Below, in pieces: positions 1 through 58,750 of a DNA stretch of 58,750 nt. The stretch covers positions 1 through 58,750 of the forward strand of contig NZ_JAJGBK010000027.1 of the NCBI RefSeq assembly GCF_020696975.1, written 5' to 3'. The translations under genes and the position numbers were made by a program. The notes beneath the pieces were generated by a model. That model made no database searches. It was not told the DNA's origin and saw only the letters and a program-made list of their open reading frames with translations. The stretch's first letter is position 1, and every line of letters starts with the position of its first letter. The stretch is from Methanoculleus sp. Lineage in GTDB: Archaea; Halobacteriota; Methanomicrobia; Methanomicrobiales; Methanoculleaceae.

Positions 1-696
1 GGCTCCGATAACCTCTACCCCTGGCAGCGGAGCCTCATCACCGAGGCATTCGGGTGCCGGGTCTTCTCCTGGTACGGCAACTCCGAACAGACCGTCCTCG
101 CCGGGGAATGCGAGGAGAGCACCCATTACCACATCTTCCCCGAGTACGGCATCGTCGAACTGATCGGGAGAGACGGCCGGCCTGTCCGGGGACCGGGGGC
201 AATGGGCGAGGTGATCGCAACAAGCCTCACGAACTACATCTGCCCTCTCATCCGGTACCGGACGATGGACCTTGCAACGGAGGCCGAGGGCCCCTGCACC
301 TGCGGCCGCCCCTACCCGCTGCTCAAGCGCGTGGAGGGGAGGGTCCAGGACTTCATCGTGACCAGCAGGGGCGAGCTCCTATCGGGGGTTACAATGAACA
401 TCGACACCGATGCGTTCGATAATGTTAAACAGTTCCAGTTCTACCAGGAGAAGGTCGGGGAAGTCGTCCTGAACATCGTGAGGAGATCAGGGTTCAGCAG
501 CCAGGACGCGGAGTATCTCTACCGGGAGGTGAGCCGGAGCTGCGGTGACGACATCACCATCACCATAAGGTATGTCGAGAGCATCCCGCCCACCGCCCGG
601 GGCAAACACCGCTACTTCGTCCAGAACCTCCCGGTACGGTTCGGTGAACAGGAGATGGTAAAGGTTGAGCACGCATCCACCAATCTGCCCGTCTGA
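1..696 (+). CDS. CapK-type phenylacetate-CoA ligase-like protein (5' end outside window)
   Basis: C-terminal part of an adenylate-forming enzyme of the CapK/phenylacetate-CoA ligase family; the reading frame is open from the first base. It begins in the GSDNLYPWQR block, followed by SWYGNSEQT (the usual adenylate-binding region), then the RYRTMD segment and the small C-terminal domain. CapK-like proteins sit in polysaccharide or glycan loci and are thought to activate a carboxylate as an acyl-adenylate; the substrate cannot be read here. A full-length paralogue starts 16 bases downstream and a third lies at 3594-5018, so this is a tandem family. The first 190 bases are almost identical to the matching part of the third copy, which suggests gene conversion. 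Confidence 0.85.
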   Translation, partial: GSDNLYPWQRSLITEAFGCRVFSWYGNSEQTVLAGECEESTHYHIFPEYGIVELIGRDGRPVRGPGAMGEVIATSLTNYICPLIRYRTMDLATEAEGPCTCGRPYPLLKRVEGRVQDFIVTSRGELLSGVTMNIDTDAFDNVKQFQFYQEKVGEVVLNIVRRSGFSSQDAEYLYREVSRSCGDDITITIRYVESIPPTARGKHRYFVQNLPVRFGEQEMVKVEHASTNLPV

Positions 697-712
697 AGTC
701 GGAGGTGTCCAG

Positions 713-2101
713 ATGAAGGCTGGGTTCATAGCAACCAGATCACGAGCAAACCCGCTCACCATGAAAGCCCTCAGCCTGGTGCCTTCCTATCGTGCATACC
801 GCGAGATCTATACGCTCCTTCAGCGGTCCCAGTGGTGGAGCAAGGAGGAACTCGCGGCCTACCAGACGCAGGCGCTCTCCCGCCTGCTTGAGCACGCCTA
901 TGAACACGTTCCCTACTACCGTCGAGTCTTTCGCGAGCGGGGGCTTGTCCCCGCCGATATCGCAACCCCGGCAGACCTGGTCCATCTCCCGTTCCTGACC
1001 AAGGAGATCGTCCAGGCCAACCTCCCCGACCTGAAGGCCAGGAACTACCCGGAGTCGGCCTTCGAGTATGTCCGCACATCCGGTTCGACCGGCACCCCTA
1101 TGGGATTCTACTACGAGAAAGGGGTCTCGCGGGCCCGGGAGTGGGCGTTCATGAAGACCCAGTGGGACCGCGTCGGCTACCGGTTCACCGACCGGTGCGT
1201 CGTCCTCCGGGGCCATGTGGTCGACGCGGCGTCGAGCGGCACCTACTGGAAGAAGGCGCTCTTCGGCCGGTGGCTGATCATGTCCTCCCACCAGATGACC
1301 GAGGAGGCGCTGCCGGCCTACATCGACCGGATCCGGAGGTTCAAACCCCGGTTCATCCACGCCTACCCCTCCACGGCCGTGATCCTCGCCCGCTACATGA
1401 GAGAGCATGATATCGAACCGTTCCCGACCGTGAAAGCCGTCCTCTGCGGCTCCGAGAACCTCTACCCCTGGCAGCGGAGCCTGCTCACCGAGGTCTTCGG
1501 GTGCCGGGTCTTCTCCTGGTACGGGAACTCCGAGCAGACGGTCCTTGCCGGGGAGTGCGAGGAGAGCACCCATTACCACATCTTTCCCGAGTACGGGATC
1601 GTCGAACTGATCGGGAAAGACTGCCGGCCCGTCCGGGGACCGGGCGCGATGGGCGAGGTGGTCGCAACGAATCTCACGAACTACGTCTGCCCTCTCATCC
1701 GCTACCGGACGATGGACGTTGCCGTTGCGACCGAGAAGCAATGCTCGTGCGGAAGGGGGTATCCGCTGCTTGAGAAGGTGGAAGGGAGGCTCCAGGAGTT
1801 CATCGTGACCCGGGGCGGGCACCTGATCTCCGTCACCCCCATCAACTACGAGTCAGGAGCCTTTGAGAACATCAGGCAGTTCCAGATGTACCAGGAAGAG
1901 ATCGGCGAACTGATCATGAAGGTCGTCAGGAAACCGGCCTACACCGAGAAGGACACCCGGCAGCTGACCCGGGAACTCCGGTGGCAACTCGGCGACGAAG
2001 TGAACGTCCATGTCCGGTTCGTCGATGAGATCCCCCGCACCGAAGGCGGGAAGTTCCGCTACCTCATTCAGAAACTCCCGATAACCCTCGGGGATCTCTA
2101 G
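713..2101 (+). CDS. CapK-type phenylacetate-CoA ligase-like protein, full-length copy
   Basis: A 462-residue CapK-family adenylate-forming protein. Visible landmarks are the N-terminal HAYEHVPYYRRVFRERG block, the TSGSTGTPMGFYYEKG phosphate-binding loop (about residues 120-135), SWYGNSEQT and RYRTMD. The ATG at 713 was chosen because GGAGGT lies at 701-706, seven bases upstream; an ORF opening at 665 would overlap the preceding gene and lacks such a site. It lies 16 bases behind the partial paralogue and is probably co-transcribed with it. Function is inferred from family only: activation of an acid used to decorate a surface glycan. It is not a catabolic phenylacetate pathway member, since no paa genes are nearby. 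Confidence 0.87.
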   Translation: MKAGFIATRSRANPLTMKALSLVPSYRAYREIYTLLQRSQWWSKEELAAYQTQALSRLLEHAYEHVPYYRRVFRERGLVPADIATPADLVHLPFLTKEIVQANLPDLKARNYPESAFEYVRTSGSTGTPMGFYYEKGVSRAREWAFMKTQWDRVGYRFTDRCVVLRGHVVDAASSGTYWKKALFGRWLIMSSHQMTEEALPAYIDRIRRFKPRFIHAYPSTAVILARYMREHDIEPFPTVKAVLCGSENLYPWQRSLLTEVFGCRVFSWYGNSEQTVLAGECEESTHYHIFPEYGIVELIGKDCRPVRGPGAMGEVVATNLTNYVCPLIRYRTMDVAVATEKQCSCGRGYPLLEKVEGRLQEFIVTRGGHLISVTPINYESGAFENIRQFQMYQEEIGELIMKVVRKPAYTEKDTRQLTRELRWQLGDEVNVHVRFVDEIPRTEGGKFRYLIQKLPITLGDL

Positions 2102-2118
2102 AGGCCCGGTATCGGCCG

Positions 2119-3135
2119 CTACAGCCTATCGGTTGCCATCATCAGTCTCTTGACGAAGGAGAGGTATGCCCACTCGGAGAATGCGCCGAGGGTATCCTTC
2201 TTCTCGATCTCAAAGTACATGGTGAGGTCCGGATTGAACCTCGATTTGAAGAAGGCCAGGTCCGGGTTGTTCGCACCCATGTTCTCGAAGGTCCGGTAGC
2301 CTTCGGCCTGCGCACGCTGGATCAGGAGCCACTGGAGGTACTCGTTTCCGGCGTGAGAAGTCTCGATCTTCGGCGTCCCTATCCAGAGCAAGAACCGCCT
2401 GTACTCCTGGGCCGCCACCACGGCCGTGACCTCGTCCTCTGCGTCATAGAGGCAGTATATCCCGATCCTGTCCGGATAGGCACGGACGAGGTCTTCGAGG
2501 TAGTCCCGCTTTATGGGCGGGATGTCGACCGAGGGGTTTTTGTAACGATCGGATATGAGCCGATAAAGCGTCGAGACGTCACCGTTCCTCTCCAGCCGGA
2601 GACCGGCCCCGGCCTCTTTCTTCAGTTTATTCCGGAGTTTGTAGTGGAGGTTGTTCCAGAGATCCTCAAGCGATCGCTCGAGGTTGATGGTGTAGGTATA
2701 CCGGACCTTTGCGTCGCACCGATCCCAGAGATAATGGCGCACGTCGTTGAACTCCGGGACGAAGGTTATCGAGAGGTAGTTCGGGGAGAGGTTGCGGAGC
2801 TCTTCCTGGATCTCTCCTGCAACCATCCCGAGGAGGGACTCCTTCTTGCTCTGTCTGAGCCCCGCAAACTGCCTGTTCATCACGCAGCCGAGGTGGGGTA
2901 TCACCGTGAGCGGGGGCGGGGAGAAGATTGCGTTAACGCCGTGTATCCGTTTGCAGAAGAGCGGGAATACCGAGACCAGTTCATCCCCCTTATAGACCCC
3001 GTAAGGAAGGAGCGTGCTCTCCGTATGCTTCGCCGTCAGGTGGAGATAGTCCCACCTGTGAAAGAGGAGCCCGGAGGGACTATCGTCAATGAAGGCGTCC
3101 CAGGTATCTTTATCCTCAACTCTCTCAACTGTCAT
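2119..3135 (-). CDS. FemAB/GNAT-like acyl (aminoacyl) transferase
   Basis: A 338-residue protein of the FemAB-like GNAT superfamily (BioF2-type). Typical traits are the N-terminal WDAFIDDSPSG and FHRWDYL segment, the YKGDELVSVFPLF strand, the basic YKLRNKLKKEA helix and the C-terminal ENMGANNPDLAFFKSRFNP block. Relatives transfer acyl or aminoacyl groups during cell-surface polymer synthesis. It runs opposite to the flanking CapK genes, ending 17 bases from the middle copy, and has its own TATA box about 55 bases upstream of the start. GGTGGTGA precedes the ATG. The context points to cell-surface glycan modification; the substrate is unknown. Confidence 0.75.
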   Translation of the reverse strand: MTVERVEDKDTWDAFIDDSPSGLLFHRWDYLHLTAKHTESTLLPYGVYKGDELVSVFPLFCKRIHGVNAIFSPPPLTVIPHLGCVMNRQFAGLRQSKKESLLGMVAGEIQEELRNLSPNYLSITFVPEFNDVRHYLWDRCDAKVRYTYTINLERSLEDLWNNLHYKLRNKLKKEAGAGLRLERNGDVSTLYRLISDRYKNPSVDIPPIKRDYLEDLVRAYPDRIGIYCLYDAEDEVTAVVAAQEYRRFLLWIGTPKIETSHAGNEYLQWLLIQRAQAEGYRTFENMGANNPDLAFFKSRFNPDLTMYFEIEKKDTLGAFSEWAYLSFVKRLMMATDRL

Positions 3136-3187
3136 TCCGTCACCACCTTCCTGTTCGACGTTCGGCGACCTCTAATCACCTCCGCCG

Positions 3188-3200
3188 TCTATATACCTTT
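3188..3200 (-). promoter_or_regulatory. TATA box for the FemAB-like gene
   Basis: Read on the minus strand, AAAGGTATATAGA fits an archaeal BRE/TATA element. A start of transcription about 26 bases downstream (near 3163) would leave a leader of about 28 bases carrying the GGTGGTGA ribosome site before the ATG at 3135. Confidence 0.55.
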
Positions 3201-3593
3201 CTCCAGGCCCGCCGGATCCGGCAGGGAATCGTCAGGCGGGTGGCAAACATTATATACAGCAACATGTGAGGTAGGGGTATGGTCGCACTCCGGCTTCTTG
3301 CCCTGGACGACGTCTCGTTCCGGTCGTGGGAGGGCAACAGTTCCAGTGCTTGCAACGATGTCTGGGTAGTTTTTTCCGAAAAAGGCCTTTTTCCGGAATT
3401 CCTTAAACACTTTTCCCGTGCATCGGGCCGGGATATGATAACCATCCCGTATTCTAAGGACTTCTTCTGAAACAGGCTCAATTATGCTCCAGAAACGTCG
3501 GTTTTCTCTACAGAGATGCTGATGTTACCATCTGTACATGAGCAAAACGTTTAATGCCGAGTATCGACATGAGCAGTGTCGATGGGTGTGCGA
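3201..3593. other. Divergent intergenic region with palindromes
   Basis: Non-coding as far as can be judged. A TATA-like element (ATTATATAC) lies at 3248-3256 on the plus strand, followed by a 63-codon ORF (3279-3470) that I do not trust. A perfect 16-bp palindrome, GAAAAAGGCCTTTTTC, lies at 3378-3393 next to GGAATTCC. A TATA-like ACGTTTAATG at 3548-3557 would start transcription near 3578, just upstream of the third CapK gene. A 7-bp inverted repeat (ATCGACA/TGTCGAT) lies at 3563-3583. Confidence 0.4.
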
Positions 3594-5018
3594 ATGAACT
3601 ATCGGGGTTTGAAGGATCTCCTGCCCGAGAGTTCTGTGACGATGAGGGCACTTCATATCCTCCCGGCATACTCAGCGTACAGAACGACGTATACTCTTCT
3701 CCGGCGGTCCCGGCGGTGGAGCCGGGAAGAGCTCGCGGCCTATCAGGCGCAGGCACTCTCCCGCCTGCTCGAGCATGCCTACGAACACGTCCCCTACTAC
3801 CGCCGGGTCTTTCGCGAACGGGGGCTTGTCCCCGCCGATATCGCGACCCCGGCAGACCTGGCCCTCCTTCCGTTCCTGACAAAGGAGATCATCCAGGCCA
3901 ACCTCCCCGATCTGAAGGCCAGGAACTACCCGGAGTCGGCGTTCGAGTACGTCACGACCGGAGGTTCGACCGGCATCCCGGTCGGGTTCTACTACGAGAA
4001 AGGGGTCTCGCGGGCCCGGGAATGGGCGTTCATGAAGACCCAGTGGGACCGCGTCGGCTACCGGTTTACCGACCGGTGCGTCGTCCTCCGCGGCTACGTC
4101 GTCGGTTCGGCAAAGGAGAACGTCTACTGGAAGAAGACCCTTCTCGGACGATGGCTGCTGATGTCCTCCCACCACATGACCGACGAGACCCTCCCGGCCT
4201 ACATCGACCGGATCCGGAAGTTCAGGCCCCGGTTCATCCAGGCCTATCCCTCGATGGCCGTGATCCTCGCCCGCTACATGGTGGAGCACGATATCAAGCC
4301 GTTCCCGACGGTGAAAGCCGTCCTCTGCGGCTCCGAGAACCTCTACCCCTGGCAGCGGAGCCTCATCACCGAGGCATTCGGGTGCCGGGTCTTCTCCTGG
4401 TACGGCAACTCCGAACAGACCGTCCTCGCCGGGGAATGCGAGGAGAGCACCCACTACCACATCTTCCCCGAGTACGGGATCGTCGAACTGATCGGGAGAG
4501 ACGGCCGGCCGGTGACGACGCCGGGAGAGACAGGGGAGGTGGTCACAACGGGCCTCATCAACCCCATCTTTCCCTTCATCCGCTACCGGACGATGGATGC
4601 CGCGATCCTCGGAGACGGACCGTGTTCCTGCGGCCGTCCCTACCCGCTCCTCGATACGGTGGAGGGGAGGCTCCAGGAGTACATCGTGACGAAGGATAAC
4701 CGGTTCATATCGATGACGGCGGTCAACATGCACTCCGGGGTCTTTGACAACGTTGCACAGTTCCAGTTCTACCAGCAGCAGGAAGGGGAGGTCCTGATGC
4801 GGATCGTGAAGAGGCCGGGGTATACCGAAGAGGACACGGAGCAGATCCTCCGGGAACTCGGAAAAAAATTCGAAGGCGGCGTAGATGTGACCATCCGCTT
4901 CGTCGGAGAGATTCCCCGCACCCGGCGCGGCAAGTATCAGTTCCTGATACAGGACCTGCCGCTGGACCGCTGGGGTTTGTCAGAGTGTGAAGAAGAATGC
5001 AGAACAGAGTCAGGTTAA
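3594..5018 (+). CDS. CapK-type phenylacetate-CoA ligase-like protein, third copy
   Basis: A 474-residue paralogue of the two CapK-type proteins upstream, with the same HAYEHVPYYRRVFRERG, TGGSTGIPVGFYYEKG, SWYGNSEQT and RYRTMD landmarks. Start codons at 3576 (GTG), 3582 and 3594 are all in frame. I chose 3594 because GGGTG sits five bases upstream and the TATA-like element at 3548-3557 places transcription start near 3578. The C-terminal domain differs from the other copies while the central block is almost identical at base level, indicating gene conversion between copies. The 3' end overlaps the start of the CapA-like gene by 22 bases, so the two are probably translated together. Confidence 0.85.
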   Translation: MNYRGLKDLLPESSVTMRALHILPAYSAYRTTYTLLRRSRRWSREELAAYQAQALSRLLEHAYEHVPYYRRVFRERGLVPADIATPADLALLPFLTKEIIQANLPDLKARNYPESAFEYVTTGGSTGIPVGFYYEKGVSRAREWAFMKTQWDRVGYRFTDRCVVLRGYVVGSAKENVYWKKTLLGRWLLMSSHHMTDETLPAYIDRIRKFRPRFIQAYPSMAVILARYMVEHDIKPFPTVKAVLCGSENLYPWQRSLITEAFGCRVFSWYGNSEQTVLAGECEESTHYHIFPEYGIVELIGRDGRPVTTPGETGEVVTTGLINPIFPFIRYRTMDAAILGDGPCSCGRPYPLLDTVEGRLQEYIVTKDNRFISMTAVNMHSGVFDNVAQFQFYQQQEGEVLMRIVKRPGYTEEDTEQILRELGKKFEGGVDVTIRFVGEIPRTRRGKYQFLIQDLPLDRWGLSECEEECRTESG

Positions 5019-6109
5019 TAGCAGCCGGGGACATCTGGTTGCGGACAGAAGGCGGCCGGCACCCGTTCAGGGAGGTCCAGCACGTTCTCGATGAGAAGGA
5101 TATCCTCTTTGGGAATCTGGAGACGACCCTCTCGGATACGGGAGATCCGGCGGAGAAGCACCATGTGATCTCCGAATCCCCGGAGGCGGCCCGGCACCTG
5201 GTGGATGCGGGGTTCGATGTTCTCAGCGTTGCAAACAACCACTCCGGCGACCTCGGCATCGAGGGCTTCAGGAACACCCTGAACGCGCTCGAGAGCCGGG
5301 GCATCCTCCCGATCGGGGGATCGGCGACGGAGAACCGGCAGGAACCGGTCATCATCGAGCGAAACGGTCTCTTGATCGGGTTTGCCGGCTACACGATCGG
5401 GAAACTCGCCCTGTCAAACGAAGTCTCGGTCAACCGGCTGGTTGAAGAGGATATCTTCAAGGACATCGCCTCGCTTAAGGGCAGGTGCGACCATATCGCC
5501 CTGTCGCTGCACTGGGGCGCCGAGATGGCTTACTACCCCTCGCCGGCGCAGATCGATCTTGCCCACCGGCTCATCGATGCAGGCGCCACCCTGATCCTCG
5601 GCCACCACCCTCACACCATGCAGGCGATCGAGCGCTACCACGGGGGGCTGATCGCCTACTCGCTCGGCATGCTCCAGTTTGAACCCCGCTGGCCCCACAA
5701 CCTCTCGCGGGAGGCAGTCGTCCTCTCGGTCGACCTGGAGAAGGACGGGGTCGTGGGGGAGTACGGGGTGACCCCGCTCCTCGTCGACGACAATTTCGTG
5801 CCCCATGTGGCGGAGGGGGCTGAAGGGGAGAATATCCGGACGTTCCTTGCCGGGATCTCGCGAGAGGTCGCTGAAGGCGAGATCACCGAAGCCCGATGGT
5901 TTGAGGAGATCGCGCCGGTCTACATGCGGATGAACTTTGAGAGTTACCGGTACCGGATACGCAACAACGGTCCCCTTCCCGTTCTCGAGATGATGATCTG
6001 GTTCGTCACCCCCTTCTGCCTGAAATGCTACGCCGGCCTGCTTCGTCGGGCGCTTCGCCCGGCGCCGTGGCGGGAGAGGCGCATGCCCGGAAGCGGGGCC
6101 AGGAACTGA
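4997..6109 (+). CDS. CapA/PgsA-family metallophosphatase-fold protein
   Basis: A 370-residue protein of the poly-gamma-glutamate capsule synthesis family (PGA_cap, calcineurin-like fold). Characteristic blocks are AAGDIWLR at the N terminus, LFGNLETTLSD, SVANNHSGDLG, SLHWGAEM, LILGHHPHTMQ and IAYSLGMLQF. In bacteria CapA supports poly-gamma-glutamate synthesis or export; the archaeal role is not established. There is no N-terminal signal peptide, but a hydrophobic stretch (about residues 330-350) near the C terminus could bind the membrane. It follows the third CapK gene with a 22-base overlap, so it belongs to the same surface-polymer locus. Confidence 0.82.
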   Translation: MQNRVRLIAAGDIWLRTEGGRHPFREVQHVLDEKDILFGNLETTLSDTGDPAEKHHVISESPEAARHLVDAGFDVLSVANNHSGDLGIEGFRNTLNALESRGILPIGGSATENRQEPVIIERNGLLIGFAGYTIGKLALSNEVSVNRLVEEDIFKDIASLKGRCDHIALSLHWGAEMAYYPSPAQIDLAHRLIDAGATLILGHHPHTMQAIERYHGGLIAYSLGMLQFEPRWPHNLSREAVVLSVDLEKDGVVGEYGVTPLLVDDNFVPHVAEGAEGENIRTFLAGISREVAEGEITEARWFEEIAPVYMRMNFESYRYRIRNNGPLPVLEMMIWFVTPFCLKCYAGLLRRALRPAPWRERRMPGSGARN

Positions 6110-6292
6110 ACAGGATACGGGGCGCCGGAGGACCCCGGCCGGGCTCCGGCCCCGGCACGTTTTTGCCATACACCCGATTCGGGCACGTTTTAACCCCCCA
6201 TTCCCGCGGAAGCCCGCCGGATGCTCAGACTCAGAACCGCAAAACTCTCATTACAATTGATGACAGATATAGATGAGAGGAGTGTAACCAAT

Positions 6293-7174
6293 TTGTCAGT
6301 GATTCCAAAGGAGGAGTATCTCTATAAATGCACGTCTGCCTGTGCGGGGTGCAGCTCTTCCCTGTGTCTGCGCTACGTGCTCAAAGCGGCCGGTCCGGAC
6401 TCCGTCCTGGTCGTGCCCGCCTGCTGCACCAGCGTCCTCCAGGGGATCTACCCCGGCACGGCGATGAGCGTGCCGGTATACAATATAGCATTTGCCGCAG
6501 CCGCTGCCTGTGCCTCCGGCCTGAGCAACGCGCTCGCGGCCCAGGGGAAAGAGACCAACGTCATCGTCTATGCGGGCGACGGAGGGACTGTCGATATCGG
6601 TATCCAGGCGCTCTCCGGGGCATTTGAACGGGGGACCAACTTCCTCTACATCTGCTACGACAACGAGGCATACGGCAACACCGGGATGCAGCGGTCGGGC
6701 GCAACCCCGCTCGGGGCGCGCACCACGACGACCCCCGGCGGCAAGCCCACGGCGAAGAAGGACCTCGACCGGATCGTCGAGGCGCATAACCCGCCCTACA
6801 TGGCGACCGCCTGCAGCGCCTACCCTCTTGACCTCTATAAGAAGGTGAAGAAGGCGCTCTCGATTGAGGGGCCGAAGTTCATCCATATCCTCGCACCCTG
6901 CCCGCCGGGGTGGCGCTACCCGACGGAGAAGACGGTCGAGATGGGCAAGATGGCCGTGAAGACCGGGACGTGGATCCTGTATGAGCGCGAGTTCGGGAAA
7001 CTCTCGATCAGCGGCCCGTCGAAGGCAGCGATGAGGAAGCCCGCGCCGCTCGAGGACTACATCAAGGGCCAGGGCCGGTTCAAGAACGTGAGCCCGGAGA
7101 TCTTCGACCTGATGCGCCAGCAGGTGCAACAGAACATCGATCGTCTTTCCCGCGAGGAGGCCGGCGCATGCTGA
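6293..7174 (+). CDS. porB: Pyruvate:ferredoxin oxidoreductase beta subunit
   Basis: Beta subunit of the four-subunit pyruvate synthase, which links acetyl-CoA, CO2 and reduced ferredoxin to pyruvate. It holds the cluster-ligating CTSACAGC near the N terminus and the thiamine-diphosphate motif GDGGTVDIG ending in YDNEAYGNTG. YIKGQGRF in the C-terminal part is typical of PorB. I prefer the TTG at 6293, eleven bases after GAGAGGAG at 6275-6282, giving a protein that begins SVIPKEEYLYK like other PorB; ATGs at 6221 and 6260 would add unrelated residues. The gene overlaps porA by seven bases. The order B-A-G-D has the catalytic subunits first. Confidence 0.92.
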   Translation: MSVIPKEEYLYKCTSACAGCSSSLCLRYVLKAAGPDSVLVVPACCTSVLQGIYPGTAMSVPVYNIAFAAAAACASGLSNALAAQGKETNVIVYAGDGGTVDIGIQALSGAFERGTNFLYICYDNEAYGNTGMQRSGATPLGARTTTTPGGKPTAKKDLDRIVEAHNPPYMATACSAYPLDLYKKVKKALSIEGPKFIHILAPCPPGWRYPTEKTVEMGKMAVKTGTWILYEREFGKLSISGPSKAAMRKPAPLEDYIKGQGRFKNVSPEIFDLMRQQVQQNIDRLSREEAGAC

Positions 7175-8280
7175 CGATCGCAACCGGCAACAAGGCGGTG
7201 GCGGCCGCGGTGAAGGCCGCGAATCCGGGCGTCATCGCCGCGTACCCGATCACCCCCCAGACGGAGATCGTGGAGCAGATCGCCGATTACGTCACCGCCG
7301 GCGACCTTGCGAGCAAGTACATACCGGTGGAGAGCGAGCACTCGGCGATGGCCGCCTGCATCGGGGCGAGCGCCGGGGGGGTGCGGACGTTCACGGCGAC
7401 GAGTTCCCACGGCCTCCTCTACATGCACGAGATGGTCCACTGGGCGGCGGGCGCGCGCCTCCCCATCGTCATGGCGAACGTCAACCGCGCCCTCGGACCC
7501 GGCTGGAACACCTGGGCGGAGCACACCGACGCCTTCTCCCAGCGCGACACGGGCTGGCTGCAGGTCTTCGTGGGCACGGTCCAGGAGGCCTACGACGCCA
7601 CATTGATGGCTTTCCGGATCGCCGAGGACGAGCGGGTCCTCCTTCCGGTGATGGTCAACCTGGACGGGTTCGCGCTGAGCCACATCACGCAGGCGCTCGA
7701 GACCGTCGATCCCGGCGACTTCATCCCGCCCTACCACCTCCCGCACGCCATCGATACAAAGAACCCCTGCGTCTACGGCCCCATGACCGGACCGAACGAC
7801 TACTACAAGTTCCGCTGGGACATCGAGCGGTCGATGCGCGATGCCCGGGGCGTGATCGCCGAGGTCGAGCGCGAGTTTGCCGAGCAGTTCGGCCGGTCCT
7901 ACGGCCCCACCGAGGACTACCGGTGCGATGACGCCGACGTCGTCGTCATCGCGATGGGGACGCTCGGGAAAGAGGCCGAGGTGGCGGTCGACCGCCTCCG
8001 CGACGAGGGGATAAAGGCCGGGTCGATGCGCCTGCGCTGGTTCCGGCCCTTCCCGGACCTCGATCTGGCCGGCCGGGAGGTCGTGGTGATCGACCGCGAC
8101 TACTCGTTCGGCTTCGGGGGCGTGGTGGCGCACTCCGTCCGGTCGAAGACCGGTGTTACGCCCTACAGCGTCATCGCCGGGCTCGGCGGCCAGGAGGTCA
8201 CCTACAACGATATCGCGGACTTCGTCAGGAACCGGCATCCCGGTGAGGAGATGTGGTTTGGGGTGAGCGAGCATGTATGA
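7168..8280 (+). CDS. porA: Pyruvate:ferredoxin oxidoreductase alpha subunit
   Basis: A 370-residue alpha subunit of pyruvate synthase. AAYPITPQTEIVEQIA, VESEHSAMAACIGAS, SSHGLLYMHEM, NRALGPGWNTWAEHTD and RDTGWLQ are the family hallmarks of the pyruvate-type enzyme rather than 2-oxoglutarate or indolepyruvate types. The C-terminal third is the transketolase-C-like domain. It overlaps porB by seven bases and porG by eight, so the four genes form a translationally coupled operon. In a hydrogenotrophic methanogen this enzyme runs in the anabolic direction to assimilate acetyl-CoA. Confidence 0.94.
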   Translation: MLTIATGNKAVAAAVKAANPGVIAAYPITPQTEIVEQIADYVTAGDLASKYIPVESEHSAMAACIGASAGGVRTFTATSSHGLLYMHEMVHWAAGARLPIVMANVNRALGPGWNTWAEHTDAFSQRDTGWLQVFVGTVQEAYDATLMAFRIAEDERVLLPVMVNLDGFALSHITQALETVDPGDFIPPYHLPHAIDTKNPCVYGPMTGPNDYYKFRWDIERSMRDARGVIAEVEREFAEQFGRSYGPTEDYRCDDADVVVIAMGTLGKEAEVAVDRLRDEGIKAGSMRLRWFRPFPDLDLAGREVVVIDRDYSFGFGGVVAHSVRSKTGVTPYSVIAGLGGQEVTYNDIADFVRNRHPGEEMWFGVSEHV

Positions 8281-8800
8281 GATACGGATCCACTCCCGGG
8301 GCGGGCAGGGCGGCGTCACGGCCGCAAAGCTCCTCGCCCTTGCGGCGTTCAGGGACGGCAAATACGCAACGGCCTGCCCGTTCTACGGGGCGGAACGGCG
8401 CGGTGCCCCGGTCGTCTCGTTCGTCCGGATCGACGATGAGCCGATCAAGATCTACAGCCAGATCCACGAGCCCGACCTCGTGATCGTCCTTGATACGAGC
8501 ATCATGGACGTGGTGGACGTCCTGGAGGGGTTGAAGCCCGGCGGGACGGTCCTCCTGAACAGCGCCCACCCCATCGCCGGGTGCAACGGGACCTGCCGTT
8601 ACGTCGACCTGACCGGGATCGCGCTCGCGAAGAACCTGGTGGTCGCGGGAAGCCCCATCCTGAACACCCCGGTCCTCGGGGCGCTCGCGAAGATGGGTAT
8701 CGTCACGCTCCCATCGGCACGGACGGCGATCCAGGAGATGTTTGCCGACGAGCGGAACGTGAAGGCTGCTGAGGCGGCGTATGAGGAGTTGAAGGCATGA
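8273..8800 (+). CDS. porG: Pyruvate:ferredoxin oxidoreductase gamma subunit
   Basis: A 175-residue gamma subunit with the conserved IRIHSRGGQGGVTAAKLLA start, the ACPFYGAERRGAPV block and the TALAKNLVVAGSPILNTPVLGALAKMG-type C-terminal part (here IALAKN and NTPVLGALAK). It completes the catalytic core with PorA and PorB. The ATG lies inside the end of porA and the stop overlaps the porD start by four bases. Confidence 0.93.
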   Translation: MYEIRIHSRGGQGGVTAAKLLALAAFRDGKYATACPFYGAERRGAPVVSFVRIDDEPIKIYSQIHEPDLVIVLDTSIMDVVDVLEGLKPGGTVLLNSAHPIAGCNGTCRYVDLTGIALAKNLVVAGSPILNTPVLGALAKMGIVTLPSARTAIQEMFADERNVKAAEAAYEELKA

Positions 8801-9042
8801 GAGAGAGACTTGCACTCAGCAGGCCGACGGAGGCCTCTTCAGGGAAGACAGGGTCCTGGCGGACGTTCCGGCCCGTGGTGGATAAGGAGACGTGCAACGC
8901 CTGCGGGCTCTGCGCCCAGTACTGCCCGGACGGGGTCATCGACGAAGAACTCAACATCGACCTCGTCTACTGCAAGGGATGCGGCATCTGCTCAAACGAG
9001 TGCCCGAAAAGGGCCATCGCTATGGTCCGCGAGGAACGCTGA
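8797..9042 (+). CDS. porD: Pyruvate:ferredoxin oxidoreductase delta subunit, 2[4Fe-4S] ferredoxin
   Basis: An 81-residue ferredoxin-type subunit with two cluster motifs, CNACGLCAQYCP and CKGCGICSNECP, each followed by the usual proline. It passes electrons between the PorAB core and soluble ferredoxin. Its ATG overlaps the porG stop. The last 23 bases are overlapped on the opposite strand by the end of a decayed zinc-ribbon gene, a convergent arrangement. Confidence 0.93.
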   Translation: MRERLALSRPTEASSGKTGSWRTFRPVVDKETCNACGLCAQYCPDGVIDEELNIDLVYCKGCGICSNECPKRAIAMVREER

Positions 9043-9409
9043 CGTCGTCGATGGGGCAGGTTGCCATATACTCAAGATTGAACCGGTAAAAATGCGTATA
9101 GCCGCAGTTGCGGCACCGGGTCGTGAAGTGGCTGCACTCGATCGCGAGGTCGTGCGAGCCCGCGACCCCACACTTTTTGCACCGGCCGTCGGCCTCAATT
9201 GTCCAGACGTCGTAGCACCCGATCGGGGTGCAGGCTCCGGGTATCCGGCTGTTCTCAAACCGCGGGAGAAAGATCCGGGCGGCCCCGCAGGCGGATCAGA
9301 CCACCTGCGCCTGCGCCGATACCGCTTTTATGACCTGATCGACCTCCTCACCGCAGTGATAGCAGCGGGTCCGGTGCACGAAGGTTCGGTAGAACCTGAG
9401 TGTGAGCAC
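9020..9409 (-). pseudogene. Cysteine-rich zinc-ribbon protein interrupted by an in-frame UGA
   Basis: On the minus strand one frame encodes a clear multi-zinc-ribbon protein: RCYHCGEE, SACGAARIFLPRF, GRCKKCGVAGSHD, TRCRNCGY and ATCPIDD, ending at a TAG at 9020-9022. A single TGA at 9296-9298 interrupts it. The UGA stands exactly where the first Cys of a CSAC pair would be expected (VV-stop-SACGA), so a TGC or TGT to TGA change is the simplest history. A GTG at 9407-9409 is the best start I can see but has no convincing ribosome site, and the downstream half has no start codon of its own. Function unknown; the cysteine spacing suggests two zinc sites. Confidence 0.6.
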
Positions 9410-9532
9410 CGCAAGGTGCGATTCCGGGTGAAGATGAACCGCTCGCTCATGTATGGGACCTCAACCCCACCAGATAAAACCTCTGCGGAGAGGGCTGGCC
9501 GTAATCAGCCAGGTGCCGAGCCCGGGGGTAAA

Positions 9533-9543
9533 CGTTATATAGC
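9533..9543 (+). promoter_or_regulatory. TATA box of hsp20
   Basis: CGTTATATAGC lies 48 bases before the Hsp20 ATG. Transcription from about 9563 would leave a short leader carrying the GGAGG at 9570-9574. Confidence 0.55.
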
Positions 9544-9580
9544 ACACCCGCACTCCTGTTGCCGTCACGGAGGTAATGAG

Positions 9581-9883
9581 ATGGCAGCATTGAGAGTCGC
9601 ACCCTATGTCTGTGCTTACTCAGACGAGAACGAGGAGAACCTTCACATCGAGATCGAACTCCCGGGCGTCGATAAGAAGGATATCACATTCAAGATGCAG
9701 GAAACGAGTTTCTCGGTCGACGCGTCCCGCGGCGACGTCCGCTACGTCGGGACCTACGCGATCGGCTGCCCCGTCGATCCCAACGCAGCGAAGGCGACGT
9801 TCAGAAACGGTCTTTTAGCCGTGGACGTCCCCTATGTCCAGCCGGTCGCAGAGGAGACAAAGGAGATCCCCATCGCGGAGTGA
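9581..9883 (+). CDS. Small heat-shock protein, Hsp20/alpha-crystallin family
   Basis: A compact 100-residue protein with an alpha-crystallin domain: IEIELPGVDKKDITF, a beta-rich middle, and the C-terminal ATFRNGLLAVDVPY strand, which matches the A-x-x-x-NGVL-x-V signature. It should act as an ATP-independent holdase. It lacks the long N-terminal arm of many Hsp20 proteins. The start at 9581 is preceded by GGAGG and a TATA box, so it appears to be a single-gene unit. The upstream ORF extension to 8810 runs through porD in another frame and is not real. Confidence 0.85.
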   Translation: MAALRVAPYVCAYSDENEENLHIEIELPGVDKKDITFKMQETSFSVDASRGDVRYVGTYAIGCPVDPNAAKATFRNGLLAVDVPYVQPVAEETKEIPIAE

Positions 9884-10077
9884 GGAGGCCTGCGGCCGAG
9901 ATCTCCTCTTTTTGTCCGGCAGGACGCACGCAGTTCCAGAACCCGGGGGAACGGGGTCGCGTGGGCCCCCGCCCCCCGGCACGCACTTCCCCGGCGATGA
10001 GGGCGGGCGATCCCGTGCAAAGCGCCATTTCCACCGGGATGGGTCATCTTTATTAGCCTGCATCCGCACGTCAGGGT

Positions 10078-12243
10078 ATGAACCCGGCACGCGGACATGA
10101 CCCGGAGACGCCAGAGGCACCGGTGCGGGAGGAAACACCGCCGAACCGGTTGATCCACGAAAAGAGTCCATACCTGCTCCAGCACGCCCATAACCCCGTC
10201 GACTGGTATCCCTGGGGTGAAGAGGCCTTCTCGCGGGCTCGGGAGGAGGGAAGACCGATCTTCCTCTCGATCGGCTACTCGGCCTGCCACTGGTGCCATG
10301 TCATGGAAGAGGAGTCGTTTGCAGACCCGCAGGTCGCGAAACTCTTAAACGACGTCTTCGTCTGCATCAAGGTGGACCGCGAGGAACGGCCGGATATCGA
10401 CCAGATCTACATGGCAGCCGCCCACGTGCTGACCGGGGCAGGGGGGTGGCCGCTCACCATCTTCATGACCCCCGACAAAAAGCCGTTCTTTGCGGCGAGT
10501 TATATACCGAAAGAGAGCCGGTACGGGATGACCGGCCTTCTCGACCTCATCCCGCGGATCAGCAAGGTCTGGCAGAGCCAGCGCCGGGACCTCGATGCCG
10601 CCGGCGACCAGGTGCTGAATGCGCTGCGAAACGCGGCCCAGACCCCTGCGGCGGAGAGCGACCTCACCGAGGCAACCCTTGATGAGGCCTACGAGACCTT
10701 CTTTCGGGCCTTCGACGGTGAGAACGGCGGGTTCGGGGACGCCCCAAAGTTCCCGACCCCGCACAACCTGGTATTCCTCCTCCGCTACGGTTACCGGACC
10801 GGGAAGCCGCCGGCATACCGGATGGTCGAGAAGACGCTGCATTCGATGCGGCGGGGCGGGATCTTCGACCATATCGGCTACGGGTTCCACCGCTACTCGA
10901 CGGACGCGGAGTGGTTCGTCCCGCACTTTGAGAAGATGCTCTACGACCAGGCGCTCCTTGTTATGGCGTATTCGGAGGCCTATCTTGCGACCGGGAGGGA
11001 GGAGTTTGCCCGGACCGCCCGGGAGACGATCGCCTATGTCCTGCGGGAGATGACCGATCCCGCCGGCGGCTTCTACTCGGCGGAGGACGCGGACAGCGAG
11101 GGGGAGGAGGGGAAGTTCTACCTCTGGACGAAGGACGAGATCCTCAAGGTCCTCGGGGAGGGGGACGGGGAGCGGTTCTCGCGGATCTTCGGCGTCACCG
11201 AGCCGGGCAACTACCGCGAACAGCCCGGTGGGATGAAGACCGGCAAGAACATCCTCCGTCTGCGCCGCCCGCTGGTCTCCTGGGCCCACGAGTTCTCGAC
11301 GACCGAAGAGGACCTCGCGTGGTTCGTGGAGGGCGCCCGGCAGAGGCTCTTTGCGGCCCGGGAGAGGCGGGTCCGCCCGGCAAAGGACGACAAGATCCTG
11401 ACCGACTGGAACGCCCTCATGATCGCCGCCCTCGCGAAGGCGGCCCGGGCCTTCGATGACCCGGGTTACCTGGCGGCGGCAGAGAAGGCGACCGCGTTCG
11501 TCCTCAAAAACCTCCGCGGCCCCGACGGGCGGCTCCTCCACCGCTACCGGAACGGGGAGGCCGGGCTCGCCGCGACCCTGGACGACTACGCGTTCATGCT
11601 CTGGGCGCTCATCGAGGTCTACCAGGCGTCCTTCTCCCCCGGCCACCTTGCGACCGCCACCGAACTCTCCCGCGATCTTATCGCCCACTACCAGGACCAC
11701 GAGCGGGGAGGGTTCTACTTCACCCCGGACGACGCCGACGCTCCTGTCCGGCAGAAACCCATCTACGACGGGGCGATCCCCTCCGGCAACAGCGTGGCGA
11801 TGCAGAGCCTCTTTGCCCTCGGCCGGGTGACGGCGAACCTCGAGTTCGAGGAGATAGCCGACCGGATGAAGTTCACCTTCGCCGACACCGTCCGCAAGGC
11901 CCCGACGGCCCACGCCCAGTTCCTCGCCGGCTTTGAGTTCATGCTGGGGCCGAACTTCGAGGTGATCGTCACCGGACCCACGGACGGAGAGGATACGACC
12001 GCGATGGTCCGCGCCATCCGGTCGCACTACAACCCCGATGTCCTCGTCATCTTCCGCCCCTCCGAGGAGGAGAGCCCGGAGATCACGGAGATCTCCAGGT
12101 TTACCCGGGATATCGTGATGATCGAGGAGAAGGCGACGGCATACGTCTGCACCAACTACGCCTGCGACATCCCGACGACCGATATCGATGAGATGCTGCG
12201 GCTCATGGGGTCGAGGGAGCGGTCGCCGGAACCGATCGTCTGA
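10078..12243 (+). CDS. Thioredoxin-fold DUF255 protein (YyaL/spermatogenesis-associated 20 family)
   Basis: A 721-residue protein of the widespread YyaL family. The N-terminal thioredoxin-like domain (about residues 20-180) holds [21 protein letters not shown] and the CxxC site SACHWCHVM; the rest is an (alpha/alpha)6 glycosidase-like barrel with blocks such as [16 protein letters not shown] and [12 protein letters not shown]. The family is highly conserved but its biochemical role is not established. It is followed 19 bases later by an OsmC protein, so the pair may act in thiol or oxidative-stress handling; that is inference from context. Confidence 0.88.
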
Positions 12244-12262
12244 GGGCGGGGGGGACCCACGC

Positions 12263-12796
12263 ATGATGAAGAACGGTGTCGATATGGAGAGGGTGAACGC
12301 CCTCGTCAGGGGGATGCGGGAGGAGCCGGCGGTGGGCGAAAGAACCCTCTCCGCTCTCACGAGCTGGAACGGGGGTGCGCACACCACGACGATCGTCCGG
12401 AACTTCGCCGTCCCGGCGGATGAGCCGGCCGCCCTCGGCGGGACCGACCGGGGTCCGAGCCCGACGGAACTGATGCTGACGGGGCTTTCGGCCTGCATCG
12501 CGGTCGGTATCGCCTACAGCGCCGCCGAGGACGGGATCGAGGTCAACCTGATCGAGATCGATGTTGCGGGCGACCTCGATCTCGGCGGGTTCTTTGAAAC
12601 CGGCGACACCCGGCCGGGCCTCGACGAGATCCGCCTGACCGTCCGGGTGGATGCCGACGCACCGCGGGAGAAGATCGAGGAACTCGTGGACCACGGTTAC
12701 CGGCGCTCGCCGGTCGCGGCCTCGCTTGCAGAGAGGATCCCGATCCGGATCTGTATCGGGTGGGAGGAGGCGGGGGGAGCCCGGGACACGCCGTGA
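12263..12796 (+). CDS. OsmC-family peroxiredoxin-like protein
   Basis: A 177-residue OsmC/YhfA-type protein. GPSPTELMLTGLSACIAV carries the first redox cysteine of the family. At the second position RRSPVAASLA is seen where classical OsmC has a second cysteine in a C/S-P-V motif, so it may be a one-cysteine YhfA-like member and not a canonical peroxidase. An in-frame start at 12188 would lie inside the upstream gene; ATG 12263 follows a G-rich site. It is probably co-transcribed with the DUF255 gene. Confidence 0.82.
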   Translation: MMKNGVDMERVNALVRGMREEPAVGERTLSALTSWNGGAHTTTIVRNFAVPADEPAALGGTDRGPSPTELMLTGLSACIAVGIAYSAAEDGIEVNLIEIDVAGDLDLGGFFETGDTRPGLDEIRLTVRVDADAPREKIEELVDHGYRRSPVAASLAERIPIRICIGWEEAGGARDTP

Positions 12797-13085
12797 GATG
12801 GTGAAGCGGCATCGGCGAATTCGCCCGGGGCGACCGGTCGCCGGCAGGAGTTTCACTTTCACTGCATCCCATGTTATCGATGACACGATGGAGGCGGGTC
12901 CGGTTCGGCTGCAGGAACCGGAAATGTAACCAGCGTGTGGAGGTATCTGACGTTTGATAATCCGGGCGATCTCTGTCCTGCTTTCATCCCCACATTCAGA
13001 AAGGGTTATCTTTGAGTACCTGTAACATGGACGCATAAAGACTTGTTTTCCGGTATAGCGGTAGTTTCAGGGTCGAGGTGAGGAG

Positions 13086-14102
13086 ATGCGCAAGCAGAAG
13101 TTGATCAATGCGTTGCTGTATGCGGTAGAGCACGGCGACCGCATTGGCCGGACGAAACTCCTGAAGTTCATCTTCTTTGTGGATCTCATCTACTACAACC
13201 AGCGGGGAACGACACTCTGCGGGACGACCTACATTCGCATGCCGAAGGGGCCTGCCGAGGCTGCGGCGTTCCAGTTGACGTCCGAATCGAACGCATACTT
13301 CGACGTGAAGGCGCCGACAGCAGATGCGCGTACGGGCAGGAGAGCGCCGGGCGGTTCGTTCCGAAGGAGCACCTACGAGTCGTACGAATACAGGCCCAGG
13401 AGCAAGGCAGACCTCACGATCTTTACGCCCTACGAGCGAGTCCTCCTCTGGTCGGTGCTCCAGTGGATGAAGTTCAAGAAAGTGGATCAGATCAGTGACA
13501 TCTCCCACTACTTCCGCCTCTGGAAGGAGTTTTCAGATGGAGAAGATATCCCTCTCGAATACTTCCGGTTGAACCGCCGCGAGAGAATGTATCTGGAACA
13601 GTCCGGCCTGCATGCTGACGGCTTCGAGCGCGCGTTCTGCACGGAAATCCTCCCTCTCTCCACGGAGGTTGCCGGTGCGCTCCATCCTCTGAATCCAGAG
13701 CGGATTGCCGCCGTCGAGGAGGTTCTGGATAGGTTCATTGCGGCATACCCGTTGCCCGACCTTGAGATCTTCTACGACGCATACCTGGCGTGGGACGACG
13801 CCTACCGCTCGATGCTCCGCCACAACCCATCACGCGCCCCCGGACTTGCAGCCGAAGGCTGCGATGCCCTCTGTCTCGTCTCGCATGTCGTCGCGACGCA
13901 TATGGTCCCGGCCGTGTACCGAGAGGAGCAACTGCAGGAGTTCTGCGACACTGCGGAGCGGCGCTTCAACGCCGAGCGGGACGCGATCACCCGCGATAGC
14001 CCCCCACCGGATTGCGACGGCGAGGTCCTGGCTCTTGTCGATATGGCAATGCGTATCTCTCGTGATCTCGCGTGCAGCGAGTCTCCGGCAGGGAGGAGGT
14101 AA
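13086..14102 (+). CDS. Panacea/SocA-like (DUF4065) protein, putative antitoxin
   Basis: A 338-residue protein whose first about 150 residues resemble the Panacea/DUF4065 domain: RKQKLINALLYAVEHG, RTKLLKFIFFVDLIYYNQ, TYIRMPKGPAEAAAF and the TPYERVLLWSVLQWM helix. Panacea domains are known as promiscuous antitoxins that neutralise diverse toxins. The following about 180 residues form a helical extension not usual for the small SocA-type proteins. GAGGTGAGGAG precedes the ATG, and a TATA-like GGTATAGC lies upstream. The next gene begins one base after the stop and encodes a PIN nuclease, so the two look like a coupled toxin-antitoxin operon. Confidence 0.7.
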   Translation: MRKQKLINALLYAVEHGDRIGRTKLLKFIFFVDLIYYNQRGTTLCGTTYIRMPKGPAEAAAFQLTSESNAYFDVKAPTADARTGRRAPGGSFRRSTYESYEYRPRSKADLTIFTPYERVLLWSVLQWMKFKKVDQISDISHYFRLWKEFSDGEDIPLEYFRLNRRERMYLEQSGLHADGFERAFCTEILPLSTEVAGALHPLNPERIAAVEEVLDRFIAAYPLPDLEIFYDAYLAWDDAYRSMLRHNPSRAPGLAAEGCDALCLVSHVVATHMVPAVYREEQLQEFCDTAERRFNAERDAITRDSPPPDCDGEVLALVDMAMRISRDLACSESPAGRR

Positions 14103-14103
14103 C

Positions 14104-14763
14104 CTGCCCTATTTCCTCGACAGTAACGTCCTTATCGGGTATTATTTTCATGTTGCCGATACCTGGGGCACCGAGGCCGCAGACGTCTTCGACGACCCGG
14201 AGCCGAACCATTCCAGCACAGGGGTCTGGGCCGAGTGTTTCGGGGACGGGACGGGAGGACGGTGCCACACCGTCCAGCAGAATCTCGTCCGCGAGTTCCG
14301 GCGGGCGGTTGCACACCTGAAGCGAGACGGGTCGGCGGAGAGCCTCCTCGCCGAGGCCGGAGCCCGGGAATGGAAGATCATCCCGCTTCTCCTGGATGTT
14401 GCCGGACTCTGCCGCGAGCAGCCGGGAGCGGCTCTCAAGACACTTATTTCGGTGAAAGAGCAATACGAAGAACTCTGCCGCCGGCGGCGTTCCGTCCTCG
14501 AGGACCGGAAGATGCTGGCACTCCACGCACGAACGGAACCCTACCGCGAGATCTGGGAGCGGTTCAGCGCGGCCATCGATGACTACGCCGACTGCGAGGT
14601 GCTCCTCGACGCCCACCATGTCGCCATAGCGATCGACGGCATGGTGCTCTACACCGGGGACTACCGCCACATTGTCGCCAACCGGGATCTCATTCTTTCG
14701 GAGACCAGCCTCCACGATGTCCGGTACCTGGGTGACCGGACGGGCGGGGGGTCGGCGGTGTGA
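14104..14763 (+). CDS. PIN-domain nuclease, putative toxin, apparent CTG start
   Basis: A 219-residue PIN-like protein. PYFLDSNVLIGYYF at the very N terminus gives the first acidic residue, WAECF supplies a candidate second, and VLLDAHHVAIAI plus LYTGDYRHIVAN supply the C-terminal acidic residues of a PIN active site. It is longer than typical VapC (about 130-150 residues) because of a helical middle. No ATG, GTG or TTG lies near the natural N terminus; CTG at 14104 directly follows GGAGGAGGT (14092-14100), giving MPYFLDSN. Translation is probably coupled to the Panacea-like gene, which ends one base earlier. Toxicity is inferred from fold and partner. Confidence 0.65.
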   Translation: MPYFLDSNVLIGYYFHVADTWGTEAADVFDDPEPNHSSTGVWAECFGDGTGGRCHTVQQNLVREFRRAVAHLKRDGSAESLLAEAGAREWKIIPLLLDVAGLCREQPGAALKTLISVKEQYEELCRRRRSVLEDRKMLALHARTEPYREIWERFSAAIDDYADCEVLLDAHHVAIAIDGMVLYTGDYRHIVANRDLILSETSLHDVRYLGDRTGGGSAV

Positions 14764-14902
14764 ATGAGCCTCTCGATCCGATTGCAGGCCTATCATCACT
14801 ATTTTACGAAAGCCTGTAATGCCCCGGAGTGACTCGCATGCACATCGACCGGTTCGGCCGTATTTGCATACGCTTATGGGTCCGTCACCGCCATAGTCAC
14901 CT

Positions 14903-15220
14903 ATGGCGCACTGGACGGTAACCCTGAAACGTGAGGGGGCCGCGATCATCGTCCGGGGCGAGGGCGACGACCCCCACGCTCCCGACAGGATCGACTACGA
15001 GGTTCGCGGCAGCCCCGGCGGGGTCTACCGGGCGTTGCTGGACCGGGTCGCGCTCGGGCCGTGGTCGTTTCTAGCCGACCGGATGAAGGATGAGTGCGAC
15101 CTCTACTGGATCGCCGACTGTGCCTATACGGAGGCATTGCTGCACCCCGGCTGGTCGGTGGAGACCGATCTTCCCCCGCTGCCGGAGCCGGAGGAACTCC
15201 CGGAGGATGCGGTCCCGTGA
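14903..15220 (+). CDS. Conserved hypothetical small protein
   Basis: A 105-residue acidic protein that I do not recognise. It has an N-terminal beta-rich part (HWTVTLKREGAAIIVRGEG), a middle helix (PGGVYRALLDRVALGPWSF) and a proline/glutamate-rich tail. Codon use matches the local GC-rich genes and a TATA-like ATTTGCATACG lies upstream, so it is likely real. It stands between the toxin-antitoxin pair and the restriction-modification gene; no function can be given. Confidence 0.5.
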   Translation: MAHWTVTLKREGAAIIVRGEGDDPHAPDRIDYEVRGSPGGVYRALLDRVALGPWSFLADRMKDECDLYWIADCAYTEALLHPGWSVETDLPPLPEPEELPEDAVP

Positions 15221-15341
15221 GGGAATGAGATCGGGGCAGCCGACCCCCGGCTGACAGCAGAATCCACATCCCGCTCCGGTGGAATAGAGGAATAAATGAA
15301 AAGACTTTTCGCGGGCTTCTTTCCATATTCCATTGATCGTC

Positions 15342-18300
15342 ATGCCCGCACCACCCGAAATCATCGATCTGGTCAAGCGGTTCGACCAGTACTATACGAA
15401 ATACACGTCTCCGTCCTACAACGAGTTCCAGGTCCGAAAGGAGTTCATCGACCCCTTCTTCGACGCCCTCGGCTGGGACGTGAACAACCGCTCAGGGCTT
15501 GATGAACGCTACAAGGACGTCATCCACGAGGATACCGTCAGGGTGGAGGCGTCCACCAAAGCGCCGGACTACTCGTTTCGGATCGGCGGCATGCGCAAGT
15601 TCTTCGTCGAGGCGAAGAAGCCCGCCGTGAACCTCAAGGAGAACCCGGAGCCTGCCTACCAGGTGCGGCGGTATGCCTGGAGTGCAAAACTGCCGGTCAG
15701 CCTGCTCACGGACTTCGAGGAGTTCATCATCTACGACTGCACGGCGAAACCATCGCCGACGGAGAAGGCGTCGGCAAAAAGGATCGGCTACTACCGGTAC
15801 ACCGATTACATCGAGAAATGGGACGAGATCGCGGCGATCTTCTCCAAGCATGGCATCCTGACCGGCGGGTATGACGACTACGTCGAGAGCCTGAAACTGA
15901 AGAAGGGCGGGAAGGGCACCGCCAGCATCGACGATGCGTTCCTCGCGGAGATCGAAGGGTGGCGGGACCTCCTCGCAAAGAACATCGCGCTCCGGAACAG
16001 GGACCTCTCGGTCCGGGAACTGAACGCGGCGGTCCAGAAGACGATCGACCGGATCATCTTCCTGCGGATCTGCGAGGACCGCGGGATCGAGGAGTACGGG
16101 CAACTGAAGCGGATCGCCGCTGGGAAGGATATCTACGAGCAGTTGAAGGGACTTTTCCGGTATGCCGACGATCGGTACAACTCCGGGCTGTTCCATTTCT
16201 CCGCGGAGACCGGCCGGGAAGACCCGGACAACCTGACGCTTTCGCTTTCCATCGACGACAAGGTGCTCAAGCAGATCATCGGCCACCTCTACTACCCGGA
16301 CTCGCCGTATGAGTTCTCGGTCTTCCCGGCGGATATTCTCGGGCAGGTCTACGAGCAGTTCCTGGGGAAGGTCATCCGCCTGACGGCCGGGCACCAGGCG
16401 AAGGTCGAGGAGAAGCCGGAGGTGAAGAAGGCTGGCGGAGTCTTCTACACGCCGACCTACATCGTGGAGTACATCGTGAAGCAGACGGTCGGGAACCTGG
16501 TCGAGGGGAAGGACCCGAAGGCGGTCGCCGGCCTCCGCGTCCTCGACCCGGCCTGCGGTTCGGGGTCGTTCCTCCTCGGCGCCTACCAGTACCTCCTCGA
16601 CTGGCATCTTGCGTGGTACATGGACAACCTGGTGCCGCTGCTTGCGGGCGGGAAGAAGATGACCGACCCGGCGGTGCTGGCACTCCTCCCGGTAAAGCCT
16701 GCGCCGGCAAAGAGCGGCCGGGGGAAGAAGAGGCGGGGGGACGAGTACATCCTCCCGGTCTACCAGGTGACCGATACCGACTGGCGGCTGACGACGGAGG
16801 AGAAGAAGCGGATCCTCTTAAACAACATCTACGGCGTGGACATCGACCCGCAGGCGGTGGAGGTGACGAAACTCTCGCTGCTCCTCAAGGTGCTCGAGGG
16901 CGAGAAGTCCGAGCGGATCGGAAAGCAGCTCACGATCACTGGCGAGCGGGTGCTCCCCTCGCTCCACGAGAACATCAAGTGCGGGAACTCGCTCGTCGGC
17001 CCCGACATCTACAACGACGTGCAGGTGACCCTCGACGACGACGAGGAGACGATCTTCCGGATCAACGCCTTCGACTGGGACCGGGCGTTCCCGGCCATCA
17101 TGCAGGCGGGCGGGTTCGACGCGGTGATCGGGAACCCGCCGTATGTGCGTCAGGAGATCCTCGGCCGGGAGTTCAAGGACTACGCGAAGGAGCACTACGC
17201 GGTCTACCACGGGGTCGCCGACCTCTACACCTACTTCATCGAGAAGGGAGTCTCGCTCCTCCGGCCGGGCGGGCAGTTCGCCTACATCGTGGCGAACAAG
17301 TGGATGCGGGCGAACTACGGGAAGCCGCTCCGGGCGTGGCTGAAGGAGAAGCGGATCGAGGAGATCGTGGACTTCGGGGATCTGCCGGTGTTTCAGAACG
17401 CGACGACGTATCCGTGCATCGTGCGGGTGTTAACGGGTGAGCCACGTTCAAGTTTCCAAGCGGCAAATGTCGATTCGCTTGATTTCAGCGATCTCATGCA
17501 GTATGTAAGTGAGAAGCGTTTCCCAGTGATCCTGCGTACATTGGAAGATTCAGGCTGGTCACTCATCGACGCAAAATCTCGCGACATAATAAATAAACTT
17601 CAAGCGGTCGGGGTTTCACTTGCAGATTACATTCACGGGAAAATCTACTGGGGAGTGAAAACTGGCCTCAACAAAGCATTTGTCATCGATGGAAGTACAA
17701 AACAGCGCTTGATTGGTGAAGATCCAGGAAGCGCTCTGTTCATCAAGCCGTATCTCGCTGGAAAAGAAATTAAGCGCTATAGTCCACTCAAAAATTCGCA
17801 GTTCTTGATTTTATTCGAAAAAGGCTGGACGAATCTTAATTCCGAGGGATACCGGAATAAATGGCTCTGGTTAAAAGAAAATGTGCCCGCGATCGCCAAC
17901 TACCTGGAGCCTTATGCAAAGGAGGCAGAGAAGCGCTATGACAAAGGTGACTACTGGTGGGAACTCCGCGCTTGTGAGTATTATGACGTATTCGAAAAGC
18001 CAAAGATACTCTATCCCGAAATTTGCCAGAAACCGGAATTTACTGTAGATGTCGGATGTCTCTATCCAAACAACAAGTGTTTCGCAATTCCTGGTGATGA
18101 TAAGTACTTGTTAGGTATACTCAACAGCAAGCTCACCGCATTCCTTTTCGAAGTTTTACTTCCTAAACTACGAGGGGGGTTCTTTATGCCGGCGGCAGTC
18201 GTCGTTCAGACCTTCCCCATCCGCACCATCGACTTCTCCGACCCCGCCGACGCCGCCCGCCACGATCGCATGGTCGCCCTCGTCGAGAAGATGCTCGACC

Positions 18301-18452
18301 TGAATAAACGTCTCGCGGCGGCGAAGGTCTCGCACGAGAAAGAGGTGCTCGCCGGGATGCTCGACGCGACCGACCGGCAGATCGATAGGCTGGTGTATGA
18401 GTTGTACGGGCTCACGGAGGAGGAGATCGCGGTTGTGGAGGGGGTTGTGTGA
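15342..18452 (+). CDS. Single-chain restriction-modification enzyme (Type IIG-like, Eco57I-type methylase)
   Basis: A 1036-residue fusion of nuclease and N6-adenine methyltransferase. The N-terminal domain has a PD-(D/E)XK-like core (KAPDYSFRIGG then FFVEAKKP, about residues 70-90). The methylase has GGVFYTPTYIVEYI, motif I LDPACGSGSFLLG (about 402-414), GVDIDPQAVEVTKLSL and catalytic IGNPPYVR (about 595). The C-terminal target-recognition region (about residues 700-945, bases 17440-18180) is much richer in A and T than the rest, then GC-rich sequence resumes, so this segment was probably exchanged. The ATG at 15342 was chosen over a TTG at 15333. The stop overlaps the HNH gene start, so both are expressed together. 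Confidence 0.85.
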   Translation: MPAPPEIIDLVKRFDQYYTKYTSPSYNEFQVRKEFIDPFFDALGWDVNNRSGLDERYKDVIHEDTVRVEASTKAPDYSFRIGGMRKFFVEAKKPAVNLKENPEPAYQVRRYAWSAKLPVSLLTDFEEFIIYDCTAKPSPTEKASAKRIGYYRYTDYIEKWDEIAAIFSKHGILTGGYDDYVESLKLKKGGKGTASIDDAFLAEIEGWRDLLAKNIALRNRDLSVRELNAAVQKTIDRIIFLRICEDRGIEEYGQLKRIAAGKDIYEQLKGLFRYADDRYNSGLFHFSAETGREDPDNLTLSLSIDDKVLKQIIGHLYYPDSPYEFSVFPADILGQVYEQFLGKVIRLTAGHQAKVEEKPEVKKAGGVFYTPTYIVEYIVKQTVGNLVEGKDPKAVAGLRVLDPACGSGSFLLGAYQYLLDWHLAWYMDNLVPLLAGGKKMTDPAVLALLPVKPAPAKSGRGKKRRGDEYILPVYQVTDTDWRLTTEEKKRILLNNIYGVDIDPQAVEVTKLSLLLKVLEGEKSERIGKQLTITGERVLPSLHENIKCGNSLVGPDIYNDVQVTLDDDEETIFRINAFDWDRAFPAIMQAGGFDAVIGNPPYVRQEILGREFKDYAKEHYAVYHGVADLYTYFIEKGVSLLRPGGQFAYIVANKWMRANYGKPLRAWLKEKRIEEIVDFGDLPVFQNATTYPCIVRVLTGEPRSSFQAANVDSLDFSDLMQYVSEKRFPVILRTLEDSGWSLIDAKSRDIINKLQAVGVSLADYIHGKIYWGVKTGLNKAFVIDGSTKQRLIGEDPGSALFIKPYLAGKEIKRYSPLKNSQFLILFEKGWTNLNSEGYRNKWLWLKENVPAIANYLEPYAKEAEKRYDKGDYWWELRACEYYDVFEKPKILYPEICQKPEFTVDVGCLYPNNKCFAIPGDDKYLLGILNSKLTAFLFEVLLPKLRGGFFMPAAVVVQTFPIRTIDFSDPADAARHDRMVALVEKMLDLNKRLAAAKVSHEKEVLAGMLDATDRQIDRLVYELYGLTEEEIAVVEGVV

Positions 18453-19228
18453 GATATTATGATGATCCGGTTGAGATAAGCGCCGAAGTATGGGCTGAAT
18501 TGCTCAGAGATAGCGAAGTCACCCGGAAAAATGACCTGGAGGTTTTAAAGCTCATTTATGAGAGCAGAAATCGGGAGATGCATGCAAAAGAGATTGCGTT
18601 AAAACTCAACCTCCCCCATCACGCGACACTGAACTCACAAATTCCTCGATTCAGCAAACGTGTGATTGCCAGAACAGGAGTCCAGCCCCCTACAAGAGAA
18701 GATGGATCGATCCGGTGGTGGCATGTCCCCTTTTTGGGCTACGATAAAGATAACAAAACGTGTTCCTGGATCATGCGGCCTGAACTTGCGGAGGCGTATA
18801 AGCGAGTTTTTGGCCAGGAAGACTCTGAAATCGTTTATCCTGGAGAGTTGACCGTTCAGGATAGCGTCATTCTCTTTGAAGGTGCCGTGAGTAAAATCGT
18901 TGTAAACAGTTACGAGCGGGACAAGAAGGCACGAGCCGAATGTATCGGTCATTATGGGTGTCGATGCGCCGTCTGTGGTTTTGATTTTGAGAAGGTGTAC
19001 GGGCCGATAGGGCAGAATAAAATCCACGTGCATCACCTCGTGCCTCTATCTACAATACGAAAGGAGTACGAGATCAACCCTGTACGGGATCTACGCCCCG
19101 TATGCCCGAATTGCCATCTCATAATCCATAGTAAGAAAGAACCCTTCACTATCGATGAGGTCAGAGAGCAAATGCGGTCCAGCAGCGGCCGCACCGGATA
19201 CCCGCACACGGGAGCGAAGAACCTTTAA
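18449..19228 (+). CDS. HNH endonuclease, McrA-like
   Basis: A 259-residue protein with a C-terminal HNH nuclease: CAVCGFDFEKVYG, IHVHHLVPLS and LRPVCPNCHLIIH, that is two zinc CxxC pairs and the catalytic His-Asn-His core. The N-terminal half looks like a helix-turn-helix/substrate-binding region (HAKEIALKLNLPHHATLNSQIPRF). GTG at 18449 overlaps the restriction-modification stop by four bases. Composition is AT-rich like the target-recognition segment just upstream, suggesting joint acquisition. It could be a second nuclease of the system or a modification-dependent (Type IV) enzyme. Confidence 0.78.
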   Translation: MRYYDDPVEISAEVWAELLRDSEVTRKNDLEVLKLIYESRNREMHAKEIALKLNLPHHATLNSQIPRFSKRVIARTGVQPPTREDGSIRWWHVPFLGYDKDNKTCSWIMRPELAEAYKRVFGQEDSEIVYPGELTVQDSVILFEGAVSKIVVNSYERDKKARAECIGHYGCRCAVCGFDFEKVYGPIGQNKIHVHHLVPLSTIRKEYEINPVRDLRPVCPNCHLIIHSKKEPFTIDEVREQMRSSSGRTGYPHTGAKNL

Positions 19229-19266
19229 TTTTCCCGGCGGCAATAGTGATCCATGGAGTGGGGGCA

Positions 19267-19512
19267 ATGCCGGTAGAAGTCGACGGAAGACTGATCGACG
19301 ACACGACAATCCAGCTCGACCGACCCCCGAAACCCGGGGAAGAACGAGTGGCAGTCAGGTTGAGGAAACACCCTAAAATGACAAAACTCCCTGCTCCTGA
19401 AGAATACATCCTGAAACTGGCCGAGAAAGACCTCGAAGAATTGTACTTAGCCGACCTGGAAGAGGGAACGGTGTTTCTTGAACCCGGGATCTTCCGGACG
19501 ATACGCTCCTGA
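19267..19512 (+). CDS. Small antitoxin-like protein, C terminus fused to PIN remnant
   Basis: An 81-residue protein beginning VEVDGRLIDDTTIQLDRP, an arrangement reminiscent of small beta-rich antitoxins paired with PIN toxins. ATG 19267 follows GGAG with eight-base spacing. The last third (DLEELYLADLEEGTVFLEPGIF) does not look like an antitoxin and leads, after a frameshift, into the C-terminal half of a PIN domain on the same strand. I infer a deletion that joined antitoxin to toxin. The family assignment is weak. Confidence 0.4.
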   Translation: MPVEVDGRLIDDTTIQLDRPPKPGEERVAVRLRKHPKMTKLPAPEEYILKLAEKDLEELYLADLEEGTVFLEPGIFRTIRS

Positions 19513-19664
19513 TCTCGCAACGGTATGGACTGCTCTTCTCTGATGCTCTGCATGTTGCGTCTGCACGCAATCACCACATCGACTATTTCGCCACGAATGA
19601 CCGGGATTTCGACCGGGTAGATTTTCTCACTCTGGCGCGCCCTTCCGCCGAACCGGTATCCTGA
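19482..19664 (+). pseudogene. Truncated PIN (VapC-like) toxin remnant
   Basis: Frame 3 encodes the C-terminal part of a PIN nuclease, with LLFSDALHVASARNHHIDYF and ATNDRDFDRV, corresponding to the (S/T)-D-A-L-h-x-A and T-N-D-x-D-F motifs of VapC. It has no start codon and no N-terminal active-site aspartate; the frame opens after a TGA at 19479-19481 inside the antitoxin-like ORF. The remnant is best read as a dead toxin whose N-terminal half is lost. Confidence 0.6.
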
Positions 19665-20012
19665 CCGCCCGCGCCGGTCGCATCCGTCTCGCAAAAAAAG
19701 AGGCCCATCTCCGGCAAGAGGGAACGGCCGAGGAGGAACGCGTTCTTCACCCTCCGCCGACCACCTCCATCAGCGCCGCTCTCCGGGGGAGACGTTGCGG
19801 GAGACAGGAGAAGGCATCGCCGGGATCCGGGCCAGCCACCCCGTCCGTTATGGAGGTTCAAACCCGGACCCCACCACGAGCCCCTGAACTTCATGCCGAA
19901 TGGCACCTCACCCGGCATTTCCGGGTTCCGATTGTCATGTGTCACCGGGCACTTGCACAAAATGCGTATGGGTCATCCCTGACCCACAACCACTCCCTGG
20001 GAGCATGGCCCC
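19665..20012. other. Intergenic region, nothing recognised
   Basis: A 348-base GC-rich gap between the decayed toxin locus and the convergent MBL-rhodanese gene. Frames in both directions have poor codon bias, and the tRNA-like GGTTCAAAC near 19853 has no matching stem. I see no gene or clear regulatory element. Confidence 0.4.
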
Positions 20013-21416
20013 CTACATCGCCGGAGCGGCGTAAAGAGGCTCCTCCTCGTCCTTGATCAACGGATAATTCGCCGCCTTCCACCCGATCGTCCCCCCGAGA
20101 AGGTTGATCACATGCGAAAAGCCGTGTTTCTGGAGGATGCTTGCCCCGATGCTCCCCTTGAACCCGGCGTCGCAGTGGACGACGATCCGCTTATCCCTCG
20201 GAACCTCCGCGAGGTGCTCTTCGAGGTGCCCGACGTAGATGTGGTGGGAGCCCTCGATGTAGCCTTCCTCCTCCCGGTGGCCGATCTTGCGGACGTCGAG
20301 GATGTAGATCGACGGGTCGTCCAGGTGCTCCGCAAGGTCGGCCGGAGACCAGGTGCCGGTCCTCGCGATCTCCTCGCCCTCCTTGAACCAGGCCGAGAAT
20401 CCCCCGGCGAGGTATCCTGTGATGTTGTCGTAGCCGAGCCGCACGAAGTGGCGGATCACATGGTCCAGGTCCAGGTTGAAGTCGTCGACGAGGATGATCG
20501 GGTCCTCGTAGTTTAAGTAGTAGCCCATGTAGATGGGAAGGCCGTTTCGCCAGATGTTGAGCGTTCCCGGGATGTGCCCGCCGGCGAAGCTCGTCGGGGA
20601 CCGGATATCGACGATCTGGGCCTTCCCGTTGAGGAGGGGGTGGAGGTCCTCGGCCGGATAGGCCGTAAGATGCGGCAGGTTGTAGAGCAGGGGCGGGCCT
20701 TCCCGGTTGAGCCTTCGCATCATCTCGAAGTACGGCGGCTCGTAGATCTTCTCGTTCACCTTGTATTCGACGAACTCCTCCTCGCTCATCGAAAGGAGCC
20801 GGTTGGTCGCCTTCTCAAACCCGATCGTCGTGTACTCCCGGTCGCTGATATTCCCGCCGCAGACGGAGCCCGCGCCGTGGGCGGGGCAGACGATCACCCC
20901 GTCCGGGAGCGGGAGGATCTTCTCGTGCAGGCTTGCATAGAGCAGCTCCGACATCTCCCGGCGCTTGCTCTCGCCGGCAAGATCGGTTCTCCCGACATCG
21001 CCCGCAAAGAGCGCGTCGCCAGTAAAGATCATCAGGGGGTCGTCGGAGACGCCCCGGTCACGGAACAGAAGCGATATGCTCTCCACCGTGTGGCCGGGGG
21101 TCTCCAGGACCTCGAGTTCAAGGGGCCCAATCCGGAAAGTCTCCCCTTCCCGGACATCGGTGCCGAACCCGAAATCCTCCCGCGCCCCGTGCAGGATCTC
21201 GGCCCCCGTCGGGCGGGCAAGGTCCCGGGAGCCGATGACATAATCCTCGTTCTTGTGCGTCTCAAAGATCTTCGTGATCCTCATGCCCTTGCTCTCGGCG
21301 ATGTTCGTGTAGACCTGGCAGTCCCGTCTCGGATCGATGACCACCGCCTCCCCGCCCGCACCGATCATGTAGGAGTTGTGGGCAAGGACCTCGGACTTAA
21401 TCTTCTCAAACAGCAT
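20013..21416 (-). CDS. Metallo-beta-lactamase fold protein with two rhodanese domains
   Basis: A 467-residue protein: an N-terminal ETHE1/persulfide-dioxygenase-like MBL domain followed by two rhodanese domains. The usual THxHxDH metal motif reads THKNEDY here, so two metal-binding histidines are Asn and Tyr, although ETPGHT, FTGDALF and CPAHG are intact. Rhodanese domain 1 has an Asp where the active Cys should be (ILVDDFN); domain 2 keeps it (VVHCDAGFKGS). The ATG at 21416 was chosen because GGAGGTG lies six bases upstream. A sulfur-transfer or sulfide-handling role is inferred; the MBL site may bind one metal or none. Confidence 0.82.
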   Translation of the reverse strand: MLFEKIKSEVLAHNSYMIGAGGEAVVIDPRRDCQVYTNIAESKGMRITKIFETHKNEDYVIGSRDLARPTGAEILHGAREDFGFGTDVREGETFRIGPLELEVLETPGHTVESISLLFRDRGVSDDPLMIFTGDALFAGDVGRTDLAGESKRREMSELLYASLHEKILPLPDGVIVCPAHGAGSVCGGNISDREYTTIGFEKATNRLLSMSEEEFVEYKVNEKIYEPPYFEMMRRLNREGPPLLYNLPHLTAYPAEDLHPLLNGKAQIVDIRSPTSFAGGHIPGTLNIWRNGLPIYMGYYLNYEDPIILVDDFNLDLDHVIRHFVRLGYDNITGYLAGGFSAWFKEGEEIARTGTWSPADLAEHLDDPSIYILDVRKIGHREEEGYIEGSHHIYVGHLEEHLAEVPRDKRIVVHCDAGFKGSIGASILQKHGFSHVINLLGGTIGWKAANYPLIKDEEEPLYAAPAM

Positions 21417-21521
21417 GCTATGCACCTCCCCGGAGAACAGGTTCCAAAACCCGTCCCGATATGCCGGAATGCGGAAGAGGGGTATAAAAGGTTTCCGGAA
21501 ATCCGGCGAACGGGACGGACG

Positions 21522-23618
21522 TCACCCTTCCCAGCCCGGACACCGTTCGTCGCCGGGCAGACGGGACCGCTCACCCGCCCGTGCGGTCCGGACGGCAAGG
21601 ATGCTCCCCACCGCCTTGAACGCGTCCTCAAGCTCCTCGAAGTTCGGGATCCGGCAGCCGCGAAGGATATGCAGGCCGCTCCGCATGCTGTCGCCGCCGA
21701 GCATGCAGCCCACCACCATCTTCTCGGTGTTCCGGGAGAACCGGACGATCTCGTTTGCGACGTGCGCCGGGTCGACGAGCGTCGTCGGCACGGCGATCAC
21801 GAACGCAATGTCCCATAACTCCTGGTGCCGGATCAGGACATCAAAGAGTGCAGCGAACCGGGCGGCGTCGGCGTCCCCGATGATATCCATGGGGTTTGCG
21901 TGGTTCCAGAACGGCGGGAGGAACGCGTTCAATTCCCGCAGCACGTTATCGGGCAGATCGACCATATCGACCCCGTAGGCCTCGGCATAGTCGGAGGCGA
22001 GGACGGCGAACCCTCCCGCACTGGTGACGGCGATCGCCCGCTTCCCCTGCGGGTAACCCTCGGAGGCCAGGAGTTCTGCAAGGTTGAAGGCGTCCCGCAG
22101 GCTCCGGGCCGGTATCACCCCGGCCTGGCGGAAGGCCGCAACGTAAACGTCGTAACTCCCGGCAAGCGAGCCGGTATGGGACGACGCCGCGGCCCTGCCC
22201 TTCTGCGACGACCCGGACTTGACCGCGACGACCGGCTTATTCCTCGCGACGTCGCCGACGATCTGCATAAACCCCCGTCCGTCCTGGATTTCCTCGACGT
22301 AGAGGGTGATCGACCGGGTCATCTCGTCCTGCTCGGCGAACCGGAGGTAGTGCTCAAACCCGAGATCCGCCTGGTTGCCGACGCTGATGACGGTCGAGAA
22401 CCCGAACTCCTCAGGCAGGCTCCAGTCGACGACGGTGGTGATGATCGCCCCGCTCTGGGAGATGAAGGCGACGTCCCCCGCTCTCGGCGAGACCGGGTCG
22501 AACGTGGCGTTGATCCCCATATGAGGCATCATGATCCCGAGGCAGTTCGGGCCGATGATCCGGATGGCGCGCCTTTGTGCGATCGTCGTGACCTCCTCTT
22601 CGAGGGCAGCGCCTTCCTCCCCGGTCTCGCGGAACCCGGCGGTGACGATGATGGCGAGCCGGACGCCTTTCTCCCCGCACTCCTCCATCACCCCCGGGAC
22701 GAGGCGGGCCGGGACGGCGATGACCGCCCAGTCGACCGGGCCCGGGATATCCACGACCGAGGGGTAGGCCTTCCGCCCGAAGAGTTCCGACCTGCTCGGG
22801 TTGACCGGGTAGAGGTCCCCGGGAAAGGAGAGAAGGTTTCGCAGGACCGAGTAGCCCACCTTCGCCGGGCTTGCCGACGCCCCGATCACCGCGATGGACT
22901 CCGGGTAGAAGAGGTCCGGGGGTGCCGGGACACTGAGACGGGTCTTTTCAGGGCCGGCGGCATCCCCGACGATGATCCGCGCATCGACGACGCTTGCCCC
23001 CTGTTCGTAGACGATGACCGGGTTCAGGTCGAACTCCCGGATCCCGGGGTTCTCAACGAACCGGCGGGCCATCAGCCCGATGACCCGGACAAGCGCCTCC
23101 TCGTCCTTCGGCGGCTCTCCCCGGTAGCCCCGGATGAGCCGGTAACCCTCGATCTCGCGGACCATCTCCCGGATCTCGTCGTCGCTTACGGGCAGCACCC
23201 GGATGGAGACGTCTTGTAGGAGTTCGACGAGTTTCCCGCCGAGGCCGAACGTGATGACCTTCCCAAACGACGGGTCGGTCTTCCCGCCGACGAGGACCTC
23301 AAGCCCAGGCGGCATCTCCCGCTCGACGATGATCCCGGTGACCGCCGCCCCCGGGGCGTGGGCCGCAGCGTTCGCCATGATGGTCCGGAAGGCTTCTTCG
23401 GCCTCGTCCGGCCCCTCGATCCCGGTGATCACCCCGCCGACATCGCTTTTGTGGACGATATCGGGCGAGATGACCTTCATGACGACGGGGTAGCCTATCC
23501 TCCCGGCGGCCGCCCGGGCATCGGCGGCGCTGGTGGCGAGATGATGGGGCGGCACGGGTATCCCGTACGAGTCCAGCAGACGGTAGCCCTCGGATTCGGT
23601 TAACATCCTCTCCGGCAT
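21522..23618 (-). CDS. ADP-forming acyl-CoA (acetate-CoA) synthetase, fused subunits
   Basis: A 698-residue ADP-forming acetyl/acyl-CoA synthetase with the beta-type ATP-grasp domain first (YPVVMKVISPDIVHKSDVGGV, about residues 1-220) and the CoA-binding/succinyl-CoA-ligase domains after it (ESIAVIGASASPAKVG, IGPNCLGIM, SHTGSLAGSYDVY with the phosphorylated His). It interconverts acyl-CoA plus ADP and phosphate with acid plus ATP. Start codons at 23624 and 23618 are possible; TGAGGG lies six bases before the latter. It is upstream of, and in the same direction as, the MBL-rhodanese gene, about 105 bases apart. Confidence 0.9.
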   Translation of the reverse strand: MPERMLTESEGYRLLDSYGIPVPPHHLATSAADARAAAGRIGYPVVMKVISPDIVHKSDVGGVITGIEGPDEAEEAFRTIMANAAAHAPGAAVTGIIVEREMPPGLEVLVGGKTDPSFGKVITFGLGGKLVELLQDVSIRVLPVSDDEIREMVREIEGYRLIRGYRGEPPKDEEALVRVIGLMARRFVENPGIREFDLNPVIVYEQGASVVDARIIVGDAAGPEKTRLSVPAPPDLFYPESIAVIGASASPAKVGYSVLRNLLSFPGDLYPVNPSRSELFGRKAYPSVVDIPGPVDWAVIAVPARLVPGVMEECGEKGVRLAIIVTAGFRETGEEGAALEEEVTTIAQRRAIRIIGPNCLGIMMPHMGINATFDPVSPRAGDVAFISQSGAIITTVVDWSLPEEFGFSTVISVGNQADLGFEHYLRFAEQDEMTRSITLYVEEIQDGRGFMQIVGDVARNKPVVAVKSGSSQKGRAAASSHTGSLAGSYDVYVAAFRQAGVIPARSLRDAFNLAELLASEGYPQGKRAIAVTSAGGFAVLASDYAEAYGVDMVDLPDNVLRELNAFLPPFWNHANPMDIIGDADAARFAALFDVLIRHQELWDIAFVIAVPTTLVDPAHVANEIVRFSRNTEKMVVGCMLGGDSMRSGLHILRGCRIPNFEELEDAFKAVGSILAVRTARAGERSRLPGDERCPGWEG

Positions 23619-23828
23619 GCGCATCCCTCATGGTATGCCGGTCGCCCGGGGTTGCACGGCCGGCTCTTCTGTTTTCGGATTGGCGAGCCCGCTCATAATG
23701 GTTCTCCGGCCCTCGCCGGACGGCCCGGCAGGGGCGACTTTTCGAGGATCAGGCCCCGGTTCCGGACCGGCCGGTTGCGAGTATTACGATTCTGAATTAA
23801 GTCACATCGGATAGGCAACAATACGATA

Positions 23829-23838
23829 ACTATAATAA
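23829..23838 (+). promoter_or_regulatory. TATA box of the ABC importer operon
   Basis: ACTATAATAA stands 27 to 36 bases before the ATG at 23865, in a stretch far more AT-rich than its surroundings. The spacing predicts transcription starting within a few bases of the ATG, that is an almost leaderless mRNA for the binding protein. No clear metal-regulator operator is seen. Confidence 0.5.
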
Positions 23839-23864
23839 ACAGTGTTACTACTATTGGTATTTGT

Positions 23865-25019
23865 ATGTCATCGCCCCGTTACCCCGGAACTCTCGCGGCT
23901 GTTCTGCTTCTGGCCGCTGCTCTGCTTATCTTCACCGCCGGGTGCACCGGAACCGGGGCCGTCCAGGGCGGCACCGATGAGAGAACCGCGGTCACCGACG
24001 GGTTCGGCCGGACCGTCACCGTCCCCTCGCCCCCGGAGAGCGTCGTCTGCTCGGGCCCCGGGTGCCTGCGCTACCTCGTCTACCTGCAGGGCCAGGACCT
24101 GGTTGTCGGCGTCGACGATATGGAGAAGAGGGATCAGGCCATGGAAGGCCGACCCTACGCCCTCGCCTACGGTGGACAACTCAAAAGCCTCCCCCTGATC
24201 GGCGAGTTCCGGGGCAAGGACGACCCGGAGAAGATCCTCGGGATAGGGCCTGCGGTCATCTTCAAATCCAGCGTAGCCGGGGCGGCTTACGGCACCAGTG
24301 CCGCCGAGGCCGACAGGCTCGAGGCAAAGACCGGGATCCCGGTCGTGGCGTTCCCCTCCGGCTCGCTTGCAGACGACGCCGGGAAGGCCGAGATGTATGC
24401 CGGGCTCCGCGTGATGGGAGAAGTCATCGGGAAGGAGGACCGGGCGGAGGAGGTGATCGCCTACATCGAGGCGACGATCGCCGACCTTGAGAACCGGACC
24501 GGCGACATCCCCGAGGCGGAACGAAAGACGGTCTACGTCGGCGGCGTCTCCTCGGCGGGCGCCCACGGGATCATATCCACCGAGCCCGCCTACCCGCCGT
24601 TTGCCTGGGTGCATGCGAAGAACGCCGCGGCAGCCCTCGGCACTGCCCACGCCGACGTCGCAAAAGAGGCGCTTGTCGACGCCGACCCCGAGTACATCTT
24701 CATCGACGTCGGCACGACCCAGATGGACGGCGGCGGGGCGATCGGGGAACTGAAGAACGATCCCGCGCTGCAGGGGCTGACCGCCGCAAAGGAAGGGCGG
24801 ATCTACGGCGTCCTCCCGTACAACTTCTACAGCACAAACTACGAGACCGTGCTCGCCGACGCCTACTTCATCGGCAAGACCCTCTACCCCGACCGGTTCG
24901 AGGATATCGACCCCGGGGAGAAAGCAGACGAGATCTACACCTTCTTCGTCGGAGAGCCGGTCTTTGACGAGCACAACAACCAATACCGGAACCTCGGGTT
25001 TACGGGGATCCCGCTCTAA
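23865..25019 (+). CDS. ABC transporter substrate-binding lipoprotein (iron/cobalamin type)
   Basis: A 384-residue class-III binding protein (BtuF/FepB-like fold). A signal peptide with a hydrophobic core ends in a lipobox-like FTAGCTG, so the mature protein is probably membrane-anchored on the outside. VTDGFGRTVTVPSPPESVVC is the usual start of this fold, and PYNFYSTNYETVLADAYFIGKTL resembles methanogen iron/corrinoid-type binding proteins. It begins a three-gene importer operon. Ligand choice among ferric chelate, haem, cobalamin and molybdate cannot be settled from the sequence. Confidence 0.85.
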   Translation: MSSPRYPGTLAAVLLLAAALLIFTAGCTGTGAVQGGTDERTAVTDGFGRTVTVPSPPESVVCSGPGCLRYLVYLQGQDLVVGVDDMEKRDQAMEGRPYALAYGGQLKSLPLIGEFRGKDDPEKILGIGPAVIFKSSVAGAAYGTSAAEADRLEAKTGIPVVAFPSGSLADDAGKAEMYAGLRVMGEVIGKEDRAEEVIAYIEATIADLENRTGDIPEAERKTVYVGGVSSAGAHGIISTEPAYPPFAWVHAKNAAAALGTAHADVAKEALVDADPEYIFIDVGTTQMDGGGAIGELKNDPALQGLTAAKEGRIYGVLPYNFYSTNYETVLADAYFIGKTLYPDRFEDIDPGEKADEIYTFFVGEPVFDEHNNQYRNLGFTGIPL

Positions 25020-25044
25020 CCCGGAGCCAGGAGGATACGAGAAG

Positions 25045-26157
25045 ATGCACTTTGCAGACGGGGCCATTCCGGCGGAGTATCTCGGCTACGTGCGGCGCAA
25101 AAACCTCTGGATGCTCGGGGGGGTGGTCCTCCTCTTCCTCCTCCTGATCGTATCCATATCGGTCGGTGCGGTCGGCATCCCTCCCTACGAGGTCTTCCTC
25201 TCGATCGTGAACGGCATCGCCGACCGGGTCACCGTGCTCCTCCACCCGGAGACCGTCTTTGATATCTCCAGCACTGATCGGATCGTCTGGAACATCCGTC
25301 TCCCGCAGGCGCTTGCCGCGATCGTCGCCGGGATCGGACTCTCGGTGGCCGGGGTTGCCATGCAGTCGATCCTCCGTAACCCGATCGGCTCGCCGTTCAC
25401 CCTCGGCATATCGAACGCCGGCGCGTTCGGCGCGGCCGTCGCGGTCATCCTCCTTGGTGCGGGGGAGATGCAGTCGACGGTCGCCGATGCCGTCACCATA
25501 CACAACCCCTATCTCACGACGGTCGTGGCGTTCCTCTTCTGCCTCCTCGCCACGATGATCATCCTCCTCATCTCCCGGCTGCGCGGGGCATCCCCGGAGG
25601 TGATGGTGCTCGCCGGCGTCGCCCTCTCCTCCCTCTTTACCGCCGGAACGATGGTTCTGCAGTACTTTGCCGACGACACCCAGCTCGCCGCCGTCGTCTT
25701 CTGGACGTTCGGTGACGTCGGCCGGGCGGGCTGGCAGGAACTCGGGATCATGGTCCTCGTCGTCCTGGCGGCCACCCTCTACTTCACCGCGAACCGCTGG
25801 AACTACAACGCCATCGACGCCGGCGACGAGACGGCAAAAGGGCTCGGTGTCAGCGTCGAGCGGGTCAGGGATGTCGGGATGGTTGTTGCGGCGCTTGTCA
25901 CCGCCGTCATCGTCTCGTTCCTCGGGGTGATCGGGTTTGTGGGCCTGGTCTGCCCGCACATGACCCGGCGGATCATCGGCGACGACCAGCGCTACCTCAT
26001 TCCCGGCTCCTGCGTCATGGGCGGGATCCTCCTCCTCGCCTCGGATACCGTCGCCCGGATCGTCATCGCGCCCTACGTCCTCCCGGTCGCCGTGCTGACG
26101 GCGTTTCTGGGCGCACCGGTCTTCATCTACCTGCTCTTACGGGGGTACCGGCGATGA
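25045..26157 (+). CDS. ABC transporter permease, FecCD/BtuC family
   Basis: A 370-residue polytopic membrane protein with about ten hydrophobic segments. RIVWNIRLPQALAAIVAGIGLSVAG followed by MQSILRNPIGSPFTLGIS is diagnostic of FecCD/BtuC permeases, and GFVGLVCPHMTRRIIG is the ATPase-coupling loop. An ORF start at 24964 would overlap the binding-protein gene; ATG 25045 follows CAGGAGG. It forms the channel of the importer with the flanking genes and overlaps the ATPase start by four bases. Confidence 0.92.
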   Translation: MHFADGAIPAEYLGYVRRKNLWMLGGVVLLFLLLIVSISVGAVGIPPYEVFLSIVNGIADRVTVLLHPETVFDISSTDRIVWNIRLPQALAAIVAGIGLSVAGVAMQSILRNPIGSPFTLGISNAGAFGAAVAVILLGAGEMQSTVADAVTIHNPYLTTVVAFLFCLLATMIILLISRLRGASPEVMVLAGVALSSLFTAGTMVLQYFADDTQLAAVVFWTFGDVGRAGWQELGIMVLVVLAATLYFTANRWNYNAIDAGDETAKGLGVSVERVRDVGMVVAALVTAVIVSFLGVIGFVGLVCPHMTRRIIGDDQRYLIPGSCVMGGILLLASDTVARIVIAPYVLPVAVLTAFLGAPVFIYLLLRGYRR

Positions 26158-26930
26158 TCCTCGACGTCGACGGGGTGGCGTTCACCTATCGGAGCGCTCC
26201 GGTCATCCACGATGTCACGTTCAGCCTCGCACCCCACCAGGTCCTCGCGATCCTGGGCCCGAACGGCGTCGGGAAGACGACGCTCTTGAAGTGCATGAAC
26301 ACCATCCTGCGCCCGAATGCCGGGTCGGTCCTTGTCGAGGGGACCGACCTTCTTGCGGCCGACCGGATGGAGGTCGCGCGGAAGGTGGGCTACGTCCCGC
26401 AACGGTGCGAGGCGGGCCGGATGACGGTCTTTGACGCCGTCCTCCTCGGCCGGCGGCCACATATCGGGTGGGACGTGACGGATAAGGATATCCGGATCGT
26501 CGAGGCGGCGCTCCGGATGCTTCACCTCGAAGACCTGACGCTGCGCTACATCGACGAGATGAGCGGGGGGGAACTCCAGAAGGTGAGCATCGCACGAGCC
26601 CTCGTGCAGGAGCCGCGGGTGCTCCTCCTCGACGAACCCACAAGCAGCCTCGACCTCAAGAACCAGCTCGAGATCCTCGGGGTCGTCCGGCGCGTTGCGG
26701 CGGACCACGACGTCGCCGCGGTGATGACGATGCACGATCTGAACATGGCGCTCCGCTACGCCGACCGGTTCATCCTCTTAAAAGACGGGGTTATCCACGC
26801 CGCGGGGGGTCCGGAGGTCGTGACCCCGGAGAGCGTCGCGGCGGTCTACGGCGTCTCGGTTGCGGTCGAGCGCTACAACGGATTCCGGATCGTCGTCCCC
26901 CTGGCGCCGGAGAGCCCGGATAACATATAA
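26154..26930 (+). CDS. ABC transporter ATP-binding protein
   Basis: A 258-residue FepC/BtuD-type ATPase with Walker A GPNGVGKTTLLK, Q-loop region YVPQRCEAG, signature MSGGELQKVSIARAL, Walker B VLLLDEPTSSLD and the H-loop MTMHDLNMAL. It powers the importer encoded by the two preceding genes and overlaps the permease gene by four bases. Confidence 0.93.
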   Translation: MILDVDGVAFTYRSAPVIHDVTFSLAPHQVLAILGPNGVGKTTLLKCMNTILRPNAGSVLVEGTDLLAADRMEVARKVGYVPQRCEAGRMTVFDAVLLGRRPHIGWDVTDKDIRIVEAALRMLHLEDLTLRYIDEMSGGELQKVSIARALVQEPRVLLLDEPTSSLDLKNQLEILGVVRRVAADHDVAAVMTMHDLNMALRYADRFILLKDGVIHAAGGPEVVTPESVAAVYGVSVAVERYNGFRIVVPLAPESPDNI

Positions 26931-26959
26931 ATCTACTCTCACCGATATGCGCGCCGGGT

Positions 26960-27292
26960 ATGGTGCTTGAGGGGTTCATCGAGAACGTCGAGATCATCCT
27001 CGGGACATTCGGAGCGCTCTTCATCGTCTACGGGGCGGTGATCGCGATCGTCGAGCTCCTGGTGCGGGAGACCCGGATCCGGAAGCGGAGTTACCGGGAC
27101 ATCCGGTGGGTGTTCACCACCCGCATCCTGATCGGCCTCGAGTTCTTCGTTGCTGCCGATGTCTTAAAGACGATCCTCGAGCCGACGCTCCAGGACCTGA
27201 TCATCCTCGGGGCGCTCGTCACCATCAGGACGGTCGTGAGTTACTTCCTCGGGATGGAGGTGCGCGACCTCCCGGAGGATAGGGAACTGTAA
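26960..27292 (+). CDS. DUF1622 family membrane protein
   Basis: A 110-residue integral membrane protein with two or three hydrophobic helices (about residues 12-35, 55-75 and 80-98) and the basic loop RETRIRKRSYRDIRW. The pattern matches DUF1622; the biochemical role is unknown. It starts 29 bases after the ABC ATPase, but a TATA-like AACATATAAATC lies in the gap, so it may have its own promoter. Confidence 0.75.
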   Translation: MVLEGFIENVEIILGTFGALFIVYGAVIAIVELLVRETRIRKRSYRDIRWVFTTRILIGLEFFVAADVLKTILEPTLQDLIILGALVTIRTVVSYFLGMEVRDLPEDREL

Positions 27293-27341
27293 AGGGGGAT
27301 TATGTCTGGACCAACGGACGATTTCCAGCGCACCATGAGAA

Positions 27342-27476
27342 ATGCCAATAGAGCGCCCTGGGAGTCAAAATTCCCCTTTTAAAGGCAGTGAAATCCCCGA
27401 TGAACACCTACTGTTCGTTAAAGATTTCAATATGGGTCCTGAGGAGTTCGAGAAGCAGTTCCCCGGGAATACGTAA
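27342..27476 (+). CDS. Possible small protein
   Basis: A 44-codon ORF with a protein-like composition (IPDEHLLFVKDFNMG, then PEEFEKQF). There is no good ribosome site and a competing ORF (start 27303) reads another frame, so this may be a gene fragment. It lies in the AT-rich patch after the ABC operon. Confidence 0.2.
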   Translation: MPIERPGSQNSPFKGSEIPDEHLLFVKDFNMGPEEFEKQFPGNT

Positions 27477-27554
27477 CCTGTTTCTTCGAGTTCTTCTCTT
27501 GATCTCAGCGCCTGTTCTTCGTGATATCTGTCACAACCTTGAATCTCCTGAAAG

Positions 27555-27713
27555 ATGCGGTACGACCAGTATTCGCAGGATTACCCGTACGAAGAAGAAC
27601 AATATCAAGAGCGCATACAGGGTTTAACCCCTGAATTGACAAAAGCATTAAATTCCAAGGGCTCGGCATACAATAGTCGCGAGTACACCTCCAATTATAC
27701 CCCCGACCAATAA
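27555..27713 (+). CDS. Possible small acidic, tyrosine-rich protein
   Basis: A 52-codon ORF starting RYDQYSQDYPYEEEQYQ and ending near SNYTPDQ. The amino-acid make-up is distinctive, but its last 66 bases overlap the 3' end of an opposite-strand gene with stronger support and there is no clear promoter. Treated as a candidate only. Confidence 0.25.
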   Translation: MRYDQYSQDYPYEEEQYQERIQGLTPELTKALNSKGSAYNSREYTSNYTPDQ

Positions 27714-28253
27714 CCCAATCCCGTGCATTTTAAGAAGATTCTTAATGTGATAGAGATCAAAAGCCTGTACTTTATCCGGATCGCACTTACCTAAAAGATC
27801 TAATCCCAATTCGCAGGCTTCCCGATATTTCCTGATGACATTGATGTCATCTTTACCAATCTGCTGCATCTCAAGTCTTCTTGCTTCTATCGCAGATTCT
27901 TTAAATCGGTGATGTTTCTCTATAAATTCATACTCAGGCATGTTTGTAGTGAGTTTCCTTTTTAAATCATCCTTGTATATCTGATCAATATTCTTATTAA
28001 TTAACGCCCAAAGAATCTTGCGGCAATCCAAAACCAGCCTGATCAGGTGGATATATGCCCGATCTAAATTTTGTTGGGCAACAATACCCTCACCACCAGC
28101 TTTAGCTGTGAAAGATGCCATTATGTGGCTAAAGATGGCCTCGATCTGTTCCGGCACCTTGTCAGGCTTATCAGCAAGGTATCCCACGAGATCCGAGTAT
28201 GCCGGTAGAAACTCCTCCGTATACAGACCTAGAAACTCGTCAAAAGAGGCCAT
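27648..28253 (-). CDS. Hypothetical protein with C-terminal membrane helix
   Basis: A 201-residue protein that I do not recognise. It is helical and charged (SDLVGYLADKPDKVPEQIEAIF, LDRAYIHLIRLVLDCRKIL, KYREACELGLDLLG) and ends in a glycine-rich hydrophobic segment, GIGLLVGGIIGGVLATIV, that could be a membrane anchor or pore-forming helix. Base composition is clearly more AT-rich than the neighbourhood, pointing to transfer. It follows a 68-residue ORF on the same strand with a 15-base gap, so the two form an operon. A tail-anchored effector of a defence or toxin pair is one idea; nothing proves it. Confidence 0.65.
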   Translation of the reverse strand: MASFDEFLGLYTEEFLPAYSDLVGYLADKPDKVPEQIEAIFSHIMASFTAKAGGEGIVAQQNLDRAYIHLIRLVLDCRKILWALINKNIDQIYKDDLKRKLTTNMPEYEFIEKHHRFKESAIEARRLEMQQIGKDDINVIRKYREACELGLDLLGKCDPDKVQAFDLYHIKNLLKMHGIGLLVGGIIGGVLATIVCRALGI

Positions 28254-28268
28254 TAAAACCAGCAGCCC

Positions 28269-28475
28269 TCAGCGCAATTCTCTATTTAGGTAATCTTCAA
28301 CATCATATTCTCTTAATTCGAATACGCAGCCACTATGACAAATAATGGGGCTTTCGCACCGCGTAATTTTCAATTTCCTCCCTAAATTTTTCTCAATTAC
28401 CTGATCAATTTCGATTGTTGACTTGAAATCCTTGATGTTTACTCCATACTTCTTCTCAAAGTACACGGTTCTCAT
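28269..28475 (-). CDS. Small hypothetical protein upstream of the tail-anchored gene
   Basis: A 68-residue protein (RTVYFEKKYGVNIKDFKS, RCESPIICHSGCVFELREYD). ATG 28475 is preceded by GGTGA with five-base spacing; a GTG at 28484 is also in frame but would overlap that site. AT-rich like the following gene. A CxxxC-type cysteine cluster is visible. Not recognised; it may be the regulatory or antitoxin partner of the next gene. Confidence 0.5.
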   Translation of the reverse strand: MRTVYFEKKYGVNIKDFKSTIEIDQVIEKNLGRKLKITRCESPIICHSGCVFELREYDVEDYLNRELR

Positions 28476-28694
28476 CTTATTCACCAGTTACAACGGGATT
28501 TAACTGCACCCTCGCCCCCATCAGTTACAAGGACTGTTGGCAAACATATGGCCTTCAGATACGCGCACACAGCATGGAGATCTTCACTGCGCGCGTACAT
28601 TCTATACTATTCATTCATGATATATACAGTAACGGAAAATTATAAATGTGGGTTAGCCCTCACAAATTCCTTGAGACCATCAAGAAAAACCACG

Positions 28695-29019
28695 TTATCC
28701 AAGCGTATCCAAAAGTTCGGTTAATGAGGGCAAGTCTGCTTTGATGAAGATCTCGGAGCCTTTTCTTATCCCAGCAAATTCATCTAATACGGCATCTTCG
28801 CCGTTCGGTGTGAGGACGCGCTGACTCGGATCGTCACGCTTGACAATAGACCTGCTATCATCAACTTTCTTGCCATAGCAAGACGATATCTCCGACTTTA
28901 AATTTGCATCGAAAGTGATAATCCCTTCTTAAAGGCTCCGTGACATCTTCTCTACTAATTCCTATTGGAAATCTTGACCCGAATAAATCTTTCTTGATGT
29001 CTCTCCGGTAAGAACCGGG
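28695..29019 (-). pseudogene. Frameshifted, 5'-truncated remnant of an unknown gene
   Basis: Two overlapping minus-strand frames read as protein. The upstream one (down to a TGA at 28861-28863) includes YRRDIKKDLFGSRFPIGISRED. The downstream one, from about 28928 to the TAA at 28695-28697, includes IITFDANLKSEISS, SIVKRDDPSQRVLTPNGED and GSEIFIKADLPSLTELL. Neither has a start codon, and together they look like the C-terminal part of one gene joined by a one-base shift near 28925. The 5' part runs into the Nudix gene, so truncation is likely. The family is not recognised. Confidence 0.45.
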
Positions 29020-29020
29020 G

Positions 29021-29452
29021 TCACCCGCTTTCGCCGCCCTGCAGCGTCTTCAGGTGCTCGTGGGCCCCATTGACGATCCGTTTCGAGTTCCCGAAGGTGA
29101 TCGCCTGCAGCGCCTCGTCGTGCGGGAGCCATTGATAAGCGATATGCTCGTCCGAGATCGTCACCCTCTCCTCAGGGGTCTCGATCAGGTAGTAGACGAC
29201 CTCCTTGTAGACCGTGTGCCCCCGGCGCTGGAAGAAGTAGTGGATCTCCTCCCGGAACCCGGGGATGAACGTGGCCCGGGTGATCCCGGTCTCTTCCTCC
29301 AGTTCACGGAGCACGGTCTCCTCCTCACTCTCGCCGCGTTTGCCGTGCCCTTTCACGAGATCCCAGTGTCCTGCCCCGTACTGCAGGAGGAGATACTGGA
29401 GATCCGTATCCCGCCGGAAGACAACCGCCCCGTATGATCGCTCTTTTGCCAT
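29021..29452 (-). CDS. Nudix hydrolase, bis(5'-nucleosyl)-tetraphosphatase-like
   Basis: A 143-residue Nudix protein. The Nudix box is complete: G-HGKRG-E-SEEETVL-RELEEETG, in the order G-x5-E-x7-R-E-x2-E-E-x-G. Start RSYGAVVFRRD and the WDLVKGHGKRGE block fit Ap4A hydrolases, which remove diadenosine tetraphosphate. It lies six bases after the uracil-DNA glycosylase gene on the same strand, so both are probably one transcript linked to nucleotide or genome hygiene. Confidence 0.85.
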   Translation of the reverse strand: MAKERSYGAVVFRRDTDLQYLLLQYGAGHWDLVKGHGKRGESEEETVLRELEEETGITRATFIPGFREEIHYFFQRRGHTVYKEVVYYLIETPEERVTISDEHIAYQWLPHDEALQAITFGNSKRIVNGAHEHLKTLQGGESG

Positions 29453-29458
29453 GTCCCT

Positions 29459-30076
29459 TCAGTCCTGTGTCGCAGATTCTCCGGCCGCCGCGAGTTCGCG
29501 CCCGATAACCCGGAAGTCCTCTTCCAGGGCCTCCCGGTACCCAGGGTTGTAGAGCGCGGCAGCGGGGTGGAGGGTGGGGATGAGCCGGACCGGGCGGCCG
29601 AAGAGGACCGCGGGGTAGACGGTCCCCCGGATCTCGGTGATCCGGTCGAACTCAACCGGCAGGAGGGAGAGGATGTGCCTGCTCGAGTGCCGGCCCAGCA
29701 TCACGATCACATTCGGCCCGATGACCCGGATCTGCTCCTCGAGGTAGGGAGTGCAGGCCCGGATCTCCTCGTCCCGGGGGTCGCGGTTCCCGGGCGGCCG
29801 GTGCTTCACGATGTTCGCGATGAAGACATCGTCCCGTGAGAGGCCGATACCGGAAAGGAGCCCTTCAAGGAGTTTCCCTGCCCGGCCGACGAACGGCCTC
29901 CCGGTGAGGTCTTCCTGCTTGCCCGGCGCTTCGCCGATGAGCATGAGGTCGGCCCGGGGCGACCCGTCCCCGGGGACTGCATGATGGGTGTTCTCCCAGA
30001 GGGGGCACTTCCGGCACTCGTTGATGACGGCAGCTAGTCTCTCTATTGCTACCTCTCTCTCCGTCTCCTGCACCAT
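29459..30076 (-). CDS. Family 4 uracil-DNA glycosylase
   Basis: A 205-residue family-4 uracil-DNA glycosylase: GEAPGKQEDLTGRPFVG is the catalytic motif 1, and LHPAA the motif 2 region. The family binds a [4Fe-4S] cluster through four cysteines. Here CRKC and RACTPYL give three, but the usual NIVKCRPPGNRDP block reads NIVKHRPPGNRDP, placing His at the third ligand position. An upstream start at 30118 would add 14 residues; ATG 30076 begins at the normal family position. It repairs deaminated cytosine. Likely co-transcribed with the Nudix gene. Confidence 0.88.
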   Translation of the reverse strand: MVQETEREVAIERLAAVINECRKCPLWENTHHAVPGDGSPRADLMLIGEAPGKQEDLTGRPFVGRAGKLLEGLLSGIGLSRDDVFIANIVKHRPPGNRDPRDEEIRACTPYLEEQIRVIGPNVIVMLGRHSSRHILSLLPVEFDRITEIRGTVYPAVLFGRPVRLIPTLHPAAALYNPGYREALEEDFRVIGRELAAAGESATQD

Positions 30077-30212
30077 GCCCACACTATTGACGATAAATCG
30101 TATAACCTTCTTATGCATTGCGTTTTGCCGCCGGCACCTCTCGCGTGCACCCCGCCGTCCGCATATGCGGGGACGCGGGGGGCCGCTGTCTGACGGCGTA
30201 TCGCTGATGGGT

Positions 30213-30420
30213 TCTCAAACTCCCTCGCACCTACCGGTGCTCGAACTCCAGATTCGAAACCCTTTGGGTTTCTCAAGCTCCGGTTCTAACGAACCGTCGC
30301 ACCCTGCGGCCTGTCGCCAGTCGAAAACGCTTCGTGTTTTCTCGTGCTCCGCTCCTACGGAGTTACCCTCGCACCTGGCGGTGCTCGTGCTCCGCTCCTA
30401 CGGAAGCTACGCTCCTCAAA
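30213..30420. repeat. Array of short hairpins with a repeated nine-base spacer
   Basis: About 200 bases made of small perfect inverted repeats: GCACC/GGTGC (30227-30240), GAAACCC/GGGTTTC (30255-30272), GGTTC/GAACC (30282-30295), GAAAAC/GTTTTC (near 30323-30341), CTCC/GGAG (near 30352-30362), GCACC/GGTGC (30371-30384). Between them lies TC(G/A)(A/T)(A/G)CTCC at 30241, 30273, 30342 and 30385. The last two are the start of an exact 20-base direct repeat (30342-30361 and 30385-30404). It sits between the divergent uracil-DNA glycosylase and lysyl-tRNA synthetase promoters. Not a CRISPR: there are no constant repeats with unique spacers. Confidence 0.6.
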
Positions 30421-30442
30421 CATTAAGAGCCCCGGGAGGAAA

Positions 30443-30453
30443 CCATATATAGG
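30443..30453 (+). promoter_or_regulatory. TATA box of lysS
   Basis: CCATATATAGG preceded by AGGAAA (a BRE-like purine run). It predicts transcription from about 30475 and a leader of about 75 bases before the lysS ATG. Confidence 0.55.
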
Positions 30454-30550
30454 ATTTATCTGTGAGCGTGCAGCCCGGCCTCCCCGGAGTGGCCGCAAAC
30501 CCCGGTTCTGGAGATTGCGGGGCTGCAGGACGAATGGAGCGGTTTACACT

Positions 30551-32077
30551 ATGAGCGATATGGATCAACTCTGTTTTGATACGACGAAGATCGATAAACT
30601 GCAGGAACTGCGCGAGCGCGGGGTGACGGTCTACCCCTATACGTTTGCGCGGAAGGATACCGTTTCGGAGATCAAGGAGCGGTTCGCCGATATCGGGCAC
30701 GAGAAGAGCGAGGAAGAGGTCAGCACCGCAGGCCGCATCTACATCGTCCGCCAGCACGGCAAGACGATATTCGCCGATATGGGGGACTCGGGCGGCAGGA
30801 TACAGTTGTATCTGCGGAAAAACGATCTCGGCGAGGAGCAGTTCGACCTCTTCAAGCAGTACGTCGATGCGGGCGACATCATCGGCGTCGTCGGCCACGT
30901 CTTCCGGACGAAGATGGGGGAGATCACGATCTGGGTCGACCGGTTCGAGTTCCTCACGAAATCGGTCTGCCCGCTTCCCGAGAAGTTCCACGGGCTCAAG
31001 AACGTCGAGACCCGCTACCGGCAGCGCTACCTCGACCTGATCATGAACGAGGAGAGCCGCGAGACCTTCCGGACGCGGAGCAGGATGATATCGCTTCTCC
31101 GGCAGTTCCTCTTTACGCGGGACTACCTGGAGTTCGAGACGCCCACCCTGCAGCCGATCTACGGCGGCGCTAACGCCCGGCCGTTCACCACCCACCACAA
31201 CGCCCTCGACCAGAAACTCTACCTCCGGATCGCGCCGGAACTCTACCTCAAGCGCCTCGTCGTCGGCGGGTTCGATAAGGTCTTTGAGATCGCGAAGAAC
31301 TTCAGGAACGAGGACATCGACACCAACCACAACCCCGAATTCTCGATGGTGGAGATCTACGAGGCCTACCGCGACTACAACGACATGATGGACCTGACCG
31401 AGGAACTCTTCTCCTACCTCGCACAGGAGGTGCACGGGAAGACCACCTGCTCGTTTGCCGGGCACGATCTCGACTTCTCCCGGCCCTGGCGCCGCCTCAC
31501 GATGGAGGAGGCGGTCCGTGAGTACGCCGGGGTCGATGTCATGACGATGAGCCTTGAGGAACTCCGCGCGTTCGGTCTTACCCACTGCGTCGAGGGCTGC
31601 GAGAGCGCCACGACCCGGGGCGAGTACCTGGCGCTCTTCTTCGAGCACTTCGGCGAGAAGCACCTCATCCAGCCGACGTTCGTCTACGACTTCCCGATCG
31701 AGAACTCGCCGCTCGCTAAGAAGCACCGGACAAAGGAAGGCTTTACGGAGCGGTTCGAACTCTTCATCGCCGGGATGGAGATGGCAAACGGCTTCTCGGA
31801 GTTAAACGACCCCCTCGACCAGAGAGCCCGGCTCGAACTGCAGGACGCGAAGCGTCGGAAGGGCGACCTTGAGGCGCAGATGATCGATTACGACTTCATC
31901 AACGCGCTCGGGTACGGGATGCCGCCGACGGGCGGCGTCGGTATCGGGATCGACCGGCTGGTGATGCTCCTCACCGGCAAGGACTCGATCAAGGAAGTCC
32001 TCCTCTTCCCGCAGATGAAGACCGCCGTCCCGGGCCCGAACGGGTCGGAGCCGGAAGAGAAGAGCGGCGAGGAATGA
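30551..32077 (+). CDS. lysS: Lysyl-tRNA synthetase, class II
   Basis: A 508-residue class II LysRS. The N-terminal OB fold binds the anticodon (TAGRIYIVRQHGKTIFADMGD). The catalytic core holds motif 1 (FLETP-like EFETPTLQPI), motif 2 FRNEDIDTNHNPEFSMVE and motif 3 GVGIGIDRLVML. Many archaea use a class I LysRS; the class II type is present here. ORF extension upstream to 30344 crosses the hairpin array and is discarded. The acidic tail after residue 490 is not conserved. A YwbE gene follows after 16 bases. Confidence 0.95.
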   Translation: MSDMDQLCFDTTKIDKLQELRERGVTVYPYTFARKDTVSEIKERFADIGHEKSEEEVSTAGRIYIVRQHGKTIFADMGDSGGRIQLYLRKNDLGEEQFDLFKQYVDAGDIIGVVGHVFRTKMGEITIWVDRFEFLTKSVCPLPEKFHGLKNVETRYRQRYLDLIMNEESRETFRTRSRMISLLRQFLFTRDYLEFETPTLQPIYGGANARPFTTHHNALDQKLYLRIAPELYLKRLVVGGFDKVFEIAKNFRNEDIDTNHNPEFSMVEIYEAYRDYNDMMDLTEELFSYLAQEVHGKTTCSFAGHDLDFSRPWRRLTMEEAVREYAGVDVMTMSLEELRAFGLTHCVEGCESATTRGEYLALFFEHFGEKHLIQPTFVYDFPIENSPLAKKHRTKEGFTERFELFIAGMEMANGFSELNDPLDQRARLELQDAKRRKGDLEAQMIDYDFINALGYGMPPTGGVGIGIDRLVMLLTGKDSIKEVLLFPQMKTAVPGPNGSEPEEKSGEE

Positions 32078-32093
32078 CCCCCACTTTTTTGCC

Positions 32094-32288
32094 ATGAACG
32101 GACAGCAGAGAGCCGCCATCCGTCCCGGGATGACGGTGGATATCGTGCTCAAACGCGACCAGAAGACCGGCAAGCGCACCCGGGGCGTCGTTGCCGAGAT
32201 CCTGACAAACTCGTCCTTCCACCCCCACGGGATCAAGGTCCGGCTCCGCGACGGCCAGGTCGGGCGGGTGCAGGAGATCGTCGAGTAA
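32094..32288 (+). CDS. YwbE family protein
   Basis: A 64-residue YwbE-family protein (IRPGMTVDIVLKRDQKTGKRTRGVVAEILTNS-type sequence, ending VGRVQEIVE). The family is small, beta-rich and widely conserved, with no settled function. It lies 16 bases after lysS and is probably on the same transcript; its stop is two bases from the convergent kinase gene. Confidence 0.85.
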   Translation: MNGQQRAAIRPGMTVDIVLKRDQKTGKRTRGVVAEILTNSSFHPHGIKVRLRDGQVGRVQEIVE

Positions 32289-32290
32289 CG

Positions 32291-34165
32291 TCAGGCAGCC
32301 CTTTTGAGGGTGAACCGGATGGCGGCCCCCTCCTCCGGCCGGCCGCTGACCCGGTCATCCGCCCGGATCCTCCCGCCGTAACGCTCGATGAGCATCCGGC
32401 AGATGTAGAGCCCGAGGCCCCGGCCGCTCTTTGCGCCGTCACCGCCGCTGAAGCGGGCAAAGAGGTGCGGTTTCTGCTCGTCGGGGATCCCCGGACCGTT
32501 GTCCTCGACCGAGACCTCGACCTCGTCCCCGTGCTCCTCGACCCGGACGGTGATCCGCCCTCCAGGATCGCTGAACTTCTCCGCGTTCCCGATGAGGTTC
32601 GTGAAGACCTCCGGCAGGAGGTCGTCGGCAAGGACACTCGCCGTGGTGCCGGCGTAGGCTATCGGCACGTCCGGGTAATGCTCGATCTCCGCCCGGATGA
32701 CGGGATCGAGCGCGACCGGCCGAAGGACAGTGGCCTCTTCCTGGATCTGGCGGATGGTGTTGACGTTCCGGATGATCTCGACGCTCTTTCCGAGGCTTTT
32801 CTGCACCTTCTCGGTGTAACTCCGCGGCTCCCCCTCAAGTTCCCCCATCAGGAGGTCCGCATACAGGCTCGCGGTGTTGGTGGCGTTCTTGATATCGTGC
32901 GTCATGATGTCCAGGTAGAGGTTCGCCCTCCCGGTCGACTCCTGCAGTTCGGCCGTGCGCGCCTCGACCTGCTCTTCCAGGTGCTCGCTGTACTCGCGGA
33001 TCGTCTCCTCCGACTCCCGGAGCCGGCTTATGGCGGCTTTGAGGCTCGCGACCATCGTGTTGATGCTCCGCTCAAGCCGCATCACCTCGCGGCTTGCCGC
33101 GACCCGGATCGTATGGTCGAGATCCCCTCGGGCAATCACGTCGACGTCGTCGATGATCTCCTCAATCGGGCGCGTGAGGCGGCGGGCTACAAGGAAGATG
33201 ACCGCGCTCGAGAGGACGATCGCGAGGAGTCCAACGGCGGCACGATAGGCAAGCATCTGGTCGAGCTGGCTCTGTATGAGCGCCGTATTGTAGGTTAATT
33301 CGACGACGACGCTTGGGTCGGAGGGATAATCCGGGTCTTTGAGGTCGATGAAGAGGTACCGGATCTGCTTTCCGTGCTCCTGCACCTCGTAATCGGTTCG
33401 GTCGGGAATGATCGTCCCGGTGATAAGCGCTCGGGTCGCCGGGTCGGGCGGCTCGTCGGTCTCGTTGACGGGGTTTCCAAAGATATCGTAGACGGCGATC
33501 GAGTCGAGGTAGGGGTTTAACGTGACGAACTCCTGCGTGCTCTCCTGTGCTCGCAGCCGGTTCCGTTCCTCCACAAGGGCATCCGGCACGAGCCCGAGTT
33601 CAAAGAGGTAGCGGTGGTCCGGGGTGGGCATATAGGCGTACTTCCGGACCTGCCCGGTCTCGGGCTCGTACACCACCCGGTCGGGAGAGAACGCATCCCC
33701 AAGGCGCATCCGGGTGATCTCGTCGTAGAAGTCCGGGATCTCCTTAAAGTCAAGGCCGAGGTCGGGAGAGTAGGTCGTGTATACGATCACACCGGTCTCG
33801 TTGATGACGTAAAGATCCATATCCCCGCCGAGTTCTGTTTTGAGCGCAGCAAGATCCATCTCTGACGGATCCCTGCCTGACCGTTCATACTCCTCAAGAA
33901 AGAGCGAAAACCCTCTCTGGAGCCGCAGGTTGAGGGAATCGTCAAAGAGCTTCAGGCCGGTATCCACATCCACGATCGACTCCCGGATGCTCTTCTCGGT
34001 GACGCTCTGCAGGGTGTTGAGGTCGGAGGTCATCCGCTCTTCCGCCTGCAGGTAGTCGTAGGCCGAGAGGAGGCCGATGGTCGAGATGACGATGAGGAGG
34101 ATGGCTACGATGAGGGTATACGCAAAGGGCCACTCTTGCGGAAGAGGCATGCGGTCGCTCGTCAT
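32291..34165 (-). CDS. Membrane sensor histidine kinase (tandem copy 1)
   Basis: A 624-residue kinase: membrane helix at about 15-37, an extracytoplasmic Cache-like sensor region of about 270 residues (GLDFKEIPDFYDEI, YAYMPTPDHRYLFELGL), a second helix, a HAMP domain (RRLTRPIEEIIDDVDVIARGDLDH), coiled-coil, the phospho-acceptor region YLDIMTHDIKNATN (about 425) and an HATPase domain (NLIGNAEKF, DNGPGIPD, GRGLGLYICRML). It is the last of three paralogous kinase genes in a row, 212 bases after copy 2. No response regulator is encoded in the window, so the partner lies elsewhere. Ligand unknown. Confidence 0.9.
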   Translation of the reverse strand: MTSDRMPLPQEWPFAYTLIVAILLIVISTIGLLSAYDYLQAEERMTSDLNTLQSVTEKSIRESIVDVDTGLKLFDDSLNLRLQRGFSLFLEEYERSGRDPSEMDLAALKTELGGDMDLYVINETGVIVYTTYSPDLGLDFKEIPDFYDEITRMRLGDAFSPDRVVYEPETGQVRKYAYMPTPDHRYLFELGLVPDALVEERNRLRAQESTQEFVTLNPYLDSIAVYDIFGNPVNETDEPPDPATRALITGTIIPDRTDYEVQEHGKQIRYLFIDLKDPDYPSDPSVVVELTYNTALIQSQLDQMLAYRAAVGLLAIVLSSAVIFLVARRLTRPIEEIIDDVDVIARGDLDHTIRVAASREVMRLERSINTMVASLKAAISRLRESEETIREYSEHLEEQVEARTAELQESTGRANLYLDIMTHDIKNATNTASLYADLLMGELEGEPRSYTEKVQKSLGKSVEIIRNVNTIRQIQEEATVLRPVALDPVIRAEIEHYPDVPIAYAGTTASVLADDLLPEVFTNLIGNAEKFSDPGGRITVRVEEHGDEVEVSVEDNGPGIPDEQKPHLFARFSGGDGAKSGRGLGLYICRMLIERYGGRIRADDRVSGRPEEGAAIRFTLKRAA

Positions 34166-34377
34166 TGGTCACGGAGGTCCAGGAGGGTGGGGCGCGCGGC
34201 CGGCCGAACCGTCTCTGCCGCTCGGCCTGGCTACCTGCCCCGGATCGTCTTCACCCCGGGGAACGGGAGGTGCATCTCAACGGCTCTTAGTGGATCTCCT
34301 CCCACCTAAACCTTCGCAAAGCCGGGATCCGGGGGAGGGTTGGAGAAAGAAGGAGAGAGAAGGGCAGCGGGCGACCG

Positions 34378-36264
34378 CTACTCCTCCGGGGCCCTGGGAA
34401 GCGAGAAGTGGATGGCAACCCCTTCCTCCGGCCGGCCTTCGACCCGGTCATCCACGCGGATGCTTCCGCCGTAGCGCTCAATGAGCATCCGGCAGATGTA
34501 GAGCCCGAGCCCCGCGCCGGCAAGTGACCCTTCTCCCTTCCCGAACCGGCGGAAAGCCCCGTTCTTGTCGGGGATGCCCGGCCCGGTATCCTCGACCGAG
34601 ACCACGACCTCCTCGCCGCGCTCCTCGACCCGGATGGTGATCTCGACATCCGGTCCGCCGAACTTCACGGCGTTCCCGATGAGGTTCGCGAAGACCTCCG
34701 GGAGGAGGTCGTCCGCGAGGACGGTGACCGGCCGGCCCTCGTACCGGATCCGGACCGCAGGATGGTCGGCCACCTCCGCCCGGATCACCCGATCGAGGTC
34801 CACCCGGACCGGTGCCGCCCGGGTCTCCCGGGCCCTGCGGAGGGCCGCGACGCGGTTGATTATCTCGGAACTCCGTTCGAGCCGGGAGAGCATCCTTCGT
34901 GCCGTCTCCCGCCGCTCGCCCTCGAGCATCTCGACCAGGACCTGGGTGTATCCTATGGCGATGGTGTTTGCGTTGTTGATGTCGTGGACCATGATGTCGA
35001 GGTAGAGCGTTGCCGTCTGGTTGGACGCCTCCAGCGCGGCCGTCCGTTCCCGGACCAGGTCCTCAAGATGGGTGCCGTACTGCCGTGACGTCGCCTCCGA
35101 GGCGCGGAGGCGCTCGATGTTCTCTTTGAGGGAGTCGACCATCGTCCCGATGCTCTCCGAGAGGCGGGTCAGCTCGGTCTCGGGGGATACCCGGATCCGG
35201 TGGTCGAGGTCACCGCGGGCGATGATCTCGACGTCCTCGACGATCTTTCGTATCGGGCGGGTGACCTGCCGTGAGACCGGGACCGCGATGCAGCAGGCGG
35301 CAAGACTCGCAAAGACCGCGAGGATGATGTGGCTGAACCGGATGCCGGAGAGCCGGGCATCGAGAGGGGCGGTGCTGTAGGTCAGCTCGACGACACGGCT
35401 CGTGTCCGAAGGGGTGTCGGGGGCGGAGAGGTCGACGAGGATGTAGCGGGTGAACCGCCCGGCAGCCGCGTCGGTCAGCGTCCGGTCCTGCTTCTCCTCA
35501 AAGACCGCCCGGGCTACGGGGTTGATAGCGGCAGGATCGGCCGGGCTCTCCGACTCGGTCATGTTGACGACCCTCCCGTAACCGTCATAGACCCGGATCC
35601 CTTCGAGCGCCGGGTTCAGCCGCATCAGGTCCTCCTTGAGGGTCTGGTACTTCGGGTCGAACCGGTCAACCTCAGCCGCACTGCAGACGAGCCCGAGTTC
35701 CAGGACGTAGCGGTGGTCGGGGGAGGGCATGTAGGCGTATTTGCGCAACACTCCGCATGCCGGCTCCGCGACGATCCGGTCTGCCACGAAGGCGTCACCG
35801 AGCCGGATCTCCGTTAACCGGCCGTAGAAGTACGGAATCCCCCGAAAGTCCAGACCGAGATCGGGCGGGTAGGTGGTCGCCTCGATGACGCCTGATGCGT
35901 TGATGATGTAGATGTCCATCTTCCCGCCGAGTTCCTCCCTGACCCGCGAGAGGTCCATCTTCCCGGGGTCTCTTTTTGCCCGCTCGTACTCCGCAAGGAC
36001 CGGGCCGAACCCCTCCTCCATCCGGTGATCGAGCGTCTCATCAAAGAGGTTCAGGCCGGCGTCCACAAGGGTTATCGTCTCAACGACGCTCTTCTCCATC
36101 TGTTCCCGGAGCAGGGCCTCCTCGGCAATCAGCCTCTGCTCGACCTCCTGGTAGTCCAGGAACGAGATCAGCCCGATCACCGGGAGCGTGATCAGGATCA
36201 TGACGAGCATGAGGTGTGTGCCAAAGCGGCGGAGTCTCCTGCCGCTGCCTGCCGCCGCCGTCAT
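34378..36264 (-). CDS. Membrane sensor histidine kinase (tandem copy 2)
   Basis: A 628-residue paralogue with the same layout: membrane helix, Cache-like sensor region (GLDFRGIPYFYGRL, YAYMPSPDHRYVLELGL), second helix, HAMP, acceptor region YLDIMVHDINNANT, and HATPase (NLIGNAVKFG, DTGPGIPD, GAGLGLYICRML). The sensor region is almost identical at base level to copy 3 over about 150 bases although the kinase parts have diverged. The start overlaps the stop of copy 3 by four bases, so the two are translationally coupled. Confidence 0.9.
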   Translation of the reverse strand: MTAAAGSGRRLRRFGTHLMLVMILITLPVIGLISFLDYQEVEQRLIAEEALLREQMEKSVVETITLVDAGLNLFDETLDHRMEEGFGPVLAEYERAKRDPGKMDLSRVREELGGKMDIYIINASGVIEATTYPPDLGLDFRGIPYFYGRLTEIRLGDAFVADRIVAEPACGVLRKYAYMPSPDHRYVLELGLVCSAAEVDRFDPKYQTLKEDLMRLNPALEGIRVYDGYGRVVNMTESESPADPAAINPVARAVFEEKQDRTLTDAAAGRFTRYILVDLSAPDTPSDTSRVVELTYSTAPLDARLSGIRFSHIILAVFASLAACCIAVPVSRQVTRPIRKIVEDVEIIARGDLDHRIRVSPETELTRLSESIGTMVDSLKENIERLRASEATSRQYGTHLEDLVRERTAALEASNQTATLYLDIMVHDINNANTIAIGYTQVLVEMLEGERRETARRMLSRLERSSEIINRVAALRRARETRAAPVRVDLDRVIRAEVADHPAVRIRYEGRPVTVLADDLLPEVFANLIGNAVKFGGPDVEITIRVEERGEEVVVSVEDTGPGIPDKNGAFRRFGKGEGSLAGAGLGLYICRMLIERYGGSIRVDDRVEGRPEEGVAIHFSLPRAPEE

Positions 36265-38153
36265 GGGCTGCCTCCGGATCCAGCCTTTCGGAGCGTGAAC
36301 CGGATGGCCGCGCCGGACTCTGGAGAGCCCGGTATGCGGTCGTCCGCCCGGATCCTCCCGCCGTAGCGTTCGACGAGCACCCGGCAGATGTAGAGCCCGA
36401 GCCCCGTCCCCGCCGCCCGGTGAGGGCCCCGGGTCAGCCGCTCGAAGAGGTGCGGCTTTACCGCATCGGGGATACCGGGGCCGGTATCCTCGATCGAGAC
36501 CTCCACCTCATCCCCGCGATCCTCGACCCGGACGGTGATCTCGACCGCCGGTCCGCCGAACTTCTTCGCGTTCCCGATGAGGTTCGCAAAGACCTCCGGG
36601 AGAAGGTTGTCGGCGAGGACCGTGGCCGTGGTGCCGGCGTAGGTGATCCGGGAATCGGGGGAGTGCTCGATCTCGCGCCGGATGGCCCCGTCAAGGTCGA
36701 TCGCGAGAAGCGGCTGGACGCATCCCTGGATATGCTGGATGGTGTTGACGTTCCGGACGATCTCAATGCTCTTTGCAAGCCCGATCTTCGCCTTCTGGAG
36801 GTACTCGGCCTCAGGCTCCCCTTCAAGGTCGGCAAGAAGCAGTTCCGCGTAGAGGTTTGCCGCGTTGTTTGCGTTGCTGATATCATGCCCCATGATGTCG
36901 AGAAAGAGGGTTGTCATCCGGTTCGACTCCTCAAGGTCGGCCGTCCGTTCCCGGACCTGCTCTTCAAGGGTATGGCTGTGCCGGATGATCTCCTTCTCCG
37001 ATTCCCGGAGCCTCTGCATCGTCTCTTTGAGGGACCCGACCATCGACGATATGCTCTCGCCGAGCTGGACGAACTCCTCGTCCCCGCCGACACGGATCGG
37101 GCGGTCCAGGTCGCCGCGGGCGACGGCATCGACGTCCTCGACGAGGGTGCGTATCGGCCGCGTCAGGGAGTGGGCGGCGAGAACCGAGAGGGAACCGATG
37201 CAGAGGATCGCGATAAGGAGGACGTTCATGTGCTGGCCGAGCATCCCGGCCAGTTTCGTTTCCGCAACCGTTGTGCTGTAGGTCAACTCGACGACCAGGC
37301 TCATATCCGAGGGGGAACTGCTGTCCGCCATATCGACGAAGATGTACCGGACGAGTTCGTCTGCGGTAGCGTTCTCCACCTCAAGCGTCGTCTTCTCCCG
37401 GTAGGCTTGCCGGACCATCTCCAGCCGGCGGTCGTCGTCGGGACGCGCCTCGCCGGAGATCCGGGTGCCCAGGCAGTCGAAGATCCGGATCTCCCGGATC
37501 GCCGGGTCCAGGTTCACCAGTTTCCGGACCGCATCCCCGTACTTCAGCGCCGTGCGGTCCTCCTGGAACCCGGACTCCGCAAGACCGAGCTCGAAGACGT
37601 AACGGTGGTCGGGGGAGGGCATGTAGGCGTACTTCCGGAGTTTTCCGGTGGAGATCTCCGTGACAACCCGGTCCGCCACGAAGGCATCGCCGAGCCGGAT
37701 CTCCGTTAACCGGTCGTAGAAGTACGGAATCCCCCGGAAATCCAGACCGAGATCGGGCGGGTAGGTGGTCTCCTCGATGACGCCTGATGCGTTGATGATG
37801 TAGATCTCCATCTCCCCGCCGAGTTCCTCCCTGACCCGGGAGAGGTCCATCTTCCCGGGATCTCTTCTGGCCCGCTCATACTCCGCAAGGACCGGGCCGA
37901 ACCCCCCCTCCATCCGGCGGTCGAGGGTGTTATCGAAGAGGTTCAGGCCCGTATCCACCAGGGTCATCGAGAGGACGATCCCCGTTTCGGTCTGGTCCTG
38001 GAACTCGTCCGCGTTCTCTTCAAGTTCCCGGGCGGTCCCCACATAATCGACGACCGAGATCAGGCAGACGACGGGAGCCGTCGCGAGGAGGATTGCGAGC
38101 AGCAGATAGACGCTGAGCGGGAGCGCCGGCCACCTCACCCCCTCTCCCGCCAT
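36261..38153 (-). CDS. Membrane sensor histidine kinase (tandem copy 3)
   Basis: A 630-residue paralogue and the first gene of the kinase operon. Order: membrane helix (about 15-33), Cache-like sensor (GLDFRGIPYFYDRL, YAYMPSPDHRYVFELGL), second helix, HAMP (HSLTRPIRTLVEDVDAVARGDL-type), acceptor region FLDIMGHDISNANN, and HATPase (NLIGNAKKFG, DTGPGIPD, GTGLGLYICRVL). The residue after the acceptor His-Asp differs in the three copies (K, N, S). Upstream AT-rich sequence (38200-38260) probably holds the promoter. Confidence 0.9.
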   Translation of the reverse strand: MAGEGVRWPALPLSVYLLLAILLATAPVVCLISVVDYVGTARELEENADEFQDQTETGIVLSMTLVDTGLNLFDNTLDRRMEGGFGPVLAEYERARRDPGKMDLSRVREELGGEMEIYIINASGVIEETTYPPDLGLDFRGIPYFYDRLTEIRLGDAFVADRVVTEISTGKLRKYAYMPSPDHRYVFELGLAESGFQEDRTALKYGDAVRKLVNLDPAIREIRIFDCLGTRISGEARPDDDRRLEMVRQAYREKTTLEVENATADELVRYIFVDMADSSSPSDMSLVVELTYSTTVAETKLAGMLGQHMNVLLIAILCIGSLSVLAAHSLTRPIRTLVEDVDAVARGDLDRPIRVGGDEEFVQLGESISSMVGSLKETMQRLRESEKEIIRHSHTLEEQVRERTADLEESNRMTTLFLDIMGHDISNANNAANLYAELLLADLEGEPEAEYLQKAKIGLAKSIEIVRNVNTIQHIQGCVQPLLAIDLDGAIRREIEHSPDSRITYAGTTATVLADNLLPEVFANLIGNAKKFGGPAVEITVRVEDRGDEVEVSIEDTGPGIPDAVKPHLFERLTRGPHRAAGTGLGLYICRVLVERYGGRIRADDRIPGSPESGAAIRFTLRKAGSGGSP

Positions 38154-38356
38154 CAGATCCTCCCTCCGCTCCTCATTGTCCGATCGCCTGAACCAGAATA
38201 GTCTGAACAGAGAAGTACACCTTCAGGTATTTAGCATAACCGATTTTTTCTACAAATGGGCATTTTTTATGGACTTATTTCGCCATAGAATCTCTCTTAG
38301 GTGAGATACTAGGATATCAGGCGGAATGGCGTCGAGAAAGAATGAACAAACCGGGC

Positions 38357-38395
38357 AAAAAAGAGAGGACCCCGGGGCCGGATCCCGGCCGGGGC
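38357..38395 (-). terminator. Stem and T-run downstream of the thermosome gene
   Basis: On the minus strand, about 30 bases after the thermosome stop, a GC-only stem (CCCCGGCCGG paired with CCGGGGCCCCGG-type sequence, positions 38370-38394) is followed shortly by TTTTTT (38357-38362). This fits an intrinsic-type terminator, assisted by the T-run in archaea. Confidence 0.5.
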
Positions 38396-38421
38396 GATAT
38401 CGTGCGGGATGGTAGGGTAGG

Positions 38422-40086
38422 TTACATCGGGGGCATGCCCATGCCGCCCATGCCGCCACCCATGCCGCCGCCCATGGCCGCCATCTCCTCAGGGGAGGGG
38501 CCGGCGGACTTGGATGCGGCGATGACGTCGTCGATCCGGAGGATCATGACAGCGGCCTCGGCGGCGCTGGAGACAGCCTGGGTCTTGACCCGGAGGGGTT
38601 CGACGACGCCGGTCTTGAGCATGTCGCCGGAGACGGCGTTGAAGACGTCAAGTCCCATGTACTTCGCGTTCGCGCCACCCTTCTCGTGGGATGCGCGGAG
38701 CGCAACGAGCATGTCGATGGGGTCGAGACCCGCGTTCTCGGCAAGCGTCCTCGGGATGATCTCAAGCGCGTTTGCGAACGCCTCGATGGCGAGCTGGGCG
38801 CGGCCGCCGACACTTGCGGCGTACTCGCGGAGCCGGAGCGAGAGTTCGATCTCGGGTGCACCGCCGCCGGCGACGAACTTCTTGTCCTCAACGGCAACGC
38901 TGACGACCCGGAGCGCGTCCTCGATGGCACGGTCGAGTTCGTCGACGACGTGCTCGGTGCCGCCGCGGATGATGATCGAGACGGCCTTCGGGTTCTCGCA
39001 CTCGGTGACGAAGGTCATCTCCTCGCCGGAGACCTTCTTCTCCTCGACGGTGCCGGCCTTGCCGAGCTCCTCGGGGGAAATGGCGTCGATGGAGCTGACG
39101 ATTGCCGCACCGGTGGCGCGGGCGAGTTTCTCCATGTCGCTCTTCTTGACACGGCGGATGGCAAAGATCCCGGCCTTCGCAAGGTAGTGCTGGGCGATGT
39201 CGTCGATACCCTTCTGGCAGAAGAGGACGTTTGCGCCGGAGGCGATGATCTTGTCGACGATGCCCTTGATCATCCGCTCCTCTTCGTCGAGGAACATCTG
39301 GAGCTGGTCGGGGCTCGTTATGCTGATCTCGGCGTCGACCTCGGTCTTCTTGAACTCGACGGCGGCGTTCAGGAGCAGGATCTTGGCGTCCTTGACGATG
39401 CGGGGCATCGCGGGGTGGACACGCTCCTTGTCGATGATCATACCCTCGACGATCTCGGACTCCTCGATGGACCCGCCGACCTTCTTCTCGACCTTCACGA
39501 ACTCGGTGTCGACGGTTCCGTCGGCGTCAGCGACCATCGTGATTGCCTTGACGACGAGCTCGGTGAGTTTCTCCTTTGCAGCCTCGGCGCCCTTGCCGGT
39601 CATGGCGGTGTCGGCAAGTTTCTGGAGCATCACCATGTCGTCGGGCTTGACGTCGATGGCGATCTCGTCAAGGATATCCTGGGCCCTGTCGGCGGCCATG
39701 CGGTAGCCGTGGGCGATGACCGTGGGGTGTACGTCCTGGTCGAGGAGGTCCTCGGCACGCTTCAGGAGCTCGCCTGCGATCACCACAGCGGACGTGGTGC
39801 CGTCGCCGACCTCGTCATCCTGGGTCTTGGCGATCTCGACCATCATCTTCGCGGCGGGGTGCTCGATATCCATCTCTTTTAAGATGGTCACACCGTCGTT
39901 CGTGATGACGACGTCACCGATGGTGTCGACGAGCATCTTGTCCATGCCCTTGGGGCCGAGTGTCGTCCGTACAGCGCTTGCGACGGCCTTTGCGGCAGCG
40001 ATGTTGCCGGACTGGGCGTCACGGCCGCGGGTACGCTGGCTACCCTCTTTCAGAATAAGGATTGGTTGTCCTCCAAGACTTGACAT
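38422..40086 (-). CDS. Thermosome subunit (group II chaperonin)
   Basis: A 554-residue group II chaperonin subunit: [53 protein letters not shown] for nucleotide binding, the apical domain in the middle, and a Gly-Met tail ([16 protein letters not shown]) that hangs into the cavity. It folds proteins in an ATP-driven double ring. ATG 40086 was chosen over an ORF start at 40095; GGTGAT lies upstream and a strong TATA box is 43-54 bases before it. Appears monocistronic. Confidence 0.96.
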
Positions 40087-40128
40087 AGGTATCACCGTTG
40101 TTAAGCGATAGAAAGGTAGGTTTATAGT

Positions 40129-40140
40129 TCTATATAAACG
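40129..40140 (-). promoter_or_regulatory. TATA box of the thermosome gene
   Basis: CGTTTATATAGA on the minus strand is a near-consensus archaeal TATA element lying just after the stop of the upstream regulator gene. It predicts transcription near 40105 and a leader of about 20 bases. Confidence 0.65.
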
Positions 40141-40143
40141 TTG

Positions 40144-41058
40144 TTACTCGCCAATCATATCTATGAGTTCTGAACCATCTTCGAGGGTATGGAGATGCTC
40201 TTCACCGATAAGGAGGGTTTTGCCGATTTTTTTCTGTTTTTTGTAATCCGTGACGACGCACATCGCGAACGTCTTCGTGATCTGCGATATGTTCCCGATG
40301 AAGGAAGCGCGCTTCACGATCTTCTGGGAGGTCCCGTAGGCCGTCAGGATCGTGTGCTCATCAAAGATCGCCAGCGCCTGGAACGGAGCCTGCCGCATCG
40401 CGTGGATCTCCATACCCATCCGTTCGAGGTCGATGAGGACGTCGCCTGTCGTGGAGCCCGGGGCCTTCTCGGGCTCCGGGGAGCGGTAGCCGACAATATC
40501 GATCGTCTCGACGAGCGTGGCGTTGAAGAGTTCCTCGAGCCGTATGGCGACATCGAGGGTGGTCCCCATCCCGCTCTCGTACTTGCTGATCGTCCGGCGG
40601 GAGACCCCGAGGTGGGAGGCGAGGTCGCCAAGCGACATCCGGGAGCGTTCCCGCACCTCCCGGAGAAGGTCGCCTTTGATCTTGACGTAGAGGCCGCCGG
40701 GGGACGCGTAGACCATCGGCGAGAGCCCTTCCGCGAAGTAGTCGTAGAGCGTGGCGGGGCTGAGGGCAAAGAGCCCGTAACGGACGTAGACGACGCCCCG
40801 CTCCAGTTCCGCGTCGCGCGCCCGCTCCCCGACGATGAGCGGGGTCGCTTCGAGGTGCCGGGCGATGACGTTGAGGTCCCAGGCGATATCGGCGCTCACA
40901 CTGTCGATATGAGAGATGACCTTGATGATGACGAGGGTGTCGCCTTTCTTTGCGATAAGGTCGAAGCTCCGCGGACGGATGTTGCACCGCTCCGAGACAT
41001 CGAAGCCTGCAAGGAGCATGATGCTGATGACCATGTGAGGAAGGCGATCCTGCGACAT
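40144..41058 (-). CDS. Archaeal HTH transcriptional regulator, COG1395 type
   Basis: A 304-residue protein: an N-terminal nuclease-like alpha/beta domain (FDVSERCNIRPRSFDLIAKKGDTLVIIKV), a Cro/C1-type helix-turn-helix (MSLGDLASHLGVSRRTISKYESG, about residues 140-165) and a C-terminal domain. The architecture matches the conserved archaeal regulator family COG1395, of unknown target. It is divergent from tiaS over a 48-base gap containing a perfect 9-bp inverted repeat that includes both start codons, so autoregulation and control of tiaS are plausible. The thermosome gene follows in the same direction but has its own TATA box. Confidence 0.85.
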   Translation of the reverse strand: MSQDRLPHMVISIMLLAGFDVSERCNIRPRSFDLIAKKGDTLVIIKVISHIDSVSADIAWDLNVIARHLEATPLIVGERARDAELERGVVYVRYGLFALSPATLYDYFAEGLSPMVYASPGGLYVKIKGDLLREVRERSRMSLGDLASHLGVSRRTISKYESGMGTTLDVAIRLEELFNATLVETIDIVGYRSPEPEKAPGSTTGDVLIDLERMGMEIHAMRQAPFQALAIFDEHTILTAYGTSQKIVKRASFIGNISQITKTFAMCVVTDYKKQKKIGKTLLIGEEHLHTLEDGSELIDMIGE

Positions 41059-41110
41059 AACCCGTAAGAATCGATATAGCGAGAGAACGATATAAATTGT
41101 AGGGTTATGT
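41055..41110. promoter_or_regulatory. Divergent promoter with symmetric inverted repeat over both start codons
   Basis: ACATAACCC (41055-41063) and GGGTTATGT (41102-41110) are perfect 9-bp inverted copies; each contains the ATG of the gene it faces. TATA-like GATATAG (41083-41089 region) and, on the other strand, TTTATATCG (41088-41096 region) lie between them, at distances that predict near-leaderless transcripts both ways. A dimeric regulator bound at both ends could block both genes. Confidence 0.45.
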
Positions 41111-42402
41111 GGATCGGGATCGACGACACGGATTCCCCCACCGGGATGTGCACCACCTACATCGGGGCGGTCCTGGTGCGGCGGCTCGATGAGAGAGGGA
41201 TGCGCGTCCGTGATGCCCGGCTGATCCGGTTAAACCCGAACGTCATCCACAAAACCCGGGGGAACGCGGCGATCGCCATCGAGGCCGAGGGGGACCCCGA
41301 GACGGCGTTCGCCCTCACCTGCGCCTGCGTCGAAGCCCTTGCGGAGTTCGACGACCCGCGGACCAACCCGGGGGTGGTGGTCGCCCGCGTCCGGCCGCCG
41401 CCGGACTTCTACTACGCGGCCCTCCGCGAGTTCTGCACCGTCGAGGAGGCGGTCGGGGTGCTTGAGTCGGTCGGCGCCCTCTACCGGGGCTACAAGAACC
41501 GGCGCGGGCTCATCGGCGCGACCGCGGCGGTTGCAAGCGAACTTCCCGATCTGACCTACGAACTCCTCGCCTACCGGAGACGGGAGGTCTGGGGGAGACC
41601 CCGGGAGGTCGACCGGGAGAGCCTCTTTTACGCCGAGGAGACGACCGGCCCCCACACCTGGGACACGGTCGACCAGGAGAACGCCGTGGTGGTCGGGGTG
41701 CCCCATACCCCCGACCCGGTCCTCTTCGGGATCCGGGGGGAGAGCCCGGCATGGGTCCGGGAAGCCCGGTCGTTCGTCCGGTCCGAGGAGCAGGCCTGCG
41801 AACAGGTCTACGCCACCAACCAGGGGACGGACGCCCACCTGGTCGCAGGAGTCATCGGGGCCCTCCGGGAGGGACGGTCCTACCTGGTCCGGGGGACGGT
41901 CGCCAGCGAGCCTGCTACCGGAGTCGGCGGCCACGTCTCGCTCCTCCTCGCGGACGAGGGCGGCGAGGTCCGCTGCATGGCCTACGAGCCGACCAAAGGG
42001 TTCCGGGATGTCGTGCGGGCGCTCGTCCCGGGCGACGTGGTCGTCGCGGCCGGGAGTTACAAGGGCGGGAGCCTCAACCTCGAGAAACTCGGGATCGCCT
42101 GCCTTGCCGACGCCGTCCGGGTCCGCCCGCCGGTCTGCCCGGCCTGCGAAAGACGGATGACAAGCGCCGGGACGGGGAAGGGCTACAAGTGCCGGGTCTG
42201 CGGCGAGCGGAGCAGAGAGCCCGAGGTCGAGCACCTCGAGCGCCCCCTCCGGCCCGGGTGGTACGAGGTTCCCTCCACCGCCCGCCGGCACCTTGCCCGG
42301 CCGCTGGTGCGTGGCGTCCCCGCATGGGAGGATGAACTCCTGTCGTCCGGTCAGGGATGCGATCGAGTCAACAAAACGAACTTTACAAAAGAAGATTTAT
42401 AA
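41107..42402 (+). CDS. tiaS: tRNA(Ile2)-agmatinylcytidine synthase TiaS
   Basis: A 431-residue TiaS, which attaches agmatine to C34 of tRNA-Ile2 using ATP so that it reads AUA. Landmarks are the N-terminal WIGIDDTDSPTGMCTTY, RLNPNVIHKTRGNAA, YRGYKNRRGLIGATAAVA, the OB-fold (VRGTVASEPATGVGGHVSLLL) and the C-terminal zinc ribbon (CPACERRM and CRVCGER). Length and order are as in other archaea. It is divergent from the COG1395 regulator. Confidence 0.94.
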   Translation: MWIGIDDTDSPTGMCTTYIGAVLVRRLDERGMRVRDARLIRLNPNVIHKTRGNAAIAIEAEGDPETAFALTCACVEALAEFDDPRTNPGVVVARVRPPPDFYYAALREFCTVEEAVGVLESVGALYRGYKNRRGLIGATAAVASELPDLTYELLAYRRREVWGRPREVDRESLFYAEETTGPHTWDTVDQENAVVVGVPHTPDPVLFGIRGESPAWVREARSFVRSEEQACEQVYATNQGTDAHLVAGVIGALREGRSYLVRGTVASEPATGVGGHVSLLLADEGGEVRCMAYEPTKGFRDVVRALVPGDVVVAAGSYKGGSLNLEKLGIACLADAVRVRPPVCPACERRMTSAGTGKGYKCRVCGERSREPEVEHLERPLRPGWYEVPSTARRHLARPLVRGVPAWEDELLSSGQGCDRVNKTNFTKEDL

Positions 42403-42861
42403 TGTATGTGCGTTAACTTATCCCTGGTGATCCCGTGCCGATTACCAGCGGCGAAACGTACGCGTCTGCTTCCGGTCCGCCCGCCCAGAACGGTGCCACC
42501 CGGGGCAAACAGGGCCCGGCGGCAGACCGTATTGACTCGCGGCCGGGTATGCACGGAACGAAGACGAAGGTAGTCCTCCGGACCTCTTCCGTCTCCGGCC
42601 CGACAGTCCGCTCAAGATGGTCCGTGGAATCCGGACTCCCGACACGGCGGGACGAGTGGGATCATCCCGTGTCGCATAACCAGTCATCCCCTGTCTGGCA
42701 GCGGGGGCCCGACCCCCGGGCTCCCGCAATGATTCAATTTTGACGGATCCCTCCTCCGGCCGGGGAACCTCTCGGGGCTTTCCGTGACGCCCTCGCGTAA
42801 AGACGATCTATTATTGTGCATGACCGCCAACAGTCTCGTAAGAAACTGGTGTAATACGACC
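42403..42861. other. Intergenic region with doubtful ORF
   Basis: A TATA-like TTTATAATG at 42396-42404 and a perfect ribosome-site match GGTGATC at 42426-42432 precede a 102-codon ORF (GTG 42435 to 42743) with no recognisable motif and weaker GC at third positions than true neighbours. I do not call it a gene. Near the right end CTATTATT (42810-42817) is a TATA candidate for the deoxyhypusine synthase gene. Confidence 0.35.
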
Positions 42862-43797
42862 ATGACCTTCAAGTATGGGGATGCAGTACAACAGGCGCGG
42901 GTCCGCCCCGGCATGACGGTCGGGGAACTCGTCGACGAACTCGGGAAAGCCGGAGCCTACAACGGGGGGTCCCTGTGGCAGGCGGTCAACATCTATGAGC
43001 GGATGCTGCGCGATGACGAAGCGCTGAAGTTCTTCGGCCTCTCGGGCGCCATGGTCCCCGGGGGAATGGGGGGGATCGTCGCCGACCTCATCAGGCGGGG
43101 GCATATCGACATCCTGGTCTCGACGGGGGCAAACCTCACCCACGACACCATTGAGGCGATCGGCTGCCACCACTACCACGGGACCGCTCAGGTCTCCGAT
43201 ACCGAACTCTGCGAGGAGGGGGTTAACCGGATCTACGACATCTTCCTCCCGAACGAGGCGTTCATCCGGTTCGAGGAGTTCCTGCAGGACGTCTACTCCT
43301 CCATCCCGGAGGGCTCGACGGTCTCGATCTCCGACCTCCTCAACCGGATCGGGAGCCGGCTTGACTCCGGTATCCTCGCCGAGGCGGCAAAGGCCGGGGT
43401 GCCGGTCTACTGCCCGGCGATCCAGGACTCGATGATCGGGCTGCAGTACTGGCTTTTCTCCCAGACGCACAAGGTCACGGTCAGCGCGTTCGCCGATATG
43501 CCCGGGCTGCTTGACCGGTGCTTTGAGGCAAAGCGGGCGGGAACGCTCCTCGTCGGCGGCGGGGTCCCGAAGAACTACATCCTGCAGAGCAAACTGATGA
43601 CCGAGAGCGGGTTTGACTACGCGGTCCAGCTCACCGGCGACCGGCCGGACCTCGGCGGCCTCTCGGGCGCGACGCTCGAAGAAGCCCGGTCGTGGGGCAA
43701 ACTCACCGGGGAGGCGACCGCGATGACGGTCTACGGCGACGCGACGATCAACCTGCCGCTCCTCGTGGCCGCAACCCTCGAGAGGCTGGAAGGATGA
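42862..43797 (+). CDS. Deoxyhypusine synthase
   Basis: A 311-residue deoxyhypusine synthase, which transfers the aminobutyl group of spermidine to a lysine of translation factor aIF5A. Family features are GMTVGELVDELGKAGAYNGG, LSGAMVPGGMGG, VSTGANLTHD, YCPAIQDSMIG, LLVGGGVPKNYILQ and GATLEEARSWGK, the last with the catalytic lysine. Possible starts are GTG 42784, ATG 42820 and ATG 42862; the last has GGTG nine bases upstream and fits a TATA element near 42810. The stop overlaps the pyrF start by four bases. Confidence 0.9.
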   Translation: MTFKYGDAVQQARVRPGMTVGELVDELGKAGAYNGGSLWQAVNIYERMLRDDEALKFFGLSGAMVPGGMGGIVADLIRRGHIDILVSTGANLTHDTIEAIGCHHYHGTAQVSDTELCEEGVNRIYDIFLPNEAFIRFEEFLQDVYSSIPEGSTVSISDLLNRIGSRLDSGILAEAAKAGVPVYCPAIQDSMIGLQYWLFSQTHKVTVSAFADMPGLLDRCFEAKRAGTLLVGGGVPKNYILQSKLMTESGFDYAVQLTGDRPDLGGLSGATLEEARSWGKLTGEATAMTVYGDATINLPLLVAATLERLEG

Positions 43798-44429
43798 CCG
43801 AACTCATCCTCTCCCTCGACGTCCTCGACCGGCAGCGGGCGTGCGCGATCGCCGAGTCCTGTGCGCCTTTCATCGACGCGGTCAAGGTCGGCTACCCGCT
43901 CGTCCTCTCGGCCGGCCTCTCGATCGTCAAAGACCTCGCCGGGCTCGGCCTCCCGCTCATCGCCGACTTCAAGGTCGCGGATATCCCGAACACCAACCGC
44001 CTCATCTGCGAAGCGGTCTTTGCCGCCGGGTTTGACGCCGTCATCGCTCACGGGTTCGTGGGGGCCGATGCCGCACGGACATGCGTCGAGGTGGCCCACA
44101 ACCAGGGCGGAGCCGCCTACATCGTCGCCGAGATGAGCCATCCGGGGGCGACCGAGTTCTTCCATGACGGGGTGGCCGAACGGATTGCGGCGCTTGCCGT
44201 CTCCTGCCGGGCCGACGGGATCATCGCTCCCGCCACCCGGCCCGAGCGGATCAGCCGGCTCCGCGAGATCGTCGGCAATAAGACCATCTACTCCCCGGGC
44301 GTGGGGGCCCAGGGCGGCGACCCCGACGCGGTGGCCCGGCTGGTCGACGGGATCATCGTGGGGAGGAGCATCTACGCGGCAGAGGACCCCGCAGCCGAGG
44401 CCGAACGGCTCTCCCGCATCCGCCGGTGA
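43794..44429 (+). CDS. pyrF: Orotidine 5'-phosphate decarboxylase
   Basis: A 211-residue archaeal-type OMP decarboxylase, the last step of UMP synthesis. The active-site block LIADFKVADIPNTN holds the D-x-K-x-x-D tetrad; VKVGYPLVLSAG, AEMSHPGA and YSPGVGAQGGD complete the barrel, and IIVGRSIY binds phosphate. It overlaps the deoxyhypusine synthase gene by four bases and is probably co-translated. Confidence 0.95.
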   Translation: MTELILSLDVLDRQRACAIAESCAPFIDAVKVGYPLVLSAGLSIVKDLAGLGLPLIADFKVADIPNTNRLICEAVFAAGFDAVIAHGFVGADAARTCVEVAHNQGGAAYIVAEMSHPGATEFFHDGVAERIAALAVSCRADGIIAPATRPERISRLREIVGNKTIYSPGVGAQGGDPDAVARLVDGIIVGRSIYAAEDPAAEAERLSRIRR

Positions 44430-44547
44430 TGAGTTCTCCGTTCTGATCCCTTTCCCGGGGAGATGACGAACCCTATGAGTGGTCTGAGGCGGATGCGGCG
44501 TACCCCGCATCTAAAGGGATATATATTCTCCTGCAGATACTGGTATC

Positions 44548-44910
44548 ATGAACTGGAGCCCCGAACAACTCAAACTGGCCGAAAAATACCAGAGTCTCGC
44601 TGAAATTCCGGAGAGCGAGCGGCGATACAAGTGCCACACCTGCCACTTCGTCGTCGACGAGAGCCCCTGCCCGCACTGCGGCGAGACGTCGCTTGAGGTC
44701 ATGTGCCCGCTCGACCACTGCGACTGCCACCACTCGATCGTCGAGAGCATTGAGTACTGCCCGCTCTGCGGCCACGCCGTCTGTCCGGAGTGCGGGAGCC
44801 ACGACGTCGTCCAGATCAGCAGGGTCACCGGGTACCTCCAGGACGTTGCAGGCTGGAACGCCGGCAAACAGCAGGAATTAAAAGACCGGGTCCGCTACTC
44901 CGTCGTATGA
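44548..44910 (+). CDS. Small zinc protein resembling the C-terminal tail of anaerobic ribonucleotide reductase
   Basis: A 120-residue cysteine-rich protein. CHTCHF, CPHCGE, CPLCGHAVCPECGS provide paired zinc sites. The end, RVTGYLQDVAGWNAGKQQELKDRVRY, resembles the extreme C terminus of NrdD, where the glycyl-radical loop and zinc site lie, but the catalytic barrel is absent. Function unknown; annotations as an NrdD would be misleading. It overlaps cbiZ by four bases and is translated with it. A TATA-like GATATATATTC lies at 44518-44528. Confidence 0.7.
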   Translation: MNWSPEQLKLAEKYQSLAEIPESERRYKCHTCHFVVDESPCPHCGETSLEVMCPLDHCDCHHSIVESIEYCPLCGHAVCPECGSHDVVQISRVTGYLQDVAGWNAGKQQELKDRVRYSVV

Positions 44911-45788
44911 GATACTTTCTCGGGGACGACACTCTTTTTCTCCGCGGCCGGTTCCGGGCGGCGAGCACCGGGGTCAACGGCGGCCTTGCCGACGTCACGA
45001 CGATCTTAAACCACACGGTGCCGCACGACTTCACGGGCGACCCGGCACACCACCTCGATCTCCTTGCCGCCCGGCACGGCATCTTTCGCGACTATTTCGG
45101 CCTGATGACCGCCGTCGATATGCGCCACCTCTGCGTCCTCCAGTACGACTTCGTCACGGTCTTCATCACCGCCGGGGTGACGAACCCGACGGGGGCCGGG
45201 ACCCCGCAGACCATCAACATCATCGTCTACAGCCGGGAGGGGATGGCCGATTCGGCGCTCCTTGAAACGATCGTCACCGCGACCGGGGCGAAGGCCCAGG
45301 CGCTCCACGATCTCGGCTACGATTTTCCCGGGACCACGACGGACGCCGTCGCCGTCGCCTGCGAACAGGGTACAGAACCTTCGCATACCTATGCCGGGAC
45401 CCTGACCGGGGTCGGCCGGCGGGTCCATGCGGCAGTCCTCCACGGTCTTCCCGAGGCTCTCGCGCGGCACCAGGGGAAGGTCCGGCGGAGCGGACCGTCA
45501 TTCTTCATCTACAGCCGCTACGGCGGGGAACACTGGGTGGAATGGCAGAAGGAGGGCTGCCCCTACTACCCCTGCCATTTCCCGGGCCAGCGGTGCGACT
45601 ACTGCTACTGTCCGTGCTACCCCTGCGGGGACGAGGAACTCGGGGAGTGGGTCGCGAGTTCAAGCGGCGGCAGGGTCTGGGGGTGCGCCGGGTGTACGCT
45701 CCTGCATATCCCCGGGATCGCAGACTACGTGAAAAGAAATCCCGAGGCCACTCTCGCCGAGCTCAAGCGCCTCAGGGAACAATTATAA
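44907..45788 (+). CDS. cbiZ: Adenosylcobinamide amidohydrolase with cysteine-rich C-terminal domain
   Basis: A 293-residue CbiZ-type enzyme, which removes the aminopropanol arm of adenosylcobinamide so salvaged corrinoid can re-enter cobamide synthesis. The CbiZ domain (about residues 1-200) is shown by STGVNGGLADVTTILNHTV, GLMTAVDMRHL and VTVFITAGVTNP. A second domain (about 205-290) is packed with cysteines (GCPYYPCHFPGQRCDYCYCPCYPCGDE, CAGCTLLH) and matches the Cys-rich small domain often fused to CbiZ. ATG 44907 overlaps the upstream stop by four bases. Confidence 0.88.
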   Translation: MRYFLGDDTLFLRGRFRAASTGVNGGLADVTTILNHTVPHDFTGDPAHHLDLLAARHGIFRDYFGLMTAVDMRHLCVLQYDFVTVFITAGVTNPTGAGTPQTINIIVYSREGMADSALLETIVTATGAKAQALHDLGYDFPGTTTDAVAVACEQGTEPSHTYAGTLTGVGRRVHAAVLHGLPEALARHQGKVRRSGPSFFIYSRYGGEHWVEWQKEGCPYYPCHFPGQRCDYCYCPCYPCGDEELGEWVASSSGGRVWGCAGCTLLHIPGIADYVKRNPEATLAELKRLREQL

Positions 45789-45795
45789 TCGGGTC

Positions 45796-45990
45796 TCACG
45801 CCTCGGGGATACCGAGAGCGGAGAGCATCTCTTCGAGAGGGACGCCGTGCGCCTGGGCGGCTTCCCGGACGGTCTCGTTATTTGCGATGGCGCAGCCAAG
45901 GCAACCCATTCCGAACCGGAAGAGTACCTGTGCTGACTCGGGCTTCTCTCTGAGGAGGTCCGCGATTGTACTGTCCGCATTTAATGCCAT
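45796..45990 (-). CDS. DUF1858 domain protein
   Basis: A 64-residue helical protein with the DUF1858 pattern: STIADLLREKPESAQVLFRFGMGCLGCAIA then ETVREAAQAHGV. The CxxC motif may bind a metal or act in redox. A longer ORF start is unsupported; the ATG at 45990 is downstream of a TATAAATAG on the minus strand (46013-46021). It converges on cbiZ with a seven-base gap. Confidence 0.82.
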   Translation of the reverse strand: MALNADSTIADLLREKPESAQVLFRFGMGCLGCAIANNETVREAAQAHGVPLEEMLSALGIPEA

Positions 45991-46327
45991 GCAGCTGATG
46001 TTGTCCCTGCCCCTATTTATACATTCAAGGAGCAGGTTTGGAGAACCCTCAATCCAACCCCGGACTGCAGAACGGCGCACCCGGCTGCCCTTGCCGGGCA
46101 TCGAAGTCCGTAGATAGCCGAAAATGGTCGTCCGTCCGGCGGCGATCCGGCTCCGGGCCATCGGCCGGCACGCATCACGGGATACCGGATACCCGCCGTC
46201 GTCGCCGCGCTCTCTTCCGGTCGGGCGCACCTCGCGGCCCCGGCGGCAGGGGGCCGGGTTCATTTTCACACCGCACGCCGAGGCTTAATACTCTGACGAG
46301 GCAAAGTACAGACTGGAGATGTAAAAC
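45991..46327. other. Divergent intergenic region
   Basis: Minus-strand TATAAATAG at 46013-46021 serves the DUF1858 gene. A TATA-like GCTTAATACT near 46284-46293 is positioned for the RPA gene at 46328. The middle is GC-rich with short inverted repeats (GCCCTTGCCGGGC near 46086) and no gene that I trust. Confidence 0.4.
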
Positions 46328-47554
46328 ATGAACCTTTCCGAGGTAACAGAGAGAATCTCCCAGAAACTTGAAGCAAAAGGCGCACAGCCCGATCGGCAGA
46401 AGATCGAATCACGCCTCCACCGTCTCATCGAGGAGTTCGGCGTCAACGCCGCCGAGGCAGAGCGGACGGTGACGGCCGATCTCGCCCGTGAGCACAACGT
46501 CACGGGTGTCGGGAACACCTCCACCGAGCTTCGCCCGATAAGCGAGATCGTTCCCGGCGAGTGGGTGACGATCGAGGGAAAGATCGTTGCTCTGACCCCG
46601 CCCGTCTCACCCTCGATCGCCCAGACCGGGATCATCGCCGACTCGAGCGGCGCCATGCGTTTCGTCACCTGGACCCGGGCAAACGCCCCCGCGATGGAGT
46701 ACGGCCACTGGTACCGGATTGAGTCCGCGGTCGTCGACGAGTATAAAGGCGCACCGAACCTGAAGATCCACTCGGGCACCACGATCTCCCAGATGGAGAG
46801 GGACGCGCCGCTCCTCCCCTCGATCACACCGATAGCGGAGCTGAAGCCGGGTGTCGGGAGCGTGCGGGCCAAGGTCATCCAGGACTGGGAAGTCACCCAT
46901 GACCGGATGCTCCAGACAGGGCTCCTCGGCGACGAGACCGGCACCATCAAGTTCGTCATCTGGAAGGAAGAGAACAAAGATAAGTTAGACCTCGACGCCG
47001 TCTACAACATCTTCTACGCCACCGTCGACGAGTACAACGGCAGGCTCTCCCTCGCCCTGAACACCGCGATGTACATCACCGACGAGGGGGACATCGAGGT
47101 CGGACGGAGCGAGACCGAGGCACGGGGGGCTCTCGTCCACGTCGCTCCCGGCTCGGGCCTGATCAAGCGCTGCCCGGTCGAGGGATGCAACCGGACCCTC
47201 TCCCGGCAGAACTACTGCCCGGTCCACGAGATCCAGCCCGAGTTCCGCTACGACCTTCGCATCAAAGCGGTCCTCGACGACGGCGTCCGCGCCCGGAACG
47301 TCCTGATGCAGCGCGATATCGTCGAAACGCTCGCAGGGATCACCCTGGAAGAGGCCATTCAGATCGCGGAGACGAACCCGCTCGGCATGGACGAGATCTT
47401 CTACCGGATCAGGAACGCGGTCCTCGGGCGCTACTACACCTGCAGCGGGAACGAGTTCGGCGGCAGGCTGCTCGTCAACTCCTGCACTCCGGTGACGTTT
47501 GAGCCCGCAGAACTGGCTGCACTCTTGAACCGCGCCGGAGGTGAGGCAGCATGA
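46328..47554 (+). CDS. Replication protein A (single-stranded DNA-binding, large subunit)
   Basis: A 408-residue archaeal RPA. It has an N-terminal helical segment, then two OB folds (PGEWVTIEGKIVAL to KIHSGTTI; GVGSVRAKVIQDWEV to LALNTAMYI), and a zinc-finger OB region with CPVEGCNRTLSRQNYCPVHE. It coats single-stranded DNA in replication, recombination and repair. It is followed by the RPA-associated protein with a four-base overlap. Confidence 0.9.
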   Translation: MNLSEVTERISQKLEAKGAQPDRQKIESRLHRLIEEFGVNAAEAERTVTADLAREHNVTGVGNTSTELRPISEIVPGEWVTIEGKIVALTPPVSPSIAQTGIIADSSGAMRFVTWTRANAPAMEYGHWYRIESAVVDEYKGAPNLKIHSGTTISQMERDAPLLPSITPIAELKPGVGSVRAKVIQDWEVTHDRMLQTGLLGDETGTIKFVIWKEENKDKLDLDAVYNIFYATVDEYNGRLSLALNTAMYITDEGDIEVGRSETEARGALVHVAPGSGLIKRCPVEGCNRTLSRQNYCPVHEIQPEFRYDLRIKAVLDDGVRARNVLMQRDIVETLAGITLEEAIQIAETNPLGMDEIFYRIRNAVLGRYYTCSGNEFGGRLLVNSCTPVTFEPAELAALLNRAGGEAA

Positions 47555-48117
47555 AGCCCCAGAGCGCATTCGAGCGCGAACCGGCACGAAGGGTCTTCGC
47601 ATCCGAGCTCCGCGAGACCCGCTACCAGTTCAAGGACGGCGAGGACGAGAAGAGCCCGACCTACGTCATCCTCCCGAGCGGGATCCGGAGCAACCGGATC
47701 TTCATCGTCGGCACCCTGACGGAGAAGCAGCGGCAGGGCGACCAGAACATATACTACCGCGGGCGGGTGGTCGACCCGACAGGCACCTTCTTCATCATGG
47801 CCGGGTCCTACCAGCCCGAGGCGATGCAGCAGCTCGCCCGGATCGAGCCGCCGGCGTTCGTCGCCGTCGTCGGCAAGCCGAGCCTTTACACGACCCCGGA
47901 CGGGGCCTGTCTCGTCTCGGTCCGCGTGGAGTCGATCTCGGTCGTGGACCGCGAGACCCGCGACCTCTGGGTGCTCGACACCGCCCGCGAGACCCTGGAC
48001 CGGCTCGACGCCTTCGGCACCACCGAGGACTCAAAGAAGGCCCAGGAGGAGTACGGGACGCGGCCGGAACTGTATCGGAAGATCGTCTACGACGCTCTTT
48101 CCCAGGTGCAGCTGTAG
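47551..48117 (+). CDS. RPA-associated protein (COG3390 type)
   Basis: A 188-residue OB-fold protein of the RPA-associated family found next to archaeal RPA genes. REPARRVFASELRET, LPSGIRSNRIFIVGTLTEK, YYRGRVVDPTGTFFIMAGSY and VGKPSLYTTPDGACLVSVR are typical. It binds and modulates RPA. Its ATG overlaps the RPA stop. A T8 tract about 30 bases after the stop ends the operon. Confidence 0.9.
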   Translation: MKPQSAFEREPARRVFASELRETRYQFKDGEDEKSPTYVILPSGIRSNRIFIVGTLTEKQRQGDQNIYYRGRVVDPTGTFFIMAGSYQPEAMQQLARIEPPAFVAVVGKPSLYTTPDGACLVSVRVESISVVDRETRDLWVLDTARETLDRLDAFGTTEDSKKAQEEYGTRPELYRKIVYDALSQVQL

Positions 48118-48142
48118 AGGCTCTACCTCCGAAACCAAACTC

Positions 48143-48158
48143 TAAAAATCTTTTTTTT
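48143..48158 (+). terminator. T-tract terminator of the RPA operon
   Basis: An uninterrupted run of eight T (48151-48158) about 33 bases after the stop codon; such T-tracts stop archaeal RNA polymerase. No strong stem precedes it. Confidence 0.5.
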
Positions 48159-48305
48159 GGGACTCATCGGTGACTCCTCCCGGACAGACGTCCCTGGACG
48201 CTGCTGTTCTTCACCTCGTGCAACCGCTCTTCCCAACCCATGAGCTCCGGTCTTTCGCGCAAAACTGATATGAGGGTCCTGACGTGTAGAGGGATGTGAC
48301 AGAAA

Positions 48306-48316
48306 AGGTATATAGC
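48306..48316 (+). promoter_or_regulatory. TATA box upstream of the structured repeat, copy 1
   Basis: AGGTATATAGC. Expected transcription start about 26 bases downstream (near 48337) falls at the very beginning of the structured repeat, so the repeat would form the 5' leader of the exported-protein transcript or a separate small RNA. Confidence 0.5.
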
Positions 48317-48341
48317 AAAACGTCGCAGCGTTAGCATGGCG

Positions 48342-48425
48342 ATGCCAAAACAGCATTGCCGGAGGTCTGTCTGCTCATTCTCCGTGGTCGGGCGGGCCCC
48401 CCTGTGTCCGGAGGCGATGCCGGAG
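48342..48425. repeat. Structured about 80-bp repeat, copy 1
   Basis: About 80 bases shared with 51173-51251. It can fold as an outer stem GCATTGCC/GGCGATGC (48353-48360 with 48413-48420) around an inner stem GGTCTGTC/GGCGGGCC (48364-48371 with 48391-48398, three G-U pairs as RNA). The second copy has different bases in the inner stem but still pairs fully, which argues for selection on structure. It lies directly after a TATA box and about 70 bases before an exported-protein gene. Confidence 0.6.
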
Positions 48426-48491
48426 TGACGATGCTCTCATAGTCATCTCGCCGCAGGCCTCCGAGTAACATGTAGTAACAAGGATGGTGAG

Positions 48492-49251
48492 ATGATGGAA
48501 AAACGAAAGATTGAGAGATCGATACTCCTGGCAGGTATTGTCATGGGGATGATCCTCGCTCCGCCAGCCTGTGCAGGAACAGGCGACGATAACGACGCTT
48601 CGTACCCGGAATTTGGCGTGGAGTACAAATGTAATTATCTTGCGGGAAATAATCAGCCGAGCAGCCCCACGAGTGCTGAGGGGTTTCGTGAGGCGCTTTC
48701 AAGCGCGGGGTGGACTGAAAGTTTCTTCATAGGAGATGAGGATAGGAACGTCAATCGCTGGACATACTCCGGCCTGGATCAGTCCTATGTTGACGGAACT
48801 GATATCGTTTACTTTGCCGGCCATGGCTGGAATCAAGGGATTCTACTCAACAGCGCACCAGGCAGCTGGGTCTATTTCCGCAATTGCGAGTGGGGGGATT
48901 ATGACCTGGAATGGATGCTCCTGGACAGCTGCCATACAGTTCAACTCCCAAGCGAACTCAAGTACTACCCACACCATGCAATGAACGGTGTATCTCGTAT
49001 GCGGATTTGATAGTGTGGGCTACGATCTCCCGGATGACGGCGCAAATGTAGCCAATAAGCTCGTAGATGGGTACAAAGTGCGACTTGCGTGGTTTATCGG
49101 CATCGACGAAAACCATGGAAGCGAGATCAGGGTAGGCATCATCGGTGAGAATGCTGACTGCGGACACGACAATGCCTGGAAGGAGGGATCGATTATTGCC
49201 GATCCTCCCGTCGACGGTGAGATCTATCGATGGCTATACAATTGCAACTGA
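48492..49251 (+). pseudogene. Exported caspase-fold-like (DUF6345-like) protein, frameshifted
   Basis: Two frames together make one protein of about 250 residues. The first (48492-49010) has a signal peptide ending near PPACAG and then FGVEYKCNYLAGN, DIVYFAGHGWNQG and LEWMLLDSCHTVQL; the GHG histidine and DSC cysteine look like the dyad of caspase/gingipain-fold proteases. The second (from about 48988) continues with LVCGFDSVGYDLPDDGANVANKLVDG. The shift of one base lies near 48983-48988, in the MNG/VYLVCG junction. The catalytic half would still be produced. GGTGA precedes the start. The family call is by motif pattern only. Confidence 0.55.
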
Positions 49252-49265
49252 CCTGGAGGAGAAAA

Positions 49266-50207
49266 ATGAATGTTAAATTAGGTGTATTTGCCTGCATTGC
49301 ACTTGCAATCGCGGTCGGATGTTTGTATGTCATGGATTCGGATTCGATCTCCGCGAGTCTCCCCAGGATGACAAGTGCTGATGATGCCACATACTCGCTT
49401 GCCGCCGAACTGCCGCAGATAAAGGAGTCTTACCCGGTATACCGGGTAAGACCCATCAAGATCACGGAAGATCAGGTCAAGGAGATAGCAAGCAGGTTCA
49501 ACCTTTCGGGAACCCCAAGGGTTTCCAACAAGGACACAGGTGAGGTGCTCGTCGTGGACACGTCCAAGCAGCCGGAAGAGCAGATCTCGGTGTACACACA
49601 TTCCGGCGCGATGATCTACCACATCCTCGACAAAGAGTTCCCGAACGAAGTAACAGAACAGCCGGAGCTGCCGTCAGATGCGGAATCAGAGAAGATCGCC
49701 CTTGAATTCCTCAAGAAGACGCAGATGGAGTCCCCGGATGCACAGATCGTGAGCGTCGGGGTAAATCAGAAGCAGGAGGTCTGGGAGGCAGGTGCCACTG
49801 AGCCGAAAGTATCGTACGATGTGACGAAAGCAGTCCGCTTTGGCCGAACACTCGACGGACTCCCGGTATACGGGGATGAATTTGCAGTGATCTTAGCTGA
49901 CGGCGGTGAAGCCGTCGGGCTTGTGAAGACGTGGAGAGAGGTTGTGCCAAACGGAAGCGTCAGCATCAAATCGCCGGAGCAGGCATACGCAGATCTCCTC
50001 GCAGCAAAGACGGTTCGTCCATCTGTGGCCGCTGAGTTTGATCGCATCGTGATCGAAGAAGTCTCGCTCGGATACTGGATGGAGCCGAGGGGTGTAATAC
50101 AGGAGACAGTCTGGCCGATCTATGTCTTTTCCGGAACAGCAACTCATAACAACATCGAGGAGCCGTACATAGCCTATGTCTTCGCGAACGAGTCGGCGGA
50201 GCGTTAG
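49266..50207 (+). CDS. Exported protein of unknown function in the caspase-like cassette
   Basis: A 313-residue protein with an N-terminal hydrophobic segment (LGVFACIALAIAVGCLYVM) that may be a signal anchor. The body repeats mixed alpha/beta units (ITEDQVKEIASRFNLSGTP, SEKIALEFLKKTQ, SPEQAYADLLAAKT) suggestive of PepSY- or YycH-like folds, and ends in PIYVFSGTATHNN. GGAGGAG lies before ATG 49266, 14 bases after the preceding frame ends, so it shares the transcript. Proteins with this kind of domain can accompany the DUF6345 domain; here they are separate genes. Function unknown. Confidence 0.6.
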   Translation: MNVKLGVFACIALAIAVGCLYVMDSDSISASLPRMTSADDATYSLAAELPQIKESYPVYRVRPIKITEDQVKEIASRFNLSGTPRVSNKDTGEVLVVDTSKQPEEQISVYTHSGAMIYHILDKEFPNEVTEQPELPSDAESEKIALEFLKKTQMESPDAQIVSVGVNQKQEVWEAGATEPKVSYDVTKAVRFGRTLDGLPVYGDEFAVILADGGEAVGLVKTWREVVPNGSVSIKSPEQAYADLLAAKTVRPSVAAEFDRIVIEEVSLGYWMEPRGVIQETVWPIYVFSGTATHNNIEEPYIAYVFANESAER

Positions 50208-50301
50208 CCGCCATGCAAATTCCTCTCTTTTTTCAGCGAACCGGCGGCTACAAGATTACAATGCTCGCAGAAGTTAAAAAGGTCTATGATGAAGGGCTAC
50301 G

Positions 50302-51162
50302 ATGAAGAGCATTCTAACGTTACCGATCCTCGTATGTGTGATCGTTCTGGCATCAGGCTGCATATTCACGCTGTTCGGCACGGTTGTCGTCAGGGATGCG
50401 TACTGCGATCTTGACAACAACTTTACGTTCACCCTGGAGAACACTGGCGGCAGCAACCGGACCATCGCGTACACGTGGACGTTAAACGATCCCATGGCCG
50501 ATATGCCGCTCTACCGGGGAGAAGGATCGATTGTCCTTAAACCGCACGAGTCGCGAACACTTACATTCAATCCTGATGTACCCTTTCACAGAAATTCCTT
50601 AATGGGTTGTGTGATATGCATCACCCTGTATACCGATGGAAAAGAGATCTACAGATTCAAGGAGCAGAAGTCGTCCCTCGACTGGGACTACTCCGTAGAA
50701 CCCCCGGTCAGGTATCTTATCAAACCGGAAACGATGTCATTCCTCTTCTCGACGGTCATCGAACGCAATTCTGACGGTGACTATATTGTTACAGTAGCAA
50801 ACAGTTCCTACGCCCCCAAGCGCACTGCGCCGGGAGTTCCCCGCAGCACCGCTCCGGGGCCGAAGATATCTCAGATTTACCTGGGGATCGGAGAAACCGG
50901 CTGGTGGACGTCACGCATCGCATCGCCGCTCCAGAACGGTTCCGCACCGGCATTCGTGGACCGGGACGGCAACTCGTGCATCACCCAAGGTGATTATTAC
51001 ATTTTGCCGGGAACTTTCGCAGGGGAGACCGTGCGATTCCGCTCTGCGAGCGGGTATATCCTTCTCACGCATACCCGCTACGCACCGGAGAGCGAACGCC
51101 CTATTTACAGTGTGTGCCAGCTGCCTCCTGATGACGACCAGATCAGACGCTCAGGCGAATGA
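50302..51162 (+). CDS. Putative lipoprotein of unknown function
   Basis: A 286-residue protein with a lipoprotein-type signal (LPILVCVIVLASGC, lipobox ASGC). The mature part is beta-rich, for example NFTFTLENTGGSNRTIAYTWTL and HESRTLTFNPDVPF, resembling immunoglobulin-like surface domains. It ends ten bases before the second copy of the structured repeat. It lies 94 bases after the preceding gene. Not recognised beyond these traits. Confidence 0.6.
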   Translation: MKSILTLPILVCVIVLASGCIFTLFGTVVVRDAYCDLDNNFTFTLENTGGSNRTIAYTWTLNDPMADMPLYRGEGSIVLKPHESRTLTFNPDVPFHRNSLMGCVICITLYTDGKEIYRFKEQKSSLDWDYSVEPPVRYLIKPETMSFLFSTVIERNSDGDYIVTVANSSYAPKRTAPGVPRSTAPGPKISQIYLGIGETGWWTSRIASPLQNGSAPAFVDRDGNSCITQGDYYILPGTFAGETVRFRSASGYILLTHTRYAPESERPIYSVCQLPPDDDQIRRSGE

Positions 51163-51172
51163 GGCAGAAGAG

Positions 51173-51251
51173 GTGCCAAACCGGCGTTGCCGGAGGTCCG
51201 CCTGCTCATTTCCGTGGTCGGGCGGACCCCCCTGTGCCCGAAGGCATTACG
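51173..51251. repeat. Structured about 80-bp repeat, copy 2
   Basis: Same orientation as copy 1 and about 80 percent identical by eye. The inner stem GGTCCGCC/GGCGGACC (51195-51202 with 51221-51228) is fully Watson-Crick; the outer stem is weaker than in copy 1. It lies immediately after the lipoprotein gene and about 170 bases before the erythromycin-esterase-like gene. No TATA box is seen directly before it. Confidence 0.6.
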
Positions 51252-51420
51252 TTGGTTGCCACTCATCAGACTTAATGGTGTGCCTCACCAATTCTGAGAA
51301 GACAGTAATCGCCCGGTTTGCCAGACTTTGTAATGCCGGATACGCCCCGCAACTTAATACCCACCGCTTTCCCAGTTGTATTACCACGAAAACCTGCCAT
51401 CCGGCAGATCGGAGTCATCC

Positions 51421-52716
51421 ATGCCCCATCCATACGCAACTCTCGACGACTGGATTGCACGCGAAGCAATTCCATTCTCCCTTGATTCGCCGGCGGCCTT
51501 CAACGCCGCCGTCGATGCGATGATTGCCGCGCTCGGCGATTCGGTGGACCTCCTCGGGTTCTCCGAAGCCCTCCACGGCGGCGAGGAACTCCTCGTCCTC
51601 CGCAACCGGCTGTTCGAGCGCCTTGTTACGGCGCACGGGTATACTGCCATCGCCATCGAGAGCAGTTTCCCAAGGGGGCGGCTGGTGGACGAATACGTGG
51701 CAGGCCAGGGCCCGGCGTCCTACGAGGACGTGCAGGAGACCGGGTACAGTCACGGTTTCGGCCGGCTCGACGCGAACCGGGAACTCGTGGAGTGGATGCG
51801 GGCATACAACACCGACCCGTCCCACCGCGTCAAACTCCGGTTCTACGGCTTCGATGCGCCGACCGAGTTCGGCAGCAGCGATAGTCCGCGCCGGCTCCTC
51901 TCCTTTGTCCTCGATTACCTCGCCGCGATCGATAGTACTGCGGGCACGGCGTACCGCGAGCAGATCGAACCGCTCATCGGCGCGGATGCCGACTGGGAGG
52001 ACCCCGCGACGGTCTTCGACCCGACAAAGTCGATAGGCCGATCGCCGGCCGCAGCCGCGCTGCGGCTCAAGACCGAGGACCTCATCGCGGAACTGCACGC
52101 CCGCCGCCCCGAACTGATCGCGAAGGGCGGGAAGGACCGCTACCAGGAAGCCGTGCAGTATGCGACGGCCGCACGGGGGCTGCTGAACTACCACGCCGGG
52201 CTCGCGCAGGCGTCGGGCGACCGGGTCTCCCGGCTCCTTGCAATGCGCGACGCGATGATGGCGGACAACCTCGCGTACATGGTCTCCCGCGAATGCGGCC
52301 GGGGAGGAAGGGTGCTCGCCTTCGCCCACAACGAGCATCTCCGGCGCGGGAAAGCGGAGTGGCAGTTCGGTGCCGACCTCTACGCGTGGTGGCCGGCGGG
52401 AGCGCACCTTGCCGGGATCCTCGGCCCACGCTACGCCGTCATCGGCTCCGCGGTAGGCATCTCGGACGCAAACGGCGTCGGCCGGCCGGAAGCCGGCACC
52501 CTCGAGGCACACCTCATCGCCGCTCCGGGGCCGGGAAGGTTCATCCCGACGCACCGGGGGGAGGGGCTTCCCGCCGGGGCTATTCCCACCCGCTCGGGGA
52601 GCAAGAAGAACCCGGGCTACTTCCCGCTCACCCCGCAGAGCCTCGCCGAGTTCGATTGGCTCGCGGTCCTTGACTCCACAGGATACACCCGCGGCGGGCC
52701 CCCGCTGCCGGAATGA
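51421..52716 (+). CDS. Erythromycin esterase-like protein
   Basis: A 431-residue protein of the erythromycin esterase/succinoglycan biosynthesis family. LGFSEALHGGEE (the G-E-x-L/T-H-G pattern), AIESSFPRGRLVDEYV, YGFDAP and FAHNEHLRRG give the conserved Glu and His residues. EreA-type members open macrolide lactones, but archaeal members have unknown substrates, so resistance should not be assumed. ORF extension to 51376 is unsupported; ATG 51421 starts at the family position. Confidence 0.83.
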   Translation: MPHPYATLDDWIAREAIPFSLDSPAAFNAAVDAMIAALGDSVDLLGFSEALHGGEELLVLRNRLFERLVTAHGYTAIAIESSFPRGRLVDEYVAGQGPASYEDVQETGYSHGFGRLDANRELVEWMRAYNTDPSHRVKLRFYGFDAPTEFGSSDSPRRLLSFVLDYLAAIDSTAGTAYREQIEPLIGADADWEDPATVFDPTKSIGRSPAAAALRLKTEDLIAELHARRPELIAKGGKDRYQEAVQYATAARGLLNYHAGLAQASGDRVSRLLAMRDAMMADNLAYMVSRECGRGGRVLAFAHNEHLRRGKAEWQFGADLYAWWPAGAHLAGILGPRYAVIGSAVGISDANGVGRPEAGTLEAHLIAAPGPGRFIPTHRGEGLPAGAIPTRSGSKKNPGYFPLTPQSLAEFDWLAVLDSTGYTRGGPPLPE

Positions 52717-52788
52717 GATCCGGGTATCCGATGCCGGTCAGAAAAATAGAGGGCTTGAAACACAAAAAAGGATCAGCGGGCCCGCGCG

Positions 52789-53427
52789 TCACTCCGCCGG
52801 CTCCTGCCGGGCCCCCTTCCACTCCCCCTTCAGTTCGGGGTAGTCCGCGAGGATCTTGCTGACCGTGCTCCGGCTGACATCGAACATCCGGCAGATCTGG
52901 CTGATGCTCGTCCCGGCCTGCCGTATCGTGAGGAGAGCCTCGACCTGCCCCTCGTTGAGCGCCCTCGGCCTCCCGATCGGCCGCCCGTCCCCTTTCTTCG
53001 CCTTCTTCGAGGCGACAGGAGCGGCTTTCCGGGCACTCTCCCGGTACTGGTCCATATACGCAATGAAGTTCGCGATGGCCTCCCGCCGGAGTTCCGGCTC
53101 GTCCCGGAACCCGAAGAAGTCGTTGTTCACGCAGTAGACGGTATATTGGTCGTTTAATCTCTTGAGTGTCGCAAGCCCGGTGTCCATATCCCGGGCAAGG
53201 CCCGCAAGATCGTAGATGATGATATCGGGGCAATTATTGGCGGCGCAGTAGTCCAGCATATCAGCGAAGCCTTTTCGCTTCTCTGGCGGTGTTGCATTTG
53301 CACGGTGGTCATTGAAGAATTCGACAATCTGAAACCGGTATTTACAATAGTTCTCGACATCGGCTTTCTGTGCAGCGAAATCTCCCTTTTTTCTCGTATT
53401 CAAGTATGCCACGGCATCTTTTTTCAT
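52789..53427 (-). CDS. Serine-recombinase homologue lacking the catalytic serine
   Basis: A 212-residue protein with a resolvase-like N-terminal domain (about 1-110) and a Hin-type helix-turn-helix (GRPRALNEGQVEALLTIRQAG then ISQICRMFDVSRSTVSKIL, about 155-200). The usual Y-x-R-V-S-T active site reads AYLNTRKKG, so catalytic Ser and first Arg are absent, and the LDRLxR block reads LAGLARD with only one Arg. It may be a DNA-binding regulator or structural relative and not an active recombinase. TATA-type GTATATATTG lies upstream, predicting a leaderless mRNA at ATG 53427. Sequence upstream to 53871 in the same frame is a shadow of ribB. Confidence 0.75.
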   Translation of the reverse strand: MKKDAVAYLNTRKKGDFAAQKADVENYCKYRFQIVEFFNDHRANATPPEKRKGFADMLDYCAANNCPDIIIYDLAGLARDMDTGLATLKRLNDQYTVYCVNNDFFGFRDEPELRREAIANFIAYMDQYRESARKAAPVASKKAKKGDGRPIGRPRALNEGQVEALLTIRQAGTSISQICRMFDVSRSTVSKILADYPELKGEWKGARQEPAE

Positions 53428-53449
53428 CCGTTTAAAATGCCGTACAATT

Positions 53450-53459
53450 GTATATATTG
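53450..53459 (-). promoter_or_regulatory. TATA box of the recombinase homologue
   Basis: CAATATATAC on the minus strand, centred about 27 bases before the ATG, so the transcript is predicted to start at or next to the start codon. Confidence 0.5.
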
Positions 53460-53596
53460 TTTTTGAAAAAACATGAGGAACGCTATTTTGCGGCGGAGTT
53501 GGGAAACCCGCATAGGTTTCCGCTCTCCGCCGGGGATGTGTAAAAAGGCCCTCCTGATACATGGGAGAGGGCGGGCCCGAGATGAAGCGGTGGGGG

Positions 53597-54274
53597 TTAC
53601 GCCCCCGACGTTCGCGACTCCCACCGGTCGAGGACGTCCTGCCCCTCGACGAAGACGAGCCCGTGCTTTCGGGCGTAGGCCATCGCGTCCTCTTTTGAGA
53701 GGGCGAACCCCGTCTCGTCGTCCAGCATCTCGCAGATCGTGACCGCCGGGGTGATGTTGGCCATCCCGGCAAGCGCGATCGAGAGCTCGGTCTGGCCGCG
53801 CCGCTCATCGAGCAGCCGGTCCGCGGCCCGGAGAAGCGCCATGTGCCCCGGTGTCCGGAAATGCGCGGCAAAGTCGTGCCCGCCGCCGTTGAGCGACTTT
53901 TTAACCTCGTCCGCGATGGCCGTGACCGTCAATGCGCGGTCCCTATCCGTGATCCCGGTGTAGGTCTCCCGGTGGTTCACCCAGAGCGAGAAGGACGAGT
54001 GGTTTTTCGGGTCGTAGGGGACCTCGCCGTCCTTCTCGACGAGGCTGCAGGCCCGCAGAACATCGTGGGCGAACGGGAGGCCGAGCCTCTTTGCGGCCTC
54101 GGGATGGACCGCCGTGCAGATCAGCCCGCCGCCATCTTTGCGCATCTGCCGGATGTGGGCGGGGGTGACCGCATCCGACCGGATCGCGAAATCGGTCTCG
54201 CGTTCGCGGTTGTCAAAGTCGTAGAGCAGGACGAATTCGCCCCTTGCGAGGGCCTGTATGGCTGCATCAATCAT
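53597..54274 (-). CDS. ribB: 3,4-dihydroxy-2-butanone 4-phosphate synthase
   Basis: A 225-residue RibB, which makes the four-carbon unit of riboflavin from ribulose 5-phosphate. LLYDFDNRERETDFAIRSD is the acidic metal-binding motif, and GGHDFAAHFRTPGHMALLRA with RRGQTELSIALA forms the rest of the active site. Its start overlaps ribK by eight bases; the two make a riboflavin/FMN operon. Confidence 0.94.
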   Translation of the reverse strand: MIDAAIQALARGEFVLLYDFDNRERETDFAIRSDAVTPAHIRQMRKDGGGLICTAVHPEAAKRLGLPFAHDVLRACSLVEKDGEVPYDPKNHSSFSLWVNHRETYTGITDRDRALTVTAIADEVKKSLNGGGHDFAAHFRTPGHMALLRAADRLLDERRGQTELSIALAGMANITPAVTICEMLDDETGFALSKEDAMAYARKHGLVFVEGQDVLDRWESRTSGA

Positions 54275-54935
54275 GGGTTATCTCCACCTCGATCGTATCG
54301 TTATCGGTCAGGTTCAGGACTTTGCGGAGTTCGCACCCGGCGATCACCTCGATGATGTCCTCCGGGTAGTGGGTGCGGGAGGGCTCGACGATCGCGCACG
54401 CCTGCCCCTGTATCCGGCAGGGGAGCATCCGCGCACCGCCGAACGTCCGCTCATCGGCGGTGAATCCCGGGACGTCGATCCACCCGGCATGGTCGAGCTG
54501 CTTGCGGACCTGGATGCTCGCCGCATCGAGTTTGATGTTCAGGGTTCCGGGGAAGGGTTCAAATCCTAGATACTCGCCGAAATGCTCCTTATAGTGGGGG
54601 AGGCTCATGTAGTAGCGGCCTTCCCCGAGTCCGCTGATCACCGTCCCGGCGAGGACGTACTGCCTTCGTTCCGGATTGAATATCCTCACGTAATCCGCAT
54701 ACTCCCGCCGCAGCGCCTGTTCGCCCTCCCGGGTGACGGCCACATACTGGCCGTCGGGCTTCATCGACCGGATGACGAACTGCTGCCGTTCAAGCGCGAT
54801 CAGCCGCCGCGAGGCGGTCTGGGGGCTGATACCCAGCTCGCTTCCAAGCGACTGCGACGAGAGCCAGATGGGCCCCCGGCACCCGCCAAGCAGGGCGATC
54901 GTCTTCAAGGACTGCAGATCTTCCGCTTCAACCAT
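54267..54935 (-). CDS. ribK: CTP-dependent riboflavin kinase with N-terminal HTH domain
   Basis: A 222-residue archaeal RibK. The N-terminal winged helix (SSQSLGSELGISPQTASRRLIALE) probably regulates; the kinase domain (about residues 90-222) has GTVISGLGEGRYYMSLPHY, FGFEPFPGTLN-type LGFEPFPGTLNIK and GFTADERTFGGA. It uses CTP to make FMN. An upstream ATG at 54956 lies at the TATA box itself and is probably not transcribed; ATG 54935 coincides with the predicted transcription start, so the mRNA is likely leaderless. Confidence 0.9.
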   Translation of the reverse strand: MVEAEDLQSLKTIALLGGCRGPIWLSSQSLGSELGISPQTASRRLIALERQQFVIRSMKPDGQYVAVTREGEQALRREYADYVRIFNPERRQYVLAGTVISGLGEGRYYMSLPHYKEHFGEYLGFEPFPGTLNIKLDAASIQVRKQLDHAGWIDVPGFTADERTFGGARMLPCRIQGQACAIVEPSRTHYPEDIIEVIAGCELRKVLNLTDNDTIEVEITHD

Positions 54936-54956
54936 TATATCAGAATTGAGATGCAT

Positions 54957-54966
54957 ACTATATACG
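54957..54966 (-). promoter_or_regulatory. TATA box of the ribK-ribB operon
   Basis: GTATATAGTA on the minus strand. Spacing to ATG 54935 is about 25 bases, the usual TATA-to-start distance. Confidence 0.55.
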
Positions 54967-55056
54967 GGTTGCGCAAGGATCCCTGCCGGGCATTCTTCGT
55001 GAAATGTCGAAATGGGATACGCTAATTTTTTAAGTCAGAGCGGTAACAGTACCTGC

Positions 55057-55767
55057 ATGAAATCCGGAGTGCGGCATCAACTCGCCGAAAAAATGGCAGG
55101 AGAGATCACACTCTCGGACTCACCGGGTCAGGCCTTAAAGAAGTGGCGGCAGAGTTTCAACATTCCTCCGGGAGTGCTCGCCGAACGCCTTGAGGTCTCT
55201 CCCTCAGTTATCAGTGATTACGAAAGCGGACGACGAAAGAGTCCGGGAACCGCCATCGTCGGCAAGATTGTCGATACGATCCTCTCGATCGATGAGGACA
55301 ACGGTGGCCGGTACATCAACAAATTTGCAAAAATTCTGTACAGTGAGTTCGACGAAGACGTCATCTACGACATCCACGAGTATGCATCCCCGGTGAGCCT
55401 CTCGGAGTTTGCCGAAGTCATCGGCGCCGTCACACTCTGCGGCTCGATGGACCAGGCGATCTACGGGTACACGGTGATAAACAGCCTCAATGCGATCCTC
55501 CAGCTCTCTTCGAGTGAGTTCAACCGCATCTACGGCTGGAGCACGGAGCGTGCCCTCATCTTCACCGAGGTCTCGACCGGGAAGTCCCCCATGGTGGCGA
55601 TCCGGGTCACGCCCTTCAAACCCCGGTGCGTGGTGCTGCAGGGCATCAGCCCGGGAGAGGTTCACCCGCTCATCCCGGGGCTTGCGGAGCGTGACCGCAT
55701 AACGGTGCTCTGCACCGAGGTGGATGTCGAGACGATCATCAGTTCACTGCGAGGAACGTTATGGTAG
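55057..55767 (+). CDS. HTH transcriptional regulator of the mevalonate-entry operon
   Basis: A 236-residue protein with an XRE-type helix-turn-helix near the N terminus ([26 protein letters not shown]) and a C-terminal ligand-like domain ([37 protein letters not shown]). It overlaps the HMG-CoA synthase start by seven bases, an arrangement that suggests control of isoprenoid synthesis. ATG 55057 is used; the longer ORF from 55012 crosses an AT-rich promoter (TAATTTTTTAAG at 55023-55034). It is divergent from ribK. Confidence 0.82.
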
Positions 55768-56813
55768 GCATTTACTCATACGGCGTCTACATCCCGCGAT
55801 ACCGGATAAAAGTCCCGGAGATCGCGCGGGTCTGGGGCGGCAATGCAAACGACGTCATGAGAGGTCTTGGGGTCTTTGAGAAGTCTGTCCCCGATCTCGA
55901 TGAAGACACAGCAACGATCGCCGTCGAGGCGGCACGGGCCGCGCTCCGGCGAAGAGCCGTCGACACCGACGCGATCGGCGCCATCTACGTGGGGAGCGAG
56001 TCGCACCCCTACGCGGTCAAGCCCACGGCCTGCACGGTCGGCGAGGCGATCGGGGCGACCCCGAACATGACCGCCGCCGACTACGAGTTCGCGTGCAAGG
56101 CGGGGACCGCCGGTATCCAGACCTGCATGGGTATGGTCAAGAGCAAGATGATCCCGTTCGGGATCGCCATCGGTGCGGACGTGGCCCAGGGGGCTCCCGG
56201 GGACGCGCTCGAGTACACGGCGGCGGCCGGCGGGGCGGCGTTTGTCATCGGCGAAGGGGAGACCATCGCCGATATCAACCGGACCTGCTCGTTCACCACC
56301 GACACTCCCGACTTCTGGCGGCGGGAAGGGCAGAACTACCCCCGCCACGGCGGACGGTTCACTGGCGACCCCGGCTACTTCAAGCACGTCCAGGGCGCCG
56401 CCCGGCTGATGTTTGAACAGGCGGGGACGAACCCGAAGGACTACGACTACGCCGTCTTCCACCAGCCCAACGCCAAGTTCCCGCAGCGGGTGGCGAAGAT
56501 GCTCGGGTTTACGGACGACCAGATCAAGCCCGGCCTCGTCGTCCCGAGGCTCGGGAACACCTACTCGGGGGCATCGATGATCGGGCTTGCGGCGACGCTC
56601 GATGTGGCGAAACCGGGCGACCGGATCTTTGTGACCTCGTTCGGGTCCGGAGCCGGGAGCGACGCGTTCGATATCACGGTCACCGACGCCATCGAGTCCG
56701 GGGAGTTCAACCGGGCGGCGGCGCCGAGCGTGGAGAAACTGCTCGCGAACCCGATATACCTGGACTATGCACTGTATGCCAAACACAAGGGAAAGATCGT
56801 GATGCAGAAATGA
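55761..56813 (+). CDS. Hydroxymethylglutaryl-CoA synthase
   Basis: A 350-residue archaeal HMG-CoA synthase, condensing acetyl-CoA with acetoacetyl-CoA for isoprenoid lipids. [14 protein letters not shown] opens the protein, [13 protein letters not shown] has the catalytic cysteine, [11 protein letters not shown] the active histidine, and [17 protein letters not shown] the C-terminal site. It overlaps the regulator upstream and the thiolase downstream by a few bases; the archaeal enzyme works in a complex with thiolase and the DUF35 protein. Confidence 0.95.
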
Positions 56814-57970
56814 GAGACGTAGCAGTAATCGGCATCGGGTGCACGGAGTTCGGGGAGCACTGGAGCACCTCGTTCCGGGACCTCTTTGTGAAGGCCGGAG
56901 CGCTGGCGCTTGAGGATGCCGGGCTCTCCGGGGAAACCCTCGACGCCCTCTATGTGGGGAACATGAGCGCCGGGCGGTTCGTCGAGCAGGAGCATATCGG
57001 TGCCCTGATCGCGGACTACGCCGGGCTTGCGACCAACCACGTCGCCTCGACCAGGGTGGAGGCGGCCTGCGCCTCCGGCGGGCTTGCCTTCCGGCAGGCG
57101 GTGACCGCGGTCGCGAGCGGCATGGAGGATATCGTCGTCGCGGCGGGCGTCGAGAAGATGACGGACGTCGGGACCGGGGCGAGCGTGGATATGCTCGCGA
57201 GCGCCGCGGACCGCGAGTGGGAGGGGTTCGCCGGGGCGACCTTCCCGGGCCTGTATGCGATGATCGCAAACGACTACATGCACCGCTACCCGCTCACCCG
57301 CGAGCAGCTTGCACAGGTCGCGGTCAAGAACCACGAGAACGGGGCAAGGAACCCGATCGCGCAGTTCCGGAACAGGATCACGGTCGATACGGTCCTGAAT
57401 TCCTCGCTCGTGGCCGACCCCCTGCGGCTCTTCGACTGCTCGCCGATCACCGACGGTGCGGCGGCGGTCGTCGTGGTGCCGCTCGAGCGTGCCCGCGAGT
57501 TCACCGACTCGCCGGTGCGGGTGCTTGCGAGCGCCCAGGCGAGCGACACCATCGCGCTCCACGACCGGCGGGACATATCGACCCTGGACGCCACGGTCGC
57601 CGCAGGCAAACGGGCGTTCGCCCAGGCGAAACTCACCCAGAAGGACATCGATATGGTCGAGGTCCACGACTGCTTCACGATCGCCGAGATCTGCGCGATC
57701 GAGGACCTCGGGTTCTGCAAGAAGGGCGAGGCGGGGAGGCTCACCGCGGAAGGGGCAACGGCCCTCGGCGGGGAGATCCCGGTGAACACGAGCGGCGGCC
57801 TGAAGGCCTGCGGCCACCCGGTCGGTGCGACGGGGATCAAGCAGATCTGCGAGATTGTGACGCAACTGCGCGGCGATGCCGGCGCACGGCAGGTGGACGC
57901 GGAGATTGGTATGGCGCATAACGTGGGCGGCACCGGCGCGACGGTCGTCGTGCACATCCTGGGGGCGTAA
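56810..57970 (+). CDS. Thiolase (acetyl-CoA C-acetyltransferase, archaeal SCP2-like)
   Basis: A 386-residue thiolase giving acetoacetyl-CoA. [12 protein letters not shown] holds the nucleophilic cysteine, [11 protein letters not shown] the conserved His of the archaeal subfamily, and [14 protein letters not shown] the C-terminal His motif. Because thiolysis is favoured, the archaeal enzyme forms a channelling complex with HMG-CoA synthase and a DUF35 OB-fold protein, which is the next gene. ATG overlaps the synthase stop by four bases. Confidence 0.93.
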
Positions 57971-57972
57971 GA

Positions 57973-58365
57973 ATGTCGGTATCACGGTTCTGGAGAAAGA
58001 TCCCGCAGCGGTATAACCTGGTCGGGACGCAGTGCACGACCTGCGGGCGGTACTTCTTCCCGCCCCGGTCGCTCTGCCCCGACTGCCGGCGGAGCGGCAA
58101 GATCGTCGACCACCAGTTCACCGGCGAGGGGACGGTCGTCACCTACACGGTGATCCGGTCGGCAAGCGACCAGTTCGAGAACACGACCCCCTACGTCCTC
58201 GCGATCGTCGAGCTCGACGAGGGGCCGCGGCTCACGACCCAGGTCGCCTGCACGCCTGAGGAGGCAGCGATCGGGATGCGGGTCAAAAGTGTCTTCCGCC
58301 GGGTGACGGCGGACGGCGAGAGCGGGACCATCCACTACGGCACGAAGTTCGTGCCGGTGGAGTAA
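57973..58365 (+). CDS. Zinc-ribbon OB-fold protein (DUF35), partner of thiolase and HMG-CoA synthase
   Basis: A 130-residue DUF35 protein: an N-terminal zinc ribbon (CTTCGRYFFPPRSLCPDCRR) followed by an OB fold (FTGEGTVVTYTVIRSA, YVLAIVELDEGPRLTTQV). In archaea it bridges thiolase and HMG-CoA synthase and helps bind CoA so that acetoacetyl-CoA is passed on. It begins two bases after the thiolase stop and ends the operon. Confidence 0.92.
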   Translation: MSVSRFWRKIPQRYNLVGTQCTTCGRYFFPPRSLCPDCRRSGKIVDHQFTGEGTVVTYTVIRSASDQFENTTPYVLAIVELDEGPRLTTQVACTPEEAAIGMRVKSVFRRVTADGESGTIHYGTKFVPVE

Positions 58366-58750
58366 CTCCAAACTCTACCCCCATTCGTAACTCCAGACAC
58401 AACCCCCATGTGAGTTGACAGGGTCTCCGGGCTCTTGCACGGAGATCCGATCACGCTCTGTACCCCCTATTTTTCGTGATGTGAGGGGTGTGAGGGTGTG
58501 AAAGGGCGTATCTGGGGGGCTGTACTTCAGACTTGCTATTCCCCGGGCCAGGATTTCCTATTGTTATGCCTGGAGTGGATTTCGGGAGACATCGCGATAG
58601 GAGGACGATCGGGAGGGCGGCGCCATCCGCTACAGAATGAATCGCCCGCCGGTGGAATGATTTTACCTCGTTTCAGTTACACTGATACCAAATTGCAGAC
58701 GGAAAACAACCCTAGCGATGGGAAACCCGGTACACTGGACCGTGGTGGAT
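58366..58750. other. Intergenic region at the window end
   Basis: No gene recognised. Two imperfect 25-base units beginning TAACTCCA (58363 and 58388), C-rich on this strand, directly follow the last stop codon. The rest has mixed composition with no reading frame of note. Confidence 0.35.

Follow-up and report, generated by a model that had tools for sequence, protein, structure and literature searches.

A family of structured leader RNAs preceding genes for exported proteins in methane-producing archaea

In this work we ask why an element of about 80 bp occurs twice, in the same orientation, around three genes for exported proteins in a genome of Methanoculleus sp., and whether the two copies represent a structured RNA or the ends of a mobile unit. 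Both lie in the window, by which we mean the whole stretch of 58,750 nucleotides analysed. The arrangement described in a previous sequence-only reading was confirmed: the copies, at approximately 48341-48422 and 51172-51252, are separated by about 2.83 kb and share 86-91% identity over two repeat blocks, and they enclose three exported-protein genes, the first of which (DUF6345) is split into two frames in the window. The TATA box from which that reading predicted transcription to begin at copy 1 is likewise present.

Two repeat copies around an exported-protein operon

The features of the locus, including the three hairpins (P1 to P3) of the element, are as follows. R2 and R3 denote covariance models introduced below, and G019 a second genome of the genus (MAG HGW-Methanomicrobiales-2).

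48282..48304, + strand: promoter-proximal motif ACRTGTARNNNNNNNNGNSAGAA, common to many family members (exact-match counts)
48309..48315, + strand: TATA box TATATAG, about 25 nt 5' of the RNA element and its P1, with equal spacing in homologues
48334..48465, + strand: copy 1, complete leader-RNA element P1-P2-P3 (R2 and R3 matches; G019 orthologue)
48338..48360, + strand: P1 hairpin, GGCGATGC / GCATTGCC (MFE fold; P1 covariation in the family)
48361..48401, + strand: P2 hairpin, GG-A-GGTCTGTCTG / CGGGCGGGCC..CC (MFE fold; family covariation)
48408..48463, + strand: P3 basal helix, CCGGAGGC / GCCTCCG (sequence; family covariation)
48492..49251, + strand: DUF6345 exported-protein gene, first after the leader (Pfam PF19872 on both pieces)
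49269..50207, + strand: second gene, exported protein (FTP-propeptide similarity weak, below cut-off)
50302..51162, + strand: third gene, exported lipoprotein-like protein (only in the window and G019 among 35 genus genomes)
51172..51300, + strand: copy 2, the same element 3' of the last gene (R2 match; G019 orthologue)

A DNA similarity search of the 2.29-Mb genome returned the window copies as the only matches (E 9e-45 and 4e-19), and elsewhere in the genus it identified a single orthologous pair, in G019, where these genes, along with both copies, are found in the corresponding place. The resulting view of a two-copy oddity in two genomes was discarded, as DNA similarity alone misses a family that was recovered solely by covariance models.

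Copy 1 shares 87.2% identity with its G019 orthologue and is followed by a start codon at 48492. The gene that begins there is read in the window as two frames (48492-49010 and 48988-49251), with a frameshift near 48990 where the window is about 2 nt shorter; in G019 it is intact, as one 252-aa frame, and the interrupted version represents either a pseudogene or an assembly error. Two further interpretations of copy 1 were set aside. A leaderless 30-codon open reading frame starting at 48337 (ATGGCGATG...) has its frame broken in other copies by a 1-nt indel in the P2 loop, and the occurrence of GGCGATGC on both flanks of copy 1, which might be taken for a target duplication, is accounted for by the P1 and P3 strands and is inexact in G019.

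The inner stem, which differs between the two copies while remaining paired, had been offered as evidence for a conserved hairpin. The pairing is indeed kept, but it falls short of proof, since the two copies differ by G-U changes on one side only. Of 27 pairs compared across the four nearest copies (window and G019), none is altered on both sides, and G019 copy 1 carries one C-A mismatch. Thermodynamic folding is unexceptional for copy 1 alone (z -0.6), and gives z -2.4 for copy 2. By themselves, the two copies are weak evidence for a hairpin that is plausible but unproven from them; the real evidence comes from the wider family.

A leader family recovered by covariance models

The covariance search proposed in the sequence-only reading, using both copies against archaeal genomes, revealed many further members. 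The R1 model, built from only the window copies and their G019 orthologues (4 sequences), was scanned against 232 Methanomicrobiales genomes and, beyond its own sequences, gave weak matches with E values of 0.0016-0.5 per genome. Some of these are chance matches inside coding sequence; the remainder have a recognisable element of 140 nt in common, many of them with the same promoter upstream, and almost all lie immediately 5' of genes encoding signal peptides or lipoprotein signals. Eleven of the members found with R1, leaving out the window copies, were used to build the R2 model, which matched 62 of the same 232 genomes, spread over 16 of 40 genera. R2 also recovered both window copies with no training on them, copy 1 at 22.3 bits (E 0.0043 in 551 kb) and copy 2 at 23.6 bits (E 0.0021), scores which at 22-24 bits are low and count against the explanation we favour. 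The score of copy 1 with the R3 model (37.8 bits) is circular, as copy 1 is in the R3 training set.

R3, built from 103 members, identified 15 members and one antisense echo in the genome of the window itself, and matched 62 of 393 genomes across the phylum, the counts from the large scans, in which 8-20 candidates were scored per genome, being lower bounds. Among the matches listed, the family is confined to the families of the order plus f8, f30 and f36, with the f8 genera (including g87) probably belonging to the Methanosarcinaceae. The viral contigs scanned gave no match. At several loci (L122, G000:C4:41449-48297; L129; L139; L158) exported-protein genes form tandem clusters in which every gene has a separate leader, some at spacings of 3-9 kb. 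Two others (L077:1080-1220 and L082:7583-7724) hold more leaders without an intact exported-protein gene downstream, which may be remnants.

Members share an order of TATA box, P1-P2-P3, spacer, Shine-Dalgarno sequence and start codon, with an element of approximately 140 nt forming three hairpins. P1, a hairpin of 7-9 bp, lies at the predicted 5' end, with the TATA box about 25 nt upstream; P2 is a hairpin in which one A is bulged (GG-A-GGUUCACC...GGUGAACC-CC); and P3, a longer stem, runs from CCCGGAGGC to GCCUCCGGG and contains both an inner helix (P3a) and the conserved sequence ACUUAA. The start codon follows about 20-30 nt past P3 (mostly 20-26), and the Shine-Dalgarno sequence is mostly GGAGG.

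Among 101 distinct members, both-sided changes were found in 34 of 38 pairs, a count which leans towards the model since the alignments are fitted to its structure, and the covariation score was 0.318 compared with 0.163 for shuffled alignments (0/500 shuffles) and at most 0.104 for slid versions of the structure. A second and largely independent set of 51 matches, mostly from lineages outside model training, gave 0.430 versus 0.165 (0/500) and at most 0.093 when slid; here P1 is 96.8% paired and all nine of its pairs (9/9) are doubly changed. P3a is 89% paired, with a score of 0.285 versus 0.235 (1/500 shuffles). One feature of riboswitches, a covarying and conserved structure within the 5' UTR of the gene under control, is found here. 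The element constitutes, with near certainty, a structured leader family. Copy 1 is one of its members and probably serves as the 5' leader on the mRNA of the DUF6345 operon.

Copy 2 and the bracketing of the operon

Over its 129 nucleotides (51172-51300) copy 2 is identical to its G019 orthologue at 117 positions (90.7%) with no indels, a level above that of both the neighbouring gene (82.8%) and copy 1 (87.2%), while its flanks are unalignable between the species (approximately 41%); we therefore consider that copy 2 has been retained. In both the window and G019 it is without a TATA box, promoter motif or downstream exported-protein gene, and a downstream-gene scan identified no start codon after it. 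Its P2 is perfect, while P1 and the 3' strand of P3 have diverged from the family consensus. Copy 2 would represent a promoterless, still-constrained second member at the 3' end of the operon, and is probably either a duplicated leader whose gene is gone or a 3' RNA element. That it instead encodes a small protein is highly unlikely. Such a reading would explain an indel-free 129 bp of 90.7% identity in which a frame of 38-39 codons reaches a shared TGA uninterrupted in the two species and conservation stops at that TGA. However, the six differences within the frame, read by hand, comprise three silent and three replacing changes, the window copy has no ATG, copy 1 loses the frame through its 1-nt indel in the P2 loop, and the frame ends also coincide with the RNA element.

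The sequence-only reading had further suggested that the copies might be the ends of a mobile or recombining unit, an idea that we found unsupported: the repeats are direct rather than inverted, and no transposase is enclosed. The notion of an exchanged cassette with the copies as its ends or recombination sites draws on the restriction of the cassette to 2 of 35 genus genomes, the direct repeats at both ends and a resolvase gene nearby. Against this, the resolvase is found at the same locus in many relatives that lack the cassette, the repeats have diverged with no transposase between them, and nearly all other family members examined stand singly 5' of their own gene. None of the hallmarks of transposon ends (terminal inverted repeats, a transposase or target-site duplication) was identified; a search for target-site duplications saw none, the sequence outside copy 2 being unalignable, and the repeat pair without the cassette occurs in no genome of the genus. 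We give mobility almost no credence: the bracketing is the outcome expected of two members of a multi-copy leader family, one of which has no gene downstream.

The surrounding region (window 48117-53590), which lies between an RPA-like gene and ribB, is variable. At this locus many of the relatives checked carry a resolvase-HTH gene, to which some add a gene for a small two-helix membrane protein or an erythromycin esterase, and the exported-protein cassette is present there in only 2 of 35 genomes.

Targets, proposed function and relation to known leaders

A start codon preceded by a Shine-Dalgarno sequence lies within 75 nt of the element in 91 of 101 members, and 81 of these 91 starts lead into an N-terminal hydrophobic segment of the export type, compared with 122 of 408 ORFs taken as controls in the same regions; among ORFs of the window the segment occurs in 5 of 50. 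The corresponding count of context in the second set was 47 of 51, with copy 2 (window and G019) making up two of the four exceptions. Clustering of the mature parts of the 91 targets gave 32 groups, between which BLAST shows no similarity at 1e-5, and a Pfam domain above cut-off was found in 6 of 20 target representatives: DUF6345 twice (one in family f30, L182), and transglutaminase-like, peptidase C39-like, reprolysin-like and DUF4367 domains once each. The common property of the targets is export, and no single pathway is indicated.

Furthermore, the promoter-proximal motif ACRTGTARNNNNNNNNGNSAGAA has 13 exact matches in the genome of the window, as opposed to 0 for a reversed-pattern control. 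Nearly all are located just 5' of genes for exported or membrane proteins, and in 7 of the 13 cases a leader match follows directly. The shared motif suggests a regulon. In four other genomes (L034 in G027, L018 in G006, L019 in G007 and L030 in G013) the same promoter and first nucleotides (TGGCGATGC) are present at the corresponding site and are followed by a small membrane-protein gene; P2 and P3 are absent and R3 finds no leader. Another locus (L243, G000:C7 near 146300) has the promoter motif upstream of a gene for a membrane protein, with an apparent P1 hairpin and truncated leader between them.

The leaders very probably act in cis on the expression of the exported-protein genes that follow, and we infer that they would do so at translation initiation. 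When the 3' strand of P3 (GCCUCC) pairs with the 5' strand (GGAGGC), the Shine-Dalgarno sequence GGAGG, 10-20 nt downstream, would be free; in the alternative pairing, the same 3' strand would capture GGAGG. Stabilisation or opening of P3 by a protein, a ligand or temperature could then serve as a switch in the translation of secreted-protein mRNAs. The complementarity of CCUCC to GGAGG exists in nearly all members, including copy 1, whose P3 3' strand matches the usual Shine-Dalgarno sequence. Additional complementarity between P3 and the flank of the Shine-Dalgarno sequence is not above permutation (321/2000), and mean Shine-Dalgarno accessibility, 0.46 versus 0.37 with shuffled leaders, spreads widely between members; given these results, the switch through P3 is only a proposal, which we hold tentatively. 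More doubtful still is a general, secretion-linked control in which the leader would sense protein export or the state of the envelope, for example through an RNA-binding protein associated with the membrane or SRP or through a metabolite of the envelope, and would govern translation, or direct the mRNA to the membrane, for unrelated exported proteins as a class in Methanomicrobiales and Methanosarcinaceae.

The main alternative is a structural leader that senses nothing, stabilising or insulating the mRNA and keeping the Shine-Dalgarno sequence accessible for high constitutive expression of exported proteins. Strong and simple hairpins, a Shine-Dalgarno sequence slightly more accessible than with shuffled leaders and the lack of covariation between P3 and the Shine-Dalgarno flank are all consistent with such a role, but the conserved stretches TGCCCGGAGGCA and ACTTAA exceed what insulation needs, and the shared promoter motif suggests a regulon; we regard it as somewhat unlikely. 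The similarity between members could also reflect recent duplication rather than RNA function, if a module of promoter, leader and signal peptide had been copied to new genes, as many targets, clustered together, have similar signal peptides (MNGKIGMRAFSVLLAVLLVSV...). Other targets, however, have unrelated signal peptides, lipoprotein ones included, and compensatory changes exceed controls by a wide margin in two lineages whose primary similarity is low, which makes copying of this kind very improbable as an explanation.

To our knowledge, few classes of cis-regulatory RNA have been recognised in archaea, and most leaders that we know of are tied to a pathway. The family described here is tied instead to the destination of the protein: unrelated exported proteins have a structured leader in common, in many cases together with a promoter motif, with copies numbering up to 15 or more in one genome and with members in two methanogen lineages. 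This pattern suggests a shared RNA element controlling proteins sent outside the cell in methane-producing archaea. As one of these lineages probably includes the genetically tractable Methanosarcina, co-regulation of an archaeal secretome could be tested directly with a reporter.

The earlier suggestion of an undescribed RNA motif is strongly supported by the many copies, strong covariation, fixed position before exported-protein genes and lack of an Rfam match. A search of the whole window against Rfam 15 at gathering scores returned no family, and the element region together with 23 loci of divergent members (E up to 10, 5 or 1) gave chance matches far below gathering; ARAGORN found 0 tRNA or tmRNA genes in the window. 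No description of the family was found in the open-licence literature, a prior description being possible in subscription papers and preprints, and it was not found in a 2010 motif survey (Weinberg et al., PMC2864571). Long leaders have been reported in related methanogens: 5' UTRs exceed 50 nt in 51% and 150 nt in 24% of Methanolobus psychrophilus mRNAs (PMC5378194), a study that also cites long 5' UTRs in M. mazei. That work on Methanolobus and Methanosarcina concerns lengths and temperature-regulated starts rather than a shared RNA family, and no mention of such a motif by name was found in it.

Like riboswitches and candidate motifs (Rfam; PMC2864571), the family is a structured, covarying 5' UTR RNA positioned directly before the start codon, across genera and in multiple copies; unlike riboswitches, it has no known ligand, and its targets are unrelated, sharing only export and no metabolic pathway. 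It also resembles the L7Ae k-turn mRNA leaders (PMC5539422), archaeal 5' UTR structures thought to control translation, from which it is set apart by its targets: L7Ae leaders precede l7ae and RNP genes, whereas the leaders identified here precede genes for exported proteins.
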